Assembly: GCA_010671905.1 (NCBI GenBank)
Contig: JAAHII010000001.1
Coordinates: 1,364,001 to 1,428,000, forward strand
Source of the DNA: Leptolyngbya sp. SIOISBB
GTDB taxonomy: Bacteria; Cyanobacteriota; Cyanobacteriia; Phormidesmidales; Phormidesmidaceae
Direction: 5' to 3'
Length of the DNA: 64,000 bases
Part shown: piece after piece, positions 1-64,000 of the stretch
Position numbering within the stretch: the first letter of the stretch is position 1
How the letters are laid out: each line of letters starts with the position of its first letter
Notes under the pieces: model-generated
Told to the model about the DNA's origin: nothing
The model's database searches: none
What the model saw: the letters and a program-made list of their open reading frames with translations, nothing else
Made by a program: the position numbers and the translations under genes

Positions 1-4
1 GCAG

Positions 5-307
5 GTGGGGACTCAATGTTTTCTGAATATTCAGTTTTGTGCGCGGGTCGTACTCGACATGGCTGAGCAGTTTCCCAACCGCATCGGCTTTTCGATGGTG
101 GAAGGGGATTTCAAAGCCTTTGAGGGCGTCTGGAAATTAGACCCCGACGAAAGTTCTGACCACGTCACGCGCCTGAACTACGAAATTACGGTCTGTGCCC
201 CGCGAGCAATTCCAACCATGCTGATTGAGCGGCATTTGTGCCATGACTTGACGCAAAATTTACAAGCGATTCGTCAATACGCGATCGCGACTGCAGGCGT
301 GGCCTAA
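5..307 (+). CDS. SRPBCC/cyclase-dehydrase family protein, C-terminal part (5' end outside window)
   Basis: Translation has the ...FEGVWKL...TRLNYEI...P.ML.E pattern of polyketide-cyclase/SRPBCC proteins; ORF reaches the window edge. Confidence 0.6.
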   Translation: MGTQCFLNIQFCARVVLDMAEQFPNRIGFSMVEGDFKAFEGVWKLDPDESSDHVTRLNYEITVCAPRAIPTMLIERHLCHDLTQNLQAIRQYAIATAGVA

Positions 308-335
308 AACGTCGATTTTTAGAATGAACTGTGTA

Positions 336-361
336 CCCTACTCACACCGAGTAGGGTTTTT
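336..361 (+). terminator. Rho-independent terminator
   Basis: CCCTACTC-acacc-GAGTAGGG followed by TTTTT, directly downstream of the first CDS. Confidence 0.85.
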
Positions 362-367
362 GATTTC

Positions 368-1352
368 ATGGCTCAACCGCGATCGCGCCTGGTCAGCAGT
401 CTAGCGTGGGTAATTTTGACAGGCGTTGTGGGCGTCACCGCGATCGCTCTATTCAGCAGCCGGTTTGGCTGGCCCCTCTATCTTGAACTGCTGTCTCACT
501 TTCAGCGGCAATACTGGCTATTGAGCTTGGTGGGATGGGGGGCGATCGCCGTCACCCGCCGCCGTCTGCCATTACTCTTGAGCCTGACTTGCGTCACCAT
601 TCTGACGGCTCAACTTCTACCTTGGTATCTCCCGCCCCATTTCCTGGGGAACGGGAACGGCCGGTAATTGCCGCATTCTCATCTCAAATGTCAACACGCA
701 AAACCGCAATTTTGACGCCGTATTGCAGTTTGTCCAAGAAGAGAATCCTGATCTGGCCTTATTTATGGAGGTGGATGAGCGGTGGATCGAGCAGCTTGAT
801 GCCCTTTCTGCAGAACTGCCCTATTTTTCAGGTGAGGGAAATAGCAATAATTTCGGCATTGTGATGTACAGTCGCTACCCGCTAACGACCACCGAACTTG
901 TGAATTTTGCTGCCGACAGTACCCCCAGTCTCACGACAACAATGACCCTCCAGGGGCGATCGCTGGCCGTGGTTGGCACTCATCCTCTTCCCCCGGTACG
1001 ACCGTCATACTTTCATTCTCGTAATCGACAGCTTGATCAGTTAGGTCAGTACCTACAGGGTATAGAGCAACCAACTATCGTCATCGGCGACTTTAATATC
1101 ACGATGTGGTCTCCCTATTACCAACGCTTTCAGCGGCAAACGGGTCTCAAGAATGTCCGCAATGGCTTTGGCCTGTTGCCAAGTTGGCCTACCGGAAAAC
1201 TCTATGGCCCTTTGCCAAAGTGGTTGATGCCGCTCTTAGCTATTCCCATCGATCACGGTTTCATCAGTCCAGAGTTAGCAGTCACAAATGTACAGGTTGG
1301 CCCTAACGTCGGGTCTGATCATCGCCCCGTCGTCATTGATTTGCGCCTCTGA
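368..1352 (+). pseudogene. Endonuclease/exonuclease/phosphatase family protein with N-terminal membrane segment, split by a +1 frameshift near 640-668
   Basis: ORF 368-667 carries TM helices; ORF 723-1352 carries GDFN and SDHRPV motifs; reading upstream in the second frame gives CRILISNVNTQNRNFDAVLQFVQ before the annotated start. Confidence 0.75.
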
Positions 1353-1707
1353 GAGTCAGTTGATTGATAGAACGTACTTGGCTCCCATGGCTGTCAAACG
1401 CCCCATGGCTGTCAAACGGATGATGGGGAATCGGCACAAGTGATGCTATAGCAAGCTGCAGTTTGCTCAGGTTGCCCTGGATGTTTGAAACCGGCTTCTG
1501 GCAGGCATTTCAACTCCGCACTCCGACCTCCGCATTCCGCATTCTGCTGCTATATCGGTATAGTATCGCCCTCACCGGAAATTCTTTACCAGAAATCTTG
1601 CCAGACCGGTAACAGACAAAGTTTTCGCTGCTGCTTCGGGAATACTGTAGCCATCCATTGAAGCTATTGATACAGAAATCTCGCAAGTTTAAGGACTCCT
1701 CCATAAG

Positions 1708-2571
1708 ATGAATAAGTTGGCAGTTGCTGGAATTAGCGTTGGTGCAGTCGCGATTGGCCTATACACAGGCGTCAGCATTTATACCAGTAAAGCGGCTGAA
1801 GCTAAAATTGATAAATTCATCGCCGATGTTGACGATGCTGTAGTGATTGAGTACGACAGCGCTAAAGTCAGTTTATTGGGCCAAAATCTCACGGTTAGCG
1901 ACATTCGAGTCGCGCCGGTAGAAGCACCTGAGCAGATCGTCAACATCGATAAGATTATTGTTCGCGAGTACGACGATCAATCAGACTTTCCGACGGTTTT
2001 TGATGCCTCGATCAAAGGCATTCAAGTTAAAACGGATCAGGCAAATGTGGCGATGATCGCTCCCGTCTTGTCCCAGGCGGGCTACAACGATGCCCTCAAC
2101 CTCGACACGCGATACACCTATGACGAAGCATCGGGTGACATGACCCTCGAAAAGTTTCGCTTAGGCGCTGATGACTTAGGTTATTTTGAAGTGACTTTTC
2201 AGCTAGGGAACTTTGATCCGGCGGCCACGACTAACGATGCCCTCACGCTACAGGCAGCGGAAATTGTGTACCAAGATCAATCTTTTGTGGAGAACCTTTT
2301 AGCCTCCATGGCAGCTCAGAGCAATCAGGATGTTAAAGAGTTTAAAACTCAACTCACCTCTGGCATTATCCAGAATGCCCAATTCTTTGTGCCAGCTGAT
2401 AGTCCTACGGCGATGGCCGCTGTTCAGGAGGCCACCGCTTTTATCGAAAATCCCAAAGGCTTCAGTATTGCGGCGAATCCTCAGCAACCGCTTTTAGTCA
2501 GTGACTTAGCATCTGCCGGCGATCCAGCAGTCATGATGGAAATGCTGAATCTGCAGATTGAAGCCTATTAA
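1708..2571 (+). CDS. Hypothetical secreted/membrane-anchored protein (DUF945-like style)
   Basis: Intact 287-aa ORF with N-terminal hydrophobic helix and cyanobacterial composition. Confidence 0.65.
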   Translation: MNKLAVAGISVGAVAIGLYTGVSIYTSKAAEAKIDKFIADVDDAVVIEYDSAKVSLLGQNLTVSDIRVAPVEAPEQIVNIDKIIVREYDDQSDFPTVFDASIKGIQVKTDQANVAMIAPVLSQAGYNDALNLDTRYTYDEASGDMTLEKFRLGADDLGYFEVTFQLGNFDPAATTNDALTLQAAEIVYQDQSFVENLLASMAAQSNQDVKEFKTQLTSGIIQNAQFFVPADSPTAMAAVQEATAFIENPKGFSIAANPQQPLLVSDLASAGDPAVMMEMLNLQIEAY

Positions 2572-2603
2572 GATGACATGAATGCTGCTGGAGCACTGCT
2601 TGC

Positions 2604-3002
2604 ATGGATGTAATTTTCAGCCTTGTGCTACTGACATCACCTGGGGTAGTTGGCGAGAACTTGATGACCGAATCGATCTCGGTTGCTGAGCGACCAGAAG
2701 TAGAGTTGGTTGCCAATGCCCTCCCGGTTCGCTTAAGTGATCTTGAGGTGCAACAGCGCATTGAAGCATTGCCACCAGCATGGACGACCGATGGTACGAC
2801 GCTATTTTTTGAGTGCACCTTTGGGGATTTTGTCGAGGCGATCGCCTTCGTCAATCAACTTGTCGCCCCCGCTGAAGCCCTAGGCCATCACCCCGACATC
2901 ACCGTCAATTACAATCAGGTTTCGCTCTCCCTGACGACCCATGATGCCGGTGGACTGACCGAATTGGACTTTCAACTGGCCGAACAGATTTCGGCGCTTT
3001 AA
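2604..3002 (+). CDS. 4a-hydroxytetrahydrobiopterin dehydratase (pterin-4a-carbinolamine dehydratase)
   Basis: F.F..F..A..F...V...AE.LGHHPDI...YN.V...L.THD.GGLT.LD motif; true start may be about 2664 (ATG). Confidence 0.9.
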   Translation: MDVIFSLVLLTSPGVVGENLMTESISVAERPEVELVANALPVRLSDLEVQQRIEALPPAWTTDGTTLFFECTFGDFVEAIAFVNQLVAPAEALGHHPDITVNYNQVSLSLTTHDAGGLTELDFQLAEQISAL

Positions 3003-4408
3003 CGGCTCCGTCGCCAGTTACACCAATTTTCGACCCAGTCTCGCCGCCATTGTCCCGGCTGCCAGCGATCGCTTTCCCACTGTTGAGCGGCCTGACGCAA
3101 CAGCTCGGTCAAACTGTACGGCAGGGTTGGCAAGTTAGCTAAACGCCACCAAGGCGTCTTTTGAGTCATCAAGGCCGCTAGCATTTGCACCCATTCTGAG
3201 GCTTCTGGACCGACACCATGGCACCCGAGCAGGCGGCCGTCACGGTGGCCGATCAGCTTGCAAAATCCGACTGTGGACTCCTGCCATTGAGCTCTTGGGT
3301 TGCGGTACAGCGATTGTCGAACGACTAAAATATCGTCACTGCTAAACCGCTGGCGAGCTTGCGGTTCGGTGAATCCGACTCGGGCCATCGGCGGCTGTGT
3401 GGGCAAATCATAGGGAATGGTGTCGTAATTGGCTCGGTGACGTGGCCAAAAAAGCGCATTCTGAACCGCCCAACGAGCTTCTTGTCGAGCGATCGCGGGC
3501 AGTTCATACCCACCGATAGCCGCCCCACAGAGATAAATCTGGGGATGTTCGGTTTGTAAAAAAGCATTGACTGTCATGGGGAGATCGCCTGACAAGCATT
3601 TTTCCAATCCCAAATCATTGGTGTTGGGAATGGGGCGCGGGGCAAGAACCAGGGCGGCGGCGGTAATCACATCGTTTGGCAGTTTCACCGCGATCGCGGG
3701 TTCCGCCGATTCCAAATTCTGATAGGACACCGTTACCGTAGCGGCTCCCAGTCGCAAATCGACTCCATCAGCTCGGAGCTGAGCCACCAACCAGCCAGAG
3801 ACAGCCGGATCTTCCTGATTGAGTAACCTCTCATTTGAGGTGATTAGAGAAACGCTAACTTGTTGGTGAGCCAGCCACTGAGCTAGCACGATCCCCTCGG
3901 GACTACTGCCGACGATCACCACTGATGGCGGCAGTTGTGCCCGTTGCCAAAAGGTTATAGGCGTATCGTAGGGAACGGTGCCTAGCCCCGGCAAATGGGG
4001 AGGCTTGAACTGGTTACCAGTCGCCACGAGCACGGCTCGGGTGGTGAGTTGACGAGTCGCCGTCGCCAGAGTCAAAGGGCGATCGCCCATAATCTGGCCC
4101 CGCTCAGCAATGACATCAACTCCTTGCACCATCAACTGTTGCGCCGTGTCTTGCGTTAAGGTGTCAGCAATTAAAGTTGCCCGTTGTTGAGACCACTGCC
4201 AGGGTGTGACAGAACTCTCTGCCGGAGGCATCGCAAAAGCAGAACTCGCCTTTGATTGCAGCAATCCGCGATGAATCAGCAGCGATCGCTCCCCCTCTAA
4301 ATCCTGCAATATCAGGGCCACCCTCGCTCCATAGCGAATCGCCTCAGCCGCCGCTGAGTAGCCCTCGGGAGTACCGCCCACAATCACCAAATCATACTCA
4401 ACCGCCAT
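2999..4408 (-). CDS. FAD-dependent pyridine nucleotide-disulfide oxidoreductase family (mercuric reductase/dihydrolipoamide dehydrogenase-like)
   Basis: N-terminal DLVIVGGTPEGYSAA dinucleotide fold, second nucleotide-binding fold VVIVGSSPEGIVLA, C-terminal dimerisation-like domain. Confidence 0.8.
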   Translation of the reverse strand: MAVEYDLVIVGGTPEGYSAAAEAIRYGARVALILQDLEGERSLLIHRGLLQSKASSAFAMPPAESSVTPWQWSQQRATLIADTLTQDTAQQLMVQGVDVIAERGQIMGDRPLTLATATRQLTTRAVLVATGNQFKPPHLPGLGTVPYDTPITFWQRAQLPPSVVIVGSSPEGIVLAQWLAHQQVSVSLITSNERLLNQEDPAVSGWLVAQLRADGVDLRLGAATVTVSYQNLESAEPAIAVKLPNDVITAAALVLAPRPIPNTNDLGLEKCLSGDLPMTVNAFLQTEHPQIYLCGAAIGGYELPAIARQEARWAVQNALFWPRHRANYDTIPYDLPTQPPMARVGFTEPQARQRFSSDDILVVRQSLYRNPRAQWQESTVGFCKLIGHRDGRLLGCHGVGPEASEWVQMLAALMTQKTPWWRLANLPTLPYSLTELLRQAAQQWESDRWQPGQWRRDWVENWCNWRRSR

Positions 4409-4621
4409 GCGTACCCAAACGCCTCAATGCGTGCCGCCCTTGAGTGTAACGCTAATGGCTCTGCCCCCGACCTTTGCGTTACCCGCGTTTTACCCAGAAT
4501 AACGACAGAGATAAAGTGGCTGCGACCTGGCACCATGGACGCTGCTGACCAGCGACGACGTTAGCGATGTCGACTCGATACCAAGCCCGCATCTTGATCC
4601 GGCTTGCCCCTCGCCGCGAAG

Positions 4622-5512
4622 TTAATTCACTAGGGTTTGATCAGCGGTCTGTCTTAGCGACTTTGGTGCAGTTGTCGTCTCAGCCCTGGCAGTGTTCGCT
4701 TGTTGACGCTTGAGTTCTTTGACCTTGAGCACAATCAGATATTCATAAAAGCCCTGGAGGGTACACCAGGCAAAACCCGCTTCCCCATCCCGCCAGCCGC
4801 CGAGGATGAAATACATATAAAACCAGCGAACAAGGGGACGGAGAGGTAACCGCAGTGATAAATCTTTGAGGGCGTGGCGACGGTCCACTTCGGTTTGACC
4901 AAAGAAGAGCTGTTGCCAATTCACGTTGCCGGACTGCAGTTGCCGCAGCGTTTCCTTAGCCTCATCGGTAGAGTAGCGGTTGTGCTTATCAATCCACCGG
5001 CTCATGCCTTTGCCGCAAGTGTAGTGAGGATAGGTTGCCTGTAAAAAGCCCGTCGAGCCCTCACACACTTCGCGCTCGGTATGACCGTAGTCAGTGAACC
5101 AAACCTTTCCCAGTTGAAGTAGGCGCAACTGGTAGCGAGGAAATTGGGTACTGTGCTTGATCCACCGATCCATAAACATGACCCGCTCAGCAGCGTAGTA
5201 ACCCACTGCCTCAGATTTCTGCATGACTTGGCAGCATTCTTGAAACAGCTCTGGTGTCATGCGCTCGTCGGCTTCAAGAATATAGGCCCACTCATATTTG
5301 GCCGGAATGTTTTCTAACATCCAGGTGCGCTGCTTGCCATGACTCTCGAAGGGATGCTCGATAACCCGCACTGGATACTGAGAGGCGATTTCGACAGTGC
5401 GATCGCGGCTGCAAGAATCCACCACAATCACGTCATCAGACAGCATTGCCGATTCAATGCAAGCGGCGATATCCAGCTCTTCGTTATAAGTCAGAATGTA
5501 AATCGAAAACAT
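4622..5512 (-). CDS. Glycosyltransferase family 2
   Basis: FSIYILTYNEE...VVDSCSRDRT...EADER GT2 motifs. Confidence 0.9.
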   Translation of the reverse strand: MFSIYILTYNEELDIAACIESAMLSDDVIVVDSCSRDRTVEIASQYPVRVIEHPFESHGKQRTWMLENIPAKYEWAYILEADERMTPELFQECCQVMQKSEAVGYYAAERVMFMDRWIKHSTQFPRYQLRLLQLGKVWFTDYGHTEREVCEGSTGFLQATYPHYTCGKGMSRWIDKHNRYSTDEAKETLRQLQSGNVNWQQLFFGQTEVDRRHALKDLSLRLPLRPLVRWFYMYFILGGWRDGEAGFAWCTLQGFYEYLIVLKVKELKRQQANTARAETTTAPKSLRQTADQTLVN

Positions 5513-5996
5513 GGGCAGCTTATATAAAATGTGGCAGACGCCAGGATATCCCTATCCAGCAACTGAACTGAGGTGAAGCGATGAAGACTTTTCTTGAGCG
5601 CCTCTATCTCATATTTCCCATATCAACCGATCCTCCTGACTGCGGTCAGGATTTACTCAAAAAGTTCATAGAAAACAAACAGGCAATGAGCAATCGATGA
5701 ATTTTGCGCTTCATGGCGACGCTACTCGTCCCCAACATGGCACTACGACAGTTCCCCACCCCCGATGGCCATCGGGGCCAAACTTTCTCAGGTATGGCAA
5801 AGAGCGCAGAAAATGATCAGAGGAGGGTACAGCGCTCTGAAAATAACCTTCAATGCTCAGGGATGCGATTCCTCAAGTTTTCCAGCAGGATGCAGATCAT
5901 TCGGCAAGGAGTGCTTCCCTCAGCCGCCCTCCTAATCTTTAACCGCAATGGAAGTTGCCTTTTCATGAGTCATAAGAGGGGCCGCATGATGTCAAA

Positions 5997-7766
5997 TCAC
6001 TCGGTAGGTTGCCGTTGCCAATTGGCAATATCCCAAGTGCTCGCGTCCCATGGGGTGGACTCTACGCCACCCAGGCTTTTGCTAATCCCGTTGGCGATCG
6101 CCCGATGCACAATCGGAATGACCGCCACGTCTGCGGCCAACAAAGCATCGAGTTCTTGAAAAAGGGCCGCACGTCTTTCTGGGTTGAGTTCTTGCTTTGC
6201 CACGGTAAACAAGGCGTCATACTCAGGGTTGCAGTAACGAGCATTGTTCGGCGTTTGCCACTGATTTGCCTGGGTCGCGATTTGATCGCAGGTCCACCAG
6301 CCTAAATAAATAGTCGGATCAGGATGATCATTTCCCGTGGTATAAGCCTGCATATCTGCATAGAAATGGTTGATGCTGTTGGTCTGTTCCGGATCGCCAG
6401 AAAAGAAGTCATCCACTCGAATCCGCTTAATATCGACATCCATCCCCAACGTCTCAAGGCTCTCTGCCACCAGCGTCTGAGTTTTCTGCCGCACCGGATT
6501 AACGGAGGTTTGGAAAACGATCTCCATATTTTTGCCGTCGCGATCGCGGATGCCATCATCATCGGTGTCAATCCACCCGGACTCGTCTAGCAGCGCTTCG
6601 GCTTTAGCCAAATCATATTCATAGGGCACTGTGCCAGGGCTCGCAAACGGTCGCGGTGCCACCAGTAATTGGGCTGTCGGTCGTCCGGTAAATCCGTAAA
6701 GGGCTTCGGCAATGGTGTCGCGATCAATCGCGTAGGCGATCGCCTGACGCACGCGCACATCATTGAGAAAAGGATGCGGAGCTTGCAGACTAGAGCGCTC
6801 ACCGGAGTCTGTCTCCGCAAACGGATCGGTGGGATTCAGCATGATGCGTTCTACCAAGCCGCCAAATACGGTATCGACCACGCCCTGACCATCCTGTTGG
6901 AGATCCTTGAGCAACTCGACTTCAACCTGGAGGTTGTGGGCAAAGTCGGCTTCCCCCGTGCTCAAAACTTCCCGCGCTGCAGCATAGGGCGCTAAGCCCC
7001 CAGCCAGTTCTACAGTCTCAAAAGCGGGCTTTCCCTCTCGGTAATTAGGGTTTGGGGTAAACCGAATACTGCCCGTTTGCCAGCCATCAACCTGATAGGG
7101 GCCAGTCCCGATGGGACTTAAATTGGCCTCAGCAGTACGAGCATCAGGGCCATTGACTGACTCAAAGATATGCTTGGGTAGAATGACGCCCGTTTGCCCA
7201 GTGAAGGGAATCTGCCAGGCCGCCGTCACGTCAGTGAACGTAATTTTGACGGTCTGTTCATCGATCGCCTCAACTGATTCGACGCCTTCATAATATTGAG
7301 CCGTGGCGGCCCCCACTTGGGGATTGCTGACAAAGTCAAAGGTGAAGGCGACATCCTCCGCAGTGAAGGCTTCCCCATCTGACCACTGCACGTCTAGCTT
7401 GAGTTGCCAGGTGACTGATTTGCCATCGTCAGTAATACCACCATTGTCTGCCGTCGGGATGGCTGCCGCCAAAACGGGGACCAGTTCACCGCGCTCATTA
7501 GCTGTCGCCAAGGGTTCCAGCACAATCCGCCCAGCTTCAAAATCTTGAATGCCCGTTGCCAGATGCGGATTCAGCGTCACGGGAACCCGGCTATATAGCA
7601 GTCGTAGCGTGTTGAGATCGCGTTGCCTAGATTCCACAGTTGTCGTCTCTAAGCCGGTATCGGCGGTTGGGGGCTGACTGCACCCAACGGCAACAAAGCC
7701 TATCAGTACACAACTGGCCACTAACCTTGGCAGATATCGACACTTATCAGTCATTGACGTATCCAC
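5997..7766 (-). CDS. Peptide ABC transporter substrate-binding protein (SBP family 5), lipoprotein
   Basis: Lipobox VAVGCS; LN P.. ...FTAEDV.FTF, VRQAIAYAIDRD motifs. Confidence 0.9.
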   Translation of the reverse strand: MDTSMTDKCRYLPRLVASCVLIGFVAVGCSQPPTADTGLETTTVESRQRDLNTLRLLYSRVPVTLNPHLATGIQDFEAGRIVLEPLATANERGELVPVLAAAIPTADNGGITDDGKSVTWQLKLDVQWSDGEAFTAEDVAFTFDFVSNPQVGAATAQYYEGVESVEAIDEQTVKITFTDVTAAWQIPFTGQTGVILPKHIFESVNGPDARTAEANLSPIGTGPYQVDGWQTGSIRFTPNPNYREGKPAFETVELAGGLAPYAAAREVLSTGEADFAHNLQVEVELLKDLQQDGQGVVDTVFGGLVERIMLNPTDPFAETDSGERSSLQAPHPFLNDVRVRQAIAYAIDRDTIAEALYGFTGRPTAQLLVAPRPFASPGTVPYEYDLAKAEALLDESGWIDTDDDGIRDRDGKNMEIVFQTSVNPVRQKTQTLVAESLETLGMDVDIKRIRVDDFFSGDPEQTNSINHFYADMQAYTTGNDHPDPTIYLGWWTCDQIATQANQWQTPNNARYCNPEYDALFTVAKQELNPERRAALFQELDALLAADVAVIPIVHRAIANGISKSLGGVESTPWDASTWDIANWQRQPTE

Positions 7767-8152
7767 GACTACGAATTGCGATCCTATCCTAGCGATCGCC
7801 CAAGCAATTGCGAAGTGTGCTGATTTTCCAGGTGGGCTCTACCCGAGGCTGATCGGCTCTGCATCCTTGCCATCGATTTCGTCTCGTCATCGCTATCGTT
7901 GCTTCATCAGACACTAATGACTTTCAGCGTTCAATGGCAACTCTCAGACATTGACAACCGACATTTCGCAGGTTCTCTCAAGCAAATGAAGGATTTTCAA
8001 AGCCCTGTCCGACAAGGCTTTCATGAATCGGGGCTGCATTTGAATAATCTTGGTTGCGATTTATTCTGCATCGATTTGGTTGCTCGCGTGAACAATGACG
8101 TGTTTTTATCGATTTGCCGGAATAGCTCTCCTCATAGCTGCAACAGAGGAGG

Positions 8153-10594
8153 CTAGCTGCGTAGAGCAACCTTAAACTGTTTCTCTAAAGCTGCCCGTAC
8201 TTTTTGATGCACAGGGTCCACGTCTTCATCCGTCAGAGTGCGATCCAACGCACGGTACACCAACCTAAAGGCCAAACTCCGCTGCCCATCAGGTACTGAT
8301 TCCCCTTGATACTCGTCAAACAAGGTGACTGAGTTCAGCAGTTTGCCTCCGGCTTTGGTCATCGCCTTGGCTAAATCAGCGACGGTAACGTCAGTTGAGG
8401 CATAAAAGGCGATATCGCGATCGCTGGCCGGGAAAGTCGAGTAAGACTGAAATTTCACCGCTTTGCGTCGTCCCGTAGCCAGGCAAGTCACCAGGGCCGA
8501 CCAATTCAGTTGAAAGATGTAGACCTCATCAGGCAAGTCTTGAGCTTGACACAGTTGTGGATGCAGTTGCCCAAAGGTACCTAACCGCAGGCGACCCCGT
8601 ACCCATAGGGAAGCCGTCCGGCCAGGGTGCAGGCGCTCATCTTCACTATCGGCCCGGTAGTCCACCGCCAGCCCTAACCGTTGGAAAATGGACTCCAGCA
8701 AGCCTTTGGCTTCAAACCAGGTGAGGGGTTGGGGGCGATCGCTACTCACCCATTTGCCCTGTCGGGCATCGCCGCCCAAAATGCCGCCGACCACTGCCGT
8801 TTCTTGGGTTTGACCTTCCACCAACTTGAAGATCCGGCCAATTTCAAACCCGTTTAAGGGGCCGTTGCCCTGTTCTAAGTTGAATCGATAGGCTTCAATC
8901 AACCCGTCGATCAGATCCATGCGGAGGGCAGAATACTCGGTGAATAAAGGATTGGCTAGCACTACCTGATCAGGTGAAACCGCCTTGGTCAAAGAGTAGT
9001 GAATCAGCTCAGTGAGCCCAGCGGCGCGACAGGTTTGCCGCAGTTTTTGCGACAACGCCGCTTCGGGCGACAGCTCGCCGCCCGCCGCCGCTTGGGGCAG
9101 GGTATTGGCAAAGTAGTTGTAGCCGTAAATGCGGGCAACCTCTTCGATGAGATCAATTTCGCGTTCTAAATCCCGATAGCGGAAAGCCGGAACCGTCACC
9201 GGCCAGACCTCATCGTTGCGATCTTCCACGGTGCATCCTAGGGTTTCGAGCACGCGCTTGATCTGAGCTGCCGGAATCGGCATGGGGCGATCGCCTAAGT
9301 TCGTCACGGGGCCAAGTACTGCATGAACTCGTGACAGGCGTAAATCGAGGGTCCGCGTGGGTGTAATTTCGCCGACCGGCGTCCGGTCGGTGACTTGAGA
9401 AACCACTTGAGCCGACGCCAGAGTTGTCATCAAGTGCACCGCGCGATCGCAAGCCAACCCCAATTCCGCCGGATTAACGCCGCGTTCATAGCGAGCCGAC
9501 GCTTCGGTGCGGAGCCCTTGACTGCGGGCCGACTTGCGAATCACGGCAGCGTCGAAATAAGCCGCTTCTAAAGTGACCGAGGTGGTACTGTCTGTGACTT
9601 CCGTGGCCTCGCCCCCAATGACCCCAGCGAGGGCAACGGGTTGGTCATCAGCGGTAATCACGAGGGATTCGGGTTTGAGCGATCGCTCCTGACTATCTAA
9701 GGTGACGAGTGCTTCTCCGGCCTGACCGTAGCGCACCCCGAGGGCGTAGGTGTCACTGTTGGCAGCGGTGGCCAGGCGCTGGTTGTCAAAGGCGTGTAAG
9801 GGTTGCCCCCATTCCAACAAGACATAGTTGGTAATATCCACCACGTTATTAATGGGGCGCGTGCCTGCTGCTTGTAACCGCTGCTGTAGCCAAGTTGGCG
9901 ACGGCCCAATTTTTACCCCGTCTAACACGGTGGCAATATAAATCGGGCAGGCTTTCTCATCCGTTAATTTAACCGCGATGCTGGATTGCGGCGTTTGTGG
10001 GGTGGGGGCCGGGGCGATGGGCATTTTCAGCTCCGCGCCCGTGATGGCAGCCACTTCACGAGCAATCCCCACCATGCTCAGGGCATCAGCTCGGTTGGCG
10101 GTGGAGGTGACATCTAGGACTGCATCATCCAGACCCAGCAGCGATCGCGCATCCGTCCCGACCTTTAAATCGGGTTCCGTGAAAATATGGATGCCTGCTG
10201 ACTCTTTGGCCAGTCCTAACTCAGCGAGGGAACAAATCATGCCCGCAGACAATACCCCTCTGACCTCTCGTGGCTTAATTTTTAAATCAGGAATCGGCAG
10301 ATATGTGCCCACTTTAGCCACCGGAACATAGGTGTCAGCCTGCACATTTGCTGCGCCACACACAATTGAGGACGGTTCATCAGCGCCAATATCGACGGTA
10401 CACAGGCTCAATTTGTTCGAGTTGGGATGTGGCTGTCGCTCTGTGACGTAACCCACGACCACGCCATCGGCCCATTGGGTGCGATCTTCGATATCTTCAA
10501 CTTCAAACCCCGCCATCGTCAGAGCGTCGGCTAGCGCTTCTGGCGATAAGGTGACCGCAACGAGTTCTTTTAGCCAATTCAGAGAAATCCGCAT
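8153..10594 (-). CDS. pheT: Phenylalanyl-tRNA synthetase beta subunit
   Basis: [12 protein letters not shown] start, tRNA-binding, B5 and C-terminal FDX-ACB regions; ORF track extends to 10627 but MRISLNW is the likelier start. Confidence 0.95.
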
Positions 10595-11217
10595 CGATTC
10601 TTTCGATAATTTTTTGACAGCCAACAATGAGCGACCCTAGGGCGATCGCTCCCTCAGTCAGTCTACTCCAGGGATTGCCTCAAAACCCCTGCCCTCCTAT
10701 AAAAAAGCCGTGATTAGGGTGTAGTCGGCATGGCCAATCAGATTTCAACGTTCGAGCAGTTGCTGATTCGAGATTTCAGTCGTCTGCAGGGATGAAGGTA
10801 TGACTGCCATCGTGTGCTCAATGACTGGGTTAGGGGTCGACGTCAAACTCGCAGGGTAACTAGTTAAATCGACGCTGATCTCCGAGTTCGGTTTATCACT
10901 TAGAAAGATCAGTCAGATGCCGGATGACAAAGGGCCGAACGGTAGCTTTTAGAGGGTTTAAGCCGGCGCTTTAAAGCATTGGTATAAGAACTTTATCAGA
11001 ATCTTAAAAAGGGCATCAAACCCCTCTGGGAAGGTGGGAATAATTAGAGTAATGTGTCATCACTTACGCGAGCTGTCATGATTCAACGTCTGATCAGACG
11101 TATATAGCAATCGTATCGATAGTATGGAGTTAGGAGTAGGGCGTTTCTGCAAAGGGGTGTTCTATTACTACCGACTCCTCTACACATTGCAAGGGCAAAC
11201 ATCGTTTACTGGGTCGC

Positions 11218-12808
11218 ATGAGCTACTGCACCAATCTAGACTGCCCAAAACCGAAAAACCCACCGCGTGTAACCCATTGCCAGACTTGCGGTTCGAAGTT
11301 GACTCTCCGCGATCGCTATCGGGCATTGAGAGCCTTGGGTCGAGGCGGCTTTGGCGCAACATTCCTAGCTCGGGATGAATCTTTACCCGGTCATCCCCCC
11401 TGTGTGATTAAGCAGCTGCGCCCCTCGGCTGATGCTCAGCATATCCTCGATATGGCTCGTGATTTATTCCAGCGAGAGGCCAAGATTCTCGGTAAAATCG
11501 GCAACCATCCACAATTGCCCAGACTGCTGGATTATTTTGAAACCAATAACGAGTTCTATCTGGTTCAAGAATTTATCAACGGCAAAACTCTGCAGCAGGA
11601 AGTCAAGCAGGGGGGGACCGTTTACGGAGGCTGGGGTGCGGCAGTTTTTGAGCGAGGCGCTGCCGCTGATTGAATACGTACACAAGAGCAAGATTATTCA
11701 CCGTGACGTTAAGCCCGCCAACCTCATTCGTCGGAACGAAGACAAGAAGCTGGTTTTGATCGATTTTGGTGCGGTTAAAGATAAAGTTGCCCCAGCCCAA
11801 GAAAGCTCTGACCAAACTGCCTTAACGGCTTATGCGATTGGCACTCCAGGGTATGCGCCGCCAGAACAAATGGCCATGCGTCCTGTCTATGCTAGTGACA
11901 TCTATGCGATCGGCGTGACCTGCATTTATTTGCTGACCGGCAAATCGCCCAAAGATTTAGATTATGACCCCACCACGGGGGAAATGATGTGGCGTAATTT
12001 GGTGCAGGTCAGCGATCATTTTGCTGGTGTGCTGCAGAAGATGCTGGAAATTTCCGTGCGCCATCGCTATCAGTCAGTGGAAAGCGTGTTGCGGGACCTT
12101 GACCTCGAACCCTATATGGACAGCCTGGCACAAAACCTGGCCTTTCCCAACAGCGATCGCGGAGATAGCCCAACTGGAGAACCGGGGAATTCGGACTATC
12201 ATAAGTTGCGTGGTCGCAGCCGCCGCGAGCCGTCTGAATCGCCCTCTTCACGCATGGCAGCTGCCATCCGAGCCCGGCGCGAACGGGCGAGTTCCCGCCC
12301 CGGTTCCAGCGAGCGCCAGGGCATGAATACTCGCAATAGTCGGATGACCACTGGCTCGCGCTCTGGGGGCAAGTCTAAGCTCAGTGCCGATGAACTCAAG
12401 CAGGCCTATGCTAAGGGCCGACGGGACTTTTCGCTACTGACTCTATTCTCCATTGACTTACAGAAGGTGGCCTTGACCGGTACCAACTTTGCCGAAGCCA
12501 AATTAAAAAAGGCAAACTTTCAAAATTCTGATCTAAGTGGCGTCAACTTTGGCCGGGCTGACTTGGCTCAAGCCTCGCTACGAGGCGCAAATTTAGGCCG
12601 CGCTTACTTCACCAATGCCAACTTAGAGAGGGCCGATTTGCGTGGAGCCAACCTGAATTACGCTACCCTTTCCAACGCCAACTTAAAGGGCGCAAATCTT
12701 TGTGGAGCAGATTTAACCGGGGCGCGAGTGAGCGACGATCAATTAGCGTTAGCTCGCACCAACTGGTCAACGGTGTATCCCAGCGGCAAACGGGGCCTGA
12801 TGCGCTAA
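11218..12808 (+). pseudogene. Serine/threonine protein kinase with N-terminal Cys-rich motif and C-terminal pentapeptide repeats (SpkB-like), split by +1 shift in a G7 run
   Basis: CTNLDCP..CQTCG, GRGGFGATFLARD, HRDVKPANL, and C-terminal A(D/N)LXX repeats; frames join as QEVKQGGPFTEAGVRQFLSEALPLIEYVH if one G of the run at about 11610-11616 is removed. Confidence 0.85.
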
Positions 12809-12951
12809 GGGCTCATTGACGATTGTTCCTTGAACACGAGCTGAGCATACTGCGTTTTCAGACAACGGATGCTAGTGCTAAATTTTCGGGTTAGCTCTTT
12901 TCAGAAGTCGTAATTGGCAAGCACTTTAAAAACTGCCTACCCTAATCTTTA

Positions 12952-14508
12952 CTGGACAGTCATAAGTTTGTGTTGTGTTTGTCGACCAAAGCTAAAGCTG
13001 CAATGACGGCCGAGCTACTGCTTTTGGGGGCCGCGTTTTTATCTGCGAGTAATTTAGTCAAAAGTAGAGACTGTCTGCTTTCAGCTAAATTACTGGCGAG
13101 TTGATGTTGGAGAGAGAGTCGAACAATTTGCTCGCTGGGATAGCCGTGGCTGGGTAATGTCCGGAACCATCTGGGAAAGTGTGTCCAAACGCTCTGAGGC
13201 ATTTCGAGGGCCAGGACTTGGAGCACGCCGAAGGCCATCGCGTTGAGGTGGAGGAAGCGTTCAAAGGCTTCAACCTTCCGGGTGACTTGGTGTCGAAACG
13301 ATTCATCGTGGTCACCCAAGGATAAGTTTTGGGGCCAGAGACCGGTTGAGTCCATGGCTTTGAGCCAGAAGCGATAGCCAAATCCTCCCAACAGATGCAC
13401 CAACGTTCGGAAGCTCAGGTCGATTTTGAAGCGCCAGCCATAGGCTTCAATGACCTCGGTGGCTGGCAGGGTGACATCACTAGCGAGCAAGATGATGGGC
13501 TTCCCCCCCTGGCAGTTGAGTCAACACAAACAAGACCGGCTCATCAGGACTATCCCAATAGAGCTCAAAGCACTGGTAGCAGACCCTGACGTATCGACCA
13601 TAAAGCCAGAGCGAGGCGTGTGCGTAATCTTCCAGAGGCAAAAACAACTCTCGCAATCTCACCTCAGAGCCCCATTGGCGCGGTCGTCCCGGTCCCCGAC
13701 GACCGGGTAGAGGGAGAAAAAGGGCGCATGAGCCACTGTCGAAATGCGTACCCGTGTGATTAAGTGCAAGCCATGCTGCCGAAAGGGTTTTAAGACCTTG
13801 CCAGAGGCATAGTAGGCATCCAAAATTACCGTACTGCCGCGTTCCATGAACGCGATACACAAGGCTGCCATCTTCTCTACGAGACTGAGTTGAGCCTCCC
13901 CCTCAGGCGGTTCAAGGCCATCGTGAAGCTTGAGCACTATCGGGGTGGCAAACAGAGCGGGGCCGCTCCCCTAACAGCAGACCTAACGCACTGAAGTAGT
14001 GCCCCCGAATCCATTCCGGCTTACTGACATCGGCCGATTCCTGATGCAGCTTTTTTCACCCCAGGCATCTGGCGACCTTCTTTGCTCACTTTGAACCCAT
14101 CGCCCACATAGACCCGCTGCCCTTGTAATCGGCAACACTGGGGGTGTTCTTGCAACCACCGTCCCCAGTGGCGGCACAGCTCATCAACCCTGAAGGCCCG
14201 GCTATGGAACCAATGCAGCGCCTGAGCATAGACGCTTTCGCTGAGACCTAACGCGTTCACGTAACGGGTGATAGTGGCAGGCTGAGGATTCAATAGAATT
14301 CCCCACATCAAGCGCACAAACCAGTCGAAAGTCGCTTCACGTCCGAAGACGGGGCGCAACTGCTGCAGGATTTGCTCCCAACGCTGGCATAACTCCATAA
14401 TGAATTTGGCTGATTGTGGTTATTTCAGCCAGTCTCGAACATTTCTGCCTGGAATGTTCTTTTTCTAGGGGCATACCTGATTCGCAAAAAGAACTTCGCA
14501 CTGTCCAG
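12952..14508 (-). mobile_element. Insertion sequence (IS4/IS701-like) with TIRs and 9-bp target duplication
   Basis: TIR CTGGACAGTnnnAAGTT at 12952 and its reverse complement ending at 14508; flanks TAATCTTTA at 12943-12951 and 14509-14517. Confidence 0.88.
12960..14398 (-). pseudogene. Transposase of the IS element, broken into four or more frames
   Basis: Collinear fragments 14398-14021, 13937-13659, 13860-13480, 13490-12960 on the minus strand (IS4-type reading: VYVGDGFK, VILDAYYAS, YGWRFKIDLSF). Confidence 0.82.
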
Positions 14509-14812
14509 TAATCTTTAGTCTTGACGCTGCACTAGTTTGGGCAAAAACGGTATGCTTCCTCTATTTTCAAGTGTACCACCGGTGCTTGAAAACGCTCGTC
14601 GGTGAGTACTTCCGATTCTCTAGAGAGCAGCAGGCAAACTCACAATCAAGGCGCCATCCGATCTTTTGATGCGGCGGGAAATGACTGCTGAGGGGATGAA
14701 TTTCAAAGCTTCATGTGTATTTTCCCCATCAGCCCGAAGTCTGAGCCAGTATATAAAGTACAGAAGAACCACTAAGAGACAACAGCGCTGCGATCGCAAC
14801 GGGTAATCTGCC

Positions 14813-15268
14813 ATGAATTTCCCAGACTTATTAAGTTCAACTGTCGGGGCCACCCCTTGGTTGATCGGTAGCTGTCTGTTGCTGGCGCTGAGTATGTTGA
14901 TTCCTGACCCGGCGACGACTGCGTTGGGACTAGCGGGTCTGGTAACGGCGATCGTGGCTCTCAAAATTGCCTCGCTGCCAATTCAACTGCTGATTTGGGG
15001 TGTCTTAGCCGCAACTTTTACGCTGATGATGAGGGCATTGTTGCCCCAAGAGTCCAAGGAGTTGGAGGCGGCCCATACGGCCCGCGTGTGCGAGGCGATC
15101 GCGCCCGGTGAGCTAGGCCGTGTGCATTATGAAGGGGCGCTCTGGCATGCCCGCTGCCAAATCAGCGATGTGGAGATCGCTCCCAATACGCAAGTGGCGG
15201 TGATCGATCGCGAAGGTAACACGTTAATTGTGATGCCGATACCGTCATCCCGTTCCACAACTAGTTAA
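14813..15268 (+). CDS. NfeD-like family protein
   Basis: TM helices followed by OB-fold C-terminal domain (G.A....PGELGRVHYEGALWHA); directly upstream of a stomatin-family gene. Confidence 0.8.
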   Translation: MNFPDLLSSTVGATPWLIGSCLLLALSMLIPDPATTALGLAGLVTAIVALKIASLPIQLLIWGVLAATFTLMMRALLPQESKELEAAHTARVCEAIAPGELGRVHYEGALWHARCQISDVEIAPNTQVAVIDREGNTLIVMPIPSSRSTTS

Positions 15269-15310
15269 AAGGATTACACTGACGATGATTCTGTCCGCCT
15301 CCCAAGGAGC

Positions 15311-16183
15311 GTGCGCTTAATGGGTCCCTCAATTTTTGCGATTTTGGCGCTGATCGTCATTGGCTACACCGTCGGCTCCGTGCGGATTGTGAACCAGGGC
15401 AACCAGGCCTTGGTAGAGCGACTGGGACGCTATCACCGCAAGTTGCGCCCGGGCCTGAATTTTATCGTGCCGTTCTTAGACACCATCGTCTGGGAAGAAA
15501 GCATTCGCGAACGGTTGCTGGACGTACCGCCTCAGTCGGCGATTACCCGCGATAACGTCTCGCTGGATGTGGACGCTGTCGTCTATTGGAAGGTTTTGGA
15601 TCTAGAGCGCACCTATTACGAAATTGAGAATATTCAAGACGCCATTCGCGAATTGGTGATCACAACCTTGCGATCGGAAATCGGCAAAATGCCCTTCGAA
15701 GATACGTTTTCTTCACGGGATGAACTGAATCAGGCGTTGCTCGATCAACTGGATGAAGCGACGGAACCCTGGGGGGTCAAAGTCACGCGGGTGGAGGTGC
15801 AGAGTATCAACCCACCGCAGTCGGTGTTGGATTCGATGCAGCAACAGCAAGCCGCCGAACTCAAACGCCGCGCCACCGTCCTCGAAGCAGAAGGTGAGCA
15901 ACAGGCTTCGATTAAGCGGGCGCAAGGCACCGTGCAATCGATTGAGTTGCTATCACAAGCCCTCAAAGAACGCCCGGACGCCCGCGAAATCCTGAACTTT
16001 TTGATCGCGCAGCAATATGTTGAGGCCAACCAGAAACTGGGTGAAAGCAACAACTCTAAAGTGCTATTCATGGATCCTAAGTTCCTTTCAGAGGGCTTGG
16101 TTGATTTAATCAATGCACCGACCACGCCAGAAAACAACGAGCCTCTACCCAAGCCGCCTAATCGCTCTCCCCGCAGTCGGTAA
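15311..16183 (+). CDS. SPFH/Band 7 (stomatin/paraslipin) protein
   Basis: RIVNQGNQALVERLGRYHRKLRPGLNFIVPFLD, classic stomatin signature; alternative ATG at 15320. Confidence 0.92.
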   Translation: MRLMGPSIFAILALIVIGYTVGSVRIVNQGNQALVERLGRYHRKLRPGLNFIVPFLDTIVWEESIRERLLDVPPQSAITRDNVSLDVDAVVYWKVLDLERTYYEIENIQDAIRELVITTLRSEIGKMPFEDTFSSRDELNQALLDQLDEATEPWGVKVTRVEVQSINPPQSVLDSMQQQQAAELKRRATVLEAEGEQQASIKRAQGTVQSIELLSQALKERPDAREILNFLIAQQYVEANQKLGESNNSKVLFMDPKFLSEGLVDLINAPTTPENNEPLPKPPNRSPRSR

Positions 16184-16333
16184 TCGGTGAACAACTAAGA
16201 CACTGAGCACAAAACTAAAGCATCCAATCCCTGAAGCCTCCATGTCTACCAAGCGGTACATAGGTTAGAGCACTCTCGATCGTTGTAATTGTCGGCATTG
16301 CTGAATCGAAGTATGAATCCGGTGTTTGAGGCC

Positions 16334-16350
16334 GCGGGCAAGATGCCCGC
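16334..16350. repeat. Palindromic repeat GCGGGCA-AGA-TGCCCGC
   Basis: Perfect 7-bp stem, 3-nt loop, intergenic. Confidence 0.7.
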
Positions 16351-16529
16351 TCTCCGCTATTGATGGTGAGTTAACTCGTGTCATTCTTCTTTTCAGCGAT
16401 TCAATTCATATCTAAAATCAGCAACGCCGTAATTGTCATCTGACAAGCCTTTCAATTCCGCATTCCGACCTCCGCATTCCGCATTCTGCTATAGCTGAGG
16501 CTAATTGCCTTTGTAGGGAGCTAACACTG

Positions 16530-17057
16530 ATGCCATTTACTGCTGGCGATCGCCCTTCAACAACGGGGGATGTGAACCCTAATCTAAAGCAAGTCGTTGG
16601 CCATTTGCGCCGAGCGAATGCCATCGCCCAACAGGCAATCCAGTCAGGTAATCACCCGTTTGGGGCGATCTTAGTCGCTCCTGATCACCAAACTGTTCTA
16701 CTAGAGCAGGGCAATATCGACACCGTCAATCACGCCGAAGCTACGTTAGCGAGAACCGCCCATCAGCGCTTTACGCCAGACTATTTGTGGGATTGCACCC
16801 TCTACACCACTGTGGAACCGTGTGTCATGTGTGCAGGCACTCAATATTGGGCCAATATTGGCCGACTGGTCTATGGGGTGGCTGAAACCCAGCTCTTAGC
16901 GCTGACGGGTAACCATGGCGCCAACCCGACGCTGAATATACCTTGTCGATATGTGTTTGACCGTGGCCAAAAGCCGATTCAGGTTTGGGGACCCATTCCA
17001 GAAGTTGAAGCCGAGATCATCCAGTTACAACAAGGTTTTTGGCAGCCCAGCTCCTGA
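16530..17057 (+). CDS. Nucleoside deaminase (CMP/dCMP-type zinc deaminase)
   Basis: HAEATLAR and PCVMCAG zinc-binding motifs. Confidence 0.9.
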   Translation: MPFTAGDRPSTTGDVNPNLKQVVGHLRRANAIAQQAIQSGNHPFGAILVAPDHQTVLLEQGNIDTVNHAEATLARTAHQRFTPDYLWDCTLYTTVEPCVMCAGTQYWANIGRLVYGVAETQLLALTGNHGANPTLNIPCRYVFDRGQKPIQVWGPIPEVEAEIIQLQQGFWQPSS

Positions 17058-17201
17058 ATTTAACCGAGAACTCCCATACTCAATCAAGCTGGCTGCAGCC
17101 GTCCGTTGGACTCTGCCAGAAATCCGTGGGGTTCTTCGCAGGGACTCAAAATTGCCCTAAGCAACATGTTGGTAACCCGGACAATTGATTCCTCACTCTG
17201 C

Positions 17202-19058
17202 CTAGCCTGGCGCGATCGCCCCAGAGCTTGCAGCAGGATGTTGGCCATTTTCCGACTCGGCCCCGGATTCCAATCTGTAGGTTTGGTGTGGCGTGCCGAT
17301 TTCGATGTCATTCTCAGTCAGAGCCTGGCGCACCCGCAGGCGAAACTCGCGACCGACAGCCCATTGCTGAGAGGGGGCGGTTTGAATCCAGATGGTGATC
17401 TTCATGCCCGTATGCGCCACGGTATCGATGCCCAAGACATCCGGCGGGGCTAACATTTTGCCTTGCCACTCCGGTTCATCGTAAAAGGCTTGCGACAGGT
17501 CTCTGAGGACCGTGAGCGCTTTTGCCGGATCGGTTTGGTAAGCCACTTCAATGCTGAAATTAACCCGTGACCAACTGCGAGTTAAGTTTTTGACCTGATT
17601 AATGTTGCTATTCGGAATCGTTACTAACTCGCCATCCGCACTGCGGAGTTGGGTCACCCGCAAATTCAGATTTTCCACTAGGCCAGCATTGTCACCCAAA
17701 TCAATGACATCGCCGATCGCAAACTGATCTTCCGCCAAAATCAGAAAGCCATTGACCAAGTCTTTCACCAAACTTTGCGAGCCAAACGAAATGGCCAGAC
17801 CAAAGATGCCGCCAATAGCCAGTACTGACCCAGTGGGCAGGCCCAGGGTGGACATCGCAAACAAGAGGCCAAAGCTGAGCACTATGACCGTCACCAATCC
17901 CTTAGCTGCCCCGGCGATCGTCGAAATGCGCAATTGTCGCCGCTGCTCATCGCCAAACGTGAGGACATCGCCAAAATCAAACCCTTCACGCTCAGTGGTG
18001 AAGCGATCGATTAAACGACGTAGTATCCGAATTAATAATCCGGTGAAGAACCAAATTCCTAAGAGCTGAATCGGTTTGCCCAACACCCCATCGCTAAATC
18101 GCTCAAGATAGGGAAATTGCCGAAATAACTGGTAAATGCCGATGTACCAGACTAAAATCACTGACCAAAACAGCAGCCACTGCAGCAAACTGAAGAAATT
18201 AAGCCGACGATCAAGGCTCAAGACTTCATCAAAGCCCTGTAAAAAATGAGTGCGTTGTTGGGCGACCCGAGCCTGCGCCGGCGATTCATCAAAAGTGTGT
18301 TGTGGGTCGGTCGACACTTCAGTTAGCGGTGGGGCACTGAGTGCTTTTTTGCGTTCGTGAAGTTGACGTTGATAGCGTCTGAGCCAAAATTTGGCGACAG
18401 TAAATATGCCGGTGAGGGCAAGCAAACCGAGCATGACCCGGCCAGCTTGCGCCGCATCTTGCAGGAACTTTTCGGGTGAGAGTTGCTTGATCCCGTGCCG
18501 CAACTCTTGGTCGAGAATTTGACTCCACTGTTCACCCAACTCATTGATGGGCACGCCTTGATAGTCGGCATCGGTCTGGGTCACAGTGACTAAGATCAGC
18601 GGCTCTGTGTAGTAATCATCCTTCGTGAGGACAACATCAACCCCATTAAGTTGGGCCACCCCCACAAATAAGGTGTCTAGATTCATTTGAGGGGTTTGTC
18701 GCCGTAGGATCGACCGCTGAATCCGCGCGTTGACTTCTTCGGCGCGCCGCTCCACGGCATTGGCTGGAATGTTGTTGGCTGAGCTGCGATCGTAAACCGT
18801 GGCGGAGGCCACTTCGAACAGCACCTCTCCGGTAATGGGTGAATGCACTGGAGCCACCTCAATACTGCCTAGGCGAGTCACTTCTGGGGGTGGATTTAAG
18901 CCATCTGATGGTTCCAAAACCTCTGGCAGAGAAAACTGCGCATAGCTGCCAGAACTGGTTAGCAGTACTAGGCAACTGCTCAATAGGGTCAACGCAACCA
19001 GGCCCCAATAGCGCCGCAGCCGTCGACCTGGTATCGAAACGTTTCTAAGCTGGCTCAT
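17202..19058 (-). CDS. Mechanosensitive ion channel family protein (MscS type)
   Basis: AIGGIFGLAISFGSQSLVKDLVNGFLILAEDQFAIGDVIDLGD...VTIPNSNI. Confidence 0.93.
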   Translation of the reverse strand: MSQLRNVSIPGRRLRRYWGLVALTLLSSCLVLLTSSGSYAQFSLPEVLEPSDGLNPPPEVTRLGSIEVAPVHSPITGEVLFEVASATVYDRSSANNIPANAVERRAEEVNARIQRSILRRQTPQMNLDTLFVGVAQLNGVDVVLTKDDYYTEPLILVTVTQTDADYQGVPINELGEQWSQILDQELRHGIKQLSPEKFLQDAAQAGRVMLGLLALTGIFTVAKFWLRRYQRQLHERKKALSAPPLTEVSTDPQHTFDESPAQARVAQQRTHFLQGFDEVLSLDRRLNFFSLLQWLLFWSVILVWYIGIYQLFRQFPYLERFSDGVLGKPIQLLGIWFFTGLLIRILRRLIDRFTTEREGFDFGDVLTFGDEQRRQLRISTIAGAAKGLVTVIVLSFGLLFAMSTLGLPTGSVLAIGGIFGLAISFGSQSLVKDLVNGFLILAEDQFAIGDVIDLGDNAGLVENLNLRVTQLRSADGELVTIPNSNINQVKNLTRSWSRVNFSIEVAYQTDPAKALTVLRDLSQAFYDEPEWQGKMLAPPDVLGIDTVAHTGMKITIWIQTAPSQQWAVGREFRLRVRQALTENDIEIGTPHQTYRLESGAESENGQHPAASSGAIAPG

Positions 19059-19486
19059 GGTGACAAGACCAAACGGGTTTTAAAGGGCGCGTCAGCAGGG
19101 GCAACCAATATCGGCGTCATTCTACACAATCACACGGCCGATCGGCTGCGCGAGTGTGACATCTGAAGGGGGTCACTCGGCGCTGTTGACTTATATCCCG
19201 ATGCTCTAAAATCCAGCTCCACATCTTCTCCCTTGGCACCCTGACTCCCATAGCCCTTAACTCCGATCTGTAGCTCTATTCTTCTGGGGAACCGGTATTA
19301 AGTGGGAGAACACGATCGCGATCGCACAAAATCGTCATCGCTAACTGCTTTATCTCTATCGGCGGCAGCATTGTGGGCAAATTATTACAGGACTTTACTA
19401 GGCCCCTCAATTTGCTGCAATTAGTGGTGCGGAGCCGGTTCGTTGCAGTAAAACAGAACGTGAACAAGCGGCAGGAGATCAGAGTC

Positions 19487-19810
19487 ATGCAGGTCTGGAA
19501 GCAACTGAGCATTTACACGAGCGAAGGAAGTCGGTTGGGAACTCGACCGCTGCACACAGCCATGATTGCCAGCGCTTTAGAACAAGGGCTTTATAGCGCG
19601 ATCGCCGTTAAGGCCATGGAAGGCTTTGGCCCACAGATGGCGATTCCTACCGCGAATCAGATGGCCATGGACTCTGACCTGCCCATTGAGATCAGAATTC
19701 TGGATGAACCCGATCGCATCAATACATTTCTAGCCAGTCAACGAGATACGTTGGGGACCTGCGTTGTCGTGCTCAGGGATGTCGAGATTTTTTGGGCCCC
19801 ACAAGCTTGA
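19487..19810 (+). CDS. DUF190 domain-containing protein
   Basis: MQVWKQLSIYTSEGSR....PLH.AMIASALEQGLYSAIAVKAMEGFG. Confidence 0.85.
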   Translation: MQVWKQLSIYTSEGSRLGTRPLHTAMIASALEQGLYSAIAVKAMEGFGPQMAIPTANQMAMDSDLPIEIRILDEPDRINTFLASQRDTLGTCVVVLRDVEIFWAPQA

Positions 19811-20034
19811 AGCAAGGGATGCAGCAACGACTCTCAGAGGGTGGTTACAATCGGTGTTGAAATTTGAGTGTTTAACTCCTTACCCGATTGCGGCTCTGCA
19901 ACGACTTGTCAAAAATTGCCCTTCGTGGACCTGCTGATCACCGCAACACGATACTTTTTCCTTATCCTAAGGAACGTCAGTTCGGGTTAAAAAGCTCCCG
20001 TTAGATCCGCATCTTGGGGGTGCATTTCCCCTCC

Positions 20035-20112
20035 TTAGGAGGAGGCAGGGGTGGGTTTTTCGACCCTTTTAAGTCTCCTGCGGAGGGACCCCGCAGAGGG
20101 GATTGGGGTCAC
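20035..20112. repeat. Intergenic GC-rich repeat block with inverted repeats
   Basis: CCCCTCCTTAGGAGGAGGCAGGGGTGGGTTTTT followed by CTGCGGagggacCCCGCAG. Confidence 0.5.
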
Positions 20113-20212
20113 TGGTTAACTAAGAAACGTTATCCCGAATTCACGTTAATGAGGCATTTTGTGGCGTCGATGATCGGTGTCGCGATCGCTCCTATTGGTA
20201 AAGGAACCACCT

Positions 20213-22789
20213 ATGCTCGACCGATTTTGGGAAGTTTTGGGCTACGTCTTTGCGCTCAACAGCGAGGCCTTTCGAATTGCAGCTGAATTGCCTCAGGGCA
20301 TACAATTAGCGCTTTTCATTGTGTTGCTGGCTGGGCTATCGCGCAGCATCGGCCAGTGCGCCATCCTCTTCTTCAATCAAGTTAAGCCCGGGCGATTTTT
20401 TCTCAGTTTACTGATCAGCACTCTGCTATTTGTGGGCGGATTCTTGGCTCTCGTCGGTGCTACCTGGCTGATTACGCTCGTCCCTTGGTCGGTCACAGTG
20501 CCCCTCAATACCCTGATCATCGTCTTAGGAGCAGCTTACGCACCACTACTGTTTAGCTTTTTGGGGGCGTTGCCTTACGCGGGGCTACCGATTCTCAATG
20601 TGCTCTCCATCTGGAACCTGCTGGCGATGGTGGTGGGCTTCGGTGCTGTGACCGGTCTGGGGATCCCTGAATCGTTTGGCTATGTTGGGGTTGGCTGGGT
20701 GCTGCTGCAAATTATCGAGCAAACCATTGGTCGCCCCATCGCGGCTTTTGCCCGGTGGCTAACGGATACTGCCGCTGGCGTTGATCTCAAAACTGATCGC
20801 GAGGAAATGGTCGAGCTGTTTCAAGATCGAGTGGCAGAGTCGACAACCGAGCTCAAAACCGAAGTCGCGGCACGCATCAGTACAGTCAAGCAAGAACTGC
20901 AAACGGCGGTGCCAGTTACTCTTTCGGGTGATACGGGCACGCCACCGCTGGCGACGGCAGAGTTTGGGGAAGCAGTGACGACCGCCACGGTCCAACCGAC
21001 AGTTACCAAGGGCGCTGAGCGGAGTTTTAGCACCTTCTTCAAAACGGCTGTGGGCCTAGCGCTCATGATCATCCTCACATTGGTCGTGTTAGCACTATTA
21101 AGGCCGGTACGCCTGTGGTGGTTTGGCTGGTTTGGCAATCTGCCTGGGTTCCTCCAACTCGTGCTCAATCTGGTGTGGGTCAGCATAATTGCGGTGGTGG
21201 TGGCGGGGCTATTAGCGCCGCTCGAAACGCTGGGCTGGTGGGCCGGTTGGTACGAGGATGAGGTCAATACCACGGTCAATGTCGGCGACTTAGCGATGCC
21301 CGTTGCCGACCCTAACGACATTCAACGATATGTGGTGTATCTGGATGGCATTGGCATCTCCAGCTTTGAATATCTGCCCGATGTCGAAGAGTTTTTAGAT
21401 GCACTCGCGCCCCAATTGCCGGACGGAGTGGCTCTGGTGCGGGGCATCATGCCCTACTCCGTCATGAACAAACCCTTAGACGAAGACCGCACCCTGTCGT
21501 TTTTTTGGCGCTACGCAGACAAACTCAGATTTGCGAATCCGGCTAGTATCTTGGGCCTAATCGTCAATATCCGCAATATTTTGATTGTCGGCGTGTCGGC
21601 AGACAAGCGCTATGGGCCGCTATATAACCAGGGCATTGCCCAGATTGTGTTTAGTGGTCTGCTCAAAAATGGCTACCGAGTCGGCAGCGGCACGCCGGTG
21701 ACGTTCATCGGTTACAGCGGTGGGGGACAGATGTCTTGTGCCAATGCCCCCTTCTTGAAGCGGGCGATCGCGGCGCCGATTGATGTCATCTCCCTCGGTG
21801 GTGTCATGAGCGCCAACAACAATATTTTGAAGCTAGAGCATTTGCATCACCTGGTGGGCGAAAAGGATACGGTGGAACCCCTCGGGCCGATCATGTTCCC
21901 CGGTCGGTGGAAACTCTTTTTCCTCTCCTTTTGGAACCGGGCCAAGCGGCTGGGCAAGGTCACCATCATTTCTATGGGGCCGGTGGGACACAACGTTCCC
22001 GGTGGCATTCTCGATCCCAAAGCCATGCTGGCGGATGGGCGCAGTTCTTTACAGCAAACCATCGACACCATCAACGCCATTCTGAAAGGCGAGTTAGACA
22101 GCGGCAAAGCGATCGAGCCTGCCAAACCGAGCAACTACACGCTGTATCGGGAATCGCCGCTATGTCAGCCCGGTTACTTCCCCATTCAACAATCGCTCGA
22201 TCCGGCCCTCTATCAGCCCATTGGCCCCTGGCTGGGACGGTTGATTTTGCCGGAAAAAGCAGCGCGATCGCAGGTCAAAGGCACGCTGATTGAGCTGCAC
22301 CATGCTCCCCCTGCATACGCTCATCTCGTTGGTCAAATCTTGCCCCTGCGCTGGCAGCTTGATCAGCCTACAGTCAGTCAGTTAGCCAAGGCCGTCACCC
22401 GAGATGTCAACTTTAGTGCGGATGCGGAATACAACAACAAATTTGGCGGCAGCGTGCTGCCCGATCGCATTAATCGCTGGCGACAGGTTGACCCGTTGGA
22501 ATCACTGGCCGCCGGACACCCCATTGACGACATCACCGTCATGCTGGAAGCGATCGAGGTGCGGAGCGATGCTGAGGGTAACCCCGCCCTCTACACCCGA
22601 TACCAACCCGTAGAAGTCTCAGGACGTTATTACGCCCTAGTGCAATTCATTGCCCCTGCTGGCCCTGACCAATATCGCGTGCGCCATTTCAATCGCGCCA
22701 CCCGCCAGTTTGATGGCCCGGAGTCGTTGCTGAGTACTCCCCCGACGCTTGTTGCCAAAGACTATGGCAGTTCCCCCCTCTACCACTGA
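20213..22789 (+). CDS. Large membrane protein with C-terminal alpha/beta-hydrolase-like region
   Basis: Multiple TM segments, then FIGYSGGGQMS nucleophile-elbow-like motif, GEKDTVEPLG, and GPVGHN; start ATG at 20213. Confidence 0.65.
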   Translation: MLDRFWEVLGYVFALNSEAFRIAAELPQGIQLALFIVLLAGLSRSIGQCAILFFNQVKPGRFFLSLLISTLLFVGGFLALVGATWLITLVPWSVTVPLNTLIIVLGAAYAPLLFSFLGALPYAGLPILNVLSIWNLLAMVVGFGAVTGLGIPESFGYVGVGWVLLQIIEQTIGRPIAAFARWLTDTAAGVDLKTDREEMVELFQDRVAESTTELKTEVAARISTVKQELQTAVPVTLSGDTGTPPLATAEFGEAVTTATVQPTVTKGAERSFSTFFKTAVGLALMIILTLVVLALLRPVRLWWFGWFGNLPGFLQLVLNLVWVSIIAVVVAGLLAPLETLGWWAGWYEDEVNTTVNVGDLAMPVADPNDIQRYVVYLDGIGISSFEYLPDVEEFLDALAPQLPDGVALVRGIMPYSVMNKPLDEDRTLSFFWRYADKLRFANPASILGLIVNIRNILIVGVSADKRYGPLYNQGIAQIVFSGLLKNGYRVGSGTPVTFIGYSGGGQMSCANAPFLKRAIAAPIDVISLGGVMSANNNILKLEHLHHLVGEKDTVEPLGPIMFPGRWKLFFLSFWNRAKRLGKVTIISMGPVGHNVPGGILDPKAMLADGRSSLQQTIDTINAILKGELDSGKAIEPAKPSNYTLYRESPLCQPGYFPIQQSLDPALYQPIGPWLGRLILPEKAARSQVKGTLIELHHAPPAYAHLVGQILPLRWQLDQPTVSQLAKAVTRDVNFSADAEYNNKFGGSVLPDRINRWRQVDPLESLAAGHPIDDITVMLEAIEVRSDAEGNPALYTRYQPVEVSGRYYALVQFIAPAGPDQYRVRHFNRATRQFDGPESLLSTPPTLVAKDYGSSPLYH

Positions 22790-23909
22790 GCAAATCGAAA
22801 AATCCCCTTGTAACGAACAAGGCTGGTATGTCTATGGCACCCAAAATACGGGCGGACAGTTCGTTGTGCAGGCGTGGATGCCGCGATCGCTGATGCGCTT
22901 GCAGCCTGATCGCGTCATCTTTGGCAGCAAATCAACCTACCGCCACATCCGCAAAGAAACTTGGTCGGACGTGGCGACGAAAAAGGGGCAGATCTCCTCG
23001 GTATTGGGGACGCCCCGAGACAATGGCTCCACCGCAGCCATTCAAGCTGCTGTTGACGATTGGCAAGAAGGCGATCGCGCTCTAGTACTCCACACCTATG
23101 GCGGTATTGGGGGCGCTAAAAAGGAACCGGCAGCCGCCACCCCCATTTTCTTTGGACATTTTGCCTTTGGCGTAGCTGAGGTGATTCGCGATCCGCTGGC
23201 CAATGAACTGCGATTCGACATTCGCTACTACCAGGTCTACACCCAAAATACCGATGGTTTGGTCGCCGGGACACTGCATTGGTCGCGCTATTTAGGCCAT
23301 CGTCAACTGGGCTGGCTGGGTAACCGTCCCACCTGCGACATTTTGCTCAAGCTGCCTTGCTTCACCGAAAACTATGACTTTCAAAGTGATCAACGATCGC
23401 CCCTCCATCGTATGGAAGCTTTTTTGATGTCGATGACCGCCCGGTATCGCATCGGCGACGGCACCGGCGCTACTTATGTCGGCCCCGCCAACAACTGCTC
23501 GCAAGACTCTAACCAAGCGCTGTTTGCGGCAATTCAACAAATGAGCGAGGTGATCAGTCAAAATGAAGCTCATGTCCAGCAATGGGCGCAAACCCATCCT
23601 CACCAAAGCGATCGCCTGGCGGAGCTGCTGCGCTTTGGCAAAGAGTTGAAGCAAGCCCTGCAGCCCTTTGGTAAGCCCCGCGCTGACTGGGAAACCAACG
23701 AATTTAACCTGGGCAGCACCATCGAAGACAAACCCTTGCAAAATCTGATGATGGGGCTCAGCAGTTGGCGGACCCTACTGCCTCGTAAGGCCAGCGATAC
23801 CGTTGCTCACAAGTTCTTAGACTATGGCGCTGCCGCCTGGATTCTGCGCACGAATCAAGTGGGCGGCTACGACCCTGACATCGAACCCATTGCCCCCATG
23901 ACCCTGTAG
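22764..23909 (+). CDS. Hypothetical protein, translationally coupled to the upstream gene; possible permuted papain-like fold
   Basis: ATG at 22764 lies inside the 3' end of the upstream ORF (stop 22787-22789); contains GHFAFG and later NNCSQDSNQAL. Confidence 0.7.
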   Translation: MAVPPSTTEQIEKSPCNEQGWYVYGTQNTGGQFVVQAWMPRSLMRLQPDRVIFGSKSTYRHIRKETWSDVATKKGQISSVLGTPRDNGSTAAIQAAVDDWQEGDRALVLHTYGGIGGAKKEPAAATPIFFGHFAFGVAEVIRDPLANELRFDIRYYQVYTQNTDGLVAGTLHWSRYLGHRQLGWLGNRPTCDILLKLPCFTENYDFQSDQRSPLHRMEAFLMSMTARYRIGDGTGATYVGPANNCSQDSNQALFAAIQQMSEVISQNEAHVQQWAQTHPHQSDRLAELLRFGKELKQALQPFGKPRADWETNEFNLGSTIEDKPLQNLMMGLSSWRTLLPRKASDTVAHKFLDYGAAAWILRTNQVGGYDPDIEPIAPMTL

Positions 23910-24231
23910 TTGGGAGCTGAAGCACAACATCTGGGCAGTTTTCAACGATTGGCTCACATAGAACCAATCGGCAGAATTTCACTTGAGATCGAATAAATCT
24001 ATAGCAAGCTTCTGCTTAGAGGCTCTGACCCGCGATACAAGAAAGTAGCCCTTGAATATTTTTGGGTAATTGGCAAAACAATTTTGCGACTCGCTGAATT
24101 CAACTTTCTTACCATTTCACCAGCGGCCTCTTAACGCATAAGAACGAGTTTATGACTGTCCCGGCGAGACCGACTCTTTCAAGTCTCCCTTTACTGGAGA
24201 CCAAGTTCTACCTCCCCCCATGGTCTGCTGA

Positions 24232-24489
24232 CTAGGTCTCGCGCCCCATGATACCTGCGTTGTTGATCAGGACGTCGATCAGCCGATTGCCTAACGCATT
24301 TTGCAACGTCGCAACGCAGCCATCATCAGACACGTCGATGCCGGTGATTGCCTCAACTCCGAGCGCGGTCATTGCGTCCGTTGCCTCCCGGCAGATACCG
24401 ATAACATCGTCACCCTGAGCGAGAAACTGTCGGCAAAGCTTAAGTCCAATTCCGTGGTTACTTCCAGTGATGGCGATAGTAGGCATAGA
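24232..24489 (-). pseudogene. SDR family oxidoreductase, 3'-truncated
   Basis: TITGSNHGIGLKLCRQFL and NNAG motifs present, but the ORF ends after NNAGIMG; no YxxxK found downstream in either shifted frame. Confidence 0.75.
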
Positions 24490-24686
24490 GTTCTCCTGTT
24501 TGGGTCGTGGTGCACTGGCGAGCTCAACGTCCGAGTACTTCAACTACGAGCCGGGCAGCTGCCGCATCCGAGTATTACTGTTGTCGATCAGGGCTCAGAC
24601 AGGCGTGCCGAGACCGCCAATAATTCCGTCATATGTCACCAGTGCTCTGGCCCGCTTGCGGAATTTCTGGCCTGGATTTCCTCGCC

Positions 24687-25279
24687 TCAATGCAACATTG
24701 GCCGCCCCGTACCCGTTGATACAGTGAGTCGGCGGGGGAACAGCCAACGCGACAAGCCCCGCGTCACGCGCGGCATCACGACATAGGTCATCAATAGCAC
24801 GTTGCAGAGGGTACTCATCAACACGGCCAGCGGCCGGGGGAGAACCTGGAGCGCATTGGCCAGGATCGGGGCCAGAAAGAAGATCAACGGGTAGAGTCCG
24901 ATCACCGTCGCAATCACCATTTTGTGCTTCGCTGGCGGGCGGTGACTGGCTCCGGCCGGGATCTGAAACCAGAACTCGAGTCCGGTGATCTTCTGGATTT
25001 GCACGTTGCCCCCGTGAAGGCCTCGCCTCGCTTTAGCCAATCACGGGCCGTTGCCGATTCTTGCCAGGCGGCGAGCTGCTCCGGCGTCGCGTAGCGAAAC
25101 AAGAGCACATAGTCTTGAGTAGCCGGATTGGGCGGGCGAAGTACTTGCGCGCCCTGGTGGCCTTCGAAGGCCTCAGCGGCCTCGATCACACCGGCCAACC
25201 ATTCCTCGTAAGCTTCTACGAGTTCTGGGTGGATACGTCGTCGCACGACCACCGATACGCTGTTTTCATTGCTCTTCAT
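24687..25279 (-). pseudogene. Antibiotic biosynthesis monooxygenase (ABM)-type protein with C-terminal TM region, frameshifted
   Basis: ORFs 25279-24914 (VVVRRRIHPELVEAYEEWL...GHQG) and 25040-24687 (LEFWFQIP... two TM helices) are collinear in different frames. Confidence 0.75.
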
Positions 25280-25300
25280 CGTGTTGGGACAGTAAGGTTC

Positions 25301-26083
25301 TCAGACCCCTGCCCGCATCGTAGGTGCCGACGATGGTACGCCCGATAGCGCCTCGATCACCAGCTCGGCGGCAACGCGACCGGAGGTCTGCTGCTGGCCG
25401 GTGATGAGGTTACCGTCGCGGACAGCGAACGCCTCCCAAAGCGGAGCCACAACGAAGGTCGTGTCTGGCAAAGCGCGGGCCTCGGTCTCGATCCAGAAGG
25501 GCTGGACTTTCTGGCCGACGGACTGTTCGACGTCCTTCTCTTCCTCATTCGAGAAACCAGTCCATATCTTACGGGTGACCAGCAACTCGCCAGTGGACAG
25601 CTTGGCCTTGAGTAGGACGCACGTACCGTGACAGAGGAGAGCGGTAGGCTTGCCGGCCTCGTAGAAGGCGGCGACAAGGGCATGCAAGGCATGGTTATTG
25701 ATGAAAGTGACCATGGGTGATTGGCCCCCGGCGAGGAGGATGGCGTCGTAGTCTGCGACGTTCACGTCGGCGATGCTCGCGGTGTTGTCAAGCAGAGTGG
25801 CGTGGGACGGAGATTTCTTGAAACCCAACGAGAGGAGATCGTGGACGGAGTAGCCGCTATCGTCCTCGGGGTCGGAGTAGCTATCGGCCTGCAGCGTACC
25901 GCCGTCAGGGCTACGGATCTCAATGTCGTAGCCCGCCTCAATAAACGCAGCGTAGGGATGGGTGAGCTCAGCCAGCCAGAAACCGATGGGCCAGCCGGTA
26001 AGGGGGCCGACGGCGGGGTTGGCAGCGACGATCAGGATGGCCTTTTTCTTATCGGCACTGCTCACGTCGGTATTGGCACTCAT
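25301..26083 (-). CDS. DJ-1/PfpI family type-1 glutamine amidotransferase-like protein
   Basis: YDAILLAGGQSPM and TALLCHGTCVLL nucleophile region. Confidence 0.9.
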   Translation of the reverse strand: MSANTDVSSADKKKAILIVAANPAVGPLTGWPIGFWLAELTHPYAAFIEAGYDIEIRSPDGGTLQADSYSDPEDDSGYSVHDLLSLGFKKSPSHATLLDNTASIADVNVADYDAILLAGGQSPMVTFINNHALHALVAAFYEAGKPTALLCHGTCVLLKAKLSTGELLVTRKIWTGFSNEEEKDVEQSVGQKVQPFWIETEARALPDTTFVVAPLWEAFAVRDGNLITGQQQTSGRVAAELVIEALSGVPSSAPTMRAGV

Positions 26084-26151
26084 GGTGGTTTACTCCTGGG
26101 TCGACATAACCATCATGCAGAGCGTTCCATATTGCGTCAAATGAAATATTA

Positions 26152-26168
26152 TGCAATGAATTATTGCA
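26152..26168. promoter_or_regulatory. Dyad TGCAAT-gaatt-ATTGCA, candidate LysR-type operator
   Basis: Perfect 6-bp inverted repeat about 70 bp upstream of the DJ-1/PfpI start, next to a lysR gene. Confidence 0.5.
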
Positions 26169-26228
26169 CAGTATGAAACTATTGATCGTGCGTCTTGCGG
26201 CACCGACGCGACGTGGCGTCGCCCCTGT

Positions 26229-27158
26229 TCAGTCGTGCTGCGCTCCAACATGATTGTCGCCAGTGACTTCGGCTGCTGCCGCAACCCAGAGCCTCCGCAG
26301 CCAGCGGTGGGCGGGGTCGGCGTCTACACGCGGATGCCATATGAGATTCACTGCATACGGTTCGAGCTTGAGAGGCGGCTCGACGATCTCCAGTTCGAGC
26401 GAGGCGGCCAGTATGATCGCTACGCGCCGAGATAGTGTCAGCACATAGTCGGAGTCCGCGACCAGCGCTGCTGCTGCCTGAAATGACGGGACGGCGCGCA
26501 GAACGCGACGCTCGAACCCTTGCGCGCGCAACAGCTCATCCATACGCCCACCCGGTCGGCCCCTCGGCGCGACTTGAACATGGTCCAACCCAACAAAACG
26601 CTTGAGCGTCATCCGTTGACCCGCCAGCGCATGGCCTTTTCGAAGCACGCACACAGGACGATCGGTGATGAGTATTTGCGTCATGATCTCGGGCGGCAGT
26701 TCGTCGTAGACCCCAATGGCTAGATCGGTGCTGCCTTGTCGCAGTGCCTCAGCATCGTCGCCTGTGGCAGGGACGAAGCGCAAACGTAGCTGTGGTGCTT
26801 GTTGCCGTGCCATGCGGTCGAGCGCGCTGCCCATCACGAAATGCACATAGTCGGTCACATTAATAACAAATTCTCGGTCGACGGTCTCTGGTGAGAACGT
26901 GTCGCCAAGGGTGAACAGTTGCTCCGCTTGGGCCACCAAGCTGTGCACACGAGGCTTCAGTGTCTCAGCAAGGGTTGTGAGCACCATGCCTTGGCCCGCG
27001 CGTACCAGGATTGGATCGCCGAGGCGGTCGCGGATGCGCGCCAAGGTATGACTCATTGCAGGTGTAGACAAGCCCACGCGTTCAGCAGCGCGGGTGACGC
27101 TGCTCTCTTGCAGCAGCGCGTCGAGGGCGATGAGGAGCGAGAGATCGGAAACGTTCAT
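26229..27158 (-). CDS. LysR family transcriptional regulator
   Basis: LDALLQESSVTRAAERVGLSTPAMSHTLARIRDRLGDPILVRAG winged HTH; likely start MNVSDLSLL at 27158. Confidence 0.95.
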   Translation of the reverse strand: MNVSDLSLLIALDALLQESSVTRAAERVGLSTPAMSHTLARIRDRLGDPILVRAGQGMVLTTLAETLKPRVHSLVAQAEQLFTLGDTFSPETVDREFVINVTDYVHFVMGSALDRMARQQAPQLRLRFVPATGDDAEALRQGSTDLAIGVYDELPPEIMTQILITDRPVCVLRKGHALAGQRMTLKRFVGLDHVQVAPRGRPGGRMDELLRAQGFERRVLRAVPSFQAAAALVADSDYVLTLSRRVAIILAASLELEIVEPPLKLEPYAVNLIWHPRVDADPAHRWLRRLWVAAAAEVTGDNHVGAQHD

Positions 27159-27552
27159 CGCATTCAATCTTATTCGCGATCGGTCGCGGCTAGGGAAACC
27201 CAACTGTCAAATGGGTGAATGACCTGTTGCATGCGCGATCGCCTAAACACCACCCGATAATTCTCAGCATTTGGGAGGCTGATTATACTGAACACGTCTA
27301 CCTAATCGCTCATATCAGGGTATTGGGCTGACGGAGTTCCAACTCATCAACCGTATAAGGGGATTAGAGTTTTTTGGCCTAAACGCTCATATAAGGGAGT
27401 TATTTGGAATGCGTCAGTCCAATAAATAGTTATGTGTTTTAGGGTGACGGGTTTCGATCCATAGCGGCCATTGAGATTTGTACAATGACCCCAACAGTTT
27501 CCCCAAATGTGGCTCTTCTAAGAGACTTTGCGTGTCATGTCGCTAGAGCCGC

Positions 27553-30548
27553 TTGAGCGAATTTATGAATACACCTAGTTGGGAAGTTTTTCGCTCCCGA
27601 AGCGATCAAGAAACAGTTTTTGAAAGAGATGTGGCGCGAAGGTTATTTTGCCATGAGGCTGGCGTTGAACCAGCGCTGTTAACTTGTCCTCCTAACTACC
27701 CAGGCATCGAAAATATACCGATAGAATCAACCGAGGGCTGGGTGGCCTTTCAAGCGAAGCACAGCCTCAATGGTAGCCAAAATGGTGATGCTTTCGATAG
27801 CCTCCGAAAAGTCATCAAACTTGTTGGCGACAGTGACTTCCAACTAAATAAAATCTACTGTTTTTCTTCGGGCGTAGCTCCGGCTACCCCAACGGCACAA
27901 ACCGCAGAACAGCGACGAATCGTTGCTGATTTGAGCGATGTGGGAATTGCCGTTGAATGGTACTACTCCGATCGAATTCTCACTATTCTGGAGGATGCAA
28001 CTGACCCAAACTTGGTGCGAGCCTCGCAGGCATTTTTTGAGGAGTTGCCTCAGCCTTATCTTGATCAACAAGAAAGCACAGCAAATCCAGAGGGCTTCAG
28101 ACGTTTACGTTTCAATGAGCGGCTTTCCGAATTTACCGGTCGCCTGACAGAATTGGAGCAACTGGATCAGTTCACCAATACCGATGACAACTTCTGCTGG
28201 TGGCTGGTCACAGGCCCGGGCCTATCTGGAAAATCACGCCTACTTCTGGAACATTGCCGTAGTCTTGAAAACTGGCATTGGGGTTGGCTTGAGGCCGATC
28301 TTGACGATTTTACTTTTTCTGATTGGATACCGGATCAAGACACTTTCATCGTCGTTGACTACATACTCGGTCGCGAACTACAACTTCAAAGACTATTCCA
28401 GCAAATCCGGCCTGTTAGCCGGTCAGATCGTTTTGTTCATAAAGTACGACTCATTTTGCTCGAACGCGAATACTCTGGATGGCTGCGTGCTGTCGAGCAT
28501 GCTCCGAGTATCGGCAACTGGATTGCTGAAAGAAAATTTATGCGGGACGCTCTAACGCTCGATCGCATTCCAAACGTTTTTGCCGCTATTGAAGATTTCC
28601 CCCCGGGGCAATTCATGGAAGCCATTGAGGAGTTATTGCACCGAGAAGCACAACGACGCTGGCAAGATGTTCCACAAGTGGCTTTTGACGCACTGGTTTT
28701 AGCAACTGCTTCCGGGGGCCTTTCATTAGAAGAACAAACCGGGCCGTTTCGACCAGAAACTAAATCGTACTTGGACGAGCTCAATTGCAGCGAATCGGTC
28801 GCGCAGATGATCGGGGTTGAACATTCACCTAAATTTCTACCCGCCACTTCAGCCCGATGTATTCGGTGAGCTATTTGTTCTTGAAGCCCTTCAGAACGCT
28901 AACCCAAGTTCCCGTGAGCATATCCTCCAACGTGCTTATGAGCTTAATGCATCGAGTTTAGTGAATTTCTTATATCGTTGCGCTCAATCATTCCCTGAGC
29001 ACCCTGCGCTGAGAAATGTACTTAGTGATTGGTCTTACGACAATGAGTCCCGATTGGCTTATCTTGCAGTCTTTGCCAACGGGCTGCATAGCGATACATT
29101 CACTGAAGAGCTGAGGCTGAACACCTATCGAGAAATCATGGAGGAACTTTCAGTACCCTCCGGAGATTTACTTTTTATCGAAAGAGCAATATTCGGAAAG
29201 ATACTGGCGTTATTTCCAGAAAATAACTTGCAGATCGAACCAGCTGAAATTCAACTGCTTGCTCCAGTACAAATCGCTGCGCAGCCCACTAATAACGAGG
29301 AATCAAATCCCGATATTCTTTCCTCGCTGCTTCCCGAGGAATACTGTTATGTCGTGTCAGATGCCTGGCGTCAGCTTGACGATATAAAAAAGCTCACTTT
29401 ACTCGGACCACATCTAGTGGAGATTTTTCACCACCAAATTATCAGAAGCCTGGCAGTCCACCCTGGGCAATTGGAAGTCGCACAGGAGTTGCTTTATGAG
29501 CTTGTACAAATTTTGGAACTATCAAACGGCGGTCGCTACGCCGCAACCATTATGGCCTTCCAGCACCTTTGTGCAAACGTTATTGCAGCTCTCGTGCAAT
29601 TTAGCCATAGATCCGCAGATGCGATGGATTGGGCCGACGAAATTAGGCGGCAGGCAAACGCTCTTTCGACTCTAACTCGGGAGGGACAGTGGATGATTTT
29701 CCAGTCTTCAAACTTGGACCGAATTGATATGGGTTTGACTGTAATGGTGTCCCACTATCGCCATCGGGACTACCGGTACAAACTACAACGTTTAGAAGCC
29801 ATCCGCTGCCGTAGTAATAATGAACCACTCAAGATGCTTACATACGTCCAGGCAGCAGTCGCAGCATCAAATGGCTTTGATGGGGAAGATGAAGCCCGAG
29901 AAGCGAGCACTGTTCTTGAGCGGTGTCGTGAGTACACTGCGATAGTTGGCACCCCAGAGATTGCCGCATCTTTCGCTATGATCCTTGGGAATTTAACGGG
30001 TGCTGCGACATCGTATGATCTGGGCCAAACATCTTGGGATTTCTTTGTAGAAGTTGCAGAACTTGCACGCCGTTACCCAGAGCCACAACACAAAATAGTC
30101 AATTCAGTTCTTAACAGGCTTAGCACTTATTTCCAAAACAAAATAAAGAGCGGTGATCTTGACGTGGCCAGACAGGCGTTGCTCCTTGCACGCAGCATGA
30201 TTGAATCTGCCAATACAGTTGATTATGAAGATATGCAGCGTTTATATGTAGGGGCATTTTTTGATTCACCACTTCTCCAGTTCGTGACCGGGAAGCCGAC
30301 CCTGTATGAGGAAGCTAAAGAGATGGCGCGATTTGTTGCCAGTTCGCCAGCCGTTAACTGGCAACATAATGATGCAGAATACTCATGCATTAAGTAAATA
30401 CTTCTCTGAGGGGCAGCGTGCAGTTAATGAAGGGGATCGCTCAAGAGCAGAGCGTGCTCTTGAAGTCTTGGAATTCTACTCGAACATTGATCAAACAAAC
30501 GACTACAGTCAGATCATTTCGATAATTCAAGGGCAGTTGGACACCTGA
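27553..30548 (+). pseudogene. STAND-type P-loop NTPase with N-terminal PD-(D/E)XK-like nuclease domain and helical C-terminal region; split into three collinear frames
   Basis: FERDVARRLF...GIENIPIESTEGWVAFQAKH (QxK-type RE fold), Walker A GPGLSGKS, Walker B TFIVVDY, LQPDVFGELFVLEAL continuing in the +1 frame (28817-30397), then LSKYFSEGQRAVNEGDRSRAERALEVL in the next frame (to 30548). Confidence 0.78.
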
Positions 30549-30589
30549 TCGTGCATCTCCACACCCCCCTTTCTCTAGACCTATTTTGC

Positions 30590-31192
30590 CTACCAAATTT
30601 TTGCCATCTGCAATTGGAACCCCGGTAGTTCTGGGTCGCCGCTGACCCCGTCAGGATTCTCCAAAATCTTGGGTGCTTGGCCAGGGCGATAGACATGCAC
30701 TTGGCGCGATTGGCGATCGATCAGAAATCCCAACAGCGTTCCATTCGCCATGTATTCTTCCATCTTGGCCTGCAGCCCACTCAACGTATCGTTGGATGAC
30801 TTTAGCTCAACGACAAAATCCGGACAAATGGGCGCAAAGGACGCCTTCTCGTTCTCTGTTAGTGCGTTCCAGCGTTCGAGTCGAATCCACGCTGCGTCGG
30901 GCGATCGCGTCGCTCCATTGGGTAGCGTAAAGCCAGCACTTGAATCAAAACCTAGCCCAGTACCATCCTGTTCGGCCCAGTTACCAATCTGCACCGCTAA
31001 ATTGAAGTTGCGGTTTCCCGTGTCTGAAAAGGCAGGTGGCATGATGATCACCTCTCCATTGGCACTGCGCTCGATACGCAAATTGCGATTGGCCTGACAA
31101 AATTCGTAGAACTCTGCCATCGTCATCTCAATCGGCATCGGCAGGTTCACTGTCAGAGGTACGCTCTCCGTCTGAATCAGCAGCGTTGTCAT
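30590..31192 (-). CDS. Uma2 family endonuclease (DUF820)
   Basis: M...EF...C..N..LRIER...GE.I.MPP...., SPDAAW...., PDFVVEL.S..D layout. Confidence 0.92.
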   Translation of the reverse strand: MTTLLIQTESVPLTVNLPMPIEMTMAEFYEFCQANRNLRIERSANGEVIIMPPAFSDTGNRNFNLAVQIGNWAEQDGTGLGFDSSAGFTLPNGATRSPDAAWIRLERWNALTENEKASFAPICPDFVVELKSSNDTLSGLQAKMEEYMANGTLLGFLIDRQSRQVHVYRPGQAPKILENPDGVSGDPELPGFQLQMAKIW

Positions 31193-31532
31193 GGGTCACC
31201 TTTGGTCGTCTAATCACCAGGGCTTAGCATTGATCATTACCGTTGATCCTAGTCCTGATTGAGTCAGGTGACACCAAAAAGCTTGAGTTTCACGTTACGT
31301 TCTCCCTTGCATCCAGCCACCAACCACACGCTTCTAAATAGAAGTTGGCTATGTGTCCCAATATCAATTCTTTCACAGCGGCTCCTCACGGCAATCCTGG
31401 CTGTTCCTATCCCTAAATCCCCACAAAACCCATCCCTGAATCCCCACATCTGGGGACTACGTGTACCCACATCCGTTCATATTTTTGAGTTGTTAACAAC
31501 CGTCGTGATTAGAGAAGGCGATCTCAACTCCC

Positions 31533-31815
31533 ATGAATCAACTCCACCGTTCAACCCACGATCATCCGCTTGACCAGTACGAAATCTGTGTCAAAGGACA
31601 TCTTGATCAGCGGTGGAGTGATTGGTTTGAGGGATTTGCGATATGCCCTGACAGAAAACGGTGAAACGCAGTTGTCTGGCCCAGTGGTTGATCAGGCAGC
31701 GCTATATGGCCTGCTGATTAAGGTGCGTGATTTGGGGCTGCCACTGGTCTCAGTCATGCCGGTCCAATTCACACAAACAGAAATTGCAGACAAGCAAACA
31801 GGAGAACACCCATGA
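31533..31815 (+). pseudogene. Small conserved hypothetical protein, frameshifted
   Basis: MNQLHRSTHDHPLDQYEICVKGHLDQRWSDWFEG in one frame joins ALTENGETQLSGPVVDQAALYGLLIKVRDLGLPLVSV in the next. Confidence 0.7.
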
Positions 31816-32248
31816 ATTTACAGAAGCAGATATTGACGATAGAGATGAAAGCCATGCTCTCGACCCTGTGGATGTTTTATCTTTTCAACGTCATCTTTCG
31901 ATGATATCCACGAATTCATTGAACCGGGTTTCATTGAGCAGATGATGACCGGCACCTTCAACGACATCCAAATCACAGAACCGCTGCTGCTGTTTGGGGG
32001 TTTTGTGGCCGAAGTGCCGATCGCGATGGTGCTGTTTTCCCGGCTCTTACCCTACGGCCCCAACCGTTGGGCCAACATCATCGCCGCCCTGATCACCCTC
32101 GCCCTTGAAATCAACAACGGCACCACCGAATCTGGATGATACCTTTCATATGATCTTTGAGATCGCTGCACTGTCATTCATCATTTGGTCAGCCTGGCGG
32201 TGGCGAAACCCAACACTTAAGAGCGACTCAACCGTTCAGAAGGCATGA
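31812..32248 (+). pseudogene. DUF6326-like small membrane protein, in three frames
   Basis: MKAMLSTLWMFYLFNVIFR / DIHEFIEPGFIEQMMTG..PLLLFGGFVAEVPIAMVLFSRLLPYGPNRWANII / DDTFHMIFEIAALSFIIWSAWRW read consecutively. Confidence 0.65.
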
Positions 32249-32313
32249 TTTTTGCCGACGTGCTTCAGATAAGAGAAATAAAGCAGCCATTCAGTTAAAC
32301 CAAGGAGGATGTA

Positions 32314-32958
32314 ATGAACGCTTCAGCTAAATTTTGGAACAAAGTTGCCGACGGTTATGCCAAACAACCGATCGCGGATGAAGCCGCCTATCAAAAGAAA
32401 CTCCAGGTCACACAGGAGTATTTGCAGCCCAGTATGAACGTGCTGGAATTTGGTTGCGGCACGGGTTCGACCGCGATTGTCCATGCCCCTTACGTACAGC
32501 ATATCCGAGCCATCGATTTTTTAGCCAACATGATTGCGATCGCCCAAGAAAAAGCCGCCGCCCAAAACATCCCAAACGTTACCTTTGAGCAAGCCAGCAT
32601 TGACGAGCTAAGCGTCCCTGAAGGCACTTACGATGCGGTGTTGGGCTTGAATGTTTTACACCTACTTGCCAATAAGGAAGCGGCGATCGCTAAGGTCCAC
32701 AACCTGCTCCAACCGGGCGGCGTTTTCATTACCAGTACCATCTGCCTGGGGGATACGATGGCTTGGTTTAAGCTAATTGCTCCTGTGGGCAAAGCTTTGG
32801 GACTGTTCCCATTGGTCAAGGTCTTTACGATCAACGACTTAGCGAAAAGTTTGACGGATGCGGGATTTGCGATCGATTACCAGTGGCAAGCGGGCGACTA
32901 TAAATCACCCATTGGTAACGCGAAAATCATGTTCATCGTAGCGAAGAAGACTGAATAG
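32314..32958 (+). CDS. Class I SAM-dependent methyltransferase
   Basis: VLEFGCGTGSTAI motif I; TYDAVLGLNVLHL. Confidence 0.92.
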   Translation: MNASAKFWNKVADGYAKQPIADEAAYQKKLQVTQEYLQPSMNVLEFGCGTGSTAIVHAPYVQHIRAIDFLANMIAIAQEKAAAQNIPNVTFEQASIDELSVPEGTYDAVLGLNVLHLLANKEAAIAKVHNLLQPGGVFITSTICLGDTMAWFKLIAPVGKALGLFPLVKVFTINDLAKSLTDAGFAIDYQWQAGDYKSPIGNAKIMFIVAKKTE

Positions 32959-32977
32959 AGTTGGAGGTTAAATCCCG

Positions 32978-33526
32978 ATGAAAAAAGTTGCTGTATTTGG
33001 CAATGCGGGCGGGGGAAAATCCACCCTCAGCCAACGTCTAGCTGAGATGACCGGCTTACCCTGGGTACCGCTGGATTCCCTCCAGTACCAACCCGGTGGC
33101 AGCGAAGTCCCCCATGCCGAGTTCAAAGCGGCTCATGATGAACTGCTGCAGCAAGAGCAGTGGATCGTCGATGGCTTTGGTTCAATCGATACCGTATGGG
33201 AACGACTGAAAGTGGCCGATACCCTGGTGTATCTCGATATGCCCGTGCTGCGGCACTACTGGTGGGTGACGAAGCGATTTCTGCAAGGGGCTTGGGTATC
33301 GCCTGCGGGTTGGCCGGAGGGGAGCTCGTTATTGAAAGGAACGCTGAAGTCCTACCCCACCGTCCGGTTGTGCCATGCCAAACTGACACCCAAATATCGG
33401 GACTATGTAGCGCAAGCGAAGGCGACCAAGCAGGTTTATCATCTGCGATCGCTCAAAGATATTGAGACGTTTTACCAGACGGTTGAAGACAAAACCAATG
33501 TCGCGACACCAAAAACTGAATCATGA
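32978..33526 (+). CDS. P-loop NTPase, adenylate kinase/topology modulation-like
   Basis: VAVFGNAGGGKSTLSQRLAE Walker A; WIVDGFGSIDTVWERL. Confidence 0.85.
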   Translation: MKKVAVFGNAGGGKSTLSQRLAEMTGLPWVPLDSLQYQPGGSEVPHAEFKAAHDELLQQEQWIVDGFGSIDTVWERLKVADTLVYLDMPVLRHYWWVTKRFLQGAWVSPAGWPEGSSLLKGTLKSYPTVRLCHAKLTPKYRDYVAQAKATKQVYHLRSLKDIETFYQTVEDKTNVATPKTES

Positions 33527-34147
33527 CTCAATCAACCAAATTTTGGGACAAAATCGCCGCTAAATACGCTAAGCAGCCCATCGCCGATGAAGCCGCTTAT
33601 CAGAAAAAACTGGCGGTCACCCGCGATTACTTTCGGCTCGACATGGAAGTGTTGGAAATCGGCTGCGGTACCGGGTCAACGGCCATCCTCCATGCCCCCT
33701 ATGTCAAGCACATCCGCGCCATTGATTTCTCTGCCAATATGATTGCGATCGCCCAGGGTAAAGCCGAGGCTGAGCACATTGAGAACGTGACCTTTGAACA
33801 GGCCACCATTGAAGATCTCGATATTCCAGATCAGAGCCTGGATGCGGTGTTGGGACTCAGCATTTTGCATTTGTTGAAAGATAGGTCGGCCGCGATCGCT
33901 CGGGTCTACACAGATGCTCAAACTGGGCGGTATCTTTGTGACCAGTACCGCCTGCATCGGCGATGCCATGAGCTAGTTTAAGCTCATCGCCCCCATTGGC
34001 CGCTTCCTCGGGGTTTTCCCCTTTGTCGCCGTTTTCACCACAGAAGAGCTGGCAGATAGCCTGACCAATACCGGATTCGAGCTGGACTACCAGTGGCAAC
34101 CCAGGAAGGACAAAGCCGTGTTCATCGTGGCCAAAAAGCCTGGATAA
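33523..34147 (+). pseudogene. Second copy of the class I methyltransferase, damaged
   Basis: High similarity to the 32314 gene; +1 shift near 33905-33914 and an in-frame TAG where the paralogue has TGG (AMS*FKLIAPIG vs AWFKLIAPVG). Confidence 0.85.
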
Positions 34148-34162
34148 ACCCAGCACGTCAAT

Positions 34163-34327
34163 CCCGTGAAATCGGGTGATCGAGACATGAGCGGCAGAGA
34201 AGCCGCACGGGAGTAAGAAGCGTTCGTAAGCTCACTCCCGACAAGCTGTGAAAGTCTCTCGCTCTCTAGAAACGGGATGAAGGATAGGACTACAAACCTG
34301 CGATCACTCGGTGGGCAGTTGCCTACC
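34163..34327 (+). ncRNA. Candidate structured RNA (series of stem-loops)
   Basis: CCCG-tgaaat-CGGG (34163-34176), GCGGC-agagaa-GCCGC (34191-34206), CGGGAGT...ACTCCCG (34208-34240), GGTGGGCA-gt-TGCCTACC (34310-34327). Confidence 0.4.
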
Positions 34328-34460
34328 TGCGACCAGACCCATACTGCTGGTGATCGTCAACCACTTATCTCGTGCCGTCGGCACAACGCAGCCTGATCGT
34401 TCAACTCTGCGATCTGGGCTAGCCATAGTTTTCTAACCATCAAATCCACGCAGCTTATTG

Positions 34461-34479
34461 CCCTCTGTAAATCAGAGGG
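34461..34479 (+). promoter_or_regulatory. Hairpin overlapping the probable ribosome-binding site of the next gene
   Basis: CCCTCTG-taaat-CAGAGGG, 11 nt before ATG 34491; GAGGG lies in the 3' arm. Confidence 0.5.
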
Positions 34480-34490
34480 TCAACTTGATC

Positions 34491-35183
34491 ATGCAATTAA
34501 CGATAACACTCCCCACATTAGACCGCTGGAGAACTGCTCCCAGCATCGACACCCTGAGATCGCTCTACGATGCATCGGCCGATCAATGGCACGACAATTT
34601 GGCCCGTCTGGGTCAGCTCCATGATTATCAGTTGCTGTTTGAAAATCCGGTCGTGGGCGATCGCTTACATCATCTCGATCAGGCATCGCACATTCTCGAC
34701 TGCGGAGTGGGCACAGGAGTCTTCAGTCTGGCGCTGTTAGACAGTATCGATCAGCCAGCTCATGTTACCGGCGTTGATATTTCCTATCCCATGTTGACCC
34801 AGGCTCAACAGAATCTGGCAGATCGCTGCCCGACACTCGATGTGCGATGGGGCAATATCCGACGCTTACCCTTTGCTGATGAATCTTTTGATGCGGTCAT
34901 CTTTGCCCATGTCTTGGAGCATATGGCCGACCCCGTAGAAACATTGCGGGAGATGGTTCGCATCCTGAAACCGGGTGCTCCACTGGTTAGCTCAGTGACT
35001 CGCAAAGGATTAGGTCAACTCCTCTTGTCTCTACGTTGGCAAAATCGCGGCTACGCCGCCAATCAGTTAGACGCTTTCCTGAAAACAGCCGGACTGGAAA
35101 CCGTAAGGTCGTTTGACTATGGCGCTGGCTGGTCAAGATGGATGTGCATCGCCGCGATCGGGGTTAAAGCAAATACGAACTAA
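34491..35183 (+). CDS. Class I SAM-dependent methyltransferase
   Basis: ILDCGVGTGVFSLAL motif I; FDAVIFAHVLEHM; ATG 34491 preferred to TTG 34458. Confidence 0.9.
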   Translation: MQLTITLPTLDRWRTAPSIDTLRSLYDASADQWHDNLARLGQLHDYQLLFENPVVGDRLHHLDQASHILDCGVGTGVFSLALLDSIDQPAHVTGVDISYPMLTQAQQNLADRCPTLDVRWGNIRRLPFADESFDAVIFAHVLEHMADPVETLREMVRILKPGAPLVSSVTRKGLGQLLLSLRWQNRGYAANQLDAFLKTAGLETVRSFDYGAGWSRWMCIAAIGVKANTN

Positions 35184-35284
35184 AATGCTTTAACTGGCTA
35201 TTCACATACAGCAGTGAGCCTTTCAGATTGCTTTAGCGATTAATGAGGATCGTGGCTAAAGGTTATCAGTGAGATGCCCAAATC

Positions 35285-35827
35285 ATGAGAAAAGTAGAAG
35301 TTATTCCGCATACCCTCAAGTGGCGGGAGATGTTTGAAATTGAATCGAAGCGAGTCACTGATGCTCTGGGCAAAAATGTTGTTGCCGTACACCATATTGG
35401 TAGCACAGCCATTCCCAGAATTTATGCCAAGCCCATCATTGATTTGTTGGTTGAGGTCAAAGACATTGTTAGGGTGGATGAGCATAGCTCATTAATGGAA
35501 TCACTTGGTTACGAAGTGATGGGTGAGTATGGAATCCTGGGTCGTCGATACTTTCGAAAAAACAGTCAAGAAGGTGTCAGAACGCATCATGTCCACACTT
35601 TTGAGGTTGCTTCAGAGCAGGTAGAGCGTCATTTGGCGTTTCGAGACTACATGATTTCACATCCTGAAGACGCGCAGAAATATAGTGAATTAAAGCGTAA
35701 ATTGGCAAGAGAATATCCCATGAATATTGATGGATATATGGATGGAAAAGATAGTTTTATCCAAGAAATAGATATGAAAGCAGCACAGTGGCGAATATTA
35801 CAGAAGACTGAAAAATCAGCAACCTAA
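35285..35827 (+). CDS. GrpB family protein (UPF0157)
   Basis: VAVHHIGSTAIPRIYAKPIIDLLVEV signature. Confidence 0.93.
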   Translation: MRKVEVIPHTLKWREMFEIESKRVTDALGKNVVAVHHIGSTAIPRIYAKPIIDLLVEVKDIVRVDEHSSLMESLGYEVMGEYGILGRRYFRKNSQEGVRTHHVHTFEVASEQVERHLAFRDYMISHPEDAQKYSELKRKLAREYPMNIDGYMDGKDSFIQEIDMKAAQWRILQKTEKSAT

Positions 35828-36234
35828 CAAGTCGATGAAATGGATGAGGGAAATCGATTTTGGTGAAGCCAAGTTTGTCTAGCGCTGCACAACTTTACTG
35901 TTAGATTCTTTGCTGTCTCCTACAAGAGTCAGAAACTGATAAACATTCGCCTGCTCATTATTTATTAAGAGAATCGATGCTCAATTGTAGATATAGCGTT
36001 TCCCTGCCGGATGAGGTACAGTTCTGGAGCTAAAATCCTTGTATAACAGCAATTCTAGGCTCCCCAATGCACCTCACGGAAACAAGAAAGGCTGTAAGAC
36101 AATGGTGTGGATGTGAGCGATCGCTCATCACGGTCAATGAATATCGGCATTCAACAAATACGCCAATAAACTCCAGGGAAATCATCCTCTAGGACTGTAG
36201 GAATGGGATAACCATACTGACTGAGTCCATTGCC

Positions 36235-36816
36235 ATGATCCGACTTGTCCAGATCCCCAGCCTTCTAGTCGGCCTGCGGTTTGCTATTGCACCTTTCCTG
36301 CTGTTGGATGCCTTGGATCATCAAACCGGGACAGTCTTTGTAATGGGTTATGTGATCGCCGTGCTGTCCGACATTTTTGATGGGGTGATTGCCCGCCGCT
36401 TGGGCGTCAGTACTGCCCAGCTGCGAGTGGCTGATAGTTGGGCCGATATTTGTTTGTATGTTTGCGTGGCTTTGAGTACTTGGCTGGTGTTCCCGCAGAC
36501 GATTCTCGACTTCAAACTGCCCTTACTGGTCGCGATCGCCGCTCAGCTGACGCTATTCGTGATCAGTTTGATTAAGTTCCAGAAATTGCCTAGCTTTCAC
36601 ACCTACACCGCCAAACTATGGGGATTAACTCTACTCGTGGCGACAGTCGGGCTCTTTGGTTTCAGTGATAACAAAATGGTGTGGTTGGCGATCGCCCTGT
36701 GTCTGGTTAATAGCTTAGAAGAGATTGTGATGACGCTTGTCTTACCAGAATGGCGATGTGATGTCCTCAGCCTTTTCGCAGCGATCAACATCCGCCAAGC
36801 GCTGCGAGCAGAATAA
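36235..36816 (+). CDS. CDP-alcohol phosphatidyltransferase family protein
   Basis: TM protein with SDIFDGVIARRLG...ADSWAD, i.e. D-x2-D-G-x2-A-R-x(8)-G-x3-D variant. Confidence 0.8.
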   Translation: MIRLVQIPSLLVGLRFAIAPFLLLDALDHQTGTVFVMGYVIAVLSDIFDGVIARRLGVSTAQLRVADSWADICLYVCVALSTWLVFPQTILDFKLPLLVAIAAQLTLFVISLIKFQKLPSFHTYTAKLWGLTLLVATVGLFGFSDNKMVWLAIALCLVNSLEEIVMTLVLPEWRCDVLSLFAAINIRQALRAE

Positions 36817-36868
36817 CTTGGAGATGTTACCAAGCAGTGCAACAATCCTTGGTTGCGTATTGCCTTAG

Positions 36869-37180
36869 TTATGTAGAAAAGTCCTGGAAGTATTGATATG
36901 GATGGGCTCTCATATTGAGAAGGGGAACCCACAATGAGAAGTTGAAGTTCCCCAACGACCAGCATCGGCCATGGAAACTCCCTGACTTTATCGTCAACTG
37001 ATACCCCAACTGAGTCAATGGGTGAAGACTAAGGCTGGCATTACTGATTTTGGTGCTACTGATTTGGACGTTGCTGAGGTCGGCATCCCTGAGGTTAATA
37101 CCGCTGAGGTTGGCAAATCTGAGATCAGTACCGCTGAGTTCAGCGATGCTGATCTCGATTTCAACGTCTAGATTGACCAC
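36869..37180 (-). pseudogene. Fragment of a pentapeptide-repeat protein
   Basis: AELSGTDLRFANLSGINLRDADLSNVQISSTKISNASLS; short and degenerates after about 55 aa. Confidence 0.5.
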
Positions 37181-37446
37181 TCTCCATTGGTTTCAGACTT
37201 CATGGCCTCGTTTGAGTAAAGCGACTTGTTTTTTACTTGGCATCGTCGTTCACCCTGTCTCATAACCTCACTCTAAATTAGCCTTTGAAACTGATCGGTT
37301 CCGGCTCTGGTCTGTACGACTGAACCTATGGCAGGCTGGATTTCAAGGTGAGTGATTACATCCAATGTATTCCTTAATTGCAAATTAATTTATGAGCGGG
37401 GTAGCTGCTCTTAGCATTGGGTCAGCCTTTGTGATGGCAACGTGTC

Positions 37447-39765
37447 ATGTTTGACTACCAGGTTGGCGGTAGCCTCGCCGTTGATAACCCGACCTACATT
37501 GAGCGGCAGTCCGACCGCGACCTCTACGAAGCACTGCTTAGGGGCGATCTCTGTTATGTGCTCAACAGCCGTCAGATGGGCAAGTCGAGTTTGCGACTGC
37601 GGACGCGCCACCACATTCATCAGGCGGGTAAGGGCATTTGTGCCTCGGTCGATATGACCCGCATTGGCAGTGAAAACATTACGGCCAATCAGTGGTATCA
37701 GGGCATTGCCTTTGATTTGATCCGCAGTTTGCGGCTTTACCGCCAGGTTGATTTATCGACCTGGTGGCTCGAGCAGGGCAACTTGTCCCCGGTGCAAAAG
37801 CTGGGCAACTTTTTTGAAGAACTTATTCTGGGCCGGTTTCCCGACGAGAACATTTTCATTTTCATCGACGAAATTGATAGCGTGCAGAGCCTCACGTTTC
37901 CCGTGGATGATTTCTTTGCGCTGGTGCGGTACTGCTACAACCAGCGGGTCGAAAATCCTGACTACAAACGCTTAACCTGGGCACTGTTTGGGGTAGCTTC
38001 TCCGGGTGACTTGATTAGCGACTTGAAGCGTACCCCCTTTAATGTCGGCACCGCGATCGCCCTCATGGGGTTTACCTTTGCCGAAGCGTCACCACTCTTA
38101 CCCGGCTTGGCACCCTATGTAGAACGCCCCCGTCGCATTTTGACGGCGATCTTGGAATGGACGGATGGGCAACCGTTTTTGACCCAAAAACTCTGCGCCC
38201 TGGTGCAGCAAGAAGGCCATGACTGTGGGGCAGGTCAGCTCGATATTCCGGTGGGCGAAGAAGGCAATTGGGTCGAGTGGCTCGTCCGCACCTACATCAT
38301 TGATCACTGGCAAATTCAAGATGAACCCGAGCATCTGCGCACCGTACAGCGCTATTTGCTGCAAGACCCCACCAAGGTCGGCAGACTCCTGGGACAATAT
38401 CAGCAAATCTTGCTGTCAGATGACGAAACCACCCACCAAAATGCCGAAGATTTCAATGAATTTTCTTCGCTGCTGCTGTCGGGGCTGGTGACCCAGCGAT
38501 CAGGATTTTTGCGAGTACACAACCGCACCTACAGCGAGATTTTCAACCAAACGTGGGTGCAGCAACAACTGGCCAACCTGCGCCCCTACGCGACAAACTT
38601 AAGCGCCTGGGTGAAATCAAACTACCAGGATGAATCGCAGTTGCTGCGATCGCGGGACCTCTTAGCGGCCCAGGAATGGACTCAAGACAAAAGCCTCAGC
38701 GATCTGGACTATCAATTTTTAGCGGCCTCTCAGCTCATCGATCGCCGCCACCGAGAACGGCGCATCGTCGAAATTTTGGCCATGTTGAGTTACCGTCGCG
38801 GGGAGCTGAAACCCTATTTAGAACAAATTGCGATCGCGGTCAGTGAACTCATTACCGTCGATTGGTCGATTGTCACCCTTTGCCAGGACGATCAAGAAAG
38901 GATTCTCGCCAGCAGTTTCCACCTGGGTGACGAGGCTGACAAAGCCGATAATCTGCACAGAACCGTTTCCGGCTACGTGTTCAAAACTGGCTGTCCCCTC
39001 ATGGTGGAAGATACTGCCGCTGGCCAAGGTTATGGTGCGGTGCCAGCGGGCTACCGTGCTTACTTAGGCGTGCCCCTCAAACTTTCCACGGGGGAAATCG
39101 TCGGCACCATCAGCCTGTTTCACCAAACGCCGCGTTACTTTGATGATGATGAAGCCCAACTGACCTCAATCTTTGCTGAACGCGCTGCGTCGGCGATCGA
39201 GAACTATCAGCTGCATCAAAGACTACAAGAAATGCCACTCATTCAGCCGATTGTGCCCAACACCGTCTCCTCAGAAGTCCAATCAATTTTTGAGGAAATT
39301 CAGAACGGCTTTGGCATGGTGCCCAATCTGTTTCTGACGATGGCTCATTACCCGCCTTTATTGAAAGCCGATTGGGAAAAGATGAAAGCCGTGATGATTG
39401 GCGGTAGCCTTCCCCGCAAATTGAAAGAGACGATCGCCCTGCTCATTTCTAAAGACAATGAATGTCTATATTGTGTCAAAGCTCATTCGGCGGCTTTGCG
39501 GACACTCCAAGTGGATGAGGACGTCCTCGAAAAAATCCTGGGAGGGAACTTGCACACAGCAGGATTTTCGGATCAGGAAATTACCCTGATTAACTTTGCC
39601 CGGGCCGCTAACAATCACCCCCACAATATTTCCAAGGAGCTGATTCAAAACATTTCACAGTACGGTATCAGTGATGCCGAGCTGATCGAAGCGCTGGGCG
39701 TGATGGAAATCTTTGTGGCCTTTAACAAGTTCCTCGATACGCTGGATGTGGTTATCGACTATTAG
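37447..39765 (+). CDS. AAA-like domain ATPase fused to GAF domain and C-terminal AhpD/carboxymuconolactone-decarboxylase-like domain
   Basis: NSRQMGKSSL Walker A, FIFIDEID Walker B; GAF-like middle (GYVFKTGCPLMVEDTA...YLGVPLKL); C-terminal GMVPNLFLTMAHYPPLLKADW...CLYCVKAHSAALR. Confidence 0.87.
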   Translation: MFDYQVGGSLAVDNPTYIERQSDRDLYEALLRGDLCYVLNSRQMGKSSLRLRTRHHIHQAGKGICASVDMTRIGSENITANQWYQGIAFDLIRSLRLYRQVDLSTWWLEQGNLSPVQKLGNFFEELILGRFPDENIFIFIDEIDSVQSLTFPVDDFFALVRYCYNQRVENPDYKRLTWALFGVASPGDLISDLKRTPFNVGTAIALMGFTFAEASPLLPGLAPYVERPRRILTAILEWTDGQPFLTQKLCALVQQEGHDCGAGQLDIPVGEEGNWVEWLVRTYIIDHWQIQDEPEHLRTVQRYLLQDPTKVGRLLGQYQQILLSDDETTHQNAEDFNEFSSLLLSGLVTQRSGFLRVHNRTYSEIFNQTWVQQQLANLRPYATNLSAWVKSNYQDESQLLRSRDLLAAQEWTQDKSLSDLDYQFLAASQLIDRRHRERRIVEILAMLSYRRGELKPYLEQIAIAVSELITVDWSIVTLCQDDQERILASSFHLGDEADKADNLHRTVSGYVFKTGCPLMVEDTAAGQGYGAVPAGYRAYLGVPLKLSTGEIVGTISLFHQTPRYFDDDEAQLTSIFAERAASAIENYQLHQRLQEMPLIQPIVPNTVSSEVQSIFEEIQNGFGMVPNLFLTMAHYPPLLKADWEKMKAVMIGGSLPRKLKETIALLISKDNECLYCVKAHSAALRTLQVDEDVLEKILGGNLHTAGFSDQEITLINFARAANNHPHNISKELIQNISQYGISDAELIEALGVMEIFVAFNKFLDTLDVVIDY

Positions 39766-40043
39766 CCGAATAGCCAGCATTGGGTTCAAAGGGGGGGCCG
39801 CTCAAGATATTCGTTAACCTGACATGCTCCCCGGCTCCATTGATGGCTGACGAAGCTACCATCAACATTGGCCTTCGCGCCACTCAACTCGTCTGTATAC
39901 ACTTCGAGAGGCGTTAAATTCAGATTCACATCGGCCATGCCCCCACGATTGTCTACTTGTGGGGCAATGCATTGCGTGAGGTTCATTCTGCTGGACTCGT
40001 AATTCGTCGTCAGGAACTTTGAGCTATAGACAAATGTATAAAC

Positions 40044-40776
40044 TTAAACCAGTAGAATCAACGCGGCATAGATTGCCGTGCCGCCAATAAAAAGACAGAT
40101 AACAACTCTGGTTTTCATCGGGTAATTCGCGTTTTAGGACATTGAGGATGACGCTGCCCGCCATAAACGACCACACAATCGCGATCGCAGCTTCATTGAA
40201 ATGGGTGGCTTGACCAATGACGGCCCCGACCATGATGGCAGCAGTTAAAATCCAGCGTCCGTTTTGGTCATAAGGTCTGGCATAGTGCTCTCACAAGCTC
40301 TGATCAATCACAAAGAAGTGCAAGGCCACAGCGACAAAAAACAAAATGCATTCCAACAGGCCATGGCGGCCAATGTCCTGAAGCAGATACCCAAAAATGA
40401 AGTTCAAAGTCGCAAAGCCCGCGATATGAATCCAGTAAACAGCTGAACTGGAACCATCAGCATTCGCCGTCACAGGACTTTTGGCGCGAGCATTGATCGC
40501 CAAAATGTCTAAACCATAAAAAACTAGCAGACCCAGCAGTGCCAGGATGTAAACGTGGTTTTCGAGATAAGCCAGAAGTAGCCTTGCCGAATGCTGCAGT
40601 TCTTCCTGGGCATGGCTCAATTCAGGAAAGACTTCTAGGAAAACGTAGCCAATCGAAATGCCCCCCGCGAACGAGAGCCATCGATGCTGAGGAATGAATT
40701 TGAAAATATTCAGCTGAGACCCAAAGGCATGAATGAATGCCAAACCGATCGCTAAAATGAGCCCTGGACTTTCCAT
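40044..40776 (-). pseudogene. Multi-TM protein (ZIP-like layout), with internal TGA (40291-40293) and a C-terminal +1 shift
   Basis: ORFs 40776-40291 and 40233-40024 are in the same frame, separated by one stop; removing one T of the run near 40090 gives CYLSFIGGTAIYAALILLV*. Confidence 0.65.
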
Positions 40777-40861
40777 GGTTGTTCCGTCGATACAATTGGC
40801 CCGACCTCAATGAGAACAGACCATCGAGGTCTAAAGTTTGTGCTTAATTCCGCATCTCGCC

Positions 40862-41620
40862 TTATCGCTTGTGCTCTGGATTCTTGAAATCGGTTTTGCA
40901 GCCCGCATCCCAAACATCCGGTTGATTGCCATGGGCCGGAATGCCGCCTTGGTCCTTCAGCAGTCTGGCCATGTGCATACAATTCCACGCTAAAAACGTG
41001 GTGTTGCGATTGGTGAAATCGTTTTCTGGGCCACCCGAACCGGGATCTGAATAGGATGGCCCTGGTCCCACTTCTCCTAGCCACCCGGCATCCACTTGGG
41101 GCGGAATGGTATACCCAATGTGAGACAGCGAAAACAGAATGTTCATGGCGCAGTGCTTAACGCCATCTTCGTTGCCCGTGATCAAAGTGGCACCGACTTT
41201 GCCATAGTCACGATATTGCCCTTTGTCGTTGAGCAGGTGGGTATATCCATACATGCGCTCGAGCACGCGGTTACAAACGGAGCTTTTCTCACCCAGCCAA
41301 ACCGACGTACACAGAACTAAAATGTCGGTCGCGTCGATCACCTTTTGCAGTTGGGGCCAATCATCTCGATCCCACTCATCGGTTTGGGACATATCGAGGC
41401 CCAATCCTGCTGGAATTTCGTAATCAACGGGGCGAATAACCTGGGTTTGCACACCATTCGCTTCAAAGATAGTTTTGGCAATGTTGATTACCCCTTCGGT
41501 GTGCGATAGCACTGGGGTGCGGTTGAGGGTGCAATTTAGGAACAGTACTTTCAAGTCGTCATACTTGGCCGGGGCAGTATGGCACTGCTGCTCGGTAATT
41601 TTTGTAAGTTGTTGTGACAT
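40862..41620 (-). CDS. Flavodoxin/NADPH-dependent FMN reductase family protein
   Basis: LKVLFLNCTLN...S.TEGVI, ILVLCTSVWLGEKSSVCNRVLER, GATLITGNEDG. Confidence 0.85.
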   Translation of the reverse strand: MSQQLTKITEQQCHTAPAKYDDLKVLFLNCTLNRTPVLSHTEGVINIAKTIFEANGVQTQVIRPVDYEIPAGLGLDMSQTDEWDRDDWPQLQKVIDATDILVLCTSVWLGEKSSVCNRVLERMYGYTHLLNDKGQYRDYGKVGATLITGNEDGVKHCAMNILFSLSHIGYTIPPQVDAGWLGEVGPGPSYSDPGSGGPENDFTNRNTTFLAWNCMHMARLLKDQGGIPAHGNQPDVWDAGCKTDFKNPEHKR

Positions 41621-42463
41621 CGTGATTGATTTGAATTTTTGAGTTTGAACTTTTGGATCTCAGAAGTCAGGGGTTGAGATCAGACGATCGCTAATCGTTG
41701 TGAATCGCTAGTGACAGCTGCTGCTCCGCCCCCTAGCTCCAGATTGCGATCTGGAGGGCATTCACCATGATTTTTGATTCCTTGGAACACTCAAGATTCT
41801 GTCGGAGATGGAGATAGTGTCCGGCCCCAGCGTAAAGAATCTATGTCTACAGCAATGACTCGCAATACCCATCCCTAGTTTTCCGAGACTGCTAGCAGCA
41901 CCCACACGTCAACAGTTGCCCCCAGTTATCAAGGCGCGAATAGCGGCGATCGCGGCCTCGTGAAAAAACCTGCTTCGCCTAACATTCAGCCCCATACGTT
42001 ACCCCCATAGTCGCCATCAGCCACTTGTGGTGTTCCCTCATGACGTACCAGGGCAAACCAGTGGTAGGCCAACAGTTCAACTCTGATTCACCCACTCGCA
42101 AGGGCGATCGCCCAAAGTCGGAAAAGAAATCCACCCTTGCTAAGCGCTGCTATCAACGACTCAGGGCGACTGGCAAAATGTGCCCGAGTCCCAAACAGCT
42201 GGCTAATGTCAAGCCAATACTCTTGATACCGATCACCACGATGCTCCCCCTCTGGTGAGACCATGACTGGGGTATCTATATCCCAACTGCACATTCAGGT
42301 TAGAGGCTCCTCTAACCCACTACAGCCTAAAAAAATCGCACCCTCCCCTGACAGCGCTGATGCCTCTCCCGGCTTTGTTGGAAATTGCTGGAACTTCAGA
42401 TCCAGTGTAATGGAGGGGTCTTTCAATCTTTTACGATGGCCTTGTAACGGAAAAGGAACGGAG

Positions 42464-43819
42464 ATGTCCGCGGAAGAAGCCTTGGCTCTACTCGATCAAC
42501 TCTTGCCGGTCACCCTTAGCAACCTGCAAGAGACGGTGTTTTGCCAGGTTTGGGAAGACAAAACCTATGCCGAAATTGCGGATGAGTATAACTACGAGCA
42601 CAGCTATATCCGCGATATCGGCTTTCGCCTATGGCAAATCCTCTCTGAAGCTTTAGGCGAGAAGGTCTCAAAAAGTAACGTCAAGGCTTTGCTAGGTCGC
42701 TATGCCCGTAGTCAAGCAGCCTCAGCGCCTCGACCCGTGGCGAGCCCGCTCCCCGCTGCTGCGCCATACTCATCTACAGACATCGCCTCACTAGAGTTTC
42801 CGAATGGCCCCGTACCGCTCAATTCTCGCCTGTATATTGAACGGCCGCCGATCGAAACCAGAACCTTTGCGGAGGTGCTCAAACCGGGCAGCTTGATTCG
42901 GTTGAAAGGCCCCCGACAGATGGGCAAAACTTCTTTGCTCAGACGGATTCTCCACCACGCCAAAGTGCATGATATTGAGGTGGTGCCGCTCAGTCTGCAT
43001 CGAGTTGATCAAGCGACTCTACAAGACTTAGACCGATTTTTACGCTGGTTCTGCGCCAATGTCAGCCATCAATTGGGCGTTACCCCCAAGCTAGATGACT
43101 ACTGGAATGCCGATATTGGCAGCAAGGTGAGTTGCACCCTATATCTTGAAGAGTATCTGCTAAAGCAAATTCAAACTCCCGTGGTCATTGCGATCGACGA
43201 GGTCAATGAACTGTTTCAATTTTCTCAGATTTCTGCTGAGTTCTTGCCGCTGTTACGCTCCTGGTATGAGGATGCGAAAGAAATTGACGAATGGAGAAAA
43301 GTTCGCTGGATTCTATCCCATGCCACCGACATTTATGTGCCGCTTCAGATCAAACAATCTCCCTTCAACGTCGGGTTATCCATTCCCTTACCAGAATTTT
43401 CGATTCTCCAAATTCAAGATTTAGTCGAACGACACGGCTTGCAAGATCTCGTAGGAGATAACGGCATTAGCGAATTGATGCCTTTATTAGAGGTCATCAG
43501 CTGTCGTCCTGGCTTAGTCAGGCTAGCCTTGTATCACCTGAGTCAGCACAACATGGCAGTTGATGAGTTGGTCGCCAATGCGCACACTCAGTCAGGTATC
43601 TACAACGATCATCTCCGTCATCTGCTCGCGGCGATTCATCCTTATCAGGATCTCCAGTCTGCGTTGTTAGATGTGATCGCTTCAGAAGGGCCGCTAGAAC
43701 TGCCGCCGATGGTGGCTTATCGTTTAGAAAGCATTGGCCTCATCAAGCTCGAAGGCAACCTGGCCATCGTCAGTTGCGGGCTCTACAGTAAGTTTTTCTC
43801 ACAATATCTTTCTCGGTAA
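42464..43819 (+). CDS. AAA-like domain ATPase with N-terminal HTH of the vWA-MoxR-associated type
   Basis: N-terminus LSNLQETVFCQVWEDKTYAEIADEYNYEHSYIRDIGFRLWQ.LSEALGEKV; LKGPRQMGKTSLLRRI Walker A; VVIAIDEVNELF Walker B; ATG 42464 preferred to 42263. Confidence 0.87.
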   Translation: MSAEEALALLDQLLPVTLSNLQETVFCQVWEDKTYAEIADEYNYEHSYIRDIGFRLWQILSEALGEKVSKSNVKALLGRYARSQAASAPRPVASPLPAAAPYSSTDIASLEFPNGPVPLNSRLYIERPPIETRTFAEVLKPGSLIRLKGPRQMGKTSLLRRILHHAKVHDIEVVPLSLHRVDQATLQDLDRFLRWFCANVSHQLGVTPKLDDYWNADIGSKVSCTLYLEEYLLKQIQTPVVIAIDEVNELFQFSQISAEFLPLLRSWYEDAKEIDEWRKVRWILSHATDIYVPLQIKQSPFNVGLSIPLPEFSILQIQDLVERHGLQDLVGDNGISELMPLLEVISCRPGLVRLALYHLSQHNMAVDELVANAHTQSGIYNDHLRHLLAAIHPYQDLQSALLDVIASEGPLELPPMVAYRLESIGLIKLEGNLAIVSCGLYSKFFSQYLSR

Positions 43820-44201
43820 ACAGGGCTTGAGACACGAAAATCACCCAGAGATTAGTCCTGTGAAATTAGAGGTTCTGAACTTCATTGATGATGAAAGCCG
43901 ACTTATCCACAGTGTGAATTCACTTGAATCGACGCTGAACATGCAAAGATTAGAGATCGCCTGCTCAATATTCAGAAATCGACTAATGGCCTCAGTATCA
44001 AGCGTTGAATTCATGTGGTGATCGCTGCTGGCAATGAACCATAAACCACTCTCAATCAGTCAGACTTGGCATCTAAGCATGGATGACTTGGAAAAGTCAG
44101 ATTGGCTTCTCAACACCTGTCGTTCACTTCAATTTTGCCGAAGCAATCGCTAACCATTCAACTTGTTGAAATAACGACAACCAAATCTTGGGATCTAAAA
44201 A

Positions 44202-44498
44202 TCAATCAATACTGGAGCGATAAGTCGCAGTGTCGTTCGGCAGCGATTGACTGTAGGTGAAGCTATCACTCTCATAAAGCTTCGATACATTTTGCATAGT
44301 GGTGCCGCTGACGGCTTGATCCATGTAAAGCACGTAATCACTCATCAAAAAGTAGACGGTCATCATCGCGACTGCCGAAGAGGCGACTAAAAAACCCGCC
44401 AGCATAAAAGAAAATTCCTGGCTTTTGAGAGCTTGCTCCATCAGGCGTAGCGCCCAAGCAACCAAGGCAATAACAACAATTACGGTGAGCAGAAGCAT
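44202..44498 (-). CDS. Hypothetical small membrane protein
   Basis: Two hydrophobic segments, 98 aa. Confidence 0.5.
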   Translation of the reverse strand: MLLLTVIVVIALVAWALRLMEQALKSQEFSFMLAGFLVASSAVAMMTVYFLMSDYVLYMDQAVSGTTMQNVSKLYESDSFTYSQSLPNDTATYRSSID

Positions 44499-44665
44499 GT
44501 GGATGCCGGGTACGTACCTTTACATTAAACCCCTTATGTAAAGCAGTGTAACAGGAATTTAATAAAGTCGTTAGATTTGAAGCGATCATCTCTGATGCTT
44601 TTGCTCAAAACTTTTGAGCTGCACCCAGAGCATTGGTAAAAAATGCCCCTCATAGAAAATCCGAG

Positions 44666-44727
44666 CTCCGGCAAGGGGGCCAATCTGTCTATCCACAGCA
44701 GGATTTTCATGATTCTCCTTGCCGGAG
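44666..44727. repeat. Inverted repeat CTCCGGCAAGG ... CCTTGCCGGAG
   Basis: Perfect 11-bp arms at 44666-44676 and 44717-44727, flanked by GAAAATC/GATTTTC arms; downstream of hisF. Confidence 0.7.
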
Positions 44728-44835
44728 TTCCCCACCCCTTGCTGGGTGCGATGGCAGCTTTTCTGTAAAGCTTGCCTGAGGACTGCAGGACAACTTTTGA
44801 CTCTATCTGTTGGTAGAGATTACCAGAAATAGGTC

Positions 44836-45609
44836 CTAAGCGACTGGTCTATTGGGGATTTGATGCTCAGTAAGATATGTCTTGATTTCGTCCACCGTGA
44901 GCTGTCCATAGTGCAGCAAGGAAGCGAGCAGAGCCGCTTCGGCCTGGCCATCGGTTAAGGCTTCATAGATGTGGTGACAGTTGCCCGCGCCCCCGGACGC
45001 AATGACAGGAACGGAGACACGCTCAGCGATCGCTTGGGTTAGCGCTAAGTCATACCCTGCCTGAGTCCCATCTGCATCCATACTGGTGACGAGTAATTCT
45101 CCGGTGCCGCGACGGACCACTTCTTGCGCCCACTCAATGGCGTCGAGGCCGGTGTTTTGTCGGCCGCCCCGTACATAGACATCCCAGCCGGGATTGTCGG
45201 TGGACTCGCGTTTGCGAGCGTCAATCGCCACCACAATGCACTGATCGCCAAAGCGATCGCTGGCCCGGTCAATCAAATCAGGTTGGCGCACCGCTGCCGA
45301 ATTGATGCTGACCTTATCCGCTCCGGCCCTTAACAATTGTTTGATCTGTTCTAAGGAATTGATGCCGCCCCCGACCGTCAGCGGAATAAAGACCTGGTCA
45401 GCAGTGCGATAGACCACATCTAACAAGATCGCCCGGTCTTCATGGGTCGCCGTAATATCTAAAAAAACGAGTTCGTCAGCCCCAGCATCGTTATACGCCT
45501 GGGCGAGTTCTACGGGATCGCCAGCGTCCCGCAAGTCTACAAAGTTAACCCCTTTGACCACGCGTCCGGCGTTCACATCCAAACAAGGAATAATCCGCTT
45601 TGCCAGCAT
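44836..45609 (-). CDS. hisF: Imidazole glycerol phosphate synthase subunit HisF
   Basis: [23 protein letters not shown]...LTVGGGI...INSAA. Confidence 0.97.
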
Positions 45610-45759
45610 AAGTGCTCACCCTAGCCACCATTTTGGAGTGGGAATTAATTTTCGATCTACACCTTAGATCAGGATGGCGCAAGACGCTGATAAACTGTGG
45701 ATTGGTCGGCGTTAGAGCCGATGGTGACTCTTTCAAATCTTCAGGTAGTTAGGTTAGGC

Positions 45760-45960
45760 ATGGCCATAGAAATTGGACAAAAGGTGAAAGTTCTGCGGTT
45801 GCGGGATCGCGTTTCTCAGGATGTCGCGGGTCGGCTTGGTAAAGCCGGGGTCGTTCGCCAATTTAAGATGGTCGACGGCAGCGGCGTGGGCGTTGTGGTT
45901 GAGTTTGACGACAATTATTCCACTTGGTTTTTCGAAGACGAACTAGCTCCTGTGCAGTAG
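45760..45960 (+). CDS. petP: Cytochrome b6f subunit PetP (DUF2862)
   Basis: IGQKVKVLRLRDRVS..V..RLGK.GVV..FKMVDGSGVGVVVEFDD...WFFEDEL. Confidence 0.85.
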   Translation: MAIEIGQKVKVLRLRDRVSQDVAGRLGKAGVVRQFKMVDGSGVGVVVEFDDNYSTWFFEDELAPVQ

Positions 45961-46003
45961 ATTGCACTACTTAGACTTGGCGTTATTGAAATAGAGAAAA
46001 CTG

Positions 46004-47092
46004 GTGCCTCAGATTTTGACTTTCCTTGGGCAGTCGCGGAGCAGCTGCGCGATTGCCTCGGTAGCCTTTGCGCGACAGTTAGCTCAACAGGGAGCACGAG
46101 TCCTATGGATGACTCAAGATAGCGGACCGTTGCCAGCCGCACTTTGGGGCCAGTCATTGTCGACTGAGGCCCAAACTATGGGGGCAAATGTGTGGGCCTT
46201 ACAGTTCCAAGCGGCCCAGCTTTTGGAAAAGAGTTGGGACGTCGTCAAAGGCATTGAAGCCCAGTACCTGCGAAATCCTTTGCTCAAGCAGGTCTTTGGT
46301 CAGGAGTTAGTGCTCCTGCCTGGTATGGAGGATGCGTTGACCCTAGATGCCATTCGCGGATTGTACGATAGCCAGACCTACGACTATCTGATTTTTGATG
46401 GCGTCTCTGGCAAAGCTTCTCTGCGGATGTGGGGATTACCTGAGCAGATGGACTGGTACATCCGCCGCTTTCAGAAAGTCTTGGCCGAGTCGGAACTGGC
46501 CCAAGCTCTATCGCCCTTTATCCAGCCCATTGCCGGAGCCGTCCTCAATATCAGCGGCAGCCAAGAATCGATTAATCAGCCGGTTCAGCAGGCGCGTAGC
46601 TTTTTAGAAGCGGGACGAATGGTGGTGCAGTCAGGGCAAAGATTACTGAGCTTTTTGGTAACGACAGCGGACCCAGCTGATGTCGAGATGGCGCGTTACC
46701 TATGGGGCAGCTCACAGCAAATTGGCATGACTGTCGGCGGAGCGATCGCTTACCATAGTCAGCCGGATCCCCAAGCTTTTGCGCCGCTGCCGCTGCATGC
46801 TTTCCCCACCCTGGGTGACGGCAATTGGCAACCGCTGATGGCAGCGGTACCAAGCCTGGATGTCGCAGTGCAAAATGCTCCGGCTCCGGTGGTCGTAAAT
46901 GAGACGGAGAAACAGGTCAAGCTCTTTTTGCCAGGCTTTACTAAGACCGATATTGATTTGACACAATATGGCCCCGAAGTCACCATCACCGCTGGCGACC
47001 AACGCCGTAATTTATTCCTGCCCGGTAGCCTCAAAAATCGCTCAGTCCAGGGCGCGAAATTTCAAGAAGACTATCTCATCCTCTCGTTTTGA
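46004..47092 (+). CDS. ArsA/Get3-like ATPase family protein with non-canonical P-loop
   Basis: Overall ArsA-like layout and alpha-crystallin-like C-terminus (KLFLPGFTKTDIDLTQYGPEVTI); N-terminus TFLGQSRSSCAIASVAFA. Confidence 0.75.
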   Translation: MPQILTFLGQSRSSCAIASVAFARQLAQQGARVLWMTQDSGPLPAALWGQSLSTEAQTMGANVWALQFQAAQLLEKSWDVVKGIEAQYLRNPLLKQVFGQELVLLPGMEDALTLDAIRGLYDSQTYDYLIFDGVSGKASLRMWGLPEQMDWYIRRFQKVLAESELAQALSPFIQPIAGAVLNISGSQESINQPVQQARSFLEAGRMVVQSGQRLLSFLVTTADPADVEMARYLWGSSQQIGMTVGGAIAYHSQPDPQAFAPLPLHAFPTLGDGNWQPLMAAVPSLDVAVQNAPAPVVVNETEKQVKLFLPGFTKTDIDLTQYGPEVTITAGDQRRNLFLPGSLKNRSVQGAKFQEDYLILSF

Positions 47093-47159
47093 TCTGACTG
47101 ACTCGAAGCCGATGTTATTGGCAATGGCTTGCCTAGTGTTCAGTTTCTAGAACAGCAGT

Positions 47160-47489
47160 ATGGACATCGAAAATCGACCAGTTGCGGCCAGCGGGATCCG
47201 CATCGCCATCAAAGACAACGACACGGAAGTCGGTCATGCCTACATCTACCTGATGAGAAATGATTTGCATGGCCAGCCATTTGGTTTGATGGAAGATGTG
47301 TACGTCAGTGAAGCTTATCGTGGACAGGGCATCGGGTCAGAACTCGTCAAACGCATGATCGAGTTAGCGAAAGAGACCAATTGTTATAAGCTCATTGCCA
47401 CGAGCCGGACCGCCAGACCGCAGGTTCACAATTTGTACAAGCGGTTGGGATTTACTCAACACGGTGTTGAGTTTCGCATTAATTTCTAA
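47160..47489 (+). CDS. GNAT family N-acetyltransferase
   Basis: EDVYVSEAYRGQGIGSELVKRMIE acetyl-CoA binding motif. Confidence 0.92.
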   Translation: MDIENRPVAASGIRIAIKDNDTEVGHAYIYLMRNDLHGQPFGLMEDVYVSEAYRGQGIGSELVKRMIELAKETNCYKLIATSRTARPQVHNLYKRLGFTQHGVEFRINF

Positions 47490-47543
47490 GCGCAGACAAA
47501 GCACAGTACGTAAACATAGACGCAGATATCCATTGGAGATGTT

Positions 47544-48543
47544 ATGGCTGACCCAGTATCCGAAGTGCCCCAATCCCCCCCAGAAGCGGCTAAAGGCAGC
47601 AAAACCCGACAGCTGTTGGGGGATGAAAGGGGCGGAGGCGGGTGAAACCTCCATCTGGAAAATCCGCCTTCAACTGATGAAGCCGATCACCTGGATTCCG
47701 CTCATTTGGGGTGTCGTGTGCGGGGCCGCCTCTTCGGGGCAATATGTTTGGAGTCTGGAATATGTCTTGCTGGCGGCGGCCTGTATGTTGATGTCGGGGC
47801 CGCTATTGACGGGCTATACCCAAACCATCAATGACTTTTACGATCGCGACATCGACGCCATCAACGAACCCTACCGGCCAATTCCCTCGGGGGCCATCTC
47901 AATTCCTCAAGTGGCGACCCAAATTTTGGTCTTGCTAGCCGCAGGCATTGGGGTTGCTTATGCCCTAGATCAGTGGGCCGGTCACGAGTTTCCGACGATT
48001 ACGGTATTAGCAATTGGCGGCTCATTTCTCTCTTATATTTATTCGGCGCCGCCGCTCAAGCTTAAGCAAAACGGCTGGCTGGGAAATTATGCTTTGGGAG
48101 CTAGCTATATTGCGTTGCCCTGGTGGGCAGGACACGCCCTATTTGGCGAATTAAATCTAACAATTGTTTTGCTGACGCTCTTTTACAGTTTGTCAGGTCT
48201 GGGCATCGCTATTGTGAACGATTTCAAAAGCGTGGATGGCGATCGCCAATTGGGGCTCAAGTCCCTACCCGTCATGTTTGGTGTGAGCACCGCCGCCTGG
48301 ATTTGTGTGTTGATGATTGATGTGTTTCAGGGCGGGGTGGCCGCCTACTTGATGACCATCCACCAAAATTTGTATGCGGTGCTGTTGGTGCTGCTCATCA
48401 TTCCGCAAATCACCTTCCAAGACATGTATTTCTTACGGGACCCACTTAAAAATGACGTGAAGTACCAGGCGAGTGCTCAGCCGTTTTTGGTGTTTGGCAT
48501 GTTGGTAACTGCCCTCGCTTTGGGGCATTCTTCCTTAGTGTGA
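47544..48543 (+). CDS. chlG: Chlorophyll synthase ChlG (N-terminal region shifted by an extra G near 47620)
   Basis: ETSIWKIRLQLMKPITWIPLIWGVVCGAASSG, NDFYDRDIDAINEPYRPIPSG; ATG 47544 frame reads ...SKTRQLLG then needs one G fewer in TTGGGGGATG to read ...LLGMKGAEAGETSIW. Confidence 0.93.
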
Positions 48544-48683
48544 GAGGGGCTCGGCAAGCTCGCTAAGTGCCAGTTGCGAAATTGGATGACTGGTCACGGT
48601 TTCTCAGAGGTCATCTCTGGTATAGAGTGTCTGGGTGCTCGCTCTGATTTAAGATTTAAGCTGGTGAGAGGGTAAGTTGGGCT

Positions 48684-51113
48684 GTGGCTAATACTTTCGT
48701 TCAACGATTCAGACGATTATTCATGAGTTCCGAATCTGCTGACCGAACCTTGCTAGGTCAACCCCAGGCAATGGCGAGCTCCTCTTCTGCGCCGCAGGCC
48801 CGTCAGGTCTACCCGCCCGTGGCCCCGACGTCACAGCCAGGGTCAGAGTCTGACCGACTGCCCCCTTATCGTCGTCCGTTATACTATCGTCCACTGTTTT
48901 GGCTAGTGTTGGCTGTCGGCGCGGTGAGCGCCACGGGCATTACCCGGTCTTATCGTATTTGGCAGGCAACCGAAGCCGATTTACCCACGGTCACTGAGCT
49001 AGAGACCTTTGAGCGGCAGGGCACGATCACGATCACTTCAGCTGATGGCGTGATTCTGCAAAAAATTGGCCCAGCGACCCGGCAAAAACTGACTTATGAA
49101 GAAATTCCCGATACGTTGATTGCGGCCTTTATCGCTTCAGAAGACCGCCGCTTTTACGATCATCATGGGATTGACTATCAAGGGATTGTCCGCGCCACCC
49201 TGGCGAATATTCGCCAGCGCGATGTGGTGGAAGGAGCGAGCACTATTACCCAACAGCTAGCCCGGATTTCTTTTCTCGATCAAGAGCGTAGCCTGCAGCG
49301 AAAAGCCCGAGAAGCCCTGCTGGCGCTCAAAATCGAAGAGGAATTTACCAAGGCTGACATCATTGAGCGCTACCTCAATCTGGTGTATCTCGGGGCTGGA
49401 GCCTATGGGGTGGCAGATGCCGCTTGGATCTATTTTGGTAAACCAGTCGATGAACTGACGCTGTCAGAGGCCGCCCTCATTGCGGGCATGGCCCCTGCCC
49501 CGAGCGCATATTCGCCGCTTGTTGATCCACAAGCGGCAGAAGCTCAGCGAAACACTGTGGTTCGTCGCATGCTGGCAAATGAAAAAATCAGCCAGGCTGA
49601 GGCGAGTGCGGCTCTGGCAGAAGAGGTGGCAACGACCCCCAAAGAGCCGAAGTTTCTCTATAGTGAATTTCCTTATTTCACGATTTACATCCAAAAGCAG
49701 CTGAGTGAACTGTTACCTGCCGAAGTCGTGGAATCGGGGGGGTTGACAGTTGAAACCACGCTCAACACAGACTGGCAACGGAAAGCGCAGGAAACCATCA
49801 ATGAAACGGTAGCCACCGTGGGCAGTCGACAGCGCTTTAGTCAGGCTTCGCTGGTGGCGGTCGACCCGCGGAATGGGGAGATCAAGGCGATTGTCGGCGG
49901 CACAGACTTTAATGACAGTCAGTTTAACCGCGCAACACAAGCCCTGCGACAGCCAGGGTCTACGTTTAAGACGTTTGTCTACACCACCGCGATCGCGACT
50001 GGCCTTTCCCCGTATAAAACCTATGCCGACGCCAAGTTTGTTGTGGATGGCTATGAGCCGAAAAACTACAGCGGCAAGTACAGCGGCACAGTCTCGATGC
50101 GCAAGGCGCTGACCTCTTCGGTCAATATTGTGGCGGTCAAGGTATTGATTGAGGTGGGCTTTGAGCCGGTCATCAACATGGCCCAGCGGATGGGGATTGA
50201 ATCGGAGCTACGGCCCACTTATTCATTGGCCCTCGGCGCTTCTGAAGTTACGTTGTTAGAACTGACCAGTGCCTATGGCACCCTGGCCCGTCAGGGTAAG
50301 CACCATCCGGTGCATGGCATTCGGCGGGTGCGAGATAGCTCTGGCAAAGTGATTTATGAAATTGATAACACCCCCACTCAAGCAGTGGATGAAACGACGG
50401 CGGCGATCGTGACCTGGATGCTGCGCGGGGTCGTGGAAGGTGGCACGGGGGGACGCGCGGCGATTGGTCGCCCAGTCGCGGGTAAAACAGGCACGTCAGA
50501 AAACGATCGCGACCTCTGGTTTGTCGGCTACATTCCCCAACTAGCCGTGGGGGTTTGGCTCGGCAACGACGACAATAGCCGCACGTGGGGCGCTAGCAGC
50601 TCAGCAGCGGCGACTTGGGGTGATTTTGTCTCCAAGCTGGTGGATGACATCCCTAGAGAAGATTTTCCGCCTTTGCCGCAACTGGCGGGTCGCAAGGGCA
50701 GTATTGAGGCAGAACCGGTTAAGCCGGGCCGAGTGAGAGCCGCGAATGCCTCTGATAATGAGGACGATGATGAGCCTGCCCCCGAACGATCCGCCCCCGA
50801 AACGACTGCAGCGGAAGATCCCGCGCCCTCATCCGATAGCGATTCCGGATCTGCGCCGGTAGCGGAAGAACCGGCGGGAGAATCCCCTGGTCCTGCACCC
50901 GCTCCGGCGCCCGCTCCCGAACCCGCTCCGGCCCCCGCTCCCGAACCGGTAACTGAGCCTGCTCCTATTCCCGAACCGGTAGCAGAAGATCCTGCCCCCA
51001 TTCCCGAACCGGCCCCGGCCCCGACACCCGAACCGGCTCCGGCTCCGGCACCAGCCCCGGCGCCAGAGCCCGCCCCGGCACCCGCGCCACCCACGCCATC
51101 AGATGAAGGTTGA
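48684..51113 (+). CDS. Penicillin-binding protein 1A (transglycosylase/transpeptidase) with long Pro/Ala/Glu-rich C-terminal tail
   Basis: EDRRFYDHHGID, TITQQLAR, RQPGSTFKTFVY, KTGTSEN motifs; tail of PAPEPAP repeats. Confidence 0.95.
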   Translation: MANTFVQRFRRLFMSSESADRTLLGQPQAMASSSSAPQARQVYPPVAPTSQPGSESDRLPPYRRPLYYRPLFWLVLAVGAVSATGITRSYRIWQATEADLPTVTELETFERQGTITITSADGVILQKIGPATRQKLTYEEIPDTLIAAFIASEDRRFYDHHGIDYQGIVRATLANIRQRDVVEGASTITQQLARISFLDQERSLQRKAREALLALKIEEEFTKADIIERYLNLVYLGAGAYGVADAAWIYFGKPVDELTLSEAALIAGMAPAPSAYSPLVDPQAAEAQRNTVVRRMLANEKISQAEASAALAEEVATTPKEPKFLYSEFPYFTIYIQKQLSELLPAEVVESGGLTVETTLNTDWQRKAQETINETVATVGSRQRFSQASLVAVDPRNGEIKAIVGGTDFNDSQFNRATQALRQPGSTFKTFVYTTAIATGLSPYKTYADAKFVVDGYEPKNYSGKYSGTVSMRKALTSSVNIVAVKVLIEVGFEPVINMAQRMGIESELRPTYSLALGASEVTLLELTSAYGTLARQGKHHPVHGIRRVRDSSGKVIYEIDNTPTQAVDETTAAIVTWMLRGVVEGGTGGRAAIGRPVAGKTGTSENDRDLWFVGYIPQLAVGVWLGNDDNSRTWGASSSAAATWGDFVSKLVDDIPREDFPPLPQLAGRKGSIEAEPVKPGRVRAANASDNEDDDEPAPERSAPETTAAEDPAPSSDSDSGSAPVAEEPAGESPGPAPAPAPAPEPAPAPAPEPVTEPAPIPEPVAEDPAPIPEPAPAPTPEPAPAPAPAPAPEPAPAPAPPTPSDEG

Positions 51114-51122
51114 TAGTTGCCT

Positions 51123-51159
51123 AAAAGGGACGATTCCAATGACGGGAACCGTCCCTTTT
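51123..51159 (+). terminator. Rho-independent terminator after the PBP gene
   Basis: AAAAGGGACG...CGTCCCTTTT hairpin. Confidence 0.8.
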
Positions 51160-51833
51160 GACTAGCGTGGGTAAAACACAGATGAGGATTAAGCGTGCTC
51201 TGTCACGCTGATTCACAGCGCATTGATGCCTGGTCTGTCTGCTGGTTTTGCTCAAACCAATGGGCGATGGAGGAACCATAGTGCCAACCAACTTTTGCCC
51301 CAGTTTTCCATCAAAAGCTAAGATTCAGATCAAGATTTTTGATGTGTAGATATTTCAGTCATAAGTTCTTGATAATTAAAGGCTACTTTAGCTGCCGTCT
51401 TTCAAAGCCGCTTACCGCCCTTCAGAACTAGACTTAAGAGCATGGCAAGATTCCGACAGATCACACGTTTTGGTACTTCTAAACTACCTAGTAGTGTGTT
51501 TTTTAGGTAAATTCTGTCGGATTTTTACTGAAAAGGAGTGGTAGTCACCTGGTTTGTGCAGCTACAATCATGTGAGGCAGGTCACAAACTCAGATTCAGA
51601 ACGGTCTGGCTGACTTGCTGCCCACCTAAAAGGTTTTTTCGTTTAGCTCTACACATTGACTGGTTTCTGTCTTTATCTTTGAAGACTTGTTCTGGCCTCG
51701 TCTAAGTATGTTGGTTAAAGCTTTCGCGCATTTGACAACATCTTGCCCTGAGGTCATGACAATAACGGGATGTTAAGCTAAACGGGCCTTTGATTTGAAA
51801 GCATCACGCACGAAGGAGCACGAGGAACGCGGC

Positions 51834-52958
51834 ATGACTCAAGCGAAAGAATTGCTCGGGGCAATTAAGCCACAAAACGAGTTAGAGCTTTTAATTGATA
51901 GCGATAACAGCTCATCCAAATTTGACGATTCTGACGATGCTGGTGCAGCCAAAGCTCCTGCAAAAGCAGCCAAGGGCAAGACAACTCGCCGTAGTCAAAC
52001 GAAGAAGAAGCACTACACGGAAGATTCTATTCGCCTCTATCTCCAGGAAATTGGCCGCATTCGCCTCTTGCGTGCCGAAGAAGAGATTGAACTTGCGCGT
52101 AAGATTGCTGATTTGCTTGAACTTGAGCGCATTCGCGATGAGTTAATGGATGGTCTCGATCATGAGCCCACTGATGCTGAGTGGGCAGGAGCTGTTGATA
52201 TGCCACTCCTGGCTTTTCAGAAGCGCTTACATTTGGGTCGGCGAGCTAAAGACAAGATGGTACAGTCGAACCTTCGGCTCGTGGTCTCCATTGCTAAGAA
52301 GTACATGAACCGTGGCCTATCTTTCCAAGATTTGATTCAGGAAGGTAGTCTAGGACTGATTCGGGCCGCTGAGAAGTTTGATCACGAGAAAGGTTATAAG
52401 TTCTCTACTTACGCTACCTGGTGGATTCGTCAAGCAATTACTCGGGCGATCGCGGATCAATCTCGTACTATTCGTCTCCCAGTTCATCTGTACGAAACGA
52501 TTTCTCGTATTAAGAAGACGACTAAGCTGCTATCTCAAGAGTTGGGCCGCAAACCGACTGAAGAAGAGATTGCAACTAGCATGGAGATGACGATCGAGAA
52601 GCTGCGCTTCATTGCTAAGTCTGCGCAGTTACCGATTTCTTTGGAAACTCCCATTGGTAAAGAAGAAGACTCTCGTCTGGGTGATTTCATCGAATCGGAT
52701 GGCGAGACTCCAGAAGATGAAGTTTCCAAGAGCCTACTGCGGGAAGACTTAGAAGGTGTTTTAGGCACCCTCAGTCCTCGTGAGCGCGATGTTCTCCGCT
52801 TAAGATATGGTCTCGACGATGGTCGGATGAAGACCTTAGAAGAGATTGGTCAGACTTTTAACGTTACTCGTGAACGTATTCGTCAGATTGAAGCCAAAGC
52901 CCTCCGCAAGTTGCGTCATCCTAACCGCAATAGCGTGCTGAAAGAGTACATCCGCTAA
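51834..52958 (+). CDS. sigA: Primary (group 1) RNA polymerase sigma factor
   Basis: [84 protein letters not shown] track start 51795, ATG 51834 preferred. Confidence 0.95.
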
Positions 52959-52987
52959 GAAGCGATCGCGAAACTAACTCTTAGCAT

Positions 52988-53018
52988 AAAAGCCTCGGAA
53001 AAGTTTTCCGAGGCTTTT
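52988..53018 (+). terminator. Rho-independent terminator after sigA
   Basis: AAAAGCCTCGGAAAA-g-TTTTCCGAGGCTTTT. Confidence 0.93.
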
Positions 53019-53139
53019 ATGTATCGTGAATGAGAATACTTCAGCAAGACTCCGGCTTAAAAAACTGAGGCCTGTATTTTGAAGTGGCTAGACCTTAAGC
53101 GAGTGCGCTAAGTAGGAAGTTCCAATTAAATGTAAAACA

Positions 53140-53245
53140 CTGTAGGTTGAGGTTGAGGAACGAAACCCAACACCCGCATGGGCTACGCTATCGCCTTAGC
53201 GAAGCCATGCCGGAGGCTTTACCCATCCTACATTTGAATTAGCCC
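53140..53245. repeat. Composite intergenic repeat
   Basis: TGTAGGTTGAGGTTGAGGAACGAAACCCAACA plus GGGCTACGCTATCGCCTTAGCGAAGCCATGCCGGAGGC, internally palindromic. Confidence 0.6.
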
Positions 53246-53394
53246 AGCTAAGTAGGTGGACAGAATTAATGGGCATCCCGGCAATGACATGGCAAGGCTT
53301 TCAGAAGCTCAAAGCCACATTTAATTACGTCCATGTACTTACTTAGGGGCTTGCGATTTAATAACATCCCTACCAGCAAGAACATTGACGGTAA

Positions 53395-53414
53395 GGGCGC
53401 AAGGCCTTGCGCCC
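53395..53414. repeat. 20-bp perfect palindrome GGGCGCAAGGCCTTGCGCCC
   Basis: Read directly. Confidence 0.9.
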
Positions 53415-53447
53415 CTCCAAGAGGTACGCTATTTCCCCGCAGATCCC

Positions 53448-53867
53448 TTAGCTAATAGTCTGACGAAATTCATTTAGCGCCACCTGCTGTGCAGTCTGTT
53501 GCTGAATCTGTTGAGCGAGTGAATTGCAAACGAGTTCGCAAAGGTCAAAGACAAAAGGATTCGCAATTTGGTAGAAAACACAAACACCTTGCTGGTCACG
53601 GGTGACAATACCTGCCTGGGCCAAAATCTTCAGGTGTTTGGAAACATTTGCTTGTCCTAAGCCTGTCAATTCAATGATTTCAGAAACGTTTTTAGGACCG
53701 TTTCTCAATCGGCAGACAATTTGCAGGCGACTTGATTCAGACAACACTTTAAAGAAATCTGCCACTAGCTGCAAAGCCGAGGGCGAGAGCGTTGACAACA
53801 TGCAATCATCTTCACAATCGTCAACGACAGAAGAATTGTGATTTACCACCTGCGAAGTTGTACTCAT
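53448..53867 (-). CDS. ArsR/SmtB family transcriptional regulator
   Basis: FKVLSESSRLQIVCRLRNGPKNVSEIIELTGLGQANVSKHLKILAQAGIV. Confidence 0.95.
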   Translation of the reverse strand: MSTTSQVVNHNSSVVDDCEDDCMLSTLSPSALQLVADFFKVLSESSRLQIVCRLRNGPKNVSEIIELTGLGQANVSKHLKILAQAGIVTRDQQGVCVFYQIANPFVFDLCELVCNSLAQQIQQQTAQQVALNEFRQTIS

Positions 53868-53990
53868 TTTGCTGAGTTCCTAGAGACGAATTCAGAAGCA
53901 GCCACGAACTGAAGGTTTTAACTGGTCATCAAACCTAGCATACTCTATAACTACGGAGTTGTATTGTTTTTTGCGGTATCAGAGATTAAT

Positions 53991-54858
53991 CTACCCCTTG
54001 AGGCCACTGCCAGATTCCGTTGGCACAATGTATCTTTGCATTACCACAAAGAAAATTAAGACCGGCAAAATTGAAATTACTGAGCCAGCAGCGATTAATC
54101 GCCAGTCTAAAGAGAAACTGCCAGCGAGTTTTTGCCACCCCTAGGGGCAGGGTGTAATATTCGGGGCGATCGAGCAAAATGAGAGGCCACAAAAAATCAC
54201 TCCAGGCCCCAATAAACACAAAAATGGCCAAGGTGACGAGAGCTGGTCGAGTCGAAGAAATCATCACATTCCACCAGATTCCCAATTCTGAGCAACCATC
54301 AATTCGAGCCGCTTCTTCCAACTCTTTGGGTACACCCAAAAATGCCTGACGCATCAGAAAAATGCCAAAGGCCGAGGCAATAAATGGAAAAATCAAGCCC
54401 AGATAGCTGTTGCGTAATCCTAACTGGACCGCTAATACGTAGAGCGGAATCATGACGATCTGAAAGGGGATCAGAATCGTTGCCACAATGAGGGCAAATA
54501 AAAACTTGCGTCCGGCAAACCGTAGCCGTGCTAAGGGGTACGCGGCGAGGGAGCAAAACAGGAGGTTTAGGCAAACGGTGAGCACCGCAACGATAATGCT
54601 GTTGATGAAGTATTGGCCAAAGGGGTTTTGCTGCCAGACCGTAATGAAATTGTTGAGGGTCGGTGTCGCGGGAATAAATTGGGGGGGAAAGGCGAAGATA
54701 TTTTCTTCCGGAGACTTGAAGGCAGTGCTGACTAGCCAGAGTAGTGGCAGCAACATGACGATCGCGATCGTACCCAGCACGCTATAAGTCACCACCAACC
54801 GGCCCCAGGATGACCGCCTAAGTTGGGCCACAAAAGTGTCTTTCTGAGTCGGTTTCAT
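53991..54858 (-). CDS. Carbohydrate ABC transporter permease (MalG/UgpE type); C-terminus shifted by one extra A
   Basis: EAARIDGCSELGIWWNVMISSTRPALVTLAIFVFIGAWSDFLWPL (EAA loop); removing one A of A5 restores GVAKLAGSFSLDWRLIAAGSVISILPVLIFFVVMQRYIVPTESGSGLKG*. Confidence 0.92.
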
Positions 54859-54862
54859 GGGG

Positions 54863-55726
54863 TTAGCCTAGCTGTAGACTCTGCATCAGCCAGAAACCGG
54901 CAAATGCCTCCGTGTTGGGATCCGCTTGCACCGCTAAAAAGTGAACTTGGTTGGCCTGCTGTTTAGCGGTTTCGAAGTTTTCAGCCTCTTGCTGTAACTC
55001 CGGTGTGTTGAGGGTGGCAATGACCCAACTATCAGCGCTACCAGTTTCTAAGATCAGTCTGGGAGTTTTGCCCGGTTCGATCCGCAATTCGCTGACTTCT
55101 AGCCCCGACAACCAACCGGCCATCGGCTGCGCCCGTGAGGAAAAAATGACTAGCCCCGGCACCATGACCTCATCAGCAACGCCAGCGAACTGAGGGGCAA
55201 AGGCTTCCCCAAAGTCAATCGGCCACTCTGACATATCGGCAAAATCTTTGGCAGGCAAAGACACCAAGGCCCACTGTTGACCAATCAACGCATCCGGTAA
55301 CGGATTGGGGGCTGGCGGGGGCGCTCCGACACTGGGTGAAGGCTTGTCGGTATAGCCCGGTTCCTGGGGATAGACTTCGCGGCGACGATACTCCATCCAT
55401 TGCTGCAGCGCTAAAGTCCGACGGCTGGGTTGGACAGCAATCCCTAACTCATCACAGGCGCGAGTGATCATGTTTTGCATGGCAAACCGAAAGAATCGGA
55501 TGCGGCTTGGGGGGGCAGGCGCTTGGGCGATCGCTTCGGTGATCGCATTTTTCAGCTCGATGGAGTTAACTTCGGTATTGGCAACAAATTTGCTAAAGCG
55601 AAACAGCTGAGCGGGATCCGCATTAACAGTCTGCAGCCCTTCGCTGATCAGGACTTCCCAACGCTTTTTGTTGTTCTCATCCAAGATCGGGCGAGAATAA
55701 AAATCTATTTCCCAAACGGTACCCAT
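54863..55726 (-). CDS. Tab2/Atab2 family RNA-binding protein
   Basis: VWEIDFYSRPILDENNKKRWEVLI N-terminus and C-terminal AFAGFWLMQS. Confidence 0.88.
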   Translation of the reverse strand: MGTVWEIDFYSRPILDENNKKRWEVLISEGLQTVNADPAQLFRFSKFVANTEVNSIELKNAITEAIAQAPAPPSRIRFFRFAMQNMITRACDELGIAVQPSRRTLALQQWMEYRRREVYPQEPGYTDKPSPSVGAPPPAPNPLPDALIGQQWALVSLPAKDFADMSEWPIDFGEAFAPQFAGVADEVMVPGLVIFSSRAQPMAGWLSGLEVSELRIEPGKTPRLILETGSADSWVIATLNTPELQQEAENFETAKQQANQVHFLAVQADPNTEAFAGFWLMQSLQLG

Positions 55727-55967
55727 AGGTGTTTTTTAGCTCGTTACTATTGCCGAATGAAATCGCCAAAGTGAAATTGAAACCGGCAGTCATTGGCCAA
55801 GCCTGGTTGCAACCTCAGACAGGCTAACGGCAAAGCTAGTTTATGCCTGGGTGGACTACCTCAGCTCAAGCCAACGCCATGTTGACGCTGAGTCAACGTA
55901 TCTAGGCAACCCATAGACATTAAGCCACCGGCATACCAGCGCGATTTTGCGGATCACTTTGGCATGT

Positions 55968-56843
55968 CTATAGTTCGTTGCTGGCCAGCATCTTGCCGAC
56001 ATTTTGCAATCGACTATCGACATCTGACATTACGGTATCAAATTCTTTGAGCACTTCTCCGGGATACTTTTCCAAGACTTTGGTGGATAAGGAAATGCGA
56101 CCGCGTTGCTCATCGAGGCTGACAATGATGGCTTTGATATCTTGTCCGGCCTTGAGTAAATTTGACAGGGAATCGACGTAATTTTGACTAATTTGGTTAA
56201 TGTGTAACAGGCCCGTGACCCCATCAAAACTGACGAACGCGCCGTAGGGCTTAAGGCTGGCGACGTTACCGTGCACCAGTTGACCCACTTCTAGGGTGGA
56301 CATGGCTTGCGATCGCGCGGCAATCCGTTGAGAGAGCACCAGCTTATTGGCTTCTTGATTGACCTCTAAAAAGCCCACGGAGAGCGTCGTGTCCACCAAA
56401 GCATCGAGGTCTGCTGATTGCGAGAGGTGCGATCGCGGAACGAAGCCCCGCAGCCCTTCCACGTCAACAATCACGCCACCCTTGTTTGTACCCGTCACCT
56501 TGACATCCAGAATGTCTTTGTTAGCTTCTTTTTGCAGTAGGCGTTCCCAGACTTGCTGTACCATCAGCCGTCGCAGCGACAGCACGACTCGCCCTTCCTG
56601 ATCCTGATCGCGGATGATGAGAAATTCGAATTCCTCACCCAAGGGCAGGGTTTCCTCCAGATTTTCGACTCGCTCTAGAGAGGCTTCCTTGAGGGGCAAA
56701 AAGGCGTCAGATTTGCCGCCAATCTCTACCATGGCACCTTCCGAGCCGTGACCGATGACTGTTCCTTTAACCGTGCTACCGGATTGAAAGGTATAGTCGT
56801 GATCAGCCAAGGCGCGGGCAAAATCTTCAGTCGAAAAGGTCAA
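55968..56843 (-). CDS. S1 RNA-binding domain protein (30S ribosomal protein S1-like)
   Basis: Three S1 repeats: G.V.G...., DVKVTGTNKGGVIVDVEGLRGFVPRSHL, GNVASLKPYGAFVSFDGVTGLLHINQIS. Confidence 0.92.
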   Translation of the reverse strand: MTFSTEDFARALADHDYTFQSGSTVKGTVIGHGSEGAMVEIGGKSDAFLPLKEASLERVENLEETLPLGEEFEFLIIRDQDQEGRVVLSLRRLMVQQVWERLLQKEANKDILDVKVTGTNKGGVIVDVEGLRGFVPRSHLSQSADLDALVDTTLSVGFLEVNQEANKLVLSQRIAARSQAMSTLEVGQLVHGNVASLKPYGAFVSFDGVTGLLHINQISQNYVDSLSNLLKAGQDIKAIIVSLDEQRGRISLSTKVLEKYPGEVLKEFDTVMSDVDSRLQNVGKMLASNEL

Positions 56844-56973
56844 AGTCGGGCCTCCCCCGGTTGCTGCAAAAATTTAGTCTTCCAATCATAGCAACCGATT
56901 TACAGGCTGAAACATTTGCCTAGATCGGATCCAGTTAGGTCCTTATAACCCCTCATGGCTAGAACATCGGGAA

Positions 56974-58491
56974 TTAATGGGATGGGCTGAACGGAGACAG
57001 CAGCGATCGCCCCCATTGGTTCAGTTGTCGAGCGATTTGGATGTGGGGCTCGTCGGGCACGATGGGGATAATATCAGCAGCCTGGCCCGTCTGCAGGAGG
57101 GCGATCGCGCGGTTTGCTGCCTCTAGCCCAGTGACATAGGCTTTTTCCTGCGACCAAGAGCCGTGGCGGGTGACAATCCAATCACCACTCATAAAGACAT
57201 TCTGGAAGCTGGTTTGCCCCGGTAGCAAGTAGCGATAGCTGCCAGGCGCAAAGTGGGTCACTCCTTGAGGGATGCGAATGACGCTGTGATCGACAATCTT
57301 GGCCTCTCCAAAGGCCGGTAGACAACCGGTCAAATTCTCCTGCACTAAGGGCAATACTTCTTCATCGTCAAGATAGAGGAACTGGTTGGCGTGGTAATAG
57401 TCCACTTCGATCACGCTACCAGGCTCATCCCGATACTCGTCGTGTAAGGCATTGAGATCAAAGAACGTCCATCCTGTGGTTTGGTGGAAGCCAAAACAAG
57501 CGTTGGAGGGCAGAGGAACTTCGATTTTGCGATCAAACCACAGTCGGGTGGCGAGTACGTCAACCCCACCTAAATTTTGCACATCGCGAAACTCTTCTCG
57601 ACGCCGCAGGGCGGGACTGCTAGCGACAATTTTCTTCAAGCCAGTGATCCCGACAGAGAAAATGACTGCGTCAGCTTCAAACACCTCATCGCCGCAAACG
57701 ACGCCAGTCAGGCGATCGCCCTCGCCCTCAATGACATCGGTGACTCGATGATTGGCCAAGATTTGGCCTCCAGCGGCCTCAATCGCCTGAGTCCATGGAC
57801 GAAAGATTTGTTCACCAACCGTGCCGCGGCACCAGCGCACGTCAAAGTCGGGTTGATGAGCCAGGATGAAGTAATAGAGCATGCCCAAGGTGGCCGCAGC
57901 GGAACATTGTTCCCCCGGTGCAAATAGCCCCACTAGTAGCATCGGTTCAAAAGCTTCTTTATACAGTCGTTCTGAGACGCCAAATTGCCGAAATAGTTCA
58001 CGGGCCGACAGGCGATCGTAACGTCGCCAGGCATCGTCAGAATTGTCAAAGTCCACCACTGAGTAGAGCAGCGGTAGGGCCGAGAGGCGATCGCTCAAAG
58101 GCAATCGCTTAAAGTCGGTGTAGACAAAGGTACCCAAGGGACTGGGGAGATAAGGCTGCATTTGGAACAGCGGCGACTCGACTTCTAAGCCGTGGGGCGA
58201 ATATTGGCTAGAACAGGTATAAGGCGTAAAGGGTTGAATGCCTAATTCATCAACGAGTCCAAAAATATTGCTGTAGGGATACCAGAAGCCGTGAATGCCC
58301 GCCTCGACCGAGCGCCCTTGCTCAGTTTGCCAGCCCGCGACTAACCCACCCGGATAGCTGCCCGCTTCTAACAAGGTGACGGCATAGCCTTGCTTAGCTA
58401 AATGATAAGCTGCGCCTAAACCGGCCCAACCGGCTCCCACCACAACTACTCGTGGTGTTGACTGTTCTTGATCGTTCATTGCTGCGTCCAA
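56974..58491 (-). CDS. FAD-dependent oxidoreductase of the carotene desaturase-like type
   Basis: VVVVGAGWAGLGAAYHLAKQGYAVTLLEAGSYPGGLV; C-terminal VFMSGDWI...S.EKAYVTGLEAAN. Confidence 0.9.
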   Translation of the reverse strand: MDAAMNDQEQSTPRVVVVGAGWAGLGAAYHLAKQGYAVTLLEAGSYPGGLVAGWQTEQGRSVEAGIHGFWYPYSNIFGLVDELGIQPFTPYTCSSQYSPHGLEVESPLFQMQPYLPSPLGTFVYTDFKRLPLSDRLSALPLLYSVVDFDNSDDAWRRYDRLSARELFRQFGVSERLYKEAFEPMLLVGLFAPGEQCSAAATLGMLYYFILAHQPDFDVRWCRGTVGEQIFRPWTQAIEAAGGQILANHRVTDVIEGEGDRLTGVVCGDEVFEADAVIFSVGITGLKKIVASSPALRRREEFRDVQNLGGVDVLATRLWFDRKIEVPLPSNACFGFHQTTGWTFFDLNALHDEYRDEPGSVIEVDYYHANQFLYLDDEEVLPLVQENLTGCLPAFGEAKIVDHSVIRIPQGVTHFAPGSYRYLLPGQTSFQNVFMSGDWIVTRHGSWSQEKAYVTGLEAANRAIALLQTGQAADIIPIVPDEPHIQIARQLNQWGRSLLSPFSPSH

Positions 58492-58566
58492 TACGGTCTA
58501 CGATTTCATCTACCTACAACTCTATTGCCGTTGCTGCCAGGTTCTGAGAAACATTGGCGGTCATCA

Positions 58567-59169
58567 TCAACGACTCAAGCCGGATGCCCAATGCATAAAG
58601 TAAGTGGATACCAATAACAGTGTGAACGTAATTCTCCATTTTTGCTTAACGGCAACTCTCGACTGCTGGATTAAGGCACACAGAAGTAACGGTAGTAGTA
58701 CGCCTAACTCAATGACTAGGTTGTAGTAGAAGTAGTAGTTGAATAGACTGATTTTTCCAGCACTGGGAAGCAGTCCAAAGGGCAGTCGAAACAAGCGATC
58801 GCTAGCAGGCCAAAGCAGCGGCAGCGCCGTGACCCCCACGAGCATATCTAGCCAAACATGCGAAAGTCCCGCCAATACGAGCTGCGCACTAGCACGCCAA
58901 AGTTGCTGTCCTCTAACGCCCGCGACAAAGCAGCCCGCGAGGGTCAGCATCGGTAACCCCAAAGCGAACAGCAACGAATGGGTAATGCGCAATCCCGCGT
59001 TGGCACTAGGGTGCAAAGCTGGAATGACATAATCCAAATCGGGTAAGAGGGCAATCACGATCAGCCAGCCGACCCAACCTAAGCGAAAAAAGCTCCACCG
59101 AGGTTGAGAAAAAGAGAGAATCCACCCAATCGCCCCGCCGACCAAACTGTGCCCAATAAATGAAGACAT
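58567..59169 (-). CDS. Membrane-bound metal-dependent hydrolase (YdjM/DUF457 type)
   Basis: HSLVGGAIG, LPDLDYVIPALHPSANAGLRITHSLLFA, HVWLDMLVG. Confidence 0.8.
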   Translation of the reverse strand: MSSFIGHSLVGGAIGWILSFSQPRWSFFRLGWVGWLIVIALLPDLDYVIPALHPSANAGLRITHSLLFALGLPMLTLAGCFVAGVRGQQLWRASAQLVLAGLSHVWLDMLVGVTALPLLWPASDRLFRLPFGLLPSAGKISLFNYYFYYNLVIELGVLLPLLLCALIQQSRVAVKQKWRITFTLLLVSTYFMHWASGLSR

Positions 59170-59199
59170 GTTTTCTGGCTAGTTCTTAGGATAATGAAG

Positions 59200-60874
<1,675 letters not shown>

Positions 60875-60909
60875 CTAAAATTCATTCCTGATCCGGAAAT
60901 GTCAGGGTT

Positions 60910-63690
60910 TTAATGTTCGGACTCATCAGGCGTTTTTTTGGCGGCAGTGCTCTTTTTGGTCGTCGAAGACTTCTTGGCCGTGGTGGTTTTGGCACCAGTT
61001 GATTTGGAAGCTGCCGCTTGTTTTGTGGTTGAAGTCTTCCGCGTAGTTGTTTTCTTGGCTGTGGACTTCTTGGCTGTCGCTTTTTTCGCGGTGGTCTTCT
61101 TCGTCGTAGCCTTTTTCGCGGTGGATTTCTTACGAGTGGTTTTCTTCTTGGTTCCTGCTTTGGCCGTAATGAGAGCGATCGCTTCCTCTAACGTAATGTC
61201 GCTCTCCGTCTTGCCCTCTGGTAAGCCCGCATTAGTCTTGCCATGCTTCACATACAGGCCGTAGGGACCCTTGTAAACCGCAATGAGCCCGTCATCATCG
61301 GGATGCTTGCCAAGCTCCTTCAGCGGCTCAGCTTTGCGACGTCCCCGACCGGCTTTGGGCTGCGCTAAGAGTTCTAAAGCACGCTCTAGGCTGACAGTGA
61401 GGACATTGTCATCACCTTTGAGCGATCGATAGTCCTTGCCCTCTTTACCCTGATCATGAACCACATATGGACCAAAGCGTCCCAAACTTGCCTTAACTGG
61501 TTTGCCACTTTCGGGATGGGCACCTAAGAGTCGCGGCAGCGCCAATAGGCCGACCGCCATCTCCATGGTCACATCTTCGGGCTTTTTGCCTTTCGGTAGT
61601 GAGGCTCGCTTGGGTTTGGGTTTCTCTTCGGTAGCATCACCCAGCTGCACATAAGGACCGTAAGCTCCAATCAGGACATAGATTGGTTCGCCCGTTTCCG
61701 GATGGAAGCCCAATTTTTCGGGACCTTCGAGTTTCTGCTTGAGCAGTAGCTGCACCTGATCGGCATCTAAATCAGCCGGGGACACATCAACCGGCACCGA
61801 GGCCTTAACCGGACCGTTTTCGTCTTCCGTTTCCACATAGGGACCATACCGTCCGATGCGCACTTTAGCGGCCAAGCCATCTAGATCAACGGTGCGAGCC
61901 TCTGCCGGGTCAATTTGACTTTCCTGTTCATGTACCTGAGTTTCCAGTCCCTCATCCCCGGCGTAGAAATCTTTGAGGTAAGGCAGCCAAGCCGCTTCTC
62001 CGGTCGAAATGTGGTCCAGGGTGCGTTCCATGCGGGCGGTGAAACCGACATCTACCAAGTCCGGAAAATGGCTAGAGAGCAGGTCGGTAACCGCAAAGGC
62101 GGTAAACGTTGGCGTCAGACTGTTGCCATTAGCTGTGACATAACCGCGATCGATAATGGTGCCAATCACACTAGCGTAGGTACTCGGACGGCCAATACCT
62201 TCGCTTTCGAGGGTTTTGACGAGGGTTGCTTCGGTGTAGCGAGCCGGGGGCTGAGTTTCGTGACCCACCGCTTCCAGCTCATTGCAGTTAACGGCATCCC
62301 CAACAGCTAGCCGCGGCAACAACACTTCCTGATTTTCGATCGCCGCATCAGGATCATCTGATCCTTCGACATAGGCGCGGAAGAAGCCGGGAAAATCAAT
62401 GCGCTTACCCGTCGCGCGGAAAATCGCGTTGTCCACCTCAATCTGCACCGTGATGTTGGTTTGCCGCGCTTCCGCCATTTGGGTCGCGACGGTGCGCTTC
62501 CAGATCAGGTCATATAGCGATAATTCGCGACCACTCAAACCCGTTTCCTGCGGGGTGCGAAAAGCCTGACCGGCAGGTCGAATGGCTTCGTGTGCTTCTT
62601 GGGCTGACTTACTTTTCGTCGCGTACTGACGAGGTTTAGGGCTGAGGTAGTCACTGCCGTACTTGGTCTCGACGCAGCTGCGAGCTGCCGCGATCGCCTG
62701 CTGCGACAAGTGCACCGAGTCGGTACGCATATAAGTAATGTAGCCCTGCTCGTAGAGGCTCTGAGCGACTCGCATGGTGTCTCGCGCCGAGAGCCGCAGC
62801 TTGCGGTTTGATTCCTGCTGCAGGGTAGATGTTGTGAAGGGTGGTGACGGTTTACGAGTTGAAGGACGCTCCTCCAGGTTCGCGATTGTCCAAGCGCCTG
62901 CTTGCAACCGTTCCTGCAGCGTATTAGCCTCAGTCTCATTCAACAGAACAACATCGCGACCCGCCGCAATCTGTCCGGTATTTTCATCAAAATCACTGCC
63001 CGTAGCGAGACGCTTGCCATCGAGCGTAATGAGCTTAGCCTCAAAGGATTCACTATCCTTCAACAGTTGCGCCTTGAGATCCCAATAAGAACCTCGGCGG
63101 AAGGCGCGGCGGGCTCGCTCACGTTCGACCAATAACTTGACGGCAACGGACTGCACCCGTCCCGCCGAGAGACCCCACGCAATTTTTTTCCACAGTAGCG
63201 GCGACAGGGTATACCCCACTAAGCGATCAAGGATACGCCGGGTCTCCTGCGCTCGGACTAACTGGTCATCGATGTCACGGCAATTATCTAAAGCCGCTTG
63301 AATCGCCTCTTCCGTGATTTCGTGAAACACCATGCGCTTAATCGGCACTTTGGGTTTCAGGACCTGCAATAGATGCCAGCTAATGCTTTCACCTTCGCGG
63401 TCTTCGTCAGTGGCCAGTACCAGTTCGTCAACGTTTTTTAGAGCGTCTTTGAGGGTTTTAACAACTTTCTTTTTGTCGGAAGGAACGACATAGAGAGGTT
63501 CAAAATCCGCTTCTGGGTTTACCCCCAGCTGTGCCCATTTTTCGCCTTTAACCGAGGCGGGAATCTCACTCGCCGATCGCGGCAAATCTCTCACATGCCC
63601 CATCGATGCCTCAACTCGATATCCGGCGGGCAAATAGTTCCGAATAGTCTTGGCTTTAGTGGGTGACTCAACAATGACGAGGGTGGACAT
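60910..63690 (-). CDS. topA: DNA topoisomerase I with Lys/Thr/Ala-rich C-terminal tail
   Basis: [45 protein letters not shown]; tail [17 protein letters not shown]. Confidence 0.97.
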
Positions 63691-64000
63691 AGATTGATCG
63701 TTATAAGATTCCTAGATTCCGTGACGTTAGCGGATAAGTTGTACAAACAGAAAGGATTGTTAACTAAGATTTCAGATTTTGCTCATCACCCTTAGTGCTG
63801 CAGGCTGCTTCCTGTTCACTCCTAACACATCATCTCTGCAATATCTAAATCGAACTTAGCGCATTTGTCCCGGAGAGTACCCAGATTGGTTTTAAGGGCA
63901 TCAGACATCGATAGGCACGTTTGAGCCATCGAGTTGCCCCATGACGTAGGTTCAGGGAGTTCTGGTTGGCAAGCGGTTTAGACAGGAACACAAGATGTCA

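What the first reader, a model, noticed from the sequence alone, without database searches (positions are those of the whole stretch)
27553..30548. Nuclease-STAND NTPase that looks like an antiviral effector, read in three collinear frames
Seen: an N-terminal E...IE...QxK pattern (FERDVARRLF / GIENIPIES / GWVAFQAKH), Walker A GPGLSGKS, Walker B TFIVVDY, then a long helical C-terminal half that follows the usual 'PDVFGELFVLEAL' post-ATPase segment. Known: restriction-endonuclease-like domains fused to STAND ATPases and helical sensors are the layout of Avs-type and related defence proteins. Inference: this is a defence effector; its C-terminal half did not match any family I could name. Two +1 shifts (about 28830 and 30395) split it, so it is either a decaying gene or two assembly indels.
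Basis: partly seen in the sequence, partly recalled or inferred. Interest (0 to 1): 0.72.

Follow-up and report, generated by a model that had tools for sequence, protein, structure and literature searches.

The report
Broken nuclease-STAND phage-defence gene
This is the remnant of a bacterial antiviral alarm protein (a DNA-cutting head like that of the known defence protein Avs4, an ATP switch and a helical sensor tail), but this copy is split by two frame shifts and lacks part of its switch, so it is probably an ordinary dying defence gene.

Summary
Residues 1-168 are an Avs4-type PD-(D/E)XK nuclease: E20, IE49 and QxK65 align with E. coli Avs4, and PADLOC Avs4 matches at 2e-5. Residues 190-424 are a STAND-type P-loop ATPase. 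The remainder is predicted helical, with no recognisable relative. Homologues of the ATPase read straight through the first break, so 28869 is not a natural end.

One thing is new. This copy is also about 40-65 residues short in the ATPase's helical lid, lacking a PL-type motif that nearly all homologues keep. Two frame shifts plus this in-frame deletion favour real decay over two assembly slips; sequencing error is not excluded for the frame shifts.

It is not an Avs4: 17.6 bits against a 1500-bit cut-off, and a different ATPase and tail. The ATPase is a promiscuous module; relatives carry other heads and TPR or ankyrin tails. The exact pairing was not found in any other genome searched. Mechanism inferred: sensor-triggered assembly and DNA degradation, probably no longer working here. 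Known kind, low to moderate interest.

The parts
27565..28836 (+). First frame: nuclease domain plus the main part of the STAND ATPase (residues 1-424)
   Evidence: ORF; codon bias; homologues
27565..28068 (+). Avs4-type PD-(D/E)XK nuclease domain (residues 1-168): E20 at 27622, IE49 at 27706-27711, QxK63-65 at 27751-27759
   Evidence: PADLOC Avs4 2.3e-5, NCBIfam Avs4 4.2e-4, alignment with E. coli and Moraxella Avs4-type N-termini, control with shuffles
28132..28836 (+). STAND-type P-loop NTPase core (residues 190-424)
   Evidence: AAA_16 6.6e-6 and nSTAND_NTPase5 0.0036, both below curated cut-offs; 46 homologous loci; model pLDDT above 90 over most of residues 190-330
28213..28236 (+). Walker A GPGLSGKS
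   Evidence: G222 and K223 invariant in the 24-sequence alignment
28345..28362 (+). Walker B FIVVDY
   Evidence: D265 invariant in the 24-sequence alignment
28549..28626 (+). Site of the missing lid segment: 26 residues here, 68-91 in the 19 ATPase homologues that span it; their PL-type motif (RPL, NPL, TPL or CPL in 17 of 19) is absent
   Evidence: on alignment A4
28830..28840 (+). First frame break, frame 1 to frame 2
   Evidence: codon bias; homologue continuous across it
28838..30385 (+). Second frame: end of the ATPase module (YPPLQPDVFGELFVLEAL, about 28838-28891), then a predicted all-helical tail
   Evidence: ORF; homology of the first part; single-sequence model mean pLDDT 49, helices only apart from two very short strands
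30386..30395 (+). Second frame break, frame 2 to frame 0
   Evidence: codon bias; no homologue covers this point
30393..30548 (+). Third frame: last 51 residues and the stop
   Evidence: ORF; codon bias

Best explanation
27565-30548 is a recently damaged, probably horizontally acquired gene for an NLR-like (STAND) antiviral effector. In its intact ancestor the helical C-terminal tail would hold the protein off until it bound an invader product. ATP-driven rearrangement and assembly of the STAND core would then bring the Avs4-type PD-(D/E)XK nuclease heads together to cut DNA, host and phage alike, stopping infection at the cost of the cell. In the genome as assembled the product is at most the nuclease plus a truncated ATPase without its sensor, so the defence is most likely off. 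Shown: domain order, nuclease motifs, P-loop core, the two frame breaks and the missing lid segment. Inferred: nuclease activity, trigger, assembly and loss of function.
For: N-terminus collinear with Avs4 nuclease domains, with the E...IE...QxK residues conserved. P-loop core with 46 homologous loci. Homologues have variable heads (Cap4-type nuclease in L015; no recognised enzyme in several) and repeat tails (TPR in L014, ankyrin in L024; annotated TPR in the Streptomyces protein), the effector-switch-sensor layout stated for STAND proteins in PMC12931631. All-helical tail. Homologue continuous over the first break. Missing lid segment. No match in any other genome among 60 relatives or 391 drawn from the class, and weaker codon bias than an intact window ORF, fit recent acquisition. 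Avs1-Avs4 nuclease effectors cause altruistic death by cleaving phage and host genomes (PMC12931631).
Against: No anti-phage data exist for this ATPase lineage among the sources consulted. The immediate neighbours (LysR regulator, Uma2, methyltransferases) are not a recognised defence island. The N-terminal match is weak in absolute terms and its model is of medium or low confidence. Only two indels and no nonsense codons over about 3 kb also fits sequencing error.
Confidence: 0.66

Rival explanations
1. The gene is intact in the living cell: the two frame breaks are assembly indels, and the shorter lid is a natural feature of this lineage.
For: Only two breaks, all three segments free of stops and with coding bias; no nonsense codon in the reading path; a two-contig 8.3 Mb assembly could be long-read, where indels are common.
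Against: Neither break lies in a long homopolymer. The missing lid segment is not a sequencing-error type of change and removes a motif kept in nearly all homologues compared. A neighbouring methyltransferase copy is also broken, with both a frame shift and an in-frame stop.
Confidence: 0.25
2. The protein is a STAND-type regulator or switch without an antiviral role, its nuclease-like domain being a DNA-binding or inactive relic.
For: No recognised defence genes beside it; STAND proteins also include transcription regulators (general knowledge).
Against: All the catalytic-type residues of the Avs4 nuclease domain are kept, and homologues of the same ATPase carry other effector-type heads such as a Cap4-type nuclease.
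Confidence: 0.07
3. Two programmed +1 frame shifts, or a natural split into separate proteins.
For: Both breaks go the same way (+1), and each downstream frame has possible start codons.
Against: The homologous region is one chain in the Rhodobacteraceae protein and others. The first break cuts within the conserved ATPase module. No known shift signal was sought or seen.
Confidence: 0.02

Closest known systems
Avs4 (AVAST type 4 anti-phage nuclease; NF041815, PDLC02169; structure 8DGF)
   Same: N-terminal PD-(D/E)XK nuclease with the same E...IE...QxK pattern, followed by a P-loop STAND ATPase and a long helical C-terminus; best structural match of the model, although two Avs4-type rows were in the alignment used for the model.
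   Different: Far below the family cut-off (17.6 against 1500 bits). About 990 residues instead of about 1590. The ATPase belongs to another lineage, and the tail shows no relation to the Avs4 sensor.
nSTAND_NTPase5 / AAA_16-type STAND proteins with variable N-termini and TPR or ankyrin tails (e.g. QIE43105.1, WP_331747403.1, loci L007-L052)
   Same: Homologous ATPase core with WW..TG.G..GKSRL, FxVxDY and the QPD..GE..VLEAL segment after the core.
   Different: None carries the Avs4-type nuclease head or a tail similar to this one; the homologues that span the lid have the segment that is missing here.
Cap4-type nuclease fused to the same STAND core (Micromonospora L015; L020 is a near-identical protein)
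   Same: PD-(D/E)XK nuclease head on the same switch, with a TPR-like tail.
   Different: The head is of the CBASS Cap4 type, not the Avs4 type.

Membership tests
Avs4 | Whole-protein match above the curated NCBIfam cut-off (1500 bits) | tested here: not met
   17.6 bits, residues 6-139 only
Avs4 | N-terminal Avs4-type nuclease domain | tested here: met
   PADLOC 2.3e-5; collinear catalytic residues; best hit against ORFs and shuffles
Avs4 | Avs4 C-terminal portal-sensing region | tested here: not met
   Second and third frames give no PADLOC match at E up to 1; the second frame gives no NCBIfam match
STAND NTPases | P-loop ATPase core with Walker A and Walker B | tested here: met
STAND NTPases | Conserved motif in the helical lid (PL-type motif of this family; equating it with the STAND GxP motif is inference) | tested here: not met
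   Segment absent in this copy, 26 against 68-91 residues in 19 homologues
STAND NTPases | N-terminal effector, central NTPase, C-terminal repeat sensor | tested here: inconclusive
   Order met by sequence; tail only predicted helical, at low confidence
Pfam nSTAND_NTPase5 (PF25199) | Score above the gathering cut-off of 34 bits | tested here: not met
   17.6 bits; homologues P0001 and P0002 reach 29.6-32.4 bits
Anti-phage defence system | Protection against phage | not testable with these tools
   Needs an experiment

The most novel reading that the evidence does not exclude
An otherwise undescribed Avs-like lineage in which an Avs4-type nuclease is driven by a different STAND switch and an unrelated helical sensor that would recognise a different invader signal; this window holds a damaged copy.
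Probability: 0.3. Interest if true: 0.45.

Novelty: new member of a known kind. Interest (0 to 1): 0.27.

Why it matters
It is another case of nuclease heads being swapped between STAND switches: the head known from E. coli Avs4 sits here, in a genome far from E. coli, on a different chassis. If intact relatives exist, their tail is an unstudied sensor. This copy itself seems to be decaying, which illustrates how costly defence genes can be lost.

Tried and rejected
Whole-protein relatives: none in viral contigs, phage records, 60 relatives or 391 genomes of the class; plasmids gave matches to the ATPase core only. A weak N-terminal hit in G519 proved to be a UvrD-like helicase. The hit in L122 lies in a coiled-coil protein. 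An N-terminal profile search of viral contigs with the window domain first found nothing. A plasmid hit at E=5 to an ABC-three-component protein was too weak to use. The PADLOC hit to MzaA at 51795-52955 is an ordinary sigma-70 factor. Programmed frame shifting was considered and rejected because homologues are single-frame. A fold search of the tail model was not run, because its confidence is too low to be meaningful.

Full report
What is there. The window contains three overlapping collinear open frames on the + strand, 27553-28869, 28817-30397 and 30306-30548. The likely start is ATG 27565; the reading path is 27565-28836, 28838-30385 and about 30393-30545. The coding bias is weaker than in a control window ORF, and the gene is less G+C-rich (0.475) than the window (0.520); with no match in any other genome among 60 relatives or among 391 genomes drawn from the class, this suggests horizontal acquisition.

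Nuclease domain. Residues 1-168 match the PADLOC Avs4 model at 2.3e-5 when scanned alone and the NCBIfam Avs4 model at 4.2e-4 over residues 6-139. Avs4 proteins were fetched from E. coli plasmids, and a related N-terminus from a Moraxella plasmid. In the alignment the residues expected of a PD-(D/E)XK enzyme are invariant: F19-E20, I48-E49 and Q63-x-K65. As a control, a profile of three Avs4-type N-termini found this ORF as the best of 806 window ORFs and 2000 shuffles, E=0.0035 against 2.1 for the next. The predicted secondary structure, a helix, short strands around residues 48-64, then helix, strand, helix, strand, fits the fold, but local pLDDT is only about 37-83.

ATPase. Residues 190-424 carry Walker A and Walker B and match AAA_16 (6.6e-6) and nSTAND_NTPase5 (0.0036), both below the curated cut-offs. 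A plasmid search gave a Rhodobacteraceae protein and three Streptomyces proteins; a scan of genome contigs with a three-sequence alignment gave 46 loci in many phyla. The core models at pLDDT above 90 over most of residues 190-330. The best PDB matches are the two chains of Avs4 bound to a phage portal, followed by AAA+ proteins. Two caveats apply: two Avs4-type rows were in the alignment, and the TM-scores of about 0.3 over the whole query reflect flexible domain placement and low confidence outside the core.

The first break is not a natural end. The Rhodobacteraceae protein aligns through the break, including PPMQPDLLAEYVVLEAL against PPLQPDVFGELFVLEAL, in one alignment of 418 columns at E=5e-17. 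Other homologues keep the equivalent QPD or EPD...GE segment. No homologue covers the second break, so there the case rests on codon bias alone.

A third lesion. In the alignment of 24 sequences the stretch between ALTLD (residue 329) and EELLHREAQRRW (residue 355) is 26 residues here, against 68-91 in the 19 ATPase homologues that span it and 52 in the two Avs4-type rows. The missing block contains a helix with a PL-type motif (RPL, NPL, TPL or CPL in 17 of 19; L008 has RALY and L032 RVLV at that place). I take it to be the counterpart of the nucleotide-contacting GxP motif of STAND proteins; that equation is inference. An in-frame loss of roughly 40-65 residues is not a typical sequencing slip. 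With two frame breaks, and a broken methyltransferase copy nearby at 33523-33981 with both a frame shift and an in-frame stop, real decay is the better reading. The absence of nonsense codons means it is recent. Assembly error for the two frame shifts cannot be excluded without reads.

Tail. The second frame after the ATPase has no convincing Pfam, PADLOC or NCBIfam match and no match in plasmid or phage records. A single-sequence model is almost entirely helical, mean pLDDT 49, with the last 120 residues mostly at 65-80. It is plausibly a helical-repeat sensor, but this is not shown.

How it would work. [quoted passage not shown] REase-fold effectors, including Mrr-like ones, are recorded in NTP-dependent conflict systems (PMC7159879). 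By analogy the intact ancestor would have been an abortive-infection effector with an unknown trigger. As it stands, the first frame encodes a nuclease with a truncated ATPase and no sensor.

Relation to known families. It is not an Avs4, because the whole-protein cut-off and the sensor region both fail. It is best described as an Avs4-type nuclease head on a different STAND chassis. The chassis is modular: homologues have a Cap4-type nuclease head (L015, PADLOC up to 4e-88), TPR or ankyrin tails (L014, L024), or heads with no recognised domain. In the homologous loci and other genome stretches tested, no protein carried both the Avs4-type head and this ATPase. The genome scan used only two short patterns and public collections are incomplete, so this pairing should not be called unique.

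Noticed in passing
window 33523-34160: A second copy of the methyltransferase at 32314-32958 is broken by a frame shift and an in-frame stop; a local decayed duplicate.
   Followed up: partly
window 24232-24543: A short-chain dehydrogenase fragment (matches positions 2-89 of the 195-position profile), another apparently truncated gene near the finding.
   Followed up: no
L015:206-2899 (Micromonospora qiuiae); L020 is a near-identical protein: Cap4-type nuclease (normally the CBASS effector head) fused to the same STAND core and a TPR-like tail instead of a SAVED domain.
   Followed up: partly
L126 (ORF of 772 aa): Same STAND core behind another restriction-endonuclease-like N-terminus (GVDLFDDDTIYLCYAPQTK), of a type not identified.
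   Followed up: no
L121 from 3862 (also L115), same class as the window genome: A 1362-residue protein with a distant relative of this nuclease domain (PGVE...GWQCK) ahead of a different STAND-like ATPase.
   Followed up: no
window 37447-39765 and 42263-43819: Two genes with AAA_35 ATPase domains, one with GAF and carboxymuconolactone-decarboxylase-like regions.
   Followed up: no
window 51795-52958: The PADLOC match to MzaA here is a primary-type sigma-70 factor, a false lead of that model.
   Followed up: yes
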